From: Deroplatys truncata
Taxonomy: Eukaryota > Arthropoda > Insecta > Mantodea > Mantidae
Assembly (NCBI GenBank): GCA_030765065.1
Contig: CM060989.1
Span: 39,733,501-39,797,500 of the forward strand
DNA: 64,000 nucleotides
Direction of reading: 5' to 3'
Below, in pieces: positions 1 through 64,000 of the stretch. The position numbers and the translations under genes were made by a program. How positions within the stretch are numbered: position 1 is the first letter of the stretch; each line of letters begins with the position of its first letter. The notes under the pieces are model-generated. The model worked only from the letters and a program-made list of their open reading frames with translations, was not told where the DNA came from and did no database searches.

Positions 1-330
1 TTTCTGTGCACAAAAAACAAAAAGTTTTACAGGCCATTAAATATAACTTATATTTTCACAAAAATGAGCTTTAACTTATTACGAAATGTCGAGGTTTTCG
101 AATCCCACATGTCCCCCTTTTGTACGTCCAATATGACGTAAGAAAACCTGCCTCTCAATCTTAAACGCAGGAGTGATGAGGCTTAAAAGTATTCCTCTAT
201 TTTCTCAAATTATTGTCATGTCAATACTTCAAACTCACCATAGATAGCTAAAATCTTTAGAGCCACTGCAGATTATTACACGTTGGTTCACATTACTCGT
301 GCCGCAACAACGATAATAGTATAACAAAAA
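1..330. other. AT-rich sequence, nothing recognised
   Basis: No coding frame, RNA-like fold or repeat family could be supported before the first HINE-like copy at 331. Confidence 0.4.
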
Positions 331-710
331 TCTGATGTTACATTCACATGACTTTCTCTATCAACTATCGCTTATTAGTGGGTATACAGATTATTCCTAC
401 GAAAGTTTAAAATTCCTTTCTACTTCATTTTAATCGAGATAAATATTTCTGGAAATAGCTGCATTACAGTTTTCGTTATAGATACAAAGGGAATAACGAT
501 AGTCAAATGTTTAAGAACTGGACGCTATACGCCGGCCTTAGAATTCCACTGTTTACTTAACATCGCGAGAAACAACTGAAAATCGACAGGACTTTAAAAG
601 AATGACTTAATACTGAACAATTCGAACCATTAATAACGGATATTTCGGAACTGGCAGATGCTACAACATAGTTATTTGAAATAACTTGTGTTTTAAAGAG
701 ATCTACATTT

Positions 711-1524
711 TTACTACTCTACTACGTGTAGTAAGTAGGGGAAGTACCTACTGTATTCTATTAAAAAATAGATGTCAGATTTCACCGTAATATATGTTTT
801 GAAGTCCACTGAACCCAAAAAATAATTTTTAAAAAAAGGTCCGCGCGTGTGTGTCTGTAATCAGCATAACTCAAAAACGAAAAGTCGGATAAGTACCAAA
901 CTTGGTATTTAAGTCCAATATATGCCAAGGATGCGACACCAAGATTTTCAAGAAAATTTCCCACCTCAAATTACCCTTTATATAGAACAGTTTTCGAAAT
1001 TTTTTATTTTCTAAAAAATGACTAAGGATTTTGATTAAAATACCATATATTAAAGATATTTACATAACAAATAAAATGCATGTCTTGTGGAATTGTGTAT
1101 AATCTTGTGTTTGTAAACGAAAGACGAAAACGTACTGCACTAAAAATGTAAATCTCTCTAAAACACACAATTTATTTCAAATAATTTTTTTGTGGCATAA
1201 GCCATTTCTGCCGTTATTAATGGCTCAAATTATTCATTACTTGGTCATTCTTTTAAAGTCCTGTCAAGCTTCATTTGTTTCTCGCGGTTCCATTGAAACA
1301 GTATGGAATTTTAGGGCCAGTATATACGCGTCCAGTTCTTAAAACATTTGACTATCACTGTCCCATTTGATTCTATAACGAAATGTGTAATGTAGCTATT
1401 TCTGCAATGGTTTATTTGGATTAAAAGAAGTCGATGGAAAATTAAGCTTTAGTAAGAATAGTTTGTATACTCACTAATAAATGATAAGAGGATAGAGAAA
1501 GTTTTGTGAATGTACCACATCAGA
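711..1524 (-). mobile_element. HINE-like copy nested in the outer copy
   Basis: It is reverse oriented: the 3'-end motif TACTCTACTACGTG begins near 711 and the complemented 5' end CCACATCAGA closes it at 1524. The host copy breaks at CTACATTTTT and continues at TTTTTTGTGTAG, so the pre-insertion site was a T run. The copy is diverged, which suggests an older insertion. Confidence 0.7.
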
Positions 1525-1996
1525 ATTTTTTGTGTAGTACGTGTGTTAATGTTTACCAGTTTTACAAGATTATACAAAATTCCTTCCGAATATAGAGGGC
1601 TTCAAAGGCTATTCCTAGAAAATTGAAGATATGACCTTTATTTTTTATGTAAATATCTTTAATACATAGAGTTTTAATCAAAATCATTCAAACCATTTTT
1701 TAGAAAATCAAATTTAAAGAGCAGTTGGTGTGGGGGAGTTTTTGAAAATCTTCGTGTCGAAGGTACTGAACTTAAATACCAAGTGTGGTATTTATCCGAT
1801 TTTCGTTTTTGAGTTATGCTATTCACAGTTACAAGCACATGTACCTTTTTCTAAAAATTCCTTCCTTTTTACTTTCTCTACTACGTATATAAGTAGGGGA
1901 AGTATTGTATTCCACCCAAAAATTCGATACCGAGATTTCAACGGAAATACATGTTTGAGACTCCCTGAATCCAAAAAAAGCATTTTTGGAAACATG

Positions 1997-2000
<4 letters not shown>

Positions 2001-2030
<30 letters not shown>
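2001..2030. repeat. (TG)15 microsatellite inside HINE-like copy
   Basis: Thirty bases of perfect TG repeat lie at the position where other copies carry short or compound GT tracts. Confidence 0.95.
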
Positions 2031-2033
<3 letters not shown>

Positions 2034-2507
2034 GTGTGTCTGTGAACAACATATCTCAGAAACCAACAGTCGGATAAACAGCAAACTTGGTATTTAGCTT
2101 CAGTATCTTCCAGAGATGCGATACGAAGGTTTTCAAGAAAATCCCCCAACCCCAGACTACCCTTTACATGGAACATTTTTCAAAAATTTTAATTTTCTCA
2201 AAAATGGCTCTAACGATTTTGATTAAAATATCATATGTTTAAGATATTGTCATGAGAAATGAAATGTATATCTCGAATTTTCTGGGAATGTCTCCAAAAC
2301 TATTCTTCATTGTGAACGACTTTTGCATAGCTGGTAAACCATAAGAGATAGACAAAATTTTACTACACAAAAAATGTAGATCGCGTTAAAATACACAATT
2401 TATGCCATATACCTTTCTTTTGTTGAGTGAACCGTTTTCGAGATATTGCTTGTTATTCCCTTAAAATTTCCAATACTTCATACTTTTTCTCAAATTCGTT
2501 GTTCTTT

Positions 2508-3387
2508 TTACTTTCTCTACTACGTATAGTAAGTAGGGGAAGTATTGCATTCCACCCAAAAATTCGATACCGAGATTTCACCGGAAATACATGTTTTGAG
2601 ACCTCCTGAATCCAAAAAAAGCATTTTTGGAAACATGTCCGTGTGTGTGTCTGTGTGTGTGTCTGTGTGTGTGTCTGTGTGTGTGTGTGTCTGTGAACAG
2701 CATAACTCAAAAACGAACAGTCGGATAAGCACCAAACTTGGTATTTAGGTTCAGTATCTTCCAGAGATGCGACACGAAGGTTTTCAAGAAAATCCCCCCA
2801 CCCCAGACTACCCTTTACATGGAAGATTTTTCGAAAATTTTAATTTTCTCAAAAATGGCTCTAACGATTTTGATGAAAATATCATATGTTTAAGATAATG
2901 TCATGAGAAATGAAATGTATATCTCGAATTTTCTGGGAATGTCTCCAAAAGTATTCTTCATTGTGAACGAATTTTGCATAACTGGTAAACCATAAGAGAT
3001 AGACAAAATTTTACTACACAAAAAATGTAGATCGCGTTAAAATACACAACTTATGTCATATACATTTCTTTTGTTGAGTGAACCGTTTTCGAGATATTGC
3101 TTGTTATTCCCTTAAATTTTCCAATACTTATACTTTTTCTCACATTCGTTATTCATTTTTTTTATGTCCTGGACATGCAAAGAGAATGGAATGCGCCACA
3201 TAGCAACCAGCGTTAAAATATTTGACTATCGCTTAAAAGCTACCATATTTCCCTTGCATCTACAAGAAAATTACCAATAAGATTGACATCTCGATATCTC
3301 GATTAACATGAACCATATGGAGAATAAGCGTTTGTAAAATTAGATTGTACAAGAGTAGAGAAAGTCATGTGAGTGTAACACATCAGA
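2508..3387 (-). mobile_element. Innermost HINE-like copy, full length
   Basis: This uninterrupted copy of about 880 bp runs from TTACTTTCTCTACTACG to ACACATCAGA. It has inserted into a T run of the 1870-3621 copy. The repeated 230-bp 5' ends at about 3160-3387 and 3395-3621 are explained by this nesting rather than by tandem duplication. Confidence 0.75.
2641..2691. repeat. Compound GT/CTGT microsatellite inside HINE-like copy
   Basis: Units of GTGTGTGT separated by CTGT repeat about four times. It sits at the same place in the element as the tract at 2001 but has a different repeat structure. Confidence 0.9.
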
Positions 3388-3735
3388 TTTTTTTTTATGT
3401 CCTGGACATGCAAAGAGAATGGAATGCGCCACATAGCAACCAGCTCTTAAAAGATTTGACTATCACTTAAAACCTACCATATTTCCCTTGGATCTACATG
3501 AAAATTACCAATAAGATTGACATCTCGATATCTCGATTAACATGAAGCATATGGAGAATAAGCGTTTGTAAAAATAGTTTGTACAAGAGAAGAGAAAGAC
3601 ATGTGAGTGTAACACATCAGATTTTTTGGATTCAAGGTGCCCTTAAACATGTATTTCCGTGAAATCTCGGTATCGAGTTTTTGGGTGGAATGCAATACCT
3701 TCTCTACCTACTAGGTACGTGGCAGAGAAGGTAAC

Positions 3736-4165
3736 AACATTGATATTGGAATTTATGAATATGTGGGAGCGCACCGCGAGTGCAATGCAGGGCGTTACTT
3801 TTGGCGCTTACATGAAGCAGATGACGTGTGTTCGCGACGCGACGGACAGGCCGTCCAGCCACAGACGCCAGGCTATGTGACGTCGGCTCTTACTTGGTTT
3901 TAAAAATACATACGCACACTGGTACTAGTGACACACTCCCACCCCGCCACCTTCATTTGGCACACTCCACTCTGCCTCATGGTTTCGCGTACATTATCTT
4001 AGAAAAAATGCTATTAGGAATGTCTTAAAGACAAACGCTAGGTAAAGGGTGTGGAGGACGATGAAATGATTGAAACCAGAGCGAAGACCAAGCTTAGATA
4101 CCAATTATGGAGTTTGTTTCCAAAAGCTACCAAATCCAACAGACCTAATTTTGAAAATAAAAAAA
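3736..4165. other. Intervening sequence, no gene seen
   Basis: This is a comparatively GC-rich spacer between two HINE-like copies. Short open frames are present but show no recognisable domain. Confidence 0.4.
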
Positions 4166-4847
4166 TTCTGATGTTACATTCCCATGACTTTCTCTACCAT
4201 CTATCACTTATCAGTGGTGTACAAATTACTCTTACAAGCTTATTTTCCTATCTACTTCATTTTAATCGAGAAAAACCTTTCCGGAAATATCTTGGAAATG
4301 GCTTACGCTACAAAAAAAGAGTTATTTGGAATAAATTATGCGTTTTAAAGACATCTACATTATATGTGTAGCACGTTTTCGTCTATCGCTTAACGTTTAC
4401 CTGTTATGCAAGATTATTAAAATTCCTTCCGAATGAAGTGGCTTCATAGGTATTCCCAGAAAATTCAAGATATACACTTTATATATAATGTAAATATCTT
4501 TAATATATGGTATTTTAACCAAAATCGTTAGCCATTTTTTAGAAAATCAAACATTTCGAAAAATGCTCCATGTAAAGGGTAATTTGGGGTGGGGAGGTTT
4601 TGTTGAAAATCTTCATGTCGCATCTTTGGAAGATGCTAAATCTAAATACAAAGTTTGGTGTTTATACGGCTTTTCATTTTTGAGTTATGTTGTTCACACA
4701 CACACACACAAACGCGGGCCTTCTTCGAAAATGTTTTTGGATTCAGGGGTCCTCAAAACATGCATTTTCAGTGAAATCTCGGTACCAGTTTTTTGGCTGG
4801 AATGCAATACCTTCTCTAGCTACTATGTACCTGGAAGAGAAAGTAAA
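4166..4847 (+). mobile_element. HINE-like copy, second subfamily, uninterrupted
   Basis: It runs from TTCTGATGTTACATTC to GGAAGAGAAAGTAA, about 680 bp, with a short (CA)n at 4698-4710. It represents the subfamily whose 5' region reads TATCACTTATCAGTGG and serves as the intact reference for the broken copies at 331 and 10954. Confidence 0.7.
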
Positions 4848-5599
4848 CATATTATATATTATTATGGCTTCATATTACTATTGCTTTGTGTCTCATCATG
4901 AGAAACAGGTAAAATATGAAGAAAACTTTCCCAAAATATTATTAAATGTATGTGTTAAAGCCAAAACATCTCATACTTTTAGGGTTTTGGAGCCAGTTCA
5001 CTTCATTAGTTAAAAAAATAAGCTTTTATCCATATTTAATAGGTTATCAAATGTAATACACCAAATTACATGGAGTTTATACACTTTAATCATTGTGCAA
5101 CCCTTAAACTCAGAAAAGAAGAAACAGAAGTTACTGATTAATCTGTCCTTGCTTAATGCTAATTAAAAATATTCCACTAAAAGCACTGGTTCCCAAAATA
5201 AAAACTCTTCAAGAATAGAGGGCGTTTAATTTGGCAAGTGGCGTTAATAGAGGAATGCTACATCTTCTCAACTGCTGCTGACTTGGAAAGCTAGAATTCA
5301 GGCTGAAAAGTTTAAATCCCGGCTATGGCACTGAATTTTTCAGTCTGATAATACCTTTCGAACTTAAGCTTACACACATCATGTGTGGAAGAATAATTAA
5401 TTACTACTGTACCTGACTTGAAAAAGTGGACTGGTATTTCTAAATGTTTCACAAGAAAACGGCCTGAATAGAATATTTGGAGAGCCCAGTTCATTGTTAA
5501 CGGAAATTATTTTAAAAGCAAAAATTCTAAAATCTTACAGAAGATGAAGTATGAATATTTTCGTAAAATATTAAGATTTAACAAAACATTACGAAATAC
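4848..5599. other. Spacer with SINE tail fragment
   Basis: No gene was seen. At about 5310-5420 there is a plus-strand fragment of the tRNA-SINE seen at 52706 (AAATCCCGGCTATGGCA then TGAATTTTTCAGTC). Confidence 0.5.
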
Positions 5600-7328
5600 C
5601 ATGTACACAGTAGGTAGCGAAGGTACTTGCATTACACCCAAAAATTCAATACGGAGATTTCAACGGAAATACATATTTTGAGACCTCCTGAATCCAAAAA
5701 AAAAGTGTTTTTAGAAAAATGTCCGTGTGTCTGTGAGTAGCATAACTTAAAAACGGAAAGTGGGTTAAGTACCAACTTGGTATTTAAGTTCAGTATCCTC
5801 CAAGGATGCGACACGAAGATTTTCAAGAAAATCCCTCTTCATCCAAGTATCCTTTGCATGAAAAATTTTTAGAAATTTTTGATTTTATAAAAATGTCTAA
5901 CGATTTAATACCATATCTTAAAGATATTTACATGACAAGTAAAATGTATATCTTGGATTTTATGGGAATAGCCTTCGAATCCTCTTCATTCGGAAGGAAT
6001 TTTGTATAACCTTGTAAGCGATAGACGAAAACGTACCACACAAGAGAGATAGATCTCTTTAAAACACACAATTTATTTCAAATAAGTTTTCTATGACATA
6101 AGCCATTACTGAGATGTTCGTTTTAAAGGTTCGAATTGTTCATTACTTGGTCATTGTTTTAAGTCCTGCCACCTTTAGTTGTTTCTCGCGATGTCATAGA
6201 AACAGTATGGAATTTTAAAACCAGCATATAGCGTGCGGTTCTTAAAACATTTATCTATCGCTGTTCTCTTTGTATCTATAACGAAATGTGTAGTGTAGCT
6301 ATTCCTGCAAGGTTTATTTGAATTGAAATGTAGTGATAGAAAAAAAATCTGATGTGTTACACTCACATGACTTTCTCTACTCTTGTACAAACTATTTTTA
6401 CAAACGCTTATTCTCCATCTACTTCATGTTAATCGAGATAAACATTTGCAGACTCTATCTTATTGCTAATTTTCTTGTAGATGTAAGGGGATAATATATT
6501 TAAAGGGCAATTTGGAAATACAGTAGCCTTTAAGCACATACATATCTCTTAATAGCTGGTTGCTAGGTGCAGCACCACTCCCTTTGCCACAGATTAATAC
6601 TCTTTGCATATCAAAGACAAAAAAATGAATAACGAATTCCCATTTAAGAAAATAAGTATTGAAAAATATAAGAGAATAACAAGCAATATCTCGAAAATGG
6701 TTCACTCAACAAAAAAAATGTATATGACATGAATTGTGTATTTTAACGCGATCTATATTTTTTGTGTAGTAAAATTTTCTCTATCTCTTATGGTTTACCA
6801 GTTATGCAAATGTCGTTCACAATGAAGAACACTTTTGGAGACATTCCCAGAAAATTCAAGATATAAGTTTTATTTGTCATGACAATATATTAAACCTGTG
6901 ATATTTTAATCAAAATCGTTAGAGCCATTTTAGAGAAAATTAAAATTTTCGAAAAATCTTCCATGTAAAGGGTATCCTGGGGTGGGGGGATTTTGTTGAA
7001 AACCTTCGTGTCGCATCCCTGGAAGATATTGAACCTAAATACCAAGTTTGGTGTTTATCCGACTGTTCGTTTCTGAGTTATGCTGTTCACAGACACACAC
7101 ACAGACAGACACACGGACATGTTTCCAAAAATGTTTTTTTTGGATTCAGGGGGTCTCAAAACATGTATTTCCGGTGAAATCTCGGTATCGAATTTTTGGG
7201 TGGAATACAATACTTCCCCTAATTACTATACGTAGTAGAGAAAGTAATAAGCTTGAGTAAGAATAGTTTGTATACCCACTAATAAACGATAGAGGGTAGA
7301 AAAAGTAATGTGAATGTATCACATAAGA
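5600..7328 (-). mobile_element. HINE-like copy interrupted by another copy
   Basis: The reverse-oriented copy starts near 5600 and runs to about 6340. It resumes after the nested plus copy with TAAGCTTGAGTAAG and ends CACATAAGA near 7328. The flanks of the nested copy are contiguous in intact relatives. Confidence 0.65.
6348..7248 (+). mobile_element. HINE-like copy nested in reverse-oriented copy
   Basis: A full-length copy from TCTGATGTGTTACACTC to GTAGAGAAAGTAA, preceded by an A run. It lies opposite in orientation to its host copy, so transcripts of this locus could fold extensively. Confidence 0.72.
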
Positions 7329-8323
7329 TTTTTATTTAAAAAAATTGCCAAGATTAATTGACCTCTTCTTCAGACAACATTTTTAGTTGTTAAGTCTCAA
7401 TTGATTGTGTTGCATCTGCATAAACATCCGTGTATTAGATGCTATTGTACCGAAAATAGCTTTTCTGTTGCTGCCGGAGAAAGTCTGTTGGTTTTAGTGT
7501 GGATTCGCCCATGGGTGGATCAATTGTGTTTGTTGATGATGGCGATGCATTCAGAAGTTTATATGCCAGCGAATATAACGGTTGTTTGCCACACAATCCT
7601 CTTTATTGGGTAGAAAGTGCGACATATTGAGCAGAAGCCCATGAAGTGTCTCGAGAAAAAATTACAATTAGCTTTAAATTCGGCTTAGTTAGCCACGATT
7701 ATTCCACCACGTCACCATGTACTATGATTAATGCAGTATTATACGACGTGTTTTGCATTATATAGTATTTTTACAACTCTACTTGACACTAAAACTTTGC
7801 TGCTGTTTCCAAATGTCTCTTGTAGCAAAATAGACTGTTACCTATAAAGAGCATAAAATTAAAAAATGTATTTGCTAAGTCATAAAAAACACAAATAAAG
7901 CATTAATTTTGTTTCTGTTTTCTAGAATGGAAATCAGGCAAATGCAAGAAAGAATTCTTCAACAAACACAAGCCAGTGGTGAATCGTGGCGAGAGAGAAC
8001 TCTTATGTATTTTGCCAGAATCCCACTTTCTCTCTTCAGAGGTAGAATTATTACCATATTTGGCCCAACTGTCAACACCTAAGTGTAGCGTTCTATATGA
8101 TATTCTGTGACTGTTGGCACTCAAATGTGCGATAGCATGAACACGGACAGTAACACATACAGTATTATTTTGAGCCATTATATTTTTGATGACAGTCTAT
8201 AGAAATATTTATTAGCTATGTACAAAGTAAGAATAAAAATAAATATTTGAATAAAACAGAGAACAATTATTTAGGCACGTAGAAAGGTGTCTGTGTGAGA
8301 GAAACAGCGTTGATGAGTTCTTT
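7329..8323. other. Spacer between HINE-like copies
   Basis: No repeat was recognised in this stretch. It contains the small exon-like frame at 7927-8082, listed separately. Confidence 0.4.
7927..8082 (+). other. Unrecognised 51-codon frame after a splice-acceptor-like site
   Basis: The sequence TTTCTGTTTTCTAG directly precedes ATG GAA ATC. The frame reads MEIRQMQERILQQTQASGES, then WRERTLMYFARIPLSLFRGR, then a stop. It has a charged helix-like first half and a hydrophobic second half. I do not recognise it. It could be a terminal exon, a fragment of a retrocopy, or chance. Confidence 0.2.
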
Positions 8324-9125
8324 TTACTTTCTCTACTACGTAGAGTAAGTAGGGGAAGTATTCGATACCGGAAATACATGTTTTGAGACTCCCTGAATCC
8401 AAAAAAAGCAGTTTTGGAAACATGCCTGTGTGTGTGTGTCTGTGAACAGCATAACTCAGAAACGAACAGTCGGATAAACACCAAACTTGGTATTTAGGTT
8501 CAGTATCTTCCAGAGATGCGACACGAAGGTTTTCAAGAAAATCCCCACACCCCAGATTACCCTTTACATGGAACATTTTTCGAAAATTTTAATTTTCTCA
8601 AAAATGGCTCTAACGATTTTGATTAAAATATCATATGTTTAAGATATTGTCATGACAAATGAAATGTATATCTTGAATTTTCTGGGAATGTCTCCAAAAG
8701 TATTCATTGTGAACGACTTTTGCATAACTGTAAACCATAAGAGATAGACAAAATTTTACTACACCAAAAATGTAGATCGCGTTAAAATACACAATTTATG
8801 TCATATACATTTTTTGTTGTTGAGTGAACCATTTTGGAGATATTGCTTGTTATTCCCTTAAATTTTCCAATACTTATACTTTTTCTCAAATTCGTTATTC
8901 AATTTTTTTTTGTCCTGGTAATGCAAAGAGAATGGAATACTTCACATGGCAACCAACTCTTAAAATATTTGACTATCGCTTAAAGCCTAGCAATTCCCCT
9001 TGCATGTACAAGAAAATTAGCAATAAGATTAACATCTCGATTAACATGAAGCATATGGAGAATAAGCGTTTGTAAAAATAGTTTGTACAAGAGTAGAGAA
9101 AGTCATGTGAGTGTAACACATCAGA
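8324..9125 (-). mobile_element. HINE-like copy, full length
   Basis: It runs from TTACTTTCTCTACTACG to ACACATCAGA with flanking T runs. Part of the terminal region (the GGTATCGAATTTTTGG segment) is shortened relative to other copies. Confidence 0.75.
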
Positions 9126-9336
9126 TTTTTTTTAATAAATGCGTAACACTACATTTATTGCTTTGATAACATTGGTACAGTGATCGCACTTAGTATCGTG
9201 GTTTGGCTGCGGTATCCGAAGGAAATAGGTTTATTACTTCGGCCACTGCCTGGGCTGTCGATGCGTTCCAAGAGTAGAGTAGATTATAGGTGCAGAGAAG
9301 GATTTCGGAACGGAAGTATATAGGATGCCTATTGTA

Positions 9337-10024
9337 CGAGGGGCGCCCAATAAGTAAGTTTCCCTATTTTATAAAAAACATTAAACACAATTGATCATCT
9401 TAAATTAATTTTATTGTACAATCCTTCTGATACTTTTCTACATAGTCAGCATGTTTTTCTAAGCATTTTTGGGGACGTGACACAAGTTTTTCCAAGCCAG
9501 TGTTGTACCAGGTCGGGTCCTGTGTTCGCAACCAGCTGTTCACTGATTTGACTTCATCATCGGTGTTAAAAGTGCTTACCTTTGAGTTGAAGGAACATGT
9601 GAAAATCACTTGGGGCAAGCTCCGGTGAATACGGAGGATACGAGAAAACTTCCAAGTTGAATCTTGACCCAGGCGGAGCTCAGAAGATTCAACTGGGAAG
9701 TTTTCTCGCATCCTCCATATTCACCAGATCTTCTCCCAAGTGATTTTCACATGTTCCCCTGACTCAAAGGTCATCATTGAGGTAAGCACTTTGACACCAT
9801 GATGAAGATCAATCAGAAGTGAACAGCTGGTTACAAGCACAGGACCCGATCTGCTACAATATTGGCTTGGAAAAACTTGTGTCACGTCCCCTAAAATGCT
9901 TGGAAAAACATGTTGACTATGTAGAAAAGTAACAGAAGGATTGTAAAATAAAATTAATTCAACATGATCAATTGTATGTAACGTTTTTATAAAATGGGGG
10001 AACTTACTTATTGGACGACCCTCG
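9337..10024. mobile_element. Palindromic element made of two mariner 3' ends
   Basis: Arms 9337-9665 and 9690-10024 are inverted copies of the same mariner 3' end, from the outer TIR (GAGGGGCGCCCAATAAG) inward through the last part of the transposase. Both arms read toward their own outer TIR. The left, minus-strand arm has LEKLVSRPQKCLEKHADYVE, the typical mariner C-terminus. A TA precedes the left end; the right flank is AA. No transposase core is present, so the element cannot be autonomous. Confidence 0.85.
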
Positions 10025-10469
10025 AACCTACTGAAGCTCTGGGAGAAAGGAGCGGAGCGGACAGAGAGGGCGACCAAACCGGAGTCGCAGGCTCGAACCC
10101 GGCTGGACCGCCCTCCCTAAGAAGAAGTTTCGCGGGAATTCATCACACACCGGAACGCCAGAATAAGCAGTTACTCAAAGAAAATTCATGATCTCATGCC
10201 GTCCACTCGCCTGATCCCACGACCCTAAAACATAATAAGCAGGCATAGGAATTTCTAAGCATTAAAGCCAGGACGAAAGGAAATTAAATTGAACCGTTAC
10301 TGGGCTTAACGCAGAGACCACCCACATTCCTTGTACAGTCTGTTACGTTTGTAGACAGCGCTTACCGGACTGTGTTTACCTGCCCGTCAGCGACTCATGA
10401 CCGCTGTTGTTTACATTCTTTGTATTGACAATAGTTTTGCGTGTAGATAACTTGAAGTCAACTGCTTAA
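10025..10469. other. GC-richer spacer with a tRNA B-box-like site
   Basis: A tRNA-like B box (GCAGGCTCGAACCCGG) at about 10087 suggests a small SINE remnant. Nothing else was seen. Confidence 0.35.
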
Positions 10470-10672
10470 GAATTTATGTCTGATGATAGGGAAATGGAGT
10501 CAGGGAAATTCGCGACAATACAAAAGCCATCCCAGCATTCAACTACCGATCTGGGAAAACCGTCAAAAAATCAAAGGTCAGAGTGAATGGCCCGACGAAT
10601 TTGAATCTGAGACCTCCCGATTGTGGGACTCACCCCTTACCACGGAGCCATCTTGCTTGGATTAATTGCAAA
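10470..10672 (-). mobile_element. tRNA-derived SINE fragment
   Basis: On the minus strand AGATGGCTCCGTGGTAAGG (A box) and CTCAGATTCAAATTC (B box) match the head of the complete SINE at 19019. A short tail follows. Confidence 0.55.
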
Positions 10673-10953
10673 GTCCAAGAATGAGACGCAAGCGTGGTGC
10701 GTTTTGTTGACGTTTAACGGTTTCGTTGGCATGTTATTCGGTAGTTACTACAACTCTTGTGTAAGGAGATGGGTATCGGTTCGATTCCCGACTAAGTACA
10801 ATACAGTTTCCTTTGTTTGAGAAGTTTGCTTGTGGTATCCAGAGAGTGCTGCTTATGAATGTGTATATGTTAGCCCATTTTCAGGAACTGACACTTAGCA
10901 GATCCTTCAAATATGTGTCCAGTCATAAGTGAGTGATAACCATGTCAGAAAAA
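10673..10953. other. Short spacer, nothing recognised
   Basis: No gene or repeat could be supported. Confidence 0.35.
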
Positions 10954-11040
10954 TCTGATGTGTTACATTCATATGAGTTTCTCTACCCTCTATCACTTAT
11001 TAGTGGGTATACAAATTAATCTTACGAAAGTTTATTTTTA

Positions 11041-11318
11041 ATTTAGGGACGCTCTTTAACTGTTGTGATCCTTAGCGTCGCATTCCATATTGGGCATGAA
11101 AGAGAAAGTTTGCTCAGATGCATTTTTATCGAGCTTGAGGTTCTTTTACGTGCCGTAAATCTACGACACGGGACCACCGGCTTTGCTTCTCTTCCGAAGG
11201 AAGCCATGTCAAGGATTTTTACGTCCGAAAAAATCCATCGCCCTCCGCCGGGAACTCGCGACTCGAGAACTAGAGGTTAGCATGGTAACCACTACACCAC
11301 GGAGGACGACAAACGGAA
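11041..11318 (-). mobile_element. tRNA-derived SINE in HINE-like copy
   Basis: Reading the minus strand, the head CTCCGTGGTGTAGTGG (A-box region) is followed by a B-box-like GCGAGTTCCCGG. A body then follows containing CGGACGTAAAAATCC and TTTACGGCACGTAAAAGAAC. The imperfect flanking repeat GTTTATTTT/ATTTATTTT looks like the target duplication. Fragments of the same family occur at 32668, 41945 and 54489. Confidence 0.65.
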
Positions 11319-11397
11319 ATTTATTTTCCTATTTATTTCATTTTAATCGAGATAAACCTTTTAGGAAATAGCTACATTACAGATTTCGTTATAGATA

Positions 11398-12700
11398 TGA
11401 GGGCGGATCGAAAAGTAACGCACACTAATTTTTTTACAAAAAAGTTTAATAGTTAAAACAACAACAAAACTCACAAATGAAGTTACACTTTTTGACATAG
11501 CCACGAAGTTTCTCAACACATTTCTCCCATCGTGATACCAGTTTCAATATGCTCTGTTCGTAGAAGTCCGTTTCCTTGGAGTATAGCCATCTGTGGACTG
11601 CTGATTTCACTTCCACATCTGTCGCAAAGCGTTGGCCGGCCAGGAATTTCTTCATGGGACCAAACAGATGAAAGTCCGACGGTGCAAGGTCCGGACTATA
11701 TGGTGGATGCTGGAGCACCTCACAACCAAATTTGGTGATTTTCTGGCGAACAACAGCAGCAACATGGAGGCAAGCATTGTCATGAAGAATTTTGACATCG
11801 TCAGCATTCATGTTGTGGCATTTGTCACGAAGGGCAAGACGCAACTTTACCAAAGTTTTCATGTAGGCTGCAGCATTCACAGTGGTCCCGCGTTCAGCAA
11901 AGTCCACCCATACAACACCATGCATATCTCAGAACACCCTCACTTTCCTAGCAGATTGAGTCACTTTGAATTTTTTCTTCACTGGGGACCAGCATGTTTC
12001 CAGTCCATACTTGCCTGCTTGGTTTCGGGCGTGTAGTGGTATGTCCACGACTCATCACCAGTGACGATTCCTTTCAGAAAGCTATGTCCTTCTGGGGTGT
12101 ACTGCGTTAGGCGATCCAAGCTCATCATTCGCTGGCCCTTGTGGTTGTCTGTCAGGTTCTTAGGCACCCAGCGAGCACCTACTTTACGAAATGTCAACGT
12201 TTCATGAACAATATCGTACACTGCACCATAGGAAATGTTGAAATGTTGCGATAAGGTTCGCAGTTGCACACGCCGGTCGTTCAAAATTACCGCCTCATGC
12301 CTCTGACATTCTGCGAAGTTGCAGCTGTTACCGGAGCGTGGCGAATCACCAAGGTTCACACGGCCCTCTAGGAAGAATGCACGCCACTTGGAGACATTGC
12401 TACGGTCCATACAGTCATCCCCATACACGTTACGCACGTCCCTGTGAATATCACTCGGTTTATACCCTTTGGCCCACAAATATCGAACCACACCTCTCTG
12501 CTCTTCACTCGTGGACGACAGTAACATGCGCGCCATCTTTGTTGCGTAGTTCACGCTTCTCTCGCTAGAGCTGCACATGAAACAAAAAATACCCTCTGTA
12601 GTGAAAACTTCAAACTATATCTGTGTGATATTGCAACATTCTAGCTAAAATATCAAGGCAGAAAAAAAATTATTGTGCGTTACTTTTCGATCCGCCCTCA
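11398..12700 (-). mobile_element. Mariner element, nearly intact (1303 bp)
   Basis: TIRs TGAGGGCGGATCGAAAAGTA and its complement bound the element, with a TA duplication (11396-11397 and 12701-12702). The empty site GATACAAAGGG exists in the HINE-like copy at 484, which confirms the borders base for base. It encodes one minus-strand transposase, described separately. Its length is normal for mariner. Confidence 0.93.
11446..12578 (-). pseudogene. Mariner transposase, disrupted by one frameshift and one stop
   Basis: The N-terminal frame (12578-11979) has the helix-turn-helix region EEQRGVVRYLWAKGYKP, the linker KVGARWVPKNLT and the first catalytic Asp in VTGDESW. The second frame (11925-11446) has HDNACLH (second Asp) and PYSPDLAPSDFH (third Asp, D34D spacing type), then ILKLVSRWEKCVEK. 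Between them one base is lost in the HAGPQ region, and a TGG in FWDMHGVV reads TGA. The likely start is the ATG at 12536 (MARMLL) or 12578. Only two visible lesions imply recent activity of the family. Confidence 0.9.
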
Positions 12701-13033
12701 TACAAAGGGAATAACAATAGTCAAGTGTTTTAGACTGGACACTTTACGCTGGTCTTAAAATTCCATACTCTTTCCACCATATTGCGGGAAACAATTGAAA
12801 ACTCACAGGACTTAAAGAATGGCAAAGTATTGAACAATTCGAACCAATAATAATGGATATCTCGGAAACGGCTAATGCCACATGTACAACACACAGAGCT
12901 TTTTCTAAAAATGCTTTTTTATTATTTATTCAGGGGCCTCAAAACATGGAATTCCGGTGAAGTCTCAGTGTCAAATTTTTGGGTGGAATTAATAGGTACC
13001 TTCTCTACCTAAAGTACATGGTAGAGAAAGTGA

Positions 13034-14341
13034 AAATTTGCTGAACTGTATACTCTTGGCTTCTATACACGACAATATATGAGGTATAAGGGAGCTTCTA
13101 CCTCTTCATATAGGATATCCTTGAGACACTCAGCAACCCTAGTAGAGAGGGAAGGAGAGTAAGGATGTTCAAAGGCATTTTCAAATGATTCAAAAGGTGC
13201 ACTAAAAACTACACTCTTTATTGGTTCTACAAAACTGCTGCTGGAACAACACTTGTACAAAATACCTTTTTTTCTTTTTCTTTTTTTTTTGAATATCAAG
13301 TGTATGATTTCTCATGTGTATTTACAGTATCTTGTTCCAACACCTGCAAACATAGTCTAAATGCAATATCCTTTAGACTATTAATTACTCTGTCCCGCAC
13401 TAATGCAATGCTAGCCAAAGATTATGTTTTCTTTTTTTTTTATTGTGGACGTAAATTAAGACTGAGGATCAAAATAGCATTGCTGTAATAAATAACAATA
13501 CTAATCAATAATAATGACTATGTACAATGCCATTATTTTAGACATGGCCTTCTCTATGAATTAAATTCAATCATTTTCCATAGTTCATGATGAAGAAAAA
13601 TCACTGGAAAAACACATGAAATTTATTACAATTCCATGGTACTATTTTCAGTTACCTTAATTGACTTATAGCTAGGATAAATATAGTATATAACTCTCTT
13701 TTTACCCAAAATTATAATTAGTGTTCAAACCAATACATTCTTTCAAGATGTAATAAAATGAATAAGTATATGTGTACCATTTTCCTATTATGAAGGCTTG
13801 TTTATACAGATAAACTATTATGCAACATAGTCTACATAAATAAATAGTTGCTCTGTTTTATTGCTATAATAATAAATATTGTCAACTATGGATGTTATTA
13901 CAATTCCAGTAATATGGCTTTAAATCTGGACATTAAATATTGTTCGTTTTCCTACTTGGAAAATTAGTCAACAGCTGTAGCGTACAGTTTCAAGATATCT
14001 CAAAGAAGATCTGAAATTTGAACCATTTTGACAAAGATGGGTACATATTAAAACTTTGGGTTCACACTCTCTCATAACTGCTTTACAGATTTACATTGTA
14101 AACATGCTTTAATTATTAAAAATGTATATTTTAGGTTCAATTGGATGATACATTGTTATCTTACTTTGTTCCTAATGATGCGATATGCTACAACATGTCG
14201 AGTCACCAAATAAAATATTTAAACCTGGGAGCGCATACAAAGTATTATGGTCTGAAATACCTTTGCCTCTGCTCTTTCCTATTTTAAAATTCAAAACCCT
14301 TAAAAACTTCAAAAGTGTGAAGGCTTTCATGGCTGGTGTCA
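13034..14341. other. AT-rich intergenic sequence with one protein-like frame
   Basis: A minus-strand frame at 13063-13299 reads KKGILYKCCSSSSFVEP, APFESFENAFEHPYSPSL, TRVAECLKDILYEEVEAP and stops after LIYCRV. Its composition looks protein-like and it could be a terminal exon. However, no convincing acceptor lies upstream (an A-rich lysine run precedes it) and I do not recognise the family. The rest shows nothing. Confidence 0.3.
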
Positions 14342-15415
14342 AGGAGGTAAGATAAAGTTTCCGGGTTTGTAGGCTGTGATCTAACAGGATAAAATCTTCC
14401 ATACATTTCAGACACAGCTGTGGCATCCATCATCAGTGGCATCTTCTAAGCTTCCTTCTTAAGGGCTTAGAGGTGACAGCAGCAGCCTTTGAAAGGCTCC
14501 CAAGCAATGCCCAAACAAGTGACCAAGCTCTGAGTCATTGCTCAGGAAATGGCTGATCCCCACCTCCAGCTAGACCACAGCCATGCTCCCATGCCATTCA
14601 CGCATAAACCAGAAGAATTCAGCATGGTGCACTGGAGGCCAAGTAACGCATCTCCATCCACCAAATCGTAGCAATGACTTCACATATTTCCCAACTCAGA
14701 CAAATAATAGCGGATGACGTCAGCACAGAGGTGTTTGCATCATTCCAATACAAGCTGGCACATACTGAGTACCATCTGATGAAGCCAGATGATCCCACAG
14801 ATACAGCGATGGCCAAACCACATGGCTGAGTGCCCTTGAGGCCTCAGTTGCTGGGCTTCAAGAGTTACACAGGACAACTCACGCCAGCATTCATTAGCAA
14901 CTTCAACTACTCCAAGAAAGGCATCAGAATCTGCAAGACAGCTATCTCCTTATAAGAAACCTTGTAGAAGCACATCCACTTCCATCACCACCAACCAACA
15001 ATAGAACTCATATGATACCACAATAAATAAGTGAATTAAATCCCATCTTATCTTTCACCTTTAATCCCCAGGTGGGAGCCAAGAACTTGTGCCATGGTTG
15101 TTAACCCGGTCTACCGTTTACCCACTCCAGTTATGTACCGTAGCAGCATCAATATCTACTAATGGAGATGCTAACAACCCACTCCATCATCCCCTCTCCT
15201 TCACTTACCTTTCAAGTCCTATTCTTAATCACATTTTCAATTCCTTACCCAAACCTCCCCCCTCAACCCCATAAAATCACAGCTGCAATTGTTTCCAAAC
15301 CCTGAGGAGCTTTAGCAGATGCCACTGATGATGGGTCTGAAATGAATGGAAGATTTTATCCAGTTAGACTATGGCTCACAAGCTCAGAAATTTCATCTTA
15401 CCACTCCTTAAAAAC
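14342..15415. mobile_element. Foldback element, Penelope-like inverted repeats
   Basis: Arms of about 107 bp (14342-14448 and 15307-15415) are inverted copies, sharing GGATAAAATCTTCCAT and CTGATGATGG, and enclose about 860 bp of unrecognised sequence. The arms contain a CTGATGA...GAAA arrangement like the core of the hammerhead motifs reported in Penelope-like element repeats. The family call is by resemblance to the GIY-YIG-bearing element at 54941. It is an old, broken copy. Confidence 0.45.
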
Positions 15416-17190
15416 TGTTCACTACAAATGTTTTCAATCTATCATCAAATGCTTTCCTTTCCCCTTTTCTTCATAGACTTTCTGTAAAGTCTTGAAATTT
15501 GCAGAAATAGGTGAAACACAATTGTTAGCATAATGGCATAGAATATCATAGAGCTATTAAGGTGTATGTAAATAATACCTGAGTATATCCATTTAAAAAT
15601 ATTTGTATTACCAGTATAAAACACAATTGACTCACTAAGAAATTTAATTCTAATTTCTGCATTTTGATACGCACTCATTCATTCTTTTTTTATCGCACAG
15701 TTTTAATAATTTTGCATGCACTTGATAACGATGACGCACTATAATGACGATTACATTACTGAAAAGAAAACGAGAACAGCTTATGCAAATTCCATTGCAG
15801 TAGGGTTGTTTTTCATTTGGTATTTCTTTTTACTTTAAAATGCCTTTATCTAAGAATACCGTTTAAGCTCTTTTATGGTAATAATGATCCACAAGGCATC
15901 AATTTTGTTGTGATTATGGATCGCACAGCTGAGTTTGCAGTCAATGTTTAAGAAAAGCTACTTGGTTTTTGTTGCACAAGGCTCTGCAGTACTTGCTTTG
16001 ATTCCTCAAGAACAAATACTGGCCTCCAGTGCTTAAGGACAAAAGTAATCATGCTAATTTGGTTACCTAGAAGAATTATAAGCAAAATATACGAATAAAG
16101 ACATTTAAAAAGATGACAGGTTAGTTGTAAAGAAAGAATGACAAATACCTAATAAAATTATTAGTACCAGTAATCAAGATAACAGGAAAACAGAAAAAGA
16201 AGAGGGCTAAATAAGCATAGAGAGTTAAAAATAACTGAGCCACTCTTTTGGAATGGAAGAATTCTACTCACAAGAAGTACAATAAAATTATTTGACTATT
16301 CCTGGCAATAGCACTATACTGCGCATTATGTTCTTTATAGTAATTAAAGTTTTGTAAACAATTATGCCTAATTTTACCATATTATAATGCCTCCAAATCC
16401 CATCTGTAGAAACATTTTTTTTTCAATCAGAAATGAGTAAGATTTATGTAAAAAATGTGAAAATTTGTTACAAGTATGGGACAAAATATGCTGTTATGAC
16501 TGATTAGTAGAAGACAAATTTTAACACCCACATTTCCAGAAACTTGTAAATTATTTGCCTGCTTGATTCCCTGAAGATGATATGGCTACTCAAATCATTG
16601 TTAGCTAAAGCTTGCAATTAATGTATTTTCTTTGCATATAAATAATTCAATGTTTGATAGTCCCCCATCAATTTTCTTTCGTTTCTATAAGCTTTAGTCT
16701 TTCTTTGTATCTTATGCTGTACACAATAAGCTGTGATACAGTAAAATAGCAAAACAGAAATCTCTTTCTACAACTAGAAAATTACAAATGTGACTTTAAG
16801 AGTGACAAAATGAGTTCGCATTTTGCATGACACCTGTTGAACAACAAAATAAGCTTCCTATAAAGTGTCAAAATTGTTTTTCCTGTGTCATAAAACATTT
16901 TCTGTGTGTATATTATAGCTTAGGTTGCAGTCCTTTGAAGAGCATATTAATGAGGTTATACCACAGTCTACTATAATAGTAATAGGGCTCAATATGTAGA
17001 CAATATGCATCAGTTTAACAGTTCAGGCTAGCGCTCCTGGTGGCTAGCTACTGGGATCATCTCGCAGATGACAAAATATACTTTTGTTATTATGCTGTTT
17101 AAGAAAAAAGAAATATCTTCCTCCCATTATTTAAACATTATAGAGCACAGTTAGCTATTAAAAACAGAAGCACTACAAACTGAAGTTTTC
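15416..17190. other. AT-rich sequence, nothing recognised
   Basis: A minus-strand frame at 15445-15678 has a hydrophobic stretch but no supported identity. No repeat family was recognised. Confidence 0.35.
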
Positions 17191-17634
17191 ATGTTGAATT
17201 TGGAATGAGTTACACTATTTTTATACAAATCTTCACTTGCTAAGTTTTTAAAATGGAACATTTTCGAGCACATTCCCCCCATCATCAGCAGTTAGGTGAC
17301 TCAATAAATGGTTTTGACTCCAATGAGATAAGATGCATTTTCCTGATTTTAACACAGGATTTATTGGCTCAAAAAAGGATTTAAAGAGGTATCTGAAAAT
17401 CACATGGTTTTGACTTCAATGAGGTAAGATACATTTACCTCGATTAACACAGGATTTGTTGGCTCAAAAAAGGTTTTAAAGAGGTATCTGAAATTACATA
17501 CACAGAGAAGATATGTGCCAGGCACCTAACTGCTGATGGTGGGGATGAATGCCCTCAAAAACGTTCCAGTTTTAAAAATTAGTAAGCAAAAGTTTGTGTC
17601 AAGTTAGTGTGACTCCTTCCAAATTCAACATTAT
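17191..17634. mobile_element. Foldback element with internal tandem duplication
   Basis: Inverted arms 17191-17305 and 17515-17634 share AAATTCAACAT, GGAACATTTT and CATCATCAGCAGTTAGGTG-type sequence. Between them a unit of about 92 bp (GGTTTTGACTCCAATGAG to GAGGTATCTGAAA) is present twice, at 17311 and 17405. The arms again carry CTGATGATGGGG followed by a short hairpin and GAAAA/CAAAA. Confidence 0.6.
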
Positions 17635-17642
17635 AGAGAATT

Positions 17643-18336
17643 TTAAAACTGTGCTAGTCACTTTTTAAAATTTGCTTACATGATTGTTCATTGTTAACTA
17701 GGAACATCTTTAGAGAAAATAGAAGAAAGTGATTTGAAATACAAACAGTTAATCTTCCATCCGTGGTCTTTTAAAAAATTTGAGAGAATTTTTAAAAATT
17801 TTAATATCAGGTTGGCACCGCAGAATAAATATAGTTTGAACAACTTATTGAATAAACCACTAAAAACACAATATCATGCAATTGAAGTCAGGTATCTACC
17901 ACATAAATGGTGAAGACTGTGATAATTTTATATAGGAAAGCAAAAAGAAGTTTGAATATCAGATTGAAAGAGCATCAAAGAAACAAAGTTTAAACAAACA
18001 GTCGTAGCATACTATAACATAGACAAGTTATCAAATTATTAAAGCCTGTCACTTTTACACCTGAACTAGCCATTTGGAAAAAAAGTTTTTATTTTTAAAA
18101 GTTCTAAAGAAAATGTAAATTTTGAAATCTTGCCGGTCGATGAAAACATACAGCTTTGTAAATTCAATACAGATGTCAGCAGGGTTGCTCTCAAGGGAGG
18201 AAGATGCAAGAGAAAACAACCCTCAGTCACCATGATAGCTGATGATGGGGCAAACATCTCTGAGAATGATTGTAGTTAACAATGAACAAATGTATGAAGT
18301 AAGTTTTTAAAAAGTGACTGGCACTGTTTTAAAATA
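17643..18336. mobile_element. Foldback element, about 0.7 kb
   Basis: Left end 17643-17712 and right end 18265-18336 are inverted copies, sharing CAGTCACTTTTTAAAA and TTGTTCATTGTTAACTA. It abuts the foldback element at 17191 and shares the GCTGATGATGGGGC motif near its inner border. The interior is not recognised. Confidence 0.5.
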
Positions 18337-19018
18337 AAAGTCTCCTCACAGTTAATAATGCTCTTAATTTTAATATAATACTTAATTTAATATTTCATGA
18401 AGTATAATAAATTCCACCATAAACACAAAGACATGAGAAATAATAGCAATAATTATTATTTTCAGGTGCGTAGGCATACTGACATTTACTCCAACTTGAA
18501 TGGTTGTTTTCACTCACAATTGTGTGAAATACAATTGGATCATTAATACTTATATTTTTACATTTTAATGTAATTAGAATTCTTATGAACTCACTTTACT
18601 GGATCTTTCAGAAACTGATAGGAAAAATCTAGCCCCTTTTTCTTACTCTTAGTACAATTTATAGCACTACAAATGTCTCCTACTTGTCCCATATTATTAT
18701 TCTTAACAAACATTTCGCATAACATAATGTCTTTTTTTTCTCAAACAAATTAATACAGTGTTTTGCTGATTAAAACCATTCTGCTAAAGGCTAACTACTA
18801 AGAATACTATAATCACACTAGCTCCAAAAGAATGCCTCAAGCTTTATGACTGTGGTTATACCATATCCTCTTCTTGCCATAATGTACCTTAAAATTCTTG
18901 TGAGAGAAGCTGTGTATGGTATAAGAAGGCTATATGTATAAATTATCTGTTAAGGACTTGAAACAGAAACCAGAATTATACAAAGTCAACACAATGTGAT
19001 GCACTCCTGCATTAAGTG
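18337..19018. other. AT-rich sequence, nothing recognised
   Basis: No gene or repeat could be supported. The last bases (19005-19018) are the left target duplication of the SINE that follows. Confidence 0.4.
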
Positions 19019-19469
19019 TCAGAGCAAGATGGCTCGGCGGTGATGTGTGAGGCTCACATTTGGGAGGTCCCAGGTTCGATTCCCAGTGACCGCTGACTGA
19101 CCATGGTTTTTCAGGGTTTTCCCTGGTTGACAAAGGCGAACCATGGCTCTCCTCTCTTCCATTTCCTCTCATTTCATGTTTCAGGTTGACTATACTATGG
19201 TTTGGTTGGTGTTGGACAGATGGCGCAAAAGCTTGTGCTTTGGAAATGTTTCCTCGGTCCCACTGAAGGGACATCTCTGAGTGGCCGGGTGGTCAAGCCT
19301 GGAACTATTAGGGAACTCTGCATGTTCGTCCACTTGCGTCAGCTTCACTCTGCAACATGTGTCTTCTGCGGTTCCCTCACCTCATTCGTTCCTCTCAGAG
19401 GTGTATACACAATAGATCCCTTGAAGGTCACAGTGTTAGATGTCTCCTCCATTCAATAGTCCAGTCCAA
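19019..19469 (+). mobile_element. tRNA-derived SINE with 14-bp target duplication
   Basis: The perfect direct repeat TCCTGCATTAAGTG (19005-19018 and 19470-19483) flanks 451 bp. That insert starts with a tRNA-like head: A box AGATGGCTCGGCGGTGA, B box AGGTTCGATTCCCAG. It is the best-delimited SINE in the window. Confidence 0.85.
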
Positions 19470-19483
19470 TCCTGCATTAAGTG

Positions 19484-20867
19484 GGACAGACTAAGCTGTA
19501 TTGTTGAACAATTCATTTCCTTTCCCTGAAAAATCTGAGCAACAGGAATTCAAAGACATCTAATTCTGTCAGTACAGTATTGCTTCCTCAGAGTTTAAAT
19601 AGGCAATTCAGCACTTGCTTTAGGAACCCTGCAGTTAAAATTTTTGCTCAATTTTTATGACAAACAGCTTCTGTGCCCAAAATTCTGAGACATGTCAGCA
19701 TGAAGGCTTTGATATTTTCCTTTTTAGCTCTTTGGGAGCAAGTAAAAGTATACTGCAATGGATATGCAGTAAGTGCGTGATATTGAAATCAAGGGAAAGC
19801 TTGAAAGCAAGGCTTGTGTTTTTCATTCAAAGATTCTATTCACCAAAAGTATCATATATTATTTTTTAATAATCACAAATTGTACTGAATGAATTAAAAA
19901 TAAGTCTCTCATGGATGTCTGTGACTGGGTATGACTGTGTATTTTGCTTTATTACTGGTAAATTCTGGTCTCTGAAAAATCTGGAACTAGATATGGAAAT
20001 ACATAAATAAAGTTACTAAGCAGGAAGGGGAATATAAATGAGAAAATCATAGTTACACATTTTGTCCATAGGAGCAAAATATTACAGGCTCCAGGCACTT
20101 TGCTGTTATGATGTTCAAGTGCATTTTATTTGCTGCATTAGGAGTTTAGGAAGAATAAATGTTTGGCAGATTTCAGGTAGAGTTTCAAATCAGCAAACAA
20201 TGACAAGCTGAAATACTTGTCCCCAAATACCATGGAAGAGAGAAAACTGAATGGTTAAAAATGATTCGAACTAAGTTTAAATAGTCAGGCTATGATGGAA
20301 TAACTACAGAGCCTTCATTTGGAAGTGTGGCTAGCTTAACAGGGATTTGCTTGCCCTGCATTGCACAGCTTCTAACTGGTTCTGCTCCCCTTCCACTTTC
20401 CTTCCTCTCTGTGTACTGGCTAATCAGTTGATGCAAATCTTTGTGCTGTACAGAGGTTGAGATGTTGTGGGACCTTGTATTTAGTATTATAGCATGTCAG
20501 TGCTGTTACGATGCAAAAAAGTCTGTACACTTTAACATACACAATCTTGATGTATGATTTCTATGCGATAACAAGCTCCTGTAGAAAAGTGAGATGGTGA
20601 TTTATAGACAGATTTTCTGCTGTTCATGTGCCTCACATGAATCTTGTGAATAGATGTAGGAAAATGGAATCTGCTCTAGATAAGGAACCAAAAGTAAATC
20701 ACTGTGTTCTTACAAAGGAAAAAGCTTGATGGCATTGGAGAAAACTTAGAATGAAGTCCAAAGAAATCTCTGATAAAGTTTGCACAGGAATCAAGAATAT
20801 AATTTCAGTGATTTCAATAACACGTTTTTTACTTATCTTTTAATTAGATATCTGAGTCATATCAGGT
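19484..20867. other. Intergenic sequence, nothing recognised
   Basis: There are only short open frames with no domain, and no inverted ends or recognisable repeat. Confidence 0.4.
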
Positions 20868-21226
20868 ATAATAGTAATAATAATCCTTAACCCGTGGCGC
20901 TACAGCCCATGAAAGGCCTTGACTTTGCAACCCATCTGCTGGCCTCACGCTCACGTATGCATGGCAGAGGTGGACAATAATCCAATCCATACAGGGAGAT
21001 GATGTGGCCAGCATCATGCATCTGCTCAGCCAGAATGTTGGCTTCTGTGGCCAGAATCGCTGCCTATCGCAACTCCTTATTTTCCTCAAGGTGCTGCTTG
21101 GGCAACGGTCCTATACCCAGGACTTAAAATCTGTACTCCCATGGGTGGGATCAAACCCAGGCACATTTCCTGGCTGGGAACCAGAGCTTCATGCTCTAAC
21201 CCATAACACAGGACCATATCACATAT
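20868..21226 (-). mobile_element. tRNA-derived SINE with (ATT)-type tail
   Basis: On the minus strand the head has GTTATGGGTTAGAGCATG (A-box region) and CTGGGTTTGATCCCA (B box). The element ends GCTGTAGCGCCACGGGTTAA followed by short ATT repeats. Length is about 360 bp. Confidence 0.7.
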
Positions 21227-22484
21227 AGGAGTATGAAATTAATGTGAAAATGAGCTTAGGGACCTAAAGCTCAATAGGTAACTGATATCGTGAGGAAAAA
21301 CCTTGAACATAAATCTCAGCCAGAGAGCTTGATCTGACCAGAATTATAACCCAGGAATGCAGTGGAAGCAAGCACATTACCCTTACATCAACAACAGTAA
21401 CTTTAAATTGTTTACTTCTGATTATACTTGCAAAATTAATGAAGATTGGGAAGAACTAACAGGGTTTATTGGAATCTAGGACTTCTGTATACCTCACATG
21501 AGATGTAAAAATCCTAAATTACTATTTGAAAGACTAGCAAACAATGCATCCTTAAAAATATTATAGGCACTAACATTTCTGAATGGAGATGATGATTCCT
21601 ACATTTCATATTATAAGATAGATAGATATTATAAAGTATATAACTAGAAAGCAAGCAGCTTAAAAAAAAACCCTTTGGGGCCATTCACAATGAAAATTAA
21701 GCATTAACATAATAATGTAGAACTTAGCACAAACTTAATGTGATCACAACCTCAAATGGAAATATAAGCCAATTGCAAGAGAGCGTGAAACAACTGAGCT
21801 AACATGGCAGTTCACAAAGCAATCACATGACAAAAGAGGTTATGTACATGCATCAAAATGATCAACAGCTAGCTATCTGGTTAAAGGACATTAAATTCAC
21901 AAAAAACCCTCTAACATCACAATTTGTTCTGCTGTGATTTTTGTAGATATCCCAGTTAATCCTGGCCTGTGATCTTTCACAAAAATTCAGTCAGCAAGTC
22001 AAAACATGGCGATGGAAAATCTGATGTGAGATGGCAGAATGATCACATAAGTAGGGTTGCCATAATCTTATAATCCAAAAGCAGGACTTTTTTTTTACCG
22101 CTAGTTTAATAGATTTAAGGAAATGAAATTTTGAGGAATAAGGAGCTCTAATGTAGGGGAAGTGTGCATTTAATTAGTAATTCAGTGTTTTGTGTTTTAC
22201 TGTAAATAAGCATATATTATAAAAAAAATGTATTAAATGTATTCAGTATCAACATTTGTTTTATATACAACCTGGAACAGAAGAAAGGAATTTGGTATTG
22301 TTCACAATAAGTTTATGAAACTCGCTAAAACTTGATATTTTTCATATTGTATTGCAGTGGCATAGCTTGATACTATGTTCTGGGTATACTAGATTTTTAA
22401 AACTGAATTTAGAATTTTTAAATGATGCACAAATTCCCGTACATTAGTGTTACATAAAATAGTGTGAATTCTCTATTACATTTC
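21227..22484. other. AT-rich intergenic sequence, nothing recognised
   Basis: No coding frame or repeat family could be supported. Confidence 0.4.

Positions 22485-22524
<40 letters not shown>
22485..22524. repeat. (ATT)13 microsatellite
   Basis: About 40 bases of uninterrupted TAT/ATT repeat. Confidence 0.95.
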
Positions 22525-22774
22525 TGTTGTTTTAGTAGTCATTAGTGTCACTACTAATTGCTGAAATTGACTGAACATACATTTTAAACTAAACTAGATT
22601 ATAAAAATATAATGTTAGGTGTAACTTCACAAAATGCTGACAAACCATATCGTATAATTGTAAATCATGAAAACAATGCAGGTACTCAGATTTTCTTGTA
22701 TATATGCTCCAGTCTGCGATTTTTATTGCAAGCTTTTCTTTCAATATTTTTAATATTTGTTATCCTTTAATACA

Positions 22775-22870
22775 CCATTCCTTTTCCCCGCCAAAAAGCA
22801 AACATACGAAGCAGCACACTGCCAGTTAACCAATTACATTTACTGTAACAGGATGTTTGAAATGTCTGTG
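22775..22870 (-). pseudogene. hAT-like TTF zinc-finger transposase fragment
   Basis: The minus-strand frame reads FQTSCYSKCNWLTGSVLLRM followed by FAFW. This recalls the TTF-type zinc finger (SxYxWLTGS...LFCFPCLLF) at the start of ZMYM1-like/hAT transposases. The later cysteines expected of the family are missing. It is a small decayed remnant. Confidence 0.4.
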
Positions 22871-25800
22871 TTTTGGTTCTTTTCCTGGAAGACAATGCCA
22901 AGCTTAGAAATTGGTCTTTTGTCTTTAAGTTCACACTTTTTTCAAAAGATAGAGTCGATAACTCAGTTTTTAATAAGTAATGCACTAAATCGATGGAATT
23001 GTCCATATTTCTAAAATCATAAACAAAACACGCGTAATGAAAACAATACATTGGTTTACGTAAAGTTAACACTTTATGCACTGCATGGCTGCACGCACAT
23101 AATGCTGGTTCACCAATAACTGAGGAATTAAATGTTTATGTTACACCACCTTGCCCTACTCTTGTCTCCAACCCCTATTGTCCTGTTTCCAAACCTTGGA
23201 GAGGGCAGGTACACAGAGACTAAACACCTCATTAAACGTGTTAAGTCTCTGCTGCTGCCTTTGTGCCCTTAATGCACAACAAAATATAGCCATGTCTTCC
23301 TACAATGAGAGGTCGAAATTTAGTGGGAAAAGCTATATAAGTCCACTCTTGATAGACTTGCACTCGCTCAGCTATCCCAGTCTGTACTCGACTTTACTGC
23401 TGCATCATGAGATTTCCAAGCTGCCTAAGCACGCAGCACTACAATCTGACACTTAGCAGTAGGGTTTAGGGTAAGCAGTGGTGAAGGTGATTGTATTAAT
23501 TAGTTTTTCATCACTTGTTTGAGGCTGTCTTTATTTATATATTTAAAAATTTACTTATTTTCTTGGCTATTTAGGTAGACTCACTGTCAAAGTCTACCCT
23601 TACACTACGCCACTGTTGTATTGTATTTGCAGCATTGCATTAATGGTTTTACTGTTAACCTATTCCTTTCTTCTGTCCACTGAGCACTCATGAGGGAAAA
23701 ATTCTCTCTACATTGGTGCTATGCCCAGGAATGGAGAAATAATATCCCACAATGTTTAGCAACTCTGAAAACTGCTCACTGGAAATGCAATTATGAATAA
23801 AGAAAACCTATTTCTTATGTGACAACAAATTGTCAAAACTACCATCCTTGGCCTGCATCCCAAAAAATTTAATTTGCTGAAGTAGAATTCAAGTATAGTA
23901 AAAATCCCGTCATTTATCATAAAACTGTGGACAGTCTACAAAATCCATGGCATATGGCAACCGTAGGTATACGGAGAATCACTGTCTTCTTATGTTTGAT
24001 GTAGACATAAACTTGAAAGCTTGGACCTTGCAAGTTCCTAAGTTTATATTTAATTTAATGTTTCTTTTTATGTTTACATTATACTTATGATTAATTTTCA
24101 TTGTGAATTATGGTCAGTTCAACGTTTAATACATATATAATACGAACTGAGAGTATGTAGAATATTTATGTATCATCTGATTGAACCTATAAAGACATGA
24201 TGTCATGGTGTGCATTCTGTCACAACAGACATCACCAAGCTATTGGTGTTATGCACTCAAGACATCAAGTGTTCAGCTGTACATGTCCAGTAAAAAACAT
24301 GTAAGCCCACAACATTCTAAATGCTTGCCCTTCTTGTCTTATTATAACATGGAAAATCTACAGTTTTTTGGCATACACCGTTGTGGAGCAAATGTAAATC
24401 TAATATTGTGTTATAATAAATATTAATGGATAGTAATAAATGAAGTGTGTTTAGGCTTAGGAGATTTTTCAAAATTGTTCTTAACCATTTGAAATATAAT
24501 CAGTGAGATCTCTGACAAAATATTTTATAATGCAGTGAACTTTACACCAGGATCTCTTTATCTGATTTTCTTGATGTGGCCAAATGTATTGGCTATTGGA
24601 ATTAACGATCTTGCCTTTAACACTGCATGGTCCCTTTTCTCAAAACCTACCATATTAAATGTGATAAAAATCTCAGGATAGGAAGAAACTGCATTCTGTC
24701 TATGGTACCAAAAAAATTTTGGTCTAACAAACAGTTCTTAATAGAATATTCATGCATATTTGTTATAAGAATGTCTAATTCTGTCAGTATAATAAAACAC
24801 TTTGAAATATTTGAATGCTACATTCTGAAATATTCTTAAAGAAAGAATACACACATTTTCTCCATTGTACTAGCGATAAACCCTTTTAAATATGGCATCG
24901 TGCTAACAAAAAAACCAAATATGTTATACCATTTATACACACAATTCCCAGAAGAAAATATAATACAGGTAACTTTATGACTGAAATTACAGACTAGCAT
25001 TTGTTTTACATACTATTTCTGCATTAAAAGTAAAAGCTCAAAATAGTACTATATTTCAATAGTGGTGATGACTAAGTTGCTAAAAGCATTTTAATCAAAT
25101 AAATCTTTTTTCATTACACTCAGATTTAGGCTTGATACAGACCAATATAGCAAAGCCATTTTTGCCAAAAGCACCATTGCTTAAACACGCTTTCTTGTTG
25201 TGTAACATATGACCACACATCTCTCAGTGAGAAAGCATTAAGTGCTATTGAGCAGAATTAAGCATAAAGCATTTGCCCTTTTCATTTAGCCAAGACTAGT
25301 AGCATACCCAGAAAATTATTAAGAGAGGGGTTATGTATAGGCGTCCATTTTTTTTAAACAATTTGTATCAATTCAAATATTAAATATGAATTAATTCTGA
25401 GTTGAAAAATTTAAATAAATTGATTTTTTATTCACAGATTAAGGCACAGCAATTGGAATTAAAATTAGGATGGGGTGTTTTGGATATTCTAAGAGGCTGT
25501 GTTGTGAGATGAAAATTAATGACCACTTGTGAGGTATTTCATATTACCGCTGTAGACCAGTATGTTGCTAGTTATGTTTCAAACTGGGAGATACTGCACT
25601 CAAATTTAGCACTGGAATAAAAACATGCCCCCGATATCTTAACATGGTGGTACCCACACCATTTAAAGTACAGTTTCTTTTGCTGTTACCTTGGGCAATA
25701 TTGTCATATATGATATGATTTTGCTACTAATGTTTACATTTTTTTAGCAAGGGGGGGTTCCAACCCCCAAAACCTCTGGCCAAGGCCATTATTTTCTGGT

Positions 25801-25960
25801 GGACAACTGTGATGTGTCTGCGTACATATGACCACAGCTGTGATGTACTCATGTGGTGGTCCATCACTTGTTTATTTCCAGTATGTGAACATAAACTCTT
25901 CATTTCAGCTGTAGTAACGAGCTTTATTACTTTGGTAAAACAAAAAGCTGCTTTGTATAA
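22871..25960. other. Long intergenic stretch, nothing supported
   Basis: Only short frames without recognisable domains. No inverted ends, tRNA-like heads or other family in this window match it. Confidence 0.4.
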
Positions 25961-26170
25961 TCTATACTAATATTATAAAGAGAAAAAATTGTATATTTGG
26001 TAGCATAATCTCAAAAACCTGTAAACTGGTTTTGATATTCTTTCTGATGGACATGGGCTATAAAACACCTTATTTCAGTTCATAAATTACAACTAAAAGG
26101 GATTTACAAAGCCTTCATTGAGAATGACAGAGTAGAAAATATAATCATAAAGGTAGAAACAAAAGCGAAT
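25961..26170 (+). mobile_element. Helitron 5' end fragment
   Basis: TCTATACTAATATTATAAAG at 25961 follows an A and is the characteristic arthropod Helitron 5' terminus. The next 100 bases (AATCTCAAAAACC..., GGTTTTGATATTC) also resemble the usual Helitron left region. The 3' border was not located. Confidence 0.6.
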
Positions 26171-26191
26171 TACATTTTATTACAAGCAATA

Positions 26192-26753
26192 CAGGATGCC
26201 CATAAAGTCCCAATATATTTGCATGTTCTTGATCTGCTACAACGCAATATTATGATAGAGTAGGGCCTTATAAAGCCTAATACGGTTTAACATGTCCACC
26301 TTCATTATCAACATACTGTTCCCATTGCATTGTGATTGTACGGAGCACATGCTGCAAGATTTCAGGGGTTATTAGCAAGCACACCACTCTTAGTCCTTGT
26401 TTCAGCTCATGCTCTGGCACCCTAAAACTGCATACAAAAAAGGGGAGTGAGGTTGGGGGTGCGGGGAGCCAACAAGTGATCTGCCACTCTTCTGATCCAT
26501 CAAAGGTCTCATTCAGGTAGTCTTGCACAGTGTTTGCATAGTGGTGTAGTACTCTATCTTGTTGATAAATGACATAGGCAAGGATACCATATTGCCATTA
26601 CTGTGGCTCCAGGAGTAACTGCAGCCTGTCCAGGTGAATTGTCTAGCATTAATAATGAAGCTGGATGGGTTGAACTACTCTATCCTAATATAATTTATTG
26701 TGTTGTAGCATACCAGGAACATGAAAATGTACTGGGACTTTATGGGCACCCTG
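26192..26753. mobile_element. Short Tc1/mariner-like TIR element
   Basis: TIRs CAGGATGCCCATAAAGTCCC and GGGACTTTATGGGCACCCTG bound 562 bp; a TA precedes the left end. A minus-strand frame inside (LITPEILQHVLRTITMQWEQ, then EGGHVKPY) resembles the C-terminus of Tc1/mariner-superfamily transposases of the type with a SPDLTPxDFFLWG motif. It is therefore a deletion derivative rather than an unrelated MITE. Confidence 0.7.
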
Positions 26754-26761
26754 TTTAAATA

Positions 26762-28030
26762 CAAGGGCAGTCCCAGAAGTACCCGTCCTGACGTATATAT
26801 AGCGGTTGTTGTTTCAAACAAATGACTATAGTAAAAAGTACTACCCTTATAAAGTAAAGTTTGACGATGCTACATTGTTTAGTAATTGTTTGGCAGCCAA
26901 CAATAGTGAACTCACTCAGCAAATTTGTAAACTTGGATAAAACTAGCCATTGTTATGTGATACAATACTTTTATTTGAAAAGCTGAGCTAGATTCTACTC
27001 TGGGGGAGTCTTCTCCTTCTTTTAAAACAGTAAAATATTGGGTGGCACAGTTTAAGCGAGGCCGTACGAGCTGCCAAGACGAACATTGCAGTGGCTGACC
27101 AAATGAGTGACCACGCCAGAAATTGTGAAGAAAATCCACAAAATGGTATTGGATGACCATCAACTGAAAGTGCGCGAGCTAGCAGACATAGTAAGCATTT
27201 CAAAAAAGTGTTGTACCTCGCACACTAACTGAAAATTTAGATATGAGAAAGCTGGGCGCAAGATGGGTGCCGCATTTACTCACAATGGAACAAAAGCAGC
27301 TTCGTGAGGATGTTTCAGTCGAGTGTTTGGTGATGTTTCGCTGCAATAAAGTCAAGTTTTTGCGTCGATTCATAACCATGGATGAAACATGGGTCCATCA
27401 CTTCACACCTGAGACGAAGGGACAGTCAAAACAGTGGATTGAAAGGGGAGAATCGGCTCCAAAGAAGGTGAAGACAGTTCCATCTGCAGGCAAGGTCATG
27501 GCGTCAGATTTTTTGGATGCGCGTGCTATAATTTTCATTGATTATCTTCTAAAAGGAAAAGCAATCAATGGCGAGTATAACGCAAACTTATTGCAGCATT
27601 TGAATGATGAAATCAAGCAAAAACGGTCGCATTAAGCAAAAAAGAAAGTTCTGTTTCATCAAGACAATGCACCAGTTCACAAATCCATTATCGCCATGGC
27701 CAAAATCAATGAGTTAAAGTTTGAATTGCCTCATGCACCCTATTTGCTAGATTTAGCCTCCTCTGATTATTTTCTGTTTCATTCTGTTACATTCTGTTGA
27801 AATGGCTTGGTGGTAAAAGATTTGCCAACAATGAAAAGGTGGAGTCTGCAGTTGATAGCTATTTTGCAGAACTCAAACGGTTCTCACTATAAACAGGGTA
27901 TCAAATTTATTGAACACCACTGGGAAAAGTGTATTAAGCTAAAAGGAGACTATGTAGAGAAATAAAGATGCTTTTTCTCAAAATTTTTGTGTTTTCTTTG
28001 TTAGGTCGGGTACTTCTGGGACAGCCCTCG
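26762..28030 (+). mobile_element. Mariner element, decayed (1269 bp)
   Basis: TIRs CAAGGGCAGTCCCAGAAGTA and its counterpart ending ACTTCTGGGACAGCCCTCG are flanked by TA on both sides. It lies directly beside the TIR element at 26192. A second 5' end of the same family is at 63474. Confidence 0.9.
26985..27965 (+). pseudogene. Mariner transposase, many lesions
   Basis: The longest open piece (27243-27635) has KLGARWVPHLLT, FITMDETWVHHFTPETKGQS (first catalytic Asp) and KVMASDFLDARAIIFIDYL. Downstream pieces give HQDNAPVHK (second Asp), LAPSDYFLF-type sequence and a C-terminal HWEKCIKLKGDYVEK-like end. Stops and frameshifts separate the pieces. It is older than the mariner at 11398. Confidence 0.8.
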
Positions 28031-28301
28031 TAGTTGGTCATGATGTAACATTAATGTAAACGGAACAGAGAGCTTAAAAATCAGCAATTGATCCTGTTCA
28101 TAATGGTATGAATTGTATGATTTGTTTATTTAATTGCCATTATGAAATACAGCAGACATGTGTGCAATGAAACAAGTGTCACAACCTATGAAAATACGCT
28201 ATATTCTAATTCTATGGATGTATGCGCATAAGTTTCTGGATGCCAAAACCTTCTAATAGTCCTGATGTAAAATTTTGCTTTATTTCCTTTTTACTTATGA
28301 T

Positions 28302-28938
28302 CAGTAGTGGCTTGTGAGGTACATTTTGGGTGTTCACAAAATTTTAGTCGGAGAGCCCTGAAAATGTGAAAGAGGATATGCTTCATAATAGTTGTGATTA
28401 TGAACAAATTGATATAACTGCAGCACTCCCAACAATAATGATGATAAACAATAATATTAATAATGCATAAGTTGTCTGACAAAAGAAAGGGTGGTTTTTC
28501 TGTACATAATTAAGTACAGCATTTCAGGGCAAGAACAAAGTAATGTGTAAATTAAATTTACCTATTTCTGCCATAGTGCTACCATCCAGTGGCATTTATG
28601 TAAAATTGTAAGGATAGTATAAAAAACAATGCGCGAAAAGTTTTGTGCATGCCTTCAAGTGTGTATGGCCCGTATGCATTTGATCCACAAGGTAATTATG
28701 CCATACCAGTTATGCATGCACGAAAGCTCCTTAAAACGTGCACATGTCAAGATGTGCTACCCGCCCTGTTGCCACATTCCATTGAGTTTAGAGGAGTAGT
28801 ACAGTAGATTTAAATTCTGTAGATTTTTAATTAGTGATATAAGTTATGTTTAATAGCACTCAAAGAAAAAATAACCAATAAACACACAAGGTGTCAAAAA
28901 TTAGGATGTTTGTGTGCTCTTACACAGCAGCCGTATTG
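28302..28938. mobile_element. Non-autonomous hAT element, copy 1
   Basis: The left end CAGTAGTGGCTTGTGAGG and about 600 bp of body match the element at 59105, whose ends and 8-bp duplication are clearer. The right end here is degraded. No coding frame. Confidence 0.65.
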
Positions 28939-31900
28939 TAATTAAGTTGTTAGCAGGACATGCTAAATAATTGTGTAATGAGAGAAAATTGCTAACATGA
29001 GAAAGCAGTGAACCAATATTTTATAATTAACAACTGAGAAGATTATTTTCTCAATAGTTGCAAACTATGTGTCTTTTACAAAGAGGTTAACTTGGTGGCC
29101 TGGGAGCACAAAATCTTCATTATTATCAGCTTCACTTATTTCACTGTATATACTAAGGGTTTCTGCATTATGTGAAAGATATGTAGCTTTTATGTTGTTA
29201 AATAACTATACAATAAAATTTCAATTATAAAAAGAGCATAATTTGAAATATGTTAAGAAAAAATCTAAGGCAAATGACAAGTGCAATAGTTGTATGTCTT
29301 AATCTACAGTTAAATAAAGGGTATCGAAAGATGATCTTGTGAAATGACTGCAAAATACGTTTTCTTTTCTTGTTTTCACTAATTGTATTACACAAATGCA
29401 ACTTTTTTGTATCCATATATGATTGCCACAAACAATACCACTTCCTCTTCCACAGCCAGTGCAGGAACTAAGGTACTACAAGCAGAAATGCTTTTTCTAT
29501 TAGTGAAAGTACAACACTGTGAAGTGCTTTCAGTACACGTGACAATACTTTTATTCTGAGCAAAAGCGCTTTTGTCAAAAGTAGTGTTTTCATATTGGTA
29601 TGTATCTGGTCTTAGATAAATGTTTATCTATCTACCATTAATGCCTACTGAGTGAATAGTAAACAGCATTCATTCTGTAGCTTTCCACAACCCAAATCAA
29701 TAGAAGCATTTTACCTTTCCTAAATACACTTCAATTAGATATTTTCACTATCTGCAGTTGCCTTATGGCTATACAACTTTTACATGAAATAAACAATTGC
29801 TAACTGCTAATATGTACAGAAATCAAAGCATTTTGCAAAACTCTCTATATATTTAAATCTCATATACTGATCTGGTTATATCAAACATTTCTGGCCAGCA
29901 GAAGAATGATCAGTAGTGTTAACGATCATGTTGAGAAACATGTATGAACTAGGAGCAGATATTATATACATATATTGCACAGAATTTAAATAGAACTTGA
30001 GCTCTTTCTGAAAATTAGAAAACAGCTCTGCGGAATTCCAGCTGAAGTATAAATTATAAAAGAGAAGTTATAAAAATAAAACTTCCTAATATGTTGTAAG
30101 AAATAAAAGTCACTTTACAGCATTTATAGTTTTTCTTACAACATTTGCTCCAATTTTTGTAAGAAGTATGTAGTAGATCACTCTCTTTCTATGACACATT
30201 ACACTAGAAGAACAGAATATCTGAAGTTTAAAACAAGAAAAATATTTAACATGAAGTGAAATAAATACACATGTAAATATTTACTGCAAAGCTAATGGCT
30301 TACCTACTCCATGTCATTTTCCTATTACAGTTCTAAGTTTCTACATGAGCTGCAAAGTATGCGAGTCACTCTAAAAAAACAAAACAAAAAAAAAAACAAA
30401 CAATCTGTCATCTAAAACAAGAATTCAATGGGAAAGGTAGCATCAGACTAAAAAATTCAATGTCATAGCTAGGATCTTTGCCTGAACTCTCCAACTCACA
30501 TGGTATTGAATTTTTCTGTTTGATTCTACTTTTCCAACTTTAATCTACACATGACAGGTGTGAAAGAACAATTAATTAACAACAAATTCAATTCTTCCCG
30601 CTTTCATACCTTGATCTAGTTCTCTTATGAAAATCATTTTCCTAAATTCTTCATTCAGTGAATAACTAAATATTAAATTCTATAAACGCAACTACAAAAA
30701 AACAAATGTAAGTTTGTCAGGGTAGAAGTTATATAAGTTTTTTTTACATGAGAACACTTCCAAGTGTTGACAAGTCCAAACACTACTCCTAATTTCTTCA
30801 TTTTCACAGATATAAAATGTTTTTATCACTTCTGAGAGAATAACAGAATAATAATCTTTATGTTCTTGCTACATCTGTGGTAACACCATTATCTGACCTT
30901 AACTATGCCAGTTAAAAATGTAAAATCTGCTTGCTGCAATAGAGATATACTACAGCACTGCTGTGTCACTTTTTATGGCATATGCATACAGGATTAATAC
31001 TTACGCTGTCTTTGAAGACCAGGGCATTATAAAGGATATTATAGCACTGACATTTGATATACGAATTTCGTGATACACAAAAACTTTGGTTATTCAGACT
31101 AGATGGGACATGAGGTAATTTGGATTAATGAAAATATGGATAATCTGGAAGAAACTATTAAATGAATACAAACTTTGATGTATGATAGTGAAGTTTGGAT
31201 CTCCGCAAAAGAAGAAGAGAAAAGAATTTAAAGCTGTTGAGATGAAAAGCCTATGATCACTGTCACAACTGTCATGAAAACCAATGGAACATAATCTCAC
31301 ACACTTTAGTTTGTTCTGACACTGACCATGATAATAGTACTTATTGTTAGCTTGAAGAGTACAGCCAACAGTAATCTCAATGCTACCTGCAGTGCCAACA
31401 TTACAAGTGTAAACATTCATATTTTTTTTATCAAAGAATGCACATATTTTTGTGTTGAAAAAGTAGCAAAAATCAATCTGTATAAACTCGAAACCCAGAT
31501 TAATAAAGGTCGGATAAACAAGATTCTTATGTATTATGATTATAGTAATGGAGATAATTATATCCAGAACTCATATGGGGTTATATTTACTTTGATTCAT
31601 AGCACACTGTGGTTGGTTTACAACACTTCCCATATGGTCGATGACCTCTGGGGAAACCTTGTCCCACCAAGTGATGTACAGATCTTATTTATTAATTGGA
31701 GACACTAAGAGGGCTATGTCCGTTACCTCCGATGAGAAGTGATAATGGTAAATGCAATGGAATGAGAGGAATTTTACCATGAACTCTGAACCCGGCATCT
31801 TGGGGATACTTCATACAAGCAAGTCAGAGGTGAAGGCTTAAATAGGGCTGACTTAAAATCGCCACCCCAGAGTCAGGAACTGAACCACAGATCCTCATGG

Positions 31901-32667
31901 CACATTGTTAATTGGCATAAAATATCAATAAAATACCAACATCTGAGGTGTAAGATGTAATGTTTACCTTGCATATGTCAAGCAGTGTTGGATTTCAAAG
32001 CATGCTGTGAGACCTATCCATTGGCTATATATGCAGAAACTTATCCATTGAAATAACATTTTTTTCCCTATTTGACATCTGGTAAAGTATTGGTTCCTAT
32101 CTTATTTATGTAAGCTTTGACATGATCTACTATGTCCGGTATCCAAAGACAGTATTTAATTCACTCTGTACTAATATGCCAGTAAGATAGTTCAGGCTAC
32201 ACATTTTATAAGCAGCTAATTTGATTTTAACTATGAGACTTGACAAAATATTGTGCTATTTTGATTTTGCATGGACATTTAAGAGTGTGGCAGTTAAAAG
32301 AAAGGGAAAAAAAAATTTCTTCAATGTGAATATTAAGTTACTTCTATGTTTAAACAGTGGTGCAAAACTACTACACTGAACCACACAGAAAACTTAAGTG
32401 CACTTTATAATTGAAGTGCTGCTGTTACAAACCATCAAATTCTAAGAATGCAGAAATATGCTAAAAATATAAAACAAATATTTGGCTAAATACAATGAGA
32501 TGATACTGGCAATGAATGATATTGCAAGAAATGCTGGACACATTCTGTCAGAACTTGCCACTAGAGGTATTTGTTTGGTACTTTAGGTTGCTCCATCAGC
32601 ATTCAAACAATGTTCAACCTAACAACCACTTCAGATGAATCCAATGGGAGCTAAAACACAAAAATTT
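28939..32667. other. Long intergenic stretch with SINE fragments
   Basis: No gene was recognised. At about 30440-30610 there is a degraded copy of the SINE seen at 52333 (GGAAAGGTAGCATCAGAC and TTGAATTTTTCTG). At about 31700-31915 a minus-strand B box (GTGGTTCAGTTCCTGAC) and a SINE-like body (GAATTTTACCATGAACTC) appear. The remainder shows nothing. Confidence 0.4.
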
Positions 32668-33722
32668 AGTTTTATTTAAGGACACTCTTTAACTACTATG
32701 GTTCTTAGCATCCCATTCTACATTGGGCGTTGAGGCAGTATTTTAATACCTGAATAATTTCAATTGTTATTTAAAATATGTAAATTCAATAACAGCCCGC
32801 CTTGAAACAATATGTATGTAATAATTATTTAAATTGTAAGTAACAATCATTGCATATGTTTATTTTTATTGTAAACATATTTTATTAATGTTATGTGAAT
32901 ATATTACATACTCTAATAATGCAAGAACTGTGAGAATAATAAGTTTTAAGTTGCTAACAATGAGTAATAATGAGGTAATTGTGGCAATAATGTGTTTAGA
33001 GTTTGAGATGTACTGATCATGATTAGAGCAACGATGACGTAAATTCTGTAACAGTTTTCAAATTAGCCAATCAACAGCAAAGAAAAGTTTTAAGTTAAAT
33101 GCAGAAATTCTATTGGACTACAATTAGCCAATCAGAGACTTGCAATACCAAAGCTTATGGGTTTTGAACGTTGAGAGTTACTCAGTTGCTGGCGAGACTT
33201 GATAAGAGTACAAATGGAAAAATAGGTTCTCTACGGGCAATTAGTAAAAACAGATATACGCGCTAAGTGAATGTATAAAAGTTTTCTCACAGTTCTTTAA
33301 AAAGTGTAGTGCTATATAAATATGTGCAAGAATTTAAATAAAAGTGAAAATTTAAAAGTTTAATTCTGTGATGTCTACAATAATTGTCATACTGCACCCT
33401 ATCTAAGATACATGACTCTAAAGTAAGACTGACGCAGCCGACGCAAATTCAAACAGTAATATTACGTAAGCATAAAATTCAAACCGACAACCAAAGCGCA
33501 TTACAAACTACATAAAGCATCTACCTATCTTCCTACTACAGCGTGAATGACTGGAAATTTTGCTCAAAGGCCTCTTTATCACACTTGAGGTCCTTTTATG
33601 TGCCGTAAATCTATGACACAAGACCACTGGCTTTATTTCCCCTCCAAAGGAAGCCATGCTAAGGATTTTTACACCCATAAAAAAATCCATAACCCTCCAT
33701 CGAGTTTGAACCCAATGGGAGG
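32668..33722 (-). mobile_element. tRNA-derived SINE interrupted by a solo LTR
   Basis: Pieces 32668-32730 and 33541-33722 are consecutive parts of the SINE family at 11041, including CATTCTACATTGGGCGT, then GTCCTTTTATGTGCCG and a B-box-like GGGTTCAAACTCG on the minus strand. Confidence 0.6.
32731..33540 (+). mobile_element. Solo LTR fossil, 4-bp duplication
   Basis: An 810-bp unit starts TGAGGCAGTATTTTA, ends TCCTACTACA and is flanked by GCGT on both sides. It has a TATAAAAG box, a short leader region and an AATAAA-type signal in the order expected of U3-R-U5. The related units at 35535 and 42050 also start TGxGGCA and have 4-bp duplications, which fits a Gypsy-type LTR family. Solo LTRs arise by recombination between the two LTRs of one copy. 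Confidence 0.75.
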
Positions 33723-35250
33723 TGGAGGTTTCTGAGGAGTATTTCCCCCCAAAATAAAAATTAGATCCAATGAATTATTCTGCATAGGGTTATTGTGTGC
33801 TACAATTTAGAAAAAACTACTTTTTTCTAACCACAAAATGATAGTTGATAGTTTTAATGGTTGGAGCCTGGGCCCTTGTAGTTGTGAAATTGCATTTCTA
33901 ATATTTTGCAGAAGCGATAGGAGGGAAAGTGTGTTGTAATTGCCCAGTTATAAATTATTTAAACACCTTACTTTTGTAATAACTCTTCAATGCAAAAATC
34001 AGGTGACCACCTTACATGGTGGTTGCTGTCCATGGTCTTTATCAAATCTTTACAATGATGAACCTCAAGAAAACTATTACATGAATTGTTCATTATTATG
34101 GTGTTGTAAAGACTGTACTTAGAGCTAAAACTTACCCTTCTTTGAAGTAGTGGCAAAATGAAACATTACTACAGTAAGGAACAGGCAAAACCTATATAAA
34201 TTGTTTATTTCAGAAACCTGTTAAGTGCACATTTTCAACTTTTGAGAAAACAAAGTAAAACATTTTATCTTTGAAATGAATTAAATTTTGTTTGAAAAAA
34301 ATTCAGCATAATTAAGTCTTATTTAAATCAAAATAATCAATCTCATCTCTATTTGATTTACTTTGCATTTACAATCTGTGATACCAATTCCACAAAAAAC
34401 TGATTTTGACAAAAAATGTTGAGTACTGGGTTTCTAAAATAAACAGTTCATAATACATTCTTTTTTATAAGTATATTTTTGGGGAAATGCTAAATCAGGT
34501 ACCACTTGGAACTTCTTAATTTTTCATGGAATAATCTTTAATGTATTTCTACATTCAGTTATCTTCTAACAGGTCTGCATTGATTATAACTAGAAGGAAA
34601 GGGAGAAACAATTATACTGCTTTTCCCATCTGTCAGGATGGAGCAACCTAGTGGCAAGTCCCTCAGCATCTCGTATAGTCTTTATAGTGTTTGATATTCC
34701 TTTCAGGCCATACTCTTTTAGCAGTGAATATTTACAAATGTGCACATCTTTATGCACTACTTAGCAGCATACATACGCAGTGAAATTTACATTCTCCTTC
34801 TATTTGTCAGAATTTGTCATTTAGCTGTTTCACTGTCAAATTTCTCCCTATGGGGAAAGGTAGGCAGTCCTGTATTGTCTCAAGAATATTTGCTTTGACC
34901 AATCACGTAATTCTTGTTAGGTGCAGACAACATTTGAAATGCTATCCATTACGCATTTTGCCTATTTCCCCCATTTTAAATTTAAAATGTTCATTGAGAA
35001 AATGGAAAGTTACCACAGTTGCACAGCACAGCTTTAGTTTGATTATAGCCGACTGCTAAACAGTCTATTAAAATTTGCTTTTTAGCACCATGTATACATG
35101 TTCCGGAAAAAAAAAGAGCCAACAAATAGCTCTATTTACAAAGTAATCACTCTTTGCAAAACAAAATGTCATAGTTTAACATGCTTTTGTAAGCTTTTGA
35201 TTTTGCACTTGAACAATTATGCTAAAGCTTTGAAAAACTATCACACAATT
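33723..35250. other. Probable AREL1 3' untranslated region and flank
   Basis: This sequence lies directly past the AREL1 stop on the minus strand, is AT-rich and has no recognised repeat. The part nearest 35250 is the likely 3' UTR; its end is not fixed. Confidence 0.4.
34204..34542 (-). promoter_or_regulatory. Candidate AREL1 poly(A) signals
   Basis: On the minus strand an ATTAAA lies at 34537-34542, about 0.7 kb past the stop. The first canonical AATAAA I find is at 34204-34209, about 1 kb past the stop. Either could end the transcript. No downstream GU-rich element was tested, so this is only a candidate. Confidence 0.3.
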
Positions 35251-35353
35251 TCATATCATTCCAAAGCCTTCTGTCCCTTCGTTGATGGCAAGTAGCAATG
35301 CTCTCTCAAACTGCTCATAGCTTTCATAGTCAGGCAGACACAGCTGATTGAAA
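35251..35353 (-). CDS. AREL1: AREL1 terminal coding exon g with catalytic Cys and stop
   Basis: After acceptor ACTTTTCAG... (minus strand CTTTTCAG) the first base T completes the TG/T cysteine codon. The exon then reads FNQLCLPDYESYEQFERALL, LAINEGTEGFGMI and a TGA stop. The C-terminal FGM(I/L) ending is typical of HECT ligases, where the tail residues contribute to catalysis. The 3' untranslated region continues toward lower coordinates. Confidence 0.94.
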
Positions 35354-38300
35354 CTGAAAAGAAATTGTATAACAAGTTAATTAAGTTGAATATTTCAAGC
35401 ACAAATACAATATCAAGCATATTCTTACACATCCCTTCTATGGCAAATTGGTCTAGGAAAATAGGTCACCCTTTCTTTTGTTATAGTTATGTGTGGTTTC
35501 ATAGAGTTTGTCACAATATTTATTCTTCATATGTTGAGGCACTATTTTAATACCTGAATAATTTCAATTGTATTTTATAATAGGTAAATTCAATAACAGC
35601 CCGTCTTGAAACAATATGTATGTAATAATTATTTGAATCGTATGTAACAGTCACTGCAAATGCCTATTTTTATTGTAAACATGTTTTAATAATGTTATGT
35701 GAATACATTACATACTCTGATAATGCAAGAGCTGTGAGAATAATAAGTTTTAAGTTGCTAACAATGAGGTAATAATGAGGTAACCTTGTGGCAATAATGA
35801 GTTTTAGAGTTTGAAAATTATTAGTCATGATTAAAGCAACGATAATGTAATTTCTCTAACAGTTTAAAATTAGCCAATCAACAGCAAAGAAAAGCTTTAA
35901 GTAAAATACAGATATTCTATTGGACTAGAATTAGCCAATCAAAGACTTGAAATACCGAAGCTTACGGGTTTTGACAGTTGAAAGTTGCTCAGTTGCTGGC
36001 AAACCTTGGTAGTGAACAGATGGAAGATGTGTTCTCTACATGTGAATCGTAAAATATGTATACGCGCTAAGTGAAAGTATTAAAGATTCTCACAGTTCTT
36101 AAAAAGTGTAGTGCTTTATAAAAATGTGCAAGGATTAATAGAAGAAGTGAATTTAAAAAGTTAAATTCTGTGATGTCTACATTCTTGTTGCACCACGCCC
36201 TGTCTAAGACTCATGACTCTACAAACATTACTGAAGCAGCCGAGGCAAATAAAAAAAAAATCTGATGTGTTACACTCACATGACTTTCTCTACTCTTGTA
36301 CAAACTATTTTTACAAACGCTTATTCTCCATCTACTTCATCTTAATCGAGATAAACATTTGCAGAGTCTATCTTATTGCTAATTTTCTTGTAGATGTAAG
36401 GGTACTATATATTTACAAGGGCAATATAGAAATACAGTAGCCTTTAAGCACATACATATCTCTTAATAACTGGTTGCTAGGTGCAGCACCATTCCCTTTG
36501 CCACAGATTAATACTCTTTGCATATCCAAGACAAAAAAATGAATAACGAATTCCCATTTGAGAAAATAAGTATTGAAAAATTTAAGGGAATAACAAGCAA
36601 TATCTCAAAAATGGTTCACTCAACAAAAAAATGTATATGACATAAATTGTGTATTTTAACGCGATCTACATTTTTTATGTAGTAAACTTTTGTCTATCTC
36701 TTATGGTTTACCAGTTATGCAAAAGTTGTTCACAATGAAGAATACTTTTGGAGACATTCCCAGAAAATTCAAGATATACATTTTATTTGTCATAAAAATA
36801 TCTTAAACATATGATATTTTAATCAAAATCGCTACAGCCATTTTTGAGAAAATTAAAATTTTCGAAAAATCTTCCATGTAAAGGGTAATCTGGGGTGGGG
36901 GGATTTTCTTGAAAACCTTCGTGTCGCATCTCTGGAAGATACTGAACCTAAATACCAAGTTTGGTGTTTATCCGACTGTTAGTTTTTGAGTTATGCTGTT
37001 CACAGACACACACACGGACATGTTTCCAAAAATGCTTTTTTTTGGATTCAGCGGGTCTCAAAACATGTATTTCCGATGAAATCTCGGTATCGAATTTTTG
37101 GGTGGAATACAATACTTTCCCTACTTACTATACATAGAGAAAGTAATAAATAATATATAGAAGCAGTGTTGATAACAAAGTTAAATATTATAATGTAAAA
37201 CTTGGAGTGTAATAACAAAACACATCTTGAAATCAGCTTCTCATACGTAGCAGCATACTGCATAATAACAGTAACTATTACGTAATCAACAAATTTAAAC
37301 CGATGTCCAAAGCGTGTTGCAAACTCCTTAAAGCACATAATATTTATGTAAACATATTTACGTGAAACAAACACAACTACTTCAAGTTGGCTCCCATATG
37401 TGGGACAGTTAAAATTACGTAACCCGACAAAACAAAAGCAGCACAACATAACAATCTTCAAGTTAAACAATATGTAACATATTTTATATAACAAACATTC
37501 ATTCTTCAATGTTACTATTTGTCATTGAATACTTTCATCTCAACATTGTCATATGACATGTACAGTAGAGGTCTGTACAGACTCAGGTCAAGCCCTCAGG
37601 CCTAGGCCTGTGGTCCCAGTTCAGGCTTAATTTGAAAAATGTTTGTCAGGTCCAGGTTTGAAAATAAATATGAGGCATCTTTTTTAAGTAAGCACCAATA
37701 ATTCTTTAAAAAGTAACAGAACATTGTTTTACAAAATATTTTACTATCATTCATTGCCTTACAGTACTTCCCTACTTCTCTACATAGTCACCATCATTTT
37801 TCAGCCACTTGTCATAACAGGAAACCAGTTTTTGTATGCCTTCATCAAAGAATGATGCCACCTGTGATGAAAGCCAAGTCTGCACTTCTTGTTTCGCAAC
37901 AGTCCGGATTTGACACCACGTGATTTTCATCTGTTTCTTCATCTGAAGAATGGTGGAAAACATTAAGACGATGATGTTGTGAAACAAGTAGTACGGACTT
38001 GGCTTTCATCACAGGTGGCATTATTGTTTGGCAAAGGGAAGACAAAAACTGGTTTCCCGTCACGACAAGTTCTGAATAATGGTGGTGACTATAAGAAGTA
38101 GTGTAAGGTAATGAATGATGATAAAGTATTTGGAAAATAATGTTCTGTTATTTTTTAAAAAGTTATTGGTACCCACTTTAAAAACATGCCTTATACGAAA
38201 AAAATTATTTTATCACATTTAATATAGCAGTTTATTTGTCATATTATCTTAAACGTGTGGTATTTTAGTCAAATCATTAATTAGAAAATAAATAAAAAAA

Positions 38301-41300
38301 CTTTTTCATGTAAGGGGAAAATAAAGACGAAAAACAATTAATTTGTCACATTTTTTTGGTCTGCAATGTTAAGTTAGCACAATTTCAGAGCATGCATACA
38401 TCCATTGCAAACTATGCCTCCCTCCATTAACCCACACCCAGGACACCACAAGCAAAGTGCAGTAATAAGAGCAGCATGTCAATAAGGCAGTATGCCAATG
38501 ACCTGATGCTTACTACATGCATATTTCAGGACTTCAGATACCCTATTTCTGTAAAGTGCATCCTCAATTGGTCCGAAGACCTGAGTGCACCCCTTAATAG
38601 GCCTCCAGCAGGGGAATAAATTCCCATGCCGGTAACTAGAAATCAAACCTGGGTATCTCCCCACCACAGGCAACAGCACTTTGTGGACTAATAATAATAA
38701 TAATAGTAGTAGTAGTAGTGAATAACTGTAGAATAATTTATATATAACAAAACTAGACAATTGGGCCTGGGCAAGGTGATACAGTATAACCTATTCTCAG
38801 CTGCAGGCTTGGTTCAGCACAGGCCAGGTTGGGGCCAGGTCTAAGAATTTCAGCCTGTACAGACCTCTCAAGTGCATGGAATCATGCCAATATTAACGCT
38901 CAGTGGTTTATGTTGGTAAGAAATACTAAACCACCTCTGCCATACCCAGTCCAATCCGGCCCCCCACCACCCTCACCCCTTACCTGGTTCTAGCACTCCA
39001 CTTTACGTTTGTATTATTCTCCCCTTTTCTTTCACTCCTAACCTGAAACTAAGTGGTGTTCATAGGTTAATATTTTAGTGCTAGACTTTTGACATCAACT
39101 ATATGAGATAGACACATCCAGAGGCTGGGATGGACAGTCATTGTCAAACATACTTTCCAGCCATTCAGACAAAATGTTACCTTACTCTTCCCATTTTGTC
39201 ACTCACCTAGGCCCGACCTTTGTTCATAGGTTAATGCATGTGTGTTGAACTTGAATTCTAACTAATAACAGATTGACTCACATGGGGTTGGTGTGGAACC
39301 CAGTTGATACAGAGTTTCTGCCAACATTAATAAAACAAAATCCTAGAGAAAACCAGAAGCATTGGCATGTTTCTGTGTACATAACTGCACTTGTCGCAAT
39401 ATTTTGTAATTTTGTTTTAATGATATACATTTCATTTGTCATGAAAATATCTTAAACATATGATATTTTAATCAAAATCGTTAAGAGTCGTTTTTGGCCG
39501 AAATTCAACCGTTTCGGAACAAACTTTGCTACTAAATGTTTATACCACTCATAAACTCTTGTCTTACTCATAGTAGATTCACCAAAAGCCATAGTCAACA
39601 TTTCGAATGTGGTGCTGCACTTTATTCTGTTTTTCAAGCAAAATTTAATGCAAATTCTTTGATCCATCTTTTCAACAGTAGAAGTATTGCAAAATTTAAG
39701 GGAATAACAAGCAATAACTCAAAAATGGTTCACTCAAGAAAAAAAATGTATATGACATAAATTGTGTATTTTAACGCGATCTACATTTTTTGTGTAGTAA
39801 AAGTTTGTCTCTCTTATGGTTTACCAGTTATCGAAAGTCGTTCACAGTGAAGAATACTATTGGAGATATTCCCAGAAAATTTTAATGATATTCCAAAGTT
39901 TAATAAATTGGACAATTTGTAGCTTAATAAAGATATTATATGATATTGTTTTCTTGTTTGTAATTTTTAAGATTATTCATAATTTTTTTCGAAAAATGTT
40001 CCATGTAAAAGGTAATCTGGGGTGGGGGGATATTTTCTTGAAAACCTTCGTGTCGCATCTCTGGAAGATACTGAACCTTAATACCAAGTTTGGTGTTTAT
40101 CCGACTGTTCGTTTCTGAGTTATGCTGTTCACAGACACACACACGGACATGTTTCCGTGAAACATATTTCCGGTGAAATCTCGGTATCGAATTTTTGGGT
40201 GGAATACAATACTTCCCCTACTTACTGTATGTAGTTAGAGAAAGTAAAAAACAGAAAAAAAACCCTCAAATTTTCTAAATCTGTCTTGCACACTCAAACT
40301 TCTGAGAGAAGTATGATAGTGACAGTTTGTGATACTTTAGTACAGTGAAAATAATGTAAGCATTTGATTCAAGTTAATGTTATTAGCTGTAGAAAAATAA
40401 ATTTTTGTTTTTGTGAAGTTGCCGGTGATAAAAAGTTTTCTTGTTTTTCAGTATAAATTAATCTTTTATGAGCCAATGAATTAACCAATCATAAAATGCA
40501 TACTTGTAGCTTTAGATAACACATTTTACATCATGTATGCAAACGTGCATACAAATCAGAGGAAAACTGAAATGTAAGGAATAAATTTCATGTGCAAAAA
40601 AGTAAAACTGAGAAAAAACACACACAGAAAGCATCCAGTGGGGCTAAAAGGGAGCCCATGGGTGGCTTTTAAAAATTGCGGATCATGAAAAACACCCAAA
40701 ATGATTCACAGGTTGTCTATAGAATATGTATATGATATAATTTAAAAATTGAAAATTTTGTCATTTTCACCTAAAACCTCAGCCCAATGTCCCTTAAGTG
40801 AAGCAAGAAGAATGCTAAAGTAATCTTATCAGTTTCTTAATTCAATTATGTGTCTAAGCTAACTGTTATTACATACCATGTATGAGCTGTAGGAAGGTTG
40901 CCAAAAGTAGGTGCAGCAGTAATCTGGAATCGAGGGCTAAGCTCCGAAAATCCTCCAGGAGGAAGCTGTGAACATCCTGTTGTGAACTGCAGAAGGCGAG
41001 CCATTTCTTCTTGAGTAAAGTTGGCAACTGCAGTCCAGAACCAATCAAGGATACGCCGAAATTCTGGAGAACCTCCATTTACCACATGATTGGCTCTGAA
41101 GTCTGCCACACTGTATTCCCCTGTTCCGCACAGCAAAAGCTGAAAAAACAACAGCAATTTGCTTATAGTAGTGATTATTTCTGAAGATTTAGTTTGAGAT
41201 GGTATTAAGAGGTTGAAAAGTTTTGAAGGAAGATTTTTTATAAATTAGAAAAGGGAACAGATTTCAAAATGGAGACATTGTTAGAAAATAATCAAAGAGC

Positions 41301-44300
41301 TTAAAAATATATGTTACTTTGCGTTAAATTAATAACTCATAAAAATTGTAATATTTCTTTGTTACTTAAAGCAATATTTGTATATTATTGGATTAGTTAA
41401 AAATGTCCAGAATATTAAGAAAACAAGAAAAATATAATTATTTTAGTAGATGTCATAGCCAACATAATGAAACTCAACATTGTGAAAATTTTTTGTATTA
41501 CTTCAATTGCTTTCTAGAGGAGTCAATCAACAATGGTTATTGACTTGGTTGCTATGGCAATGTCCAAAAAGCTATATAAGGCTTGTTCAGAGAAGGGGGG
41601 ATTCACTTGTCCGCTCAGGTGATTCACCAGGACTCAGCCAATGGCAGCACAGGAAGCAAAGCTCTGCCCACTGACACCCAACATAAAAGCCTGTGAAAAC
41701 TGATGAACCTATTATATCACACAGGTAAAGCCACGCTAGCGGCTAAGTACTGTGATGATTTTACATTCCACTCAAGTAAACCTGGGCTCTTGATTGTTGG
41801 ATTGAGGGGATTCATTCATAGCATCTCTTTACAGCACTTTGTAACTTCGCATAACTTGCAAATGGGATTGTGGCTAGGAAGTATTGTTATCAATATTCAG
41901 GATGTGCTTTGGGAGTGAAAATACTTCACAAATTAGTACCATGTTAGCCTCTAGTTCCTGAGTTGTAGGTTCAAACCTGGCAGAGGGCAATGGATTTCTT
42001 TCGGACGTAAAAATCCTTGAAGTAAAGCCGGTGGCCCAGTGTCAAAGATTGAAGTCAAATATTTGTTGTTAGTTGGAAGATGCTTCATGTTTATCTGCCC
42101 CACATATGGGAGCCAATTTGTCGCGGTAACTCGTGTTATCTTATGCTGAGCACCTGTTATTGTTTTACTATTTTGAATTTGGGTTCTTTGTCCTCCGGCT
42201 AGCTATTATTACTACTCAGTCGAGCATATCTCTTGAACAGGGTGTGTAAATGGAAAGGATTTATTACTGAAAGATAACACTGATAAAAGAATTTGTTTTT
42301 ACACTTTTATTGCCGTCACTTTTAATTAATTTCACATATTGACTCTTGATACACACCTGACTGAAACTGTTATATTTTCGAATGTAACTAATAACACTTA
42401 TTTGCTGCACATTATTAATTCGCGTATTTCACATCTTTTAACTAACTTTACGACGCGAGAGATTCTGTAGAACTGCGCGACGTTTGCCTTGTGAATTATT
42501 CTGTAGAACTGCGCGACGTTTAACCCGTGAATGATTCTGTTGGACTGAATGTTACCCGTTTCTGGCTTTAGCTTTTTATACTCCCTCACCCCGATATGCC
42601 TAAACATTATAACAGAGCTGCTATTGGTTAATAAAGCGCGCCAACATTAGCGTCTATATTTTTATCCAATCAAAATTACGAACACATATGCTCTAGGGAA
42701 GATATTCCCTCCATTTCTACAGAAAAGCGCGCTAATCTGACGTCATTTGTTTGTCTCTTATAATTGATAAACAACTCCCCCCTCGCTCATTGTTACCCGC
42801 TCTTATTGTCAGTTTCAGTGAGGCCATGTAAACTTATTTCCTAACAATGCTTATAATTAACAAACATCTCAAATCAATGTCATAGAATAATGCTTATTTG
42901 CACTATAATCACTCTGGCATTTACATTGTTGTGATATAAAATACTGCCACAAGATTTAAAATAACCTCAAGCCTTATAAAGAGGCCTCTTTCACACCCAA
43001 TATAGAATGGGAGGCTAAGAACCATAGTAGTTAAAGAGCGTTTATAAATAAAACTTGATTTAATTTTAATTTTACTTCAGAAATTCTGCAAACAAGTGTG
43101 AAAATCTGATTAATTGTGATTCAGTTGTTATTTTGAATAAATATCGAGATTTTCAGAATAAATTAGAAATTTCTGAGAATTCGCAACTTATTCATATTAC
43201 CTTGCTGTACCATGACCCGAGATATTAGTAAACTAGAGGTATCATAGCTCAAGCATTTCAGAATAAACAATGCAGCTCAAAGAATGATGGAACCAGTGAG
43301 AAAGGTACATTGCAGAGATAAATTGACGCATCAAGATCATCAATCTTGGTGAGTACTGTAAATTTGAAATATGCCAGAAACACCTGCTAAGCAAAATATC
43401 TTAAAAATAAAAATCCAGCATTCAACGGAGTCAGAGCTGCGTGAGTGAATAAACACTCATTACACAAAACCCTATACAAGTTATAAATATAATTAATAAA
43501 ATATACATTTTGTCATACAAATATCTTTAATATATGATATTTTAATCAAAATTGTTAGACCTATTTTCAGAAAATAAAAAATTTAGAAAAACGTTCTATG
43601 TAAACCTAGTTTAGAGTTCGAGGATTTTCTTGAAAACCTCTGTGTTGCATCTTTGGAAGATGCTAAACTTAAACACCAAGACTTTTCCTTTTTCAGTTAT
43701 GGTGTTCATACACATGCACCTTTTTCTAAAATGATAAATGATCTTTTTGAATTCAGGGGGTCTCAAAACATGTATTTGTGATGAAATATCAATACTGAAT
43801 TTGGGGTGGAATGCCACACCTTCTGTAACCACTATATGAGGTGTGATAAAACGATAATGGGAATGTTTTTAATTTCACGAGCTTTATACACCCAATGTTC
43901 AAAACTTTTGTTTTGTCTTGTTGATACACATGTTCCGATGTATGTTTGTATTTTCAACTGTTTTGAATATTTAGTTTATTGTTGACAGTTGAAAAAGTTA
44001 TACCTGTTTTCGAGTGTTTGGCGGAATTTTACTTTTGAAAAGTTGGATCAAAGAATTTGCATTAAATTTTGCTTGAAAAACGGAATAAAGTGCAGCACCA
44101 CATTCAAAATGTTGACTATGGCTTTTGGTGAATCTACTATGAGTAAGACAAGAGTTTATGAGTGGTATAAACATTTAGTAGCAAAGTTTGTTCCGAAACG
44201 GTTGAATTTCGGCCAAAAACGACTCTTAACGATTTTGATTAAAATATCATATGTTTAAGATATTTTCATGACAAATGAAATGTATATCATTAAAACAAAA

Positions 44301-47300
44301 TTACAAAATATTGCGACAAGTGCAGTTATGTACACAGAAACATGCCAATGCTTCTGGTTTTCTCTAGGATTTTGTTTTAGTAATGTTGGCAGAAACTCTG
44401 TATCAACTGGGTTCCACACCAACCCCGTGTGAGTCAATCTGTTATTAGTTAGAATTCAAGTTCAACACACATGCATTAACCTATGAACAAAGGTCGGGCC
44501 TAGGTGAGTGACAAAATGGGAAGAGTAAGGTAACATTTTGTCTGAATGGCTGGAAAGTATGTTTGACAATGACTGTCCATCCCAGCCTCTGGATGTGTCT
44601 ATCTCATATAGTTGATGTCAAAAGTCTAGCACTAAAATATTAACCTATGAACACCACTTAGTTTCAGGTTAGGAGTGAAAGAAAAGGGGAGAATAATACA
44701 AACGTAAAGTGGAGTGCTAGAACCAGGTAAGGGGTGAGGGTGGTGGGGGGCCGGATTGGACTGGGTATGGCAGAGGTGGTTTAGTATTTCTTACCAACAT
44801 AAACCACTGAGCGTTAATATTGGGATGATTCCATGCACTTGAGAGGTCTGTACAGGCTGAAATTCTTAGACCTGGCCCCAACCTGGCCTGTGCTGAACCA
44901 AGCCTGCAGCTGAGAATAGGTTATACTGTATCACCTTGCCCAGGCCCAATTGTCAAAGAGGGTTGAGAAGACGTTGAAGACGACAACCACCCTGGATGCC
45001 CTAGCACATCAATTACTGATGACAATGTGGAAGAAGTAAAGAAAATCATTCTGGAAAATCACCGAATCATCATCAGAGAGGTTGCTGAAGATGTCGGCAT
45101 ATCCTTTGACTCACACCAAGCAATTGTTTTGGATGTTTTGGGCACAAAACGTTTAGCAGCAAAGTTTGTTCTGAAATGGTTGAATTTCGGCCAAAAACGA
45201 CGTCGCGTAGACATCGCTCAGGAATTGCTGAATGAAGTCGAAAATGATCCAGAACTTCTAAAGAAGGTTTTAACAGGTGACAAAACATGGGTATATGGGT
45301 ATGATGATGAAACTAAGGCCCAATTGTCCCAATGGAAACTGCCTGAAGAGCCAAGACTGAAAAAAATTCAACAAGTTCGATCACATGTGAAGGTTCTTCT
45401 CACTGTTTTCTTTGATTACAATGGGATAGTGCATAAGGAGTTGCTGCTTTATGGTTGTACAGTCAATAAGGAATACTATTTGGAAGTTATGCGCTATTTG
45501 CATGAAACAATTCTAAGAAAATGACCAGAATTGTGGCAAAACCACTTGTGGAAATTGCATCACGATAATGCACCCGCTCACACCTCAATGCTTGTTCTTG
45601 ACTTTTTGGCAAGAAGCAAAATCATTATGCTGCCTCAGCCACTGTATTCGCCAGATATGGCCCCCCCCCCCTGAGACTTCTTTCTATTCCTGAGGCTGAA
45701 GAGAACCAAGAAAGGAAGACGTTTTGCCACCATTGATGAGATAAAAACAGAATCGCTGAAGAAGCTGAACATCATAATGAAAAGTGAGTTCATGAAGAAC
45801 TGCTTCCAAAATTGGAAAAAGTGCTGCCACAAGTGTATTATATCTGAGGGGGATTACTTTGAAGGGTACAAAGTTGATGATTAAATAAAAATTCTTTAAG
45901 GAAAACAAAAATTCCCATTACTTTTTGATCACACCTCGTATATAGGGAAGAGAAAGTAAAAATAAAATGCAGCAGAAGGTTAATATATACATCCCAGCTT
46001 ATTGCTTACTCCAGTAAGTTTTCTGTGTACATGGTTTCTTCTTTACGTTTATTAGTTAACAACCTCTATACTTGTCTTAGCCTTACCTCTAGCTCATTCT
46101 CATCGAATATGCTGAGTAAATTATCAGGTATCAGTTCATTTAGCCCTTTCAGGAAATGTTCCACTTCATCCTTAAGACTGGTTGCTAGTTTATACTGTGC
46201 AAGTGCATCCAAATACTGATGTTTTGTACTGTTCAACACACGGATCTTTGAGCCTCCAGGAACTAGTTCAACAACCTATTAATCACATTAAATTTTAGTG
46301 ATCTTATGAATAACATCTCCTTTACTAAGAGTGTTACAAAACAGAGATATGTAATATTCATCATTAGAAATGCTGCTTCAATAACACAGAATTATACACA
46401 CCTTTATTAACTGACCACATTTATCATATTCTTCTTCCACAAAATACAGTTCCATTTCCTCAACATCATGATCCAGTATATACTTCACTTTGCTTAGATA
46501 CAGATCTGGATCATCCTGTTCAAAATACTGCAAAGGAAAAATCAACCTTAATTTGTATAGTTTGAATATCTTTAGTTTTTTGTTACTCAGAATTTCTTAA
46601 CCAGATTACAAAAAAAATGTAGCAATTGGATATCAGACGATATGACAGTAGTAATTAAAGGTAAGTGGGGTACTGAGGTAGAATTAAAAGCAAATGAGTT
46701 ATTGAAAAAAATTAAACAATATTATATAAATCTGGACATGATTCTAAATCAATTGCATTGCCTGTTTTGTGTACTCCCAGTTTATAAGTTTAATGGGTTC
46801 GCCCATGCATACTTCAAAATGCACATGCTTTATATGCACTCCTCCCTGCAATTCCAAAATTTCAAGTCCTTACATGACCAACTCTGCATGACCCTCAAAT
46901 TGCAATTGATCTTACTCGTGCATTCTAGATCTCATTATGCAAGTTTCGTTTTGTCTATCAAATTATGTGACAACTCCCTTTAAATATAATTTCTCAACAG
47001 AATTTTCTTAAAATAAGCGTAATTTTCCTATTGGTGGATAAATGCTATAGTAACTCTCACACTTAGCTTTCTCACATGTTTTTGAAACATAAACATTCTG
47101 ACCGTTCCCATGAGAACTGATATGATTTCAAGATAAAATATGTTCCTGCCGAACTGTTTACTGTAACTAAAAATCTCACGGTCTTTTGTCCTGGTCACAT
47201 CTGCTTGTAGTTATAAACAAATTCACTGCCTGACACACTGGCACCACTTTTAGCAAGGTGGTCTATTGTATTTCTAAACAGGTCTGTGTTTTGCCAGCCA

Positions 47301-50300
47301 GTGTATGTTCCTGTCTGCCTCCGAAATTTTATACATGCCTCTAACCGATATTACATATGCTTCTACAATTAATCTTAAAGTGATATAAGAATACCATTAT
47401 TATCTATCAAAATTATTTGCTTCTGCACATATGAGGTTTGTTCAAAAAATTCCAGAACTTTGTCCACAACATTTTTCTATGCTTAACTTTTACTTATTGT
47501 GCATGGTCTCCTTCAAAATACTCTCCTCCACAATTGATACACCACTCCCAATGCTGTTTCCATTTCTGGAAGAAGTCTAGGTACATCTCTGTCTGGATCG
47601 CGTGAAGCTCTGTCTGCGAATTTTCTTTTATCTTGTCTATCGTCGCAAATATTCGTCCTTTCAGCGGGGTTTTCAACCTTGGAAATAAAAAAAAAATTCT
47701 GCAGAGGCCAGGTCTGGAGAGTACGGAGGATGAGGCAGCACAATGATATCGTTTTTTGTGCAATAGTCACGCACCAACAGGGATGAATGTGCGGGTGCGT
47801 TATCGTGATGCAAGAGCCATGAATTTTCTCGCCACATTTCAGGCCGTTTCCTTCTCACATTTTCTCGCAGGCGTTGCAACATGTCCCAATAGTCAGTCTT
47901 TGATTGGCACACACAATTTTGTTGACGTTCCTGACATGAGCATTGTTGGTAGACGTCGAAGGGTGTCCTGAATGAGGGTCATCTTTAACTTCCATCTGGC
48001 CATTTTTAAACTTCATGAACAATTCGTAACCCCAAGTACAGCTTAAGCACTCATAACTGTAGGCTTCTTGCATCATTTGGTGTGTCTCTGTAAAGGTTTT
48101 ATTGAGTTTCACGCAAAATTTAATGCAGATGCGTTGCTCCTCTAACTCTGCCATCTCGATATTTGCAAACTGTGCGACACAACATTCTACTCAATACAGC
48201 ACTGAACAATAACTAACAGACATAGAATAATGAAACTTCCACCAGTTACACATTAAACACAGGCATGCACAGGGATCCCAACTGCATTTCACTCCAACAC
48301 TCCATTGGTGCAAAATTACGAATGTTCCAGAATTTTTTGAACAGACCTGTAATGTACAGTTTCAATTCTCACTACTTACAGCACCACAGGCAGTGGCCAC
48401 TGATGATACATGGAATGAAATGATTATTGGGAAAGAAAATTTGGGAAGAAAATGTTACAGGCCCAAGTTTAGGGTTATCTCCTCAGCATTTGCTAGTTTA
48501 TGAGAACTGAGGAAAATTTGGAAAAAAAGAAAAAAAAAAAGAAAAAAGCATTTGTCAGCAATGGAGGCCTTGGCAGGATCTGAAATGCAAATCCTCACAT
48601 TTTGTTTCTTAAATAGTAATGACACGTGGTGAGGATGATGATGGAGAATAACAATAATTATGATAATTCCATCAAGGTGAAAAATGTGTGTAAAAGTATG
48701 ATCTGAATAGATTTAGTATGCCAAAATAATTACTTATGACAAAGAAGCATAACAAAATTAGCTCAAGTGGATGCATATGCATCTGCATGCAACATGCAAA
48801 GCATACTATAAAATTAAATATGCATATTCAGGTACTTTTTGTTTAAGCTCACCTTATAATGTACCCTGAGACCAATGATTTGAGCCAGAAATGATCTTGT
48901 GAATCTTGCACGAACCAACTGCCTATAGGAACCACCAAGAGCAGATTCATAAAGACATTTTCCTACTACCTTGCCAGCAAACTCGTAATGTTTTAACTTC
49001 AGATGACTAGGCCGATGTGGATTTGGATGAACAAGAGCTTGCTGGCTATCCGAGAAACTTGTGAATAGAGCATTACGAGCATCAAACAATGCTGCACAAG
49101 TCAATTCAAACCATTCCCTGCGGACACCGCCCCAATCCAAACCTAGAAAACAATTAATTCATATTTTGTCTCACTAGTAGCAGTAGATTTATTTCCATAT
49201 TTCTTTAATACAATATTACAAACATAACATGCATTTAAAAATTTAAAAATCTAGCGTGTTTATACATTAGCTCTCCTGCACTTTAACGCCTAGGTTGTAT
49301 GTATGGGATAAAGCTACTATACCATCTCTGCACTTTTCAAGCTGTAACTATTTCATTCTCTTGCCATTTTTCTTAGGCTCCTTGTCCGCTTATCTCTTAC
49401 ATTTCCTAAAAATTTTCCCACCATTTTAATCGTTTCTGCACTTGGGCTTGCCAGCATTTTAACCGCTATTATTTCTTTGTTTAAAATTATCCCATTTTTT
49501 GTTCCATATATCATCTCTTCTTCTTATTCTTTCTCTGTTTAACCTCCTCGTATGTAAGACTTACACCCCCCAGGACTTACAGGCGGGTGCCTGGGGTCAG
49601 AGGCCCATCGAGGAGCAGACACTCATGGATCAAACAGAATATCCAGGATGGGTGGAAGGGGAGGAAGGAAGTAGATGAAACGAAATGATGGTGAAATTGA
49701 TGTAAGGAAAGGCGATGATGGAGCAGTTGGTGGAATGAATGGCAGGGAAACCGGAGAACCCAGAGAAAACCCGCCCAGATGCCGCTTTGTCCACCACAAA
49801 TCCCACATGCGGGTCCCTGGGATTGAACCCGGGCCACCTCGGTGAGAGGCGAGCGGTCTAACCACTCGGCCATGGCACCGCCTCATATATCATCTCTCCA
49901 TTTTTTAACCTTTTCAGATTCTATTAAGCAATGGAAAATACTACCCAATTTTTCACACATAAATACATCTCCCTGAGCAAATAATTTCTATTCTTTTTAA
50001 AAATAGTACTCCTGTGCACATCCAAGCAAGACCTATTCTTTTAGACTGATCACATATGTCTCCATACTTCTTTCTCATTGGTCTGGGTGGCTCAGTTGAT
50101 TAGGCACTGGCCTTCTGATTCCAAGGTCGCAGGTTGCAAACCGGCCCAGACCAATGATTTTTAAGTGGCACTGATATGATCCTGGCAATTGACAGCGTCG
50201 TAACAAACAAAATATTTTTTATACTTATCTCTCCCCCAATTTCTTTTAACTGTTTTATACAAAGTCTACAAACTTGTATCCTCAAAACTAACCCATATCT

Positions 50301-53300
50301 CTTGTTTCTCTATGTCTTCCATCCTGACCCTCACTTCATTCCAAAATTCATTGTTACTGTTTTTATCTAACAGCCAAATGTTCCTCAGGCTTTCTTCTAC
50401 ACATTTCCTATCTTCCCAACCAACTCTCTCTTCCTATTACATCTTTTTGGAACTCTATGCATACTCCCAATTATTCGGGATAATCACCAAGAATAGGTTG
50501 CTGGATAATGCAAAAAAAAAGGATAATATGAAAGTTGATTATTACTTATACTTAGGGCATGTAGTATATGCCCTACTTTTAAATCTATATTCCTGTAATG
50601 CACATTAACTCCTTAATTCTGGAATTATTTTGCTACATATGCCTTCTTCCTCTAATTCCTAAACCGGCTTTCATATCCCTTTCACAGGCACCAAAACCAA
50701 AGTGATTTGAATAGTGTGAGCATTAAGGCAAAAAGAAATGGACTGGCCATCCAATCAAAGCCAAATGTAGTGAGTTTGAATCCCAGCAACTGCAGTCAAA
50801 TGTGCCTGTGGTAAAAGATGGGGAGGATCCAAGTAAAGTAACTGGTGTGATAGCACACTTGGAGCTGACAGGGTTACTTTTGACTGCTGTTGCAGGCTTT
50901 TGATGTTTGCTTCTTACTCTTTAAAACAAACTACAATTTTACTAAAAGATTTTAATAATTTACAATATAAAACAGTTATAAATACTTGTATTTTATTGAT
51001 GAACGTTAATATAATATGACATTAAAAGTAAAGCCATTTAAAAAATCTAAAACCTTAACAAAACACCTTTGTGTTAAAATATGCTACACCAGACAGAGGG
51101 GTGAACTTCAGAAGTGCTTAAAAGCTACATTTACTTTCTAAAAATCTTGTTCTTTTTCTTTATTTGTATGTAAAACTCCAAGTGGCCCATATTTACTCTT
51201 TTTAGGGATTATCATACATCTTTTTATGATTCACTTTACCTTGTTCCCCTTGGAATGTAATTTCAAAATTTCTGCACCAGTCACTCACAGAGAACCCTTT
51301 TGTGGCCTTCATTGACTGTAAGATAAAAAGCAATTATTTTATAATGCTAACCCCATAATTCACAATGCACTAAGATTTTCTAACTACAAGATTAGTTAAA
51401 ATCCTGCACCACCTAAACACATAATTCAAGAAACATAAAACAATGTGTGTTGGGATAGCCATACACTGAGAATTCAAAAATTGTATTCCCAACTTTTTTG
51501 GATTACTAGTTTAAATGGCAGTTAACTCCAACTCTCTTTTTTTTAAATTGAAACCCAATATATTTTTTTATACTTTTTTCCTAATAAATAAAGATAAAAC
51601 AATCTCATTATTCTTTTGGGGTTGTCAAAAATAAAAGGGCGCTAATAACCCTAGCAGTTGATCGCCCTTAAGCCCTATCATATCATCATCAAAAATCAAA
51701 TCTGATGGGAATAATATTAATTCAGTTTCAGAGGCGAAATTCTTGGGCATAACTCTAAATCAGAACTTAAAATGGATTCATCATATTGAACCCTTGGCAA
51801 AGTATGTTTACCCTAAGGCATATTAGAGCAGTAGTAAACATTTAAATATTATGGATATTTTACTATGAACACTTGCATTATGGTACAGTGTTCTGGGAAT
51901 TTCCTGTCAAGTAAAAGTAATATTTACAATTCAAAAAAGAACCATTCATCTAATTAGGAATATAAATTGTAGAACAAGTGGAGGAATGTTTTCAAGAAAT
52001 TAAAAATACTACCATTATCCTGTATAAATATCTTTAAATTGTTGAATTAAGTTAAAGCCAATCTGCACCAGTTCAATAAAATATTCCAGATACACTCAGA
52101 TAATACACATAACAAAAATAGTTTACATAGATATACACATAAATCCAAACTTTTTGAAGAAAGCTTTAAACGCACTTGATTAATAATTTGCAATAAATTA
52201 CCCCTAGCCTTCAGAAACAGTGAAGTCAAAAGCTTTAAGATTCAACTGAAAAAATTCTGCTACAGCATTGTTTTTATACACTGGAAGAATTTATGGAAAG
52301 CAACAATATGTTGTAAACATTAATTCTAATACTGGAAAGGTAGAATCAGATGACTGAAAAATTCAATGCCATAGCTGGATTTGAACCACGGATCTCCTGG
52401 TCTCTGGTTGCTCTAACCACTGAGCTACCATGGCAACACGACATTAAATTCTCCAACTGATTCACATTTTTTCCGGTAAACCACAAGGAGATCTCAAATT
52501 GTATTGAGATGTCATACCCCAATGGCGACTTACATTCTTTGTAAGTACTTTAAGTCCCGGGCTTTACAGTTACAACCACTATTAGGTCAATTGATGGAAT
52601 TAATTGTTCTTTCACACAAGCCATGTGTTGGACAGGGTTGGAAAGGTAGAATCAGATGACTGAAAAATTCAATGCCATAGATAATTTAATGTCGTGTAGG
52701 TAAGTTGCCATGGTAGCTCAGTGGTTAGAGCAACCGGACGGAGACCAGGAGATCCGTGGTTCAAATCCCGGCTATGGCATTGAATTTTTCAGTCATCTGA
52801 TTCTACCTTTCCAACCCTATCCAACACACGGCTTGTGTGAAAGAACAATTAATTCCATCAATTGTAATACTGTCTTTAGGTTTTTAATTCAATAACTGGT
52901 AAACATTGCCGAATACTGTAAACATTTTATATGAAGAATATTTTGCATCTAGTCTGTTTATGATATAATTGTTAATTTGAAATTTGACAGCTGTAAGCTC
53001 ACATCTTATATCATAAATATTTTATTGACATGTCTAATAACAATGTATATTGTTTACAAAGGATGAAAATGAATGAATAATGCTCATTAAGAGCTTTTTA
53101 TAAAGTACCCATGCTGAATACTTTTGTACAAACTCATTGTTGCTAAATCAAGAAAACAGAAAAGAGTATTGAATAATAAAATACTCCTTCTTTTAATAAA
53201 AATAACACACAGCTAGCTCACCTTCTAAATTATGTTTTTGAACTGGTAACCCTACGCTGCTTGACAATGTGCCAGTCATATAAACCATAAGGAATAACAT

Positions 53301-56300
53301 AACCAGGTTTAGAAATATCTTGCACCACTTCTATTATTCAATGTTCAAGATCTTCTCAGTATAATATTGCGTTCAAATGGACGCACAAAAAGAAGCCCAA
53401 AGGTGACAAATCTGGGAATCTTGTTGGCCACTTTTTGTGATCTCTCCTACCAGTCCATTATTGTGGAAAAACCTGATTTAAGTGCTGATAAACATTTTGT
53501 GCACAGTGAACTGGAGCTCCATCTTGTTGGAAACAGGTACCTCTGGGTAGCCAATGGTTGACTAGATGTGGAAACATGTTTGCGATGCCTTACTACTTTA
53601 TTTCAAAGAAAATCTAAGTATCTATTAATGAGTAGCATTTCTCTAAAGGAAAAATGACCAAAAGTATCTAGTGTGAGTATTTTTTTAAAAGCTAATCAGC
53701 ATTATTGAAAATATAAAAATTCTTTTGAGTACTCCATTTAAATTATGAGATGTGACAATTAAAGGGAATTAAATACTCAAACGACATAGTTATGACATCT
53801 ATTACATATTTTAATAAGTATCCATTTTCTATGAATACTTATTTATATCCATTTTTTTAATTATTATATGTATAATTAATTGAAATCAATTATACTTTTT
53901 AGAGGCCTTAGTCCGGTCTTGGCAAGATTTTAATATAGAGTCAACTGAAAAATTCAATGCCACAGCTGGGATCTGAACACGGTTCTCCTGCTCTCCATTG
54001 AGCTACTGTGAAACATGCTGGTGGGTCTATGGATTCCCCAATTGACACGAGTTGTTTCTCAGATATTAAAAATAATATTAAAATATAATAATATTAAAAA
54101 AAACAAGCAAACCTTAAGAAACCATAAGCACCCAGTATTAAAGTACATGCGATGGCAGGTTGCCACTGAGATTGTCATCTCTAATGAAAGACTTGGTAGT
54201 CTATCTGGGAAACAACTTTAGTCAATTGGGGAATTCAATGTCCCACCTGCATGTTGTCACAGTAGCTCAATGGTTAGAGCAACCACACGAAGAGTGGGAG
54301 AACTGTGTTTAAATCCTGGCTGTGGCATTGAATTTTTCAGTTAATTCTATATTTTAAAAAAAATGATATCCAAGTTATTATTAATTAATTATTTTGCAAA
54401 TCGCTTGTATGTATTCGCATCTTAATTATAAAGTGCACTGTGTTTTTACACCCTTCTTCATATAAGACATAGTCACTATATCAATAAAAATCCTTAGCAT
54501 GGCTTCCTTTGGAAGGGAAGTAAAGCCAGCGGTCCTGTGTCATACATTTACGGCATGTAAAAGAACCCCAAGCCTGATAAAGAGCCTCTAAGCAAAATAT
54601 GTGATCTTTCACGCCCATCATAGAATGGGACGCTAAGGACCACAGCAGTGTCCATAAATAAAACTCAATTTTAATTTTGTCACTATATCAAGACATATTC
54701 AATTTGTTTCATATCAATGGAGGACAAACTATTTATTGGTTTTGTTATTCCATAAAACTATGACTATGTAAACAGGTATCTAAGAGAAAGTAAACTTTCT
54801 TCACTTTGCATTAATCACGCATACGCAACCGAGATGTTTTAAAGTATGGAGATATTTACAACTGAAAGATGGCAACACAAATGCTAAGATTGCATAACAA
54901 TTTGAAAATTGAGAAGCTAGTAATAGTGATGTTCATAATTTAAAATAGAGAGTTGGAGCTTGTTACACTACATCACTAAAAGGTTCTTACTTTGAACGTG
55001 TTTTGGGACAACGTTTGCTCCCATTGTCAGCTTGTTTCCAACTGTTTTTGCTGGTTACTGTCTGGGGGATGTATGTGATTAGTGGTGTTCTTATCCCCAA
55101 CGATAAGTCAGCTGGTATATATTAAATAGTTTGTAATGACTATAACTTGGTATACATAGGAAGAACCAAAAGAAATCTTGAAATAAGATTTAAAGATCAA
55201 ACGAGATGCATTTACCAAAAACAGATGGATAAATCAGCCGTAGCACATCATTTCTGGTTTTCAAACCATGAAATCACTCCAAACATAAAACTCTTAAAAC
55301 CGATCAACAACAGCAATGAAATGGACATCTGGGAAAAAATACATATTGTAAAACACAGGAATCGCCAAATGAATTTTGAAATACCGCCACCCAGTAGCCT
55401 TTGGAAGCTCATCAACCCCACACCAGAGAACACCACTAACCATATACATCCCCAAGACAGTAACTGGCAAAATCAATTGAAAACAAGCTGACGATGGGAG
55501 CAAACCGTTCTCCCAAAATGCATTCAAAGTAAGTACCTTTTAGTGATGTAGTGTAACAACCTCCAACTCTCTTTATTTTAAAATAAAATAGCATAATGAT
55601 AATTGTTCAGTACATTAAATCATAATTGTGTTTGAAATATTAAATAAAAAATTTATATTTGTTACCAACAACTTGAGGTTTCTTAAAATCCAACATAGTA
55701 AATGTTGTTCAATGCTCAGTCACATAGCTGTGCACAAATTATTAAAATTTATTAAAACTAATATCTTCAGAATCAACATTTCAAAGAACGTCCCTCAAAA
55801 GGTGACCGGCATGTGAGGCTTCTATCATTAACACTTCTAAATCTAAATCCACTTCAATTGTTGCATAATGTATGAGGCTTTCTCCTACACTTCTAAATCC
55901 ACTTCAGAGAGTTGGAGTTACTTTCAGTGAACTGGAAGTCCAAAAGGTTGGTAACAAAATTTTTGAATTCTCAATACATGGTTATCCCCATATACCAAAT
56001 TTCATATCATGGAGCCACATGCTTCAAAAGTTATTTAGGTGATGCACAACTTCTAACCAACTCTGTATAATAATGACTATTTGGTATATCAAGAAAACAG
56101 GACCTGAAATGCAGAGAGTAAGCAGATAAATTTATGACAAAACTGATATAATTTTGAATAGTTTTGATTTTCAACTACTGTCTTTGCAAAACATTGGCAC
56201 ATTAGATAAAACTTACTAAACAATCAAAATTCTTGGTCAGTGAACAGTGGCAAAGAAAATTCATAGAGTTAGGTGTAATTTAAATATACAGGGTTATTCA

Positions 56301-58947
56301 AAAAGAAAGAACAGATTTTAAATATTCATTTTTAATAAACGATAATAGTTAGCAACACATATGACACATCATTAAATAGCGGAAAGCTCAAAGTTTTAAC
56401 TCCCACCTATTAGTTCCATTCAGTGCCTACAGCAGTGCTGTGTTTGTTTATGAGAAAGTGGCGACGCCACAGGGAAAGTCGTTTTGTGTGCTGCATTGTG
56501 CAAAGAGCAAATCCACTGTTTCATTGCAGCGTGCATTTCGTTGTAAGTTCCTTGTCATAAAAAATTTACAATTGATGGAATAAATATGCAAAAGCACTGG
56601 TTGTCCTCGCTTAACAAATGGTGCTCATTTTGAACACAAAAAATAAAATTTTAAACTTTTCTCTATTCAGTGATGTATCGCATGTGTAGCCATCTATTGT
56701 CGTTCATTAGAAATAAATATATTAAGTCTGTTCCTTCTTTTTGAATAACCCTGTATATATAGTGCTTCCTTCACACTGCAGCTGCACCAGCTGCCACAGC
56801 TCGGACTTCTGCCAAAATAGTTAAAATATCCCAGCAACTGCCTCATGTTCTCATAGTTACAATTACAATGATAATAAGCACATACCTTATCATAAGAGAT
56901 ATTTGAAATGTTGTCCTCTATCCACATATTTCTGGCATCTTCTCAGGAAATTTTCATTCAAACTAGAGTTCAATATTCAAAATTGAGTGAATTTCTTGCC
57001 TGATGTTTTTTACTTTCTCTACTACGTATAGTAAGTAGAAGTATTGTATTCCACCCAAAAATTTGATACCGAGATTTCACCGGAAGTACATGTTTTGAGA
57101 CCCCCTGAATAAAAAAAAAGCATTTTTGGAAACATGTCCGTGTGTGTGTCTGTGAACAGCATAACTCAGAAACGAACAGTCGGATAAACACCAAACTTGG
57201 TATTCATTTTGAGTATCTTCCAGAGATGTGACACGAAGGTTTTCTAGAAAATCCCCCCACCCCATATTACCCTTTACATGGAAAAGTTTTCGAAAATTTT
57301 AATTTTCTCAAAAATGGCTCTAACGATTTTGATTAAAATATCATATGTTTAAGATATTTTCATGACAAATGAAACGTATATCTCGAATTTTCTGGGAATG
57401 TCTCCAAAAGTATTCTTCATTGTGAACAACTTTTGCATAAATGGTAAACCATAAGAGATAGACAAAATTTTACTACACAAAAAATCAAGATCGCATTAAA
57501 ATACACAATTTATGTCATATACATTTTTTTTGTTGAGTGAACCCTTTTCGAGATATTGCTTGTTATTCCCTTAAATTTTCCAATACTTACACTTTTTCTC
57601 AAATTCGTTATTCATTTTTTTTTGTCCTGGTAATGCAAAGAGAATGGAATACTCCACATAGCAACCACCTCATAAAATATTTGACTATCGCTTAAAGCCT
57701 AGCAATTCCCCTTGCATCTACAAGAAAATTAGCAATAAGATTAACAACTCGATAAACATGAAGCATATGGAGAATAAGTGTCTGTAAAAATAGTTTGTAC
57801 AAGAGTAGAGAAAGTCATGTGAGTGTAACACATCAGATTTTTTTTTTAGCTCTTACAATGTAGGGGTTTATTGCACACACCTTATTTTTCATGTGATTAT
57901 CAGTCGGGTAAATTTCTGTAATTGGAGTTTGCGAAATGACAAAAGTCATGCTTAATATTCTTCCCTGATGAAGTATGTATCCATTTATATAGCTATGTTC
58001 TGTTGTAAAATAACAGATATTGGAGTACAGAGAAACCTGATTTTACATACGAGCACCCCTTACATGATGCAAAAATTGGTGTGCAATAAATGCATAGAGA
58101 ATTAAAGAACCTATAGTTTTTGAACAAACAATAAATGCAGAGAGTTACAAATATGTCATACTCACACCATTTTTTGAACAGCTGACTGACGTTCAATGCC
58201 AGTCTGGATTTTTCCAAGACTCTGCTACTGTGCATACCGCTGATGAGTTGCTAAATTTAATTATGAAAATTTTTGAAGATTGGGTAATTAGTAGAGGATT
58301 ATGGTCCTCAAAATCTCCTGATTTAACTGAATGTGATTTTTATTTATGGGGGAGCTTGAAAAATACGGTGTATGCAAAAACCCCCATACACTGGAACAAC
58401 TAAAAGAAAATTTTCTGAGAAGATGCCAGAAATATGTGGATAGAGCAGGACATTTCACATATCTCTTATGATAAGGTATGTGCTTATTGTCATTGTAATT
58501 GTAACTATAAGTATGAGAACATGAGGCAGTTGCAGAGATAATAAACTTTTTTTGGGGCAGATGGAGCCGAGGCGGCTAGCGTACGAGCTGCCAAGCCATG
58601 GCCGCAGTGTGAGTGAATAGCACTGTACTTTGTAAGACAAGATTACTAGTAAAAATATATAATTTTCAAAGCTGTAATTCCAGCTATCAGAATGTGAGGC
58701 AATTATTATGCTTTCAAGTTCAGATGGTTTTCTATTTTAGCATGGAATTTGTTACACAATTTACGTCATGATCGTTAAGATTACTTCCTAAAGTAAATAA
58801 AAACACATATTTAAGTGTCACTTACAGACTCCAGGAGCTTATCACGATTGATTTTCATTGGTAACTTTTCATGATAGTGTTTTTGATGATATTTTCGAAC
58901 TTCGTGATAGAAGAAGTCTTGTTTATCCTTGAAGGTTTCTGAACCAC
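35251..58947 (-). CDS. AREL1: AREL1 HECT E3 ubiquitin ligase, 3' part (seven coding exons)
   Basis: Seven minus-strand exons join in phase into about 388 residues plus stop, matching the C-terminal half of AREL1 (apoptosis-resistant E3 ubiquitin ligase 1) almost segment for segment. Order: extended N-terminal region with HEVRKYHQK, N-lobe start GLDWGGVRREWFE, VGKCLYESALGG, RARFTRSFLAQIIGLR, VEHFLKGLNELIPDN, IFDENELE, LLLCGTGEYSVADF, RLLQFTTGCSQLPPGGF, the catalytic stretch PTAHTCFNQLCLP, and the usual HECT tail ending GFGMI. HECT ligases accept ubiquitin from an E2 onto the cysteine and pass it to substrate; in mammals AREL1 targets IAP antagonists such as SMAC. All introns are GT-AG; they run from 126 bp to 7.5 kb. 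The filamin-like N-terminal half should lie beyond 64000. The family assignment rests on remembered human AREL1 sequence, but the match is extensive. Confidence 0.95.
35535..37508 (+). mobile_element. Solo LTR fossil carrying a HINE-like insertion
   Basis: It starts TGAGGCACTATTTTA and ends CATTCATTCTTCA, with ATGT on both sides (35531-35534 and 37509-37512). Aligned with the unit at 32731, it is interrupted by the HINE-like copy at 36261-37146. It lies in the last AREL1 intron, about 0.2 kb from the terminal coding exon. Confidence 0.72.
36261..37146 (+). mobile_element. HINE-like copy, full length, inside a solo LTR
   Basis: It runs from TCTGATGTGTTACACTC after an A run to TAGAGAAAGTAA. 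It is one of the best-preserved copies (about 886 bp) and useful as a consensus source. Confidence 0.8.
37567..38868. mobile_element. hAT-like element carrying a mariner palindrome
   Basis: Inverted ends AGAGGTCTGTACAG (37567-37580) and CTGTACAGACCTCT (38855-38868) are followed inward by GGCCTGGGCC-type sequence on both sides, as in many hAT families. The 8-bp duplication is not obvious. A 522-bp mariner palindrome is inserted at 37672, and a HINE-like fragment lies at about 38205-38325. The region 38461-38700 looks SINE-like (B box near 38655, TAA repeats at 38688-38703). Confidence 0.5.
37672..38193. mobile_element. Second palindromic element made of two mariner 3' ends
   Basis: TIRs TGAGGCATCTTTTTTAAGTA and the counterpart ending ACTTTAAAAACATGCCTTA are flanked by TA. 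The left arm (minus) encodes VQTWLSSQVASFFDEGIQKL and YDKWLKNDGDYVEK. The right arm (plus) is an inverted copy of the same C-terminal region and TIR. The architecture is that of 9337-10024, but the mariner family differs. Confidence 0.82.
38757..39680. repeat. Large inverted repeat, left arm
   Basis: About 0.9 kb is present again in reverse complement at 44034-44954, with only a handful of differences seen on reading (for example CACATGGGG here against CACACGGGG there). The arm comprises the right end of the hAT-like element, a unique segment, a short HINE-like piece (39428-39478) and a mariner 5' fragment (about 39480-39680, minus orientation). Confidence 0.9.
39686..40246 (+). mobile_element. 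HINE-like copy, 5' truncated
   Basis: The internal region and 3' end (TTACTGTATGTAGTTAGAGA) are present; the 5' part is replaced by the mosaic at 39428-39680. Confidence 0.7.
40877..41139 (-). CDS. AREL1: AREL1 exon f, HECT hinge and C-lobe
   Basis: The acceptor TTTTTCAG is followed by LLLCGTGEYSVADFRANHVV, FWTAVANFTQEEMARLLQF, TTGCSQLPPGGFSEL and APTFGNLPTAHT. The exon ends ACATG/GTATGT, leaving TG as two thirds of the catalytic cysteine codon. It covers the hinge and most of the C-lobe. It is the one exon flanked by the large near-identical inverted repeats at 38.8-39.7 and 44.0-45.0 kb. Confidence 0.95.
41140..41944. other. AREL1 intron sequence
   Basis: A plus-strand frame at 41703-41918 is present, but its protein is not recognised. 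No repeat was identified. Confidence 0.4.
41945..43060 (+). mobile_element. tRNA-derived SINE interrupted by a solo LTR
   Basis: Pieces 41945-42049 (B box GTAGGTTCAAACCTGG, then TTCGGACGTAAAAATCC) and 42952-43060 (CAAGCCTTATAAAGAGGC to GAATGGGAGGCTAAG) join into the SINE family at 11041. A second copy of this family thus received an LTR element. Confidence 0.65.
42050..42951 (-). mobile_element. Solo LTR fossil with clear core promoter
   Basis: On the minus strand it starts TGTGGCAGTATTTTATATC and ends ATTTGACTTCA, with AGAT duplicated on both sides. It has GAGTATAAAAAGC (TATA box) and an arthropod initiator-like ATTCAGTC about 30 bp downstream. Two copies of an approximately 38-bp repeat (CGTCGCGCAGTTCTACAGAAT-type) follow. 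It is related to the units at 32731 and 35535 by its ends, but the interior is diverged. Confidence 0.72.
43061..43498. other. AREL1 intron sequence, nothing recognised
   Basis: No repeat or coding frame could be supported. Confidence 0.35.
43989..45884 (+). pseudogene. Mariner transposase interrupted by foreign sequence
   Basis: The N-terminal part (44043-44173) reads LDQRICIKFCLKNGIKCST and STMSKTRVYEWYK. The coding sequence resumes at 44955 with KEG.EDVEDDNHPG (one stop), NVEEVKKIILENHRIIIREV and VLTGDKTWVYGYDDETKAQ (first Asp). HHDNAPAHTSML (second Asp) and YSPDMAP...DFFLF (third Asp, with a C run causing a shift) follow, then EGDYFEGYKVDD. A stop lies after LHETILRK. The second half alone would not be functional. 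Confidence 0.88.
44034..44954. repeat. Large inverted repeat, right arm
   Basis: It is the reverse complement of 38757-39680. It begins in mariner sequence at AAGTTGGATCAAAG and ends CCCAATTGTC, exactly where the mariner transposase resumes with AAAGAGGGTTGAG. The AREL1 exon at 40877-41139 lies between the arms. Confidence 0.9.
46087..46275 (-). CDS. AREL1: AREL1 exon e, HECT N-lobe
   Basis: Sixty-three codons in phase 0 at both ends lie between acceptor TTAATAG and donor GAG/GTAAGG. Key segments are VVELVPGG, YLDALAQYKLA, VEHFLKGLNELIPDN and IFDENELE. They match the end of the AREL1 N-lobe before the LLMCGTG motif. The intron that follows (46086 to 41140) holds a rearranged mariner and a solo LTR. 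Confidence 0.95.
46402..46527 (-). CDS. AREL1: AREL1 exon d, HECT N-lobe
   Basis: Exactly 42 codons lie between acceptor TTTGCAG and donor AAG/GTGTGT. They read YFEQDDPDLYLSKVKYILDH, DVEEMELYFVEEE, YDKCGQLIK. This is the E2-binding side of the N-lobe in HECT folds. It is separated from exon e by only 126 bp, by far the shortest intron here. Confidence 0.95.
46528..47431. other. AREL1 intron sequence, nothing recognised
   Basis: This is part of intron c-d. The plus-strand frame at 46642-46983 has no recognisable domain. Confidence 0.4.
47432..48349 (-). mobile_element. Mariner deletion derivative (918 bp)
   Basis: TIRs TGAGGTTTGTTCAAAAAATT and the counterpart ending TTTTTTGAACAGACCTG are flanked by TA. 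About 0.37 kb is missing relative to a full mariner. Confidence 0.9.
47494..48154 (-). pseudogene. Mariner transposase lacking its central region
   Basis: The N-terminus MAELEEQRICIKFCVK, with KNGQMEVKDDPHSGHPST, is followed by a deletion that removes the first catalytic Asp region. The sequence then continues at RRKRPEMWRENSWLLHHDNA (second Asp), HPPYSPDLASAEFF (third Asp position) and LKTPLKGRIFATIDKIKENS to the stop. The deletion explains the short element; frameshifts are also present. Confidence 0.85.
48350..48852. other. AREL1 intron sequence, nothing recognised
   Basis: It contains a short A/G-rich tract at about 48520-48548 and no other feature. Confidence 0.4.
48853..49142 (-). CDS. 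AREL1: AREL1 exon c, HECT N-lobe core
   Basis: This 290-bp exon has acceptor TTTTCTAG and donor AAG/GTGAGC. It encodes LDWGGVRREWFELTCAALF, the FSDSQQALVHPNPHRPSHLK region, YEFAGKVVGKCLYESALGG and RARFTRSFLAQIIGLRVHYK. These are hallmark HECT N-lobe motifs in the AREL1-type version. It ends in phase 0 and joins YFEQDDPDLY of exon d. Confidence 0.96.
49557..49884 (-). mobile_element. tRNA-derived SINE (about 330 bp)
   Basis: On the minus strand the head reads CCATGGCCGAGTGGTTAGAC (A box) and CCCGGGTTCAATCCCAGG (B box). This recalls a class II (Leu/Ser-like) tRNA. The body follows to 49557. It lies within AREL1 intron b-c. Confidence 0.75.
50080..50152 (+). tRNA. tRNA-like sequence, probably a SINE head
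   Basis: This 73-nt unit has a perfect 7-bp acceptor stem (GGTCTGG/CCAGACC). It has a T arm GCAGG-TTGCAAA-CCGGC with one mismatch and an anticodon stem GCCTT/AAGGT, but an 8-nt anticodon loop and a weak D stem. An A box (GGGTGGCTCAGTTGATTAGG) and a T5 run at 50158-50162 are present. The odd loop and the SINE-like sequence that follows argue against a working tRNA gene. Confidence 0.4.
50165..51239. other. AREL1 intron sequence, nothing further recognised
   Basis: Several short frames are present, none with a domain. Confidence 0.4.
51240..51315 (-). CDS. AREL1: AREL1 exon b (76 bp)
   Basis: This short exon lies between TCTTACAG and the donor CAAG/GTAAAG. It reads SMKATKGFSVSDWCRNFEI then TFQGEQG, starting in phase 0 and leaving one base of the next glycine codon. 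That base joins the GT at the start of exon c to restore GLDWGGV, which is strong evidence for both boundaries. The exon contains no long open frame of its own, so it is easily missed by ORF-based annotation. Confidence 0.93.
51451..51540 (-). repeat. Dispersed repeat fragment, inverted relative to 55905-56000
   Basis: The reverse complement of this piece matches 55905-56000, sharing AGAGAGTTGGAGTTA, TTTTTGAATTCTCA and GGTTATCC/GGCTATCC. The family is unknown. Confidence 0.5.
51696..52290 (+). mobile_element. LINE remnant, 3' part of reverse transcriptase
   Basis: Plus-strand pieces read AKFLGITLNQNLKWIHHIEP, IFTIQKRTIHLIRNINC, YIFKLLN, HRYTHKSKLFEESFKR and NKLPLAFRNSEVKSFKIQL. This is the order seen at the C-terminal end of Jockey/CR1-like ORF2 proteins (FLGI...W..HI, QKR.IR, N.LP). 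Several frameshifts and stops show an old copy. A GGGCGCTAATAACCC segment at 51639, upstream, resembles a LINE/SINE tail. Confidence 0.6.
52333..52440 (-). mobile_element. tRNA-derived SINE copy
   Basis: It is reverse oriented: GAGCTACCATGGCAAC and GATTTGAACCACGG are the complements of the A and B boxes, and the tail begins GACTGAAAAATTCAAT. With 52706-52862 it forms an inverted pair. Confidence 0.7.
52706..52862 (+). mobile_element. tRNA-derived SINE, cloverleaf-like head
   Basis: TGCCATG and TATGGCA can form a 7-bp acceptor stem around an A box (TAGCTCAGTGGTTAGAGC) and a B box (GTGGTTCAAATCCCGG). The tail TGAATTTTTCAGTCATC continues to about 52862 (GGCTTGTGTGAAAGAACAAT). The family also occurs at 5310, 30440, 52333, 53940 and 54240. 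Confidence 0.75.
53350..53535 (-). pseudogene. Tc1/mariner-superfamily transposase fragment
   Basis: The minus strand reads QQDGAPVHCAQNVYQHLNQ (second catalytic Asp), then WPTRFPDLSPLGFFLCVHL (third Asp region). This is the pattern of insect Tc1/mariner-like transposases with RSPDLTPLDFFLWG. TIRs were not found. Confidence 0.6.
53940..54350. mobile_element. Inverted pair of tRNA-derived SINE fragments
   Basis: The minus copy at 53940-54010 (CAACTGAAAAATTCAATGCC) and plus copy at 54240-54350 (AGTAGCTCAATGGTTAGAGC, GTGTTTAAATCCTGG) face each other. They repeat the arrangement at 52333/52706. Confidence 0.6.
54489..54670 (+). mobile_element. SINE fragment without tRNA head
   Basis: The body of the family at 11041 (ATCCTTAGCATGGCTTCC, TTTACGGCATGTAAAAGAAC, GAATGGGACGCTAAGGACC) is present; the 5' head is missing. 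Confidence 0.6.
54941..55580 (+). mobile_element. Penelope-like element fossil with inverted terminal repeats
   Basis: Inverted arms of about 150 bp (54941-55097 and 55430-55580) share AGAGAGTTGGAG, TTACACTACATCACTAAAAG and GCTCCCAT(T/C)GTCAGCTTG. They enclose a GIY-YIG endonuclease domain fragment: YNLVYIGRTKRN, LEIRFKDQ, KSAVAHHF. GIY-YIG joined to inverted repeats is characteristic of Penelope-like retroelements. No reverse transcriptase is present, so it is a broken 3' remnant. Confidence 0.72.
55905..56000 (+). repeat. Dispersed repeat fragment matching 51451-51540 in reverse
   Basis: See the partner at 51451; the two are inverted relative to each other within the same AREL1 intron. Confidence 0.5.
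56289..56753 (+). mobile_element. Short TIR element with transposase N-terminus relic
   Basis: TIRs CAGGGTTATTCAAAAAGAAA and TTCTTTTTGAATAACCCTG lie within TA. Inside, one plus frame gives KSFCVLHCAKSKSTVSLQRA then FRCKF, like the helix-turn-helix start (VTVQRAFRRKF) of the Tc1/mariner-like transposases whose C-terminus is seen at 58261. It is a 465-bp deletion derivative. Confidence 0.72.
56760..56950 (-). pseudogene. Tc1/mariner-like transposase C-terminal relic
   Basis: The minus-strand sequence from 56950 (GAAGATGCCAGAAATATGTG, then TATCTCTTATGATAAGG) matches 58415-58530 in reverse, so the two are inverted relative to each other around the HINE-like copy at 57010. Confidence 0.55.
57010..57837 (-). 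mobile_element. HINE-like copy, full length
   Basis: It runs from TACTTTCTCTACTACG to ACACATCAGA with T runs on both sides. It is well preserved. Confidence 0.8.
58255..58530 (+). pseudogene. Tc1/mariner-like transposase C-terminal fragment
   Basis: It reads LWSSKSPDLTECDFYLWGSL (third catalytic Asp motif), KNTVYAK, then after a frameshift PHTLEQLKENFLRRCQKYVD and a stop. The family normally has a longer segment between LEQLKEN and RRC. Confidence 0.7.
58826..58947 (-). CDS. AREL1: AREL1 exon a (first coding exon in window)
   Basis: The acceptor TATATTTCAG precedes the exon, which opens with two bases of a split glycine codon. It reads SETFKDKQDFF, YHEVRKYHQKH, YHEKLPMKINRDKLLES and ends at a strong donor, TCT/GTAAGT, in phase 0. 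In mammals the corresponding segment lies just before the HECT N-lobe and forms part of its extended N-terminal helices. The 7.5-kb intron that follows holds a LINE, SINEs, a Penelope-like fragment, a MITE and a HINE-like copy. Confidence 0.93.
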
Positions 58948-59104
58948 CTGAAATATACACAAATGGTAAAGTGCCAAAATTTAATAAGTACAAAAGTAAA
59001 CTCTGGAGGGGTCAAAGAATGACCTTTGTTACCATATTTTTCAGATTTTATTAAAAACTATCTGTACTACCCTGTATAATGACTGGATCTTTTAAACCTA
59101 AAAT

Positions 59105-59757
59105 CAATAGCGGCTTGTAAGTATACATTTTGGGTGTCCACAAAGTTTAATCAGACAGTCCTGAGTAAAATAGCATCTGCTGCATAATAGTTATGATTAA
59201 AAATAAATTGATACAACTGCAGCAGCTTCTAACAATAAGAACAACAACAATAGTGCATAACTTGTCTGATGAAAGAAAGGGTTGTTTTTATGGATGTTTG
59301 TTGTTGTGTGCATTATTAAGTACATTGTGTTAGGTCAAAAACGAAGTAATGTGTAAATTAAATTGTAGTTGACATTATGGATGGTGTCTGTGCTTGTGCA
59401 TGTTACCATCTAATGGTAATGATGGAAACAGGGTGCGGGAAAAGCTTTGCACATTAGTGCACTTCTTCAAGTGTGCACGACCTGTATGTATTTGGCCCCA
59501 TAAGATAATTACATTATACAGTTGCATAGGGCAGAAGCTCCTTAAAATGCGCACAAGTCAAGATGTGCTAGCGATCCTGTTGCCATGTTTCATTGAGTTT
59601 AAAGGACTAGCGCGCTAGATTTAAATGCCATAGACTGTAAATTGCCACATATACCTTACATTTAATGGCATCAAAGAAAAAATAACCAATAAATCTGCAA
59701 GGTGTCAAACGTTAGGGTGTTCATGTGCTCTCGTGCTTTTATACAGAGCTGCCACTG
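59105..59757. mobile_element. Non-autonomous hAT element, copy 2, with 8-bp duplication
   Basis: Ends CAATAGCGGCTTGT and the inverted GAGCTGCCACTG are flanked by CCTAAAAT and CCTAAATT (seven of eight identical). The body matches 28302-28938, including AAAGAAAAAATAACCAATAAA near the right end. Confidence 0.75.
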
Positions 59758-59765
59758 CCTAAATT

Positions 59766-60488
59766 ATTTGTATACTTTCATTATCCCCACTACCGTAACT
59801 TTTATACATGGAATCTACATATAATTAACTAGGTGAGCTAATGTTGAATCCTTCTCTTTTACCCTTTAGAGGTACAATTTCATAAAGGTCGTTTGATGTT
59901 CATTATAACACAGAAATGGTGAGAAATAGCTGATAATACATTTCTGATCTCCTTAAACTCCCCCACTGCAAACAATATTACAAATCCCATCTTGACTGTT
60001 ACGTATATTTCTGTAATATCCAAACTAGCTAAAAGCTTTTGAGTTAAATTTAATAGTTGGAGCGTTTTTTTTTATTACTATTATTATTATCATTCTTATA
60101 CAATGCTTTTGCAGTGAGCGTTGCAGAGATTCTTTTCTTGTATTTCAGTGTCGTGTTAACAGGTAGATCTCTGGGAGCCTGCTACTGCTAAGATATAGTT
60201 GAAATAATAAACTCCAGCTTTTGCAGTAGAAACTTGATGAATTTATTTATTTGCTGTATTACAAACTCATTCCCTCACACTTCCAATCAATTATATGTGT
60301 ATACAGCACATAATATTCACAAATAAAACAAAGCTTTTACATCAGCCATTAATGGTTGTACCAGCCACCTACTATGGCTTGGCGTTACTCTACTACACTC
60401 TCACACAGACAACTGCTAACAAAGCTTGGCTTCACTTTACAAACTTTGTGTCTTTTTTTTTTACTACTTACCACCCTCTAGGCAGTAA
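59766..60488. other. AREL1 upstream intron or flank, nothing recognised
   Basis: No further AREL1 exon was recognised here, although a short exon could be missed by eye. Confidence 0.35.
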
Positions 60489-61277
60489 AGGCTGGTTCAC
60501 AACCACCCGGTAACGGTAACCAGAACGGAAACGAGAACGGGAAGCAAGAAATTTTGATTCACAACAGCCCGGTAACGAGAACGGGAATGCATATCGATCA
60601 CAAAGTGAAAGTCGATTTTGCGCATTGGGATTTCATTTGTTTTTAACTGACCAATGACATTTTTTCACCTACTTCCAATTTAGCCAAGCCAACGTCAAAA
60701 TTCGATAGAGTAAGCATTATCTAAATACATATTCATTACATTTCCGATCCCTCTACTTATGCCAAACTTTCATTCCTTTATTTAATGGCATACATTAAAA
60801 TTGTTTATTCTTTTTTCATTTCCACCGGATTTAGCTGTTCTTTGTAGCTTTTGCCATTGTTTTTAGGTAATAGCCAGTTTTGAGTTGCATATAAACAAAC
60901 TACAAATGATCCCTTCACAGAGGAACCAACGTTGATTAGATTTGTGGGTATCGGGATGAGGTTAGGAAGCACATTTACTACTAATTCCTTCCAGTTTCAT
61001 GTTTCCAGCTTGCGACTATAGAGAGCACTAGTGGCTGTTTCATGTCACGGCCGCTTAGAATAACCTCTAGAGTGAAGAGTCTTATATGCACAATAGGGAT
61101 CTAATATGCCGTGCCCGGGAACGAGAACGAGACAGTTAAAAGTTGGGCAACTCTTCTTCCCGTTCCCGGGGCCCGGGAAGGCTTCCCGTCGGTTGTGGAC
61201 ACTCCCATTTAAATACATGTATTTCAACTTTCCCGTTCTCGTTCTGGTTACCGTTCTCGTTGGTTGTGAACCAGCCT
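60489..61277. mobile_element. GC-rich TIR element with subterminal repeats
   Basis: AGGCTGGTTCACAACC and GGTTGTGAACCAGCCT are perfect ends of a 789-bp element. The subterminal regions repeat ACGAGAACGGGAA and its complement several times on both sides. The flanking TAA/CAA hints at a 3-bp duplication of PIF/Harbinger type. There is no transposase. Confidence 0.7.
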
Positions 61278-61858
61278 CAACTGCTCTGTTTGCCTAAATT
61301 TTCCATATGTTCCCATAGTAACCTCCCTTCCACTCACATATTTGCTCTCTTATGGTCAACAATGATCACTTCCATGGCCTTATATAAAACTCCTTCTAAC
61401 TATATTTTTATTATTTAATTTAATCTTTTCTTTTCATGTTCCAAATTTACAGTAATTAATTTAATTCTCCCCATTACAATTTTAGGTTATGTTACTATGA
61501 AATTCAAATAAACATTACATCAATAACAATAAATATGAACACATTTTAAGATTCCAATTAACATATAAATATTTGCATACTCATAAGTAAGCCTGTGAGG
61601 TTATGTAACTTTGAATTCTGCTTGAAGGCGAAAATGTGAATTGTTTTATTTCTTTGAGTCCCCAGTTGTATAATAATGTTAAAGCCCTAAACTGTTCATG
61701 CTAAAGCAAAACACGACCCTCTACCACTCATATTCATGAAACTGGAGTAAAACTGCTGGATATGTATACATCCACCAATTTAACATTTTGAGTATGGTAC
61801 ACATAATTATCACAATGAAATAATCTTTTTCCACAATTAGAGTTAAATGTCTGTTCTA
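61278..61858. other. AT-rich sequence, nothing recognised
   Basis: No gene or repeat could be supported. Confidence 0.35.
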
Positions 61859-62635
61859 CCAGGTGTGTCTCAAAAGTAAGTTACACAATTTTTTTAAAAA
61901 TAATATAATGTTTAAATATTTAAAGAAGGTATATTTTGAAAGCTACACTCAATAACTATTTTGCTACATAATCTTCTTGAATCTCAATACATTTTTGGTA
62001 CCATGATAACAGTTTTTTTAACGCAGTGTCAAACCACTCTCCCGTCATAATGGCAAGCCATCTTTCCACTTCATGTTTAAACTCGTCATTTACAAAGTGC
62101 CTACCCCCGAGATGTTGCTGCAGCTGCGGAAAATGATGTAACCACTCAGTGCAAGGTCAGGTAAGTAAGGTGGATGACCCAAAACATCCCATTGGAACTA
62201 CTCAAACAGGGCTTGGTTTATTTGAACCTTGTCAACAATATCCAGAGCACGGGAAGTGGAGCATTGGCTGCTTCGTTGCTCATTGTGTAATGTTGCTCTC
62301 TCTTCAATGAATGATTGACGCTAACGAGAAACCATTGGTCTTGACATAAGGTCTGTACCATACACACTGCACAACTTGCAATGAATTTCAGTCACACATT
62401 TATTTTTTGCCATAAAAAAATTGGATTACAGCACAAACTTTGCAATTGGCTGTAGGAGCGAGTGGAAACTCTATTGTTACTGCTGTTTTAATGTCCAAGG
62501 GTAAAGGTAGGCACCTAGGAATTTTACAGTGCTGCCACTACACCCAGATCAAAGTTTCCTGTGACTGCCGGACTTTTCCCGCCTACCGTGAGGATTTAAA
62601 AAAAATAAGGTAATTTACTTTTGAGACACCCCTTG
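61859..62635 (-). mobile_element. Mariner deletion derivative (777 bp)
   Basis: TIRs AGGTGTGTCTCAAAAGTAAG and the counterpart ending ACTTTTGAGACACCCCTTG lie within TA. Minus-strand relics include EIHCKLCSVYGTDLMSRP (N-terminus), LQQHLGGRHFVNDEFKHEVE and KKLLSWYQKCIEIQEDYVAK (C-terminus). The catalytic centre is deleted and frameshifts occur. Confidence 0.85.
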
Positions 62636-62767
62636 TAGGTTACCAAAAAACGGAAGAGAAATATTAACAAGCCTACTCCTGCATGTTTTACAATGTTATA
62701 ACCTTAATGAATAATATACTAATTAGTAATTACCTTAATCAACAAATACACATTGAGAATATTATGC

Positions 62768-63013
62768 TCATATTATAGAAGACTTGTTTTCCTTCTCTAT
62801 TTCTGTGAAATAAACCAACATGACATTTTCTGCATACATTTTTACATTCTTTAATAAACACCATTTTTTAAAATGAATGTATGCTCCTTTGTATACACTT
62901 CTGGATTTTTTCGGTAACAAACCACCAACTACCTCACTAGCAGCAGATGTTATATTTTTTTGTTCTTCAAAATTATCAATTTTGCATTTAAATTCACAAT
63001 GTAAACAATGCAA
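62768..63013 (-). pseudogene. Crypton-like tyrosine recombinase N-terminal remnant
   Basis: The frame reads AASEVVGGLLPKKSRSVYKG, AYIHFKKWC, MYAENVMLVYFTEIEKENKS. This resembles the N-terminal SAM-like (core-binding) domain of Crypton-type tyrosine recombinases common in insects (LPxKSRxxYxxAYxxFxxWC...ENVLLAYF). The expected continuation (SxLWSxYSML) is scrambled and has stops. The catalytic domain was not seen. Confidence 0.55.
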
Positions 63014-63324
63014 TCCATATAAACAACAACATTGCTACACATATCCTTTCAATCATTCCAAAACCCCTTATCCATTGTCAATAATCCAAAGCACCTCAAT
63101 GGAACAGTTCCAGCGAAATTCAATAAAAATATATAAAAATGCCACAATTTAACTCTGGTCATGGAAAAAATAGTATATATACAACGGGATTGAAACAGAT
63201 TTTCCCATCAGTATATTTGTAGCCCTTGGGTTAAATCCATTGGGCTCAAATTATGATCTTTTGAAAAATATATGTTTCTCTCCCTTAATGGCTGTAAAGA
63301 ATTAGTCAAGTAGTTTCTGAGAAA
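63014..63324. other. AT-rich sequence, nothing recognised
   Basis: No feature could be supported. Confidence 0.35.
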
Positions 63325-63473
63325 CTTTTCTCTTCCAATGTACAGTAAGTACGGGACATATTGGATTACACCTAAAAATTCTATATTGAGATTTCACCAG
63401 AAACATATGTTTAGCAGTCCCCCCCCCAAAAAAAAAAAAAGCATTTTAGAAAAAATGTCTGCTTCTGTATGTA
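63325..63473 (-). mobile_element. HINE-like copy, 3' end only
   Basis: The diverged 3' region (CAGTAAGTACGGGACATATT, GAGATTTCACCAGAAAC) runs up to a TA where the next mariner begins. Confidence 0.55.
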
Positions 63474-63505
63474 CGAGGGCAGTCACAGAAGTACCTGTGC
63501 TGACG

Positions 63506-63557
<52 letters not shown>

Positions 63558-63659
63558 CTGTTGTTTCAAACAAATGACTATGGTAGAAAGTACTACCCTT
63601 ATAAAGCTTAAGTTAGTTTGAAGTTTGATGAAGCTACATTGTTTAGTAATTGTTTGGCA
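63474..63659 (+). mobile_element. Mariner 5' end, same family as 26762
   Basis: CGAGGGCAGTCACAGAAGTA and the following 5' region (GTTGTTTCAAACAAATGACT, CTACATTGTTTAGTAATTG) match 26762-26895. Homology stops abruptly at TTGGCA. Confidence 0.75.
63511..63553. repeat. (TA)n microsatellite inside mariner 5' region
   Basis: Forty-three bases of alternating A and T. The homologous place in the mariner at 26762 has only GTATATATAG. Confidence 0.95.
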
Positions 63660-63661
63660 TT

Positions 63662-64000
63662 TGCATGGAACAACAAAAAAGCAATAAAAATAAAAATAGC
63701 TGGTGGACAGGGGTAGAAAAAATTATGGAGAAGATAGGAATGGGAGATACTTGGAGAAAGCAATAGCAATGGCTTCTGGATAACAGTAAGAAACAGAATG
63801 GAGGACATAGAAAGACAAGAGATTTGGGGAAGCTTAGAGAATAAAAAGTCACTAGGGTTTTATAGATTAGTAAAAAGGAAATGGGGAAGAGAAGGGTTTG
63901 TGGATTATTGCAATAGAGCGGAAAAAGAAGCGTTTGCATGGATGATAACAGGATCATTGTATCTGAGAGGACTAAGAGGTAGAAAAAACGGAATTTGTGA
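63662..64000 (+). mobile_element. LINE 3' fragment running off the window
   Basis: The plus frame reads FWITVRNRMEDIERQEIWGS, GFYRLVKRKWGREGFVDYCN, then FAWMITGSLYLRGLRG and GIC. This is the arrangement at the C-terminal end of some non-LTR retrotransposon ORF2 proteins before a CxxC knuckle. The clade was not determined. Confidence 0.45.

Follow-up and report, generated by a model that had tools for sequence, protein, structure and literature searches.

Templated inverted insertion as the probable origin of a long, near-perfect inverted repeat around an AREL1 exon in Deroplatys truncata

The DNA analysed, hereafter called the window, is a stretch of 64,000 nucleotides from the mantis Deroplatys truncata (GenBank assembly GCA_030765065.1, contig CM060989.1, positions 39,733,501 to 39,797,500 of the forward strand), and all positions given are those of the window. 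The locus was read from this one assembly. Its part considered here holds the 3' end of a gene on the minus strand, with the following features:

35251-35353, minus strand: last AREL1 exon, coding part (boundary 35251 calculated from its translation)
35354-40876, minus strand: intron of 5523 bp downstream of the 263-bp exon, containing arm A
40877-41139, minus strand: AREL1 exon of 263 bp (HECT positions 185-273, splice signals)
41140-46086, minus strand: intron of 4947 bp upstream of the 263-bp exon, containing arm B
46087-46275, minus strand: AREL1 exon preceding the intron with arm B (domain match and joined-exon match)

The 263-bp exon has, on the minus strand, CAG as its acceptor and GTATGT as its donor, and it matches positions 185-273 of the 306 positions of the Pfam HECT model (E 1e-20). 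When the three last coding exons were joined, the top match was AREL1 (6jx5, E 9.5e-81; 6loh, 2.8e-74), the next-best family being NEDD4-like (5hpk, E 7.5e-42), and by these matches the exon is part of a predicted AREL1 orthologue on the minus strand. The exon ends in TG and the last exon opens with T, which together encode the cysteine of LPTAHTCFN, taken here to be the catalytic cysteine of the HECT domain. The earlier note had assigned the HECT hinge and most of the C-lobe to the 263-bp exon; its HECT content is borne out by the domain match, with the amendment that the catalytic cysteine codon is split (TG/T) between this exon and the last one. In a DNA search of the 4.29-Gb assembly the exon had a single match, in coding orientation, and no sign of the exon inversion considered in the earlier note was seen in this single assembly.

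Both introns flanking this exon, and thus one transcript, contain one arm each of a long inverted repeat:

38756-39683, plus strand: arm A, the putative source copy, a patchwork of R1, R2, a short repeat piece and a mariner fragment
44027-44954, minus strand: arm B, the putative derived copy inside a mariner (arm alignment and repeat matches)

The arms (38756-39683 and 44954-44027) align over 928 nt without gaps and with 8 mismatches (99.1% identity), at a spacing of 4343 nt. The near-identical arms in the introns on either side of the exon, as reported in the earlier note, were thereby confirmed, and only their ends had to be moved, from 38757 and 44034 to 38756 and 44027. Inverted pairs in the window were collected with BLAST (minimum length 150 bp, maximum E 1e-10; n = 46), and served, together with 70 fetched loci, as base-rate controls. 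Among these 46 pairs the arm pair is the sole one above 97% identity, the runner-up reaching 96.3% over 164 bp, and no other pair bridges the 263-bp exon. The 70 fetched loci (228,605 bases) contained four inverted pairs of at least 150 bp, the best with 93.1% identity over 217 bp; these loci are about 3.3 kb each, were chosen around repeats and partly overlap, so that pairs spaced as widely as the two arms are undetectable in them. As the pair has the top identity among the 46 pairs in the window and is the only one bridging the exon, it is not attributable to chance.

Arm A and its surroundings are composed of pieces of old repeats:

38602-38868, plus strand: interspersed repeat R1, whose matches cross the outer end of arm A at 38756
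38756-38868: final 113 bp of R1, lying inside arm A
about 38868-39395: repeat R2
about 39421-39490: short piece of another repeat
about 39487-39675: mariner fragment
39534-39683, minus strand: stretch of arm A matching the 5' coding part of mariner, the likely priming homology

Apart from the two arms, 39 R1 matches were listed, of which 37 cross position 38756 and two stop before it, and all 18 fetched R1 loci span this position by at least 20 bp on either side. The 39 listed copies are distant from the R1 copy of arm A, at 69-85% identity, and for R2 there were, among the matches listed, 38 others at 72-77% identity. Ends of R1 were found in some of the 18 loci, and the flanks of these ends hold, at single loci, what are at most suggestive target duplications. 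The mariner fragment of arm A carries an internal deletion and runs to about 39675-39683, after which a different repeat follows. About 150 of the 928 nt of the arm (39534-39683) match the mariner family generally. A third full-length copy of the 928-nt arm was absent from the 41 matches obtained (best 40 of 7281 candidates scored).

Arm B lies within a single mariner element:

43837-45938, plus strand: mariner transposon with a broken frame (inverted ends, TA on both sides, transposase domains)
44177-44953, minus strand: putative templated inverted insertion of 777 bp (empty site in mariner relatives, junctions)

Without the insert, the element has a computed length of 1325 bp. Its terminal inverted repeats read GAGGTGTGAT at both ends, with TA adjoining each, and its transposase domains lie in separate frame pieces (HTH_48, E 4.9e-06; Transposase_1, E 2.6e-10), the Mos1-type HTH before the interruption and the DDE domain after it. 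For the 5' part of the element, 39 other matches with 89-92% identity were listed, from the best 40 of 1740 scored candidates. Of the 29 relatives fetched, 27 have the two mariner parts that flank the insert here near each other, 23 with a join that is seamless to within 1 bp and four with one shorter by 9-12 bp, the second mariner part of these four also beginning later in the alignment; the remaining two relatives yielded no second part. The joined empty site of 36 bp, with up to 8 substitutions allowed, is present in 26 of the 29 relatives. To the right of the insert, each of the 39 other mariner matches listed has its start at 44953-44956, and none of them extends into the insert. Because its flanks are adjacent in the relatives, the 777 bp sit between neighbouring mariner bases, none of which was lost; the empty site is known from relatives of the transposon, not from the same locus in another individual. 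At its right junction the insert shows a 2-bp microhomology (TC), and at its left junction mariner sequence lies on mariner sequence.

The two outer ends of the repeat give the direction of copying. Arm B's match begins exactly at the outer end of arm A at 38756, where relatives of R1 continue. Since R1 runs across this end in A, but in B stops where the mariner resumes, the source is arm A, and arm B was copied from it.

The mismatches between the arms are clustered, with three in 848 nt against five in the last 80 (Fisher p 0.0002), a split that was picked after the sites had been seen. Between 38756 and 39533 the arms differ at 3 of 778 positions. Compared with fetched R2 loci, B is the changed arm at 39330 (6/6 loci) and A at 39283 (6/6 loci), while at 38886 the change is again in B, four of the five covering loci matching A and one having a third base; the polarity of the mismatches outside the mariner stretch is thus based on six R2 loci. 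Within the mariner stretch itself (39534-39683) the two arms show five differences in 150 positions (145 identical, 96.7%), and A agrees with 34 other mariner copies at a mean of 93.8% (range 90.0-96.7%). At 39667, A reads as in 33 of the 34 mariner copies and B as in one. At 39676 and 39681, B reads as in all 15 mariner copies that align there (19 fall short) and A differs, in keeping with the mariner fragment of A ending near there. Positions 39604 and 39628 are variable within the mariner family. At five other variable mariner sites (39537, 39551, 39581, 39592, and 39610) A and B are identical, and these shared bases suggest that part of 39534-39683 was also copied. Judged from these sites, the start of the copy, and with it the end of arm B's own mariner, is somewhere within 39534 to about 39667.

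With a probability of roughly 0.85, the inverted repeat arose through a templated, inverted insertion, in which A was copied into the place of B. In the starting state, the downstream intron would have held the patchwork of old repeats including the mariner fragment, and the upstream intron, some 5 kb away, an almost complete mariner facing the other way. After a break or a stalled fork in the upstream mariner, its end would have paired with the downstream mariner fragment over a homology of up to about 150 bp, and synthesis would have continued beyond it into about 777 bp of the patchwork. On leaving its template at 38756, the copied strand would then have been joined to the very next mariner base by way of the 2-bp microhomology. 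Donor and recipient, the direction from A to B, the empty site, the intact mariner sequence and the homology and microhomology at the junctions are all legible in the sequence, and from this arrangement we infer the break or stall, the invasion and the end joining. As in other templated insertions, the donor continues beyond the copied part (R1 across 38756), the empty site is recognisable, and homology or microhomology is found at the junctions. The copying event is fairly recent, and it is of a known kind but unusually legible. Transposition itself was probably not the trigger, given that both mariner ends are present and that the divergence of the element far exceeds that of the arms.

As to mechanism, one-ended, homology-primed synthesis, whether in break repair or in template switching during replication, finished by end joining, accounts best for the locus. 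Copying from A to B by template switching of a replication fork, without a double-strand break (FoSTeS/MMBIR-like), fits nearly as well as strand invasion followed by end joining and is rated at somewhat less than even odds. It is favoured by the return to the next base without loss, by the inverted homologous fragments about 5 kb apart and by the 2-bp microhomology, and disfavoured by a start for which as much as 150 bp of homology was available in place of microhomology; the sequence of one locus cannot separate template switching from break repair. Resumption at the very next mariner base would be compatible with either of the two processes. For great ape genomes, template switching is called widespread in the cited part of a published study (PMC7954356).

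A consequence of the insertion for splicing can be considered from the predicted RNA pairing of the arms, which involves 919 of 928 positions at -1737.8 kcal/mol. The arms are reverse complements bridging an exon of one transcript, as are the intronic pairs around circular RNAs, and the AREL1 pre-mRNA may carry a duplex some 0.9 kb long that encloses the penultimate exon. Such a duplex could raise skipping or back-splicing of the 263-bp exon and could attract RNA editing. When the exon was skipped in silico, the frame shifted and a stop followed seven residues later, which would leave a product with neither C-lobe nor catalytic cysteine; when it was translated as a repeating circle, stops occurred in all three frames. 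The notion that complementarity promotes back-splicing, put forward in the earlier note, finds support in the cited parts of reports on Drosophila, where complementary intron sequences of scro are needed for most circScro, a basal level forming without them (PMC12060249), and on C. elegans, where flanking complementarity promotes both back-splicing and exon skipping (PMC8330042), but not in the honeybee, for which the available text describes complementarity as failing to separate circularised from linear exons (PMC6347836). By analogy with the fly and the worm, a circular RNA from the 263-bp exon is possible. That this one recent repair error gave the species a circular RNA of its own, made of a single exon, and an exon-skipped AREL1 isoform that is ligase-dead, both absent from relatives free of the insert, is an unlikely though conceivable outcome. 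If the effect on splicing is real, the locus would offer a natural experiment for asking if complementary introns are by themselves enough to alter the splicing of an exon. In the literature search, no AREL1 circular RNA was found among the titles and abstract openings listed, which does not imply its absence from print.

That the repeat is retained because it yields a circular RNA with a function, or an AREL1 isoform that is both ligase-dead and regulated, is very improbable. Features that such a function would use are present, namely an inverted pair that is alone, among those of 150 bp or more in the window, in bridging the exon, the strength of the predicted duplex, the frame shift with its stop seven residues on, and the precedents of complementarity aiding circles and skipping in fly and worm (PMC12060249, PMC8330042). 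They are opposed by the young and accidental origin of the repeat and by competing pairings of the same introns, whose repeats have rival partners in the window, e.g., 36514-37150 with 57006-57642 (91.5% identity), a partner that is known only as lying in the window and may be outside the AREL1 transcript. Complementarity was moreover not predictive in the honeybee (PMC6347836), and circles in mammals are associated with young transposons, which the authors, in the portion of the report cited, take to speak against functional conservation being widespread (PMC8516420). The arms differ in nature from each other in a way that goes beyond the earlier note, one being a probable templated insertion copied from the other rather than half of a designed hairpin.

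Copying in the reverse direction, with B as the source and A copied into the downstream intron, draws on inner junctions that are identical in both arms and on the position of B within a larger mariner. It is highly improbable in view of the R1 copies crossing the outer end of A (37 of the 39 other listed matches; all 18 loci) and the coincidence of the corresponding end of B with the resumption of the mariner, which a copy made from B would have had to hit by chance. Mis-assembly of one arm is equally improbable; the basis is a single assembly, but the arms differ at 8 sites, their flanks differ, and the junctions are biologically sensible. The least probable origin is that members of one transposon family inserted twice, independently and in opposite orientations. 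It would agree with the remaining long inverted pairs displayed for the window, which resemble pairs of interspersed repeats (76-96% identity), but just two full-length matches to the arm were found in the 4.29-Gb assembly (best 40 of 7281 candidates), and the arm is pieced together from at least four repeats, with its outer end within R1.

A pair of transposon insertions was rejected on the grounds that the outer end of arm A is not an element end and that further copies of the arm unit were absent from the 41 matches obtained. Gap repair following mariner excision was rejected as well: the element retains both of its ends, and its 5' part differs by 8-11% from the 39 best other copies, while the arms outside 39534-39683 differ at 3 of 778 positions.

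Under the preferred reading of a templated insertion from A to B, the locus makes visible one step through which oppositely oriented transposon fragments can give rise to inverted repeats that are long and near-perfect; such repeats are raw material for intronic hairpins, circular RNAs, and inversions. A narrow literature search gave no match for an ectopic inverted insertion in Drosophila, which does not imply that none is in print.

The host of arm B resembles mariner transposons in its inverted ends, TA flanks and transposase domains and is unlike an intact mariner in being broken and interrupted, and its mobility probably plays no part. The arms are like the intronic pairs described at circularised exons in being reverse complements located in both introns, and unlike them in measuring 928 nt, in being nearly perfect and in being known from DNA alone (PMC12060249, PMC8330042, as far as the cited parts go). 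In yeast, according to the available text on inverted templated insertions at double-strand breaks, these have one polymerase-made end and one joined end and are mostly 5-34 bp long (PMC11724301); the inverted copy of a nearby sequence with one polymerase-made end is common to both systems, whereas here the insert is 777 bp long and transposon homology, not microhomology, would have primed it. In the fly P-element excision assay, most recovered products were, as stated in the cited part of the report, made by incomplete synthesis followed by end joining (PMC2895639). The process proposed here resembles this synthesis-dependent strand annealing (SDSA) with end joining in Drosophila, in that synthesis is primed by homology and the new strand is joined to the other end, and departs from it in that the homologue is ectopic, inverted and about 5 kb off and the outcome is an insertion.

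The stretch at 37567-38868, which takes in the interspersed repeat R1 (38602-38868, crossing the outer end of arm A at 38756), is possibly a transposon with 14-bp inverted ends. For many of the fetched relatives, the alignments stopped at 38866-38868. At one relative locus (L056), nine matches to the end of the putative transposon were spaced 123-124 bp apart.

Within arm A (38756-39683), the mariner fragment brings together, at 39487-39541, two transposase-gene segments that ordinarily lie apart. Among the matches listed, the two joined pieces were matched only separately by other copies.

A near-palindrome of about 690 bp (9334-10027; 84% match to its own reverse complement) was observed, as well as a second self-complementary stretch next to arm A in the downstream AREL1 intron (37669-38195; 76% over 550 columns). 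Additionally, the spacer between arms A and B contained a 36-bp unit repeated to the equivalent of 2.4 copies (42461-42547).
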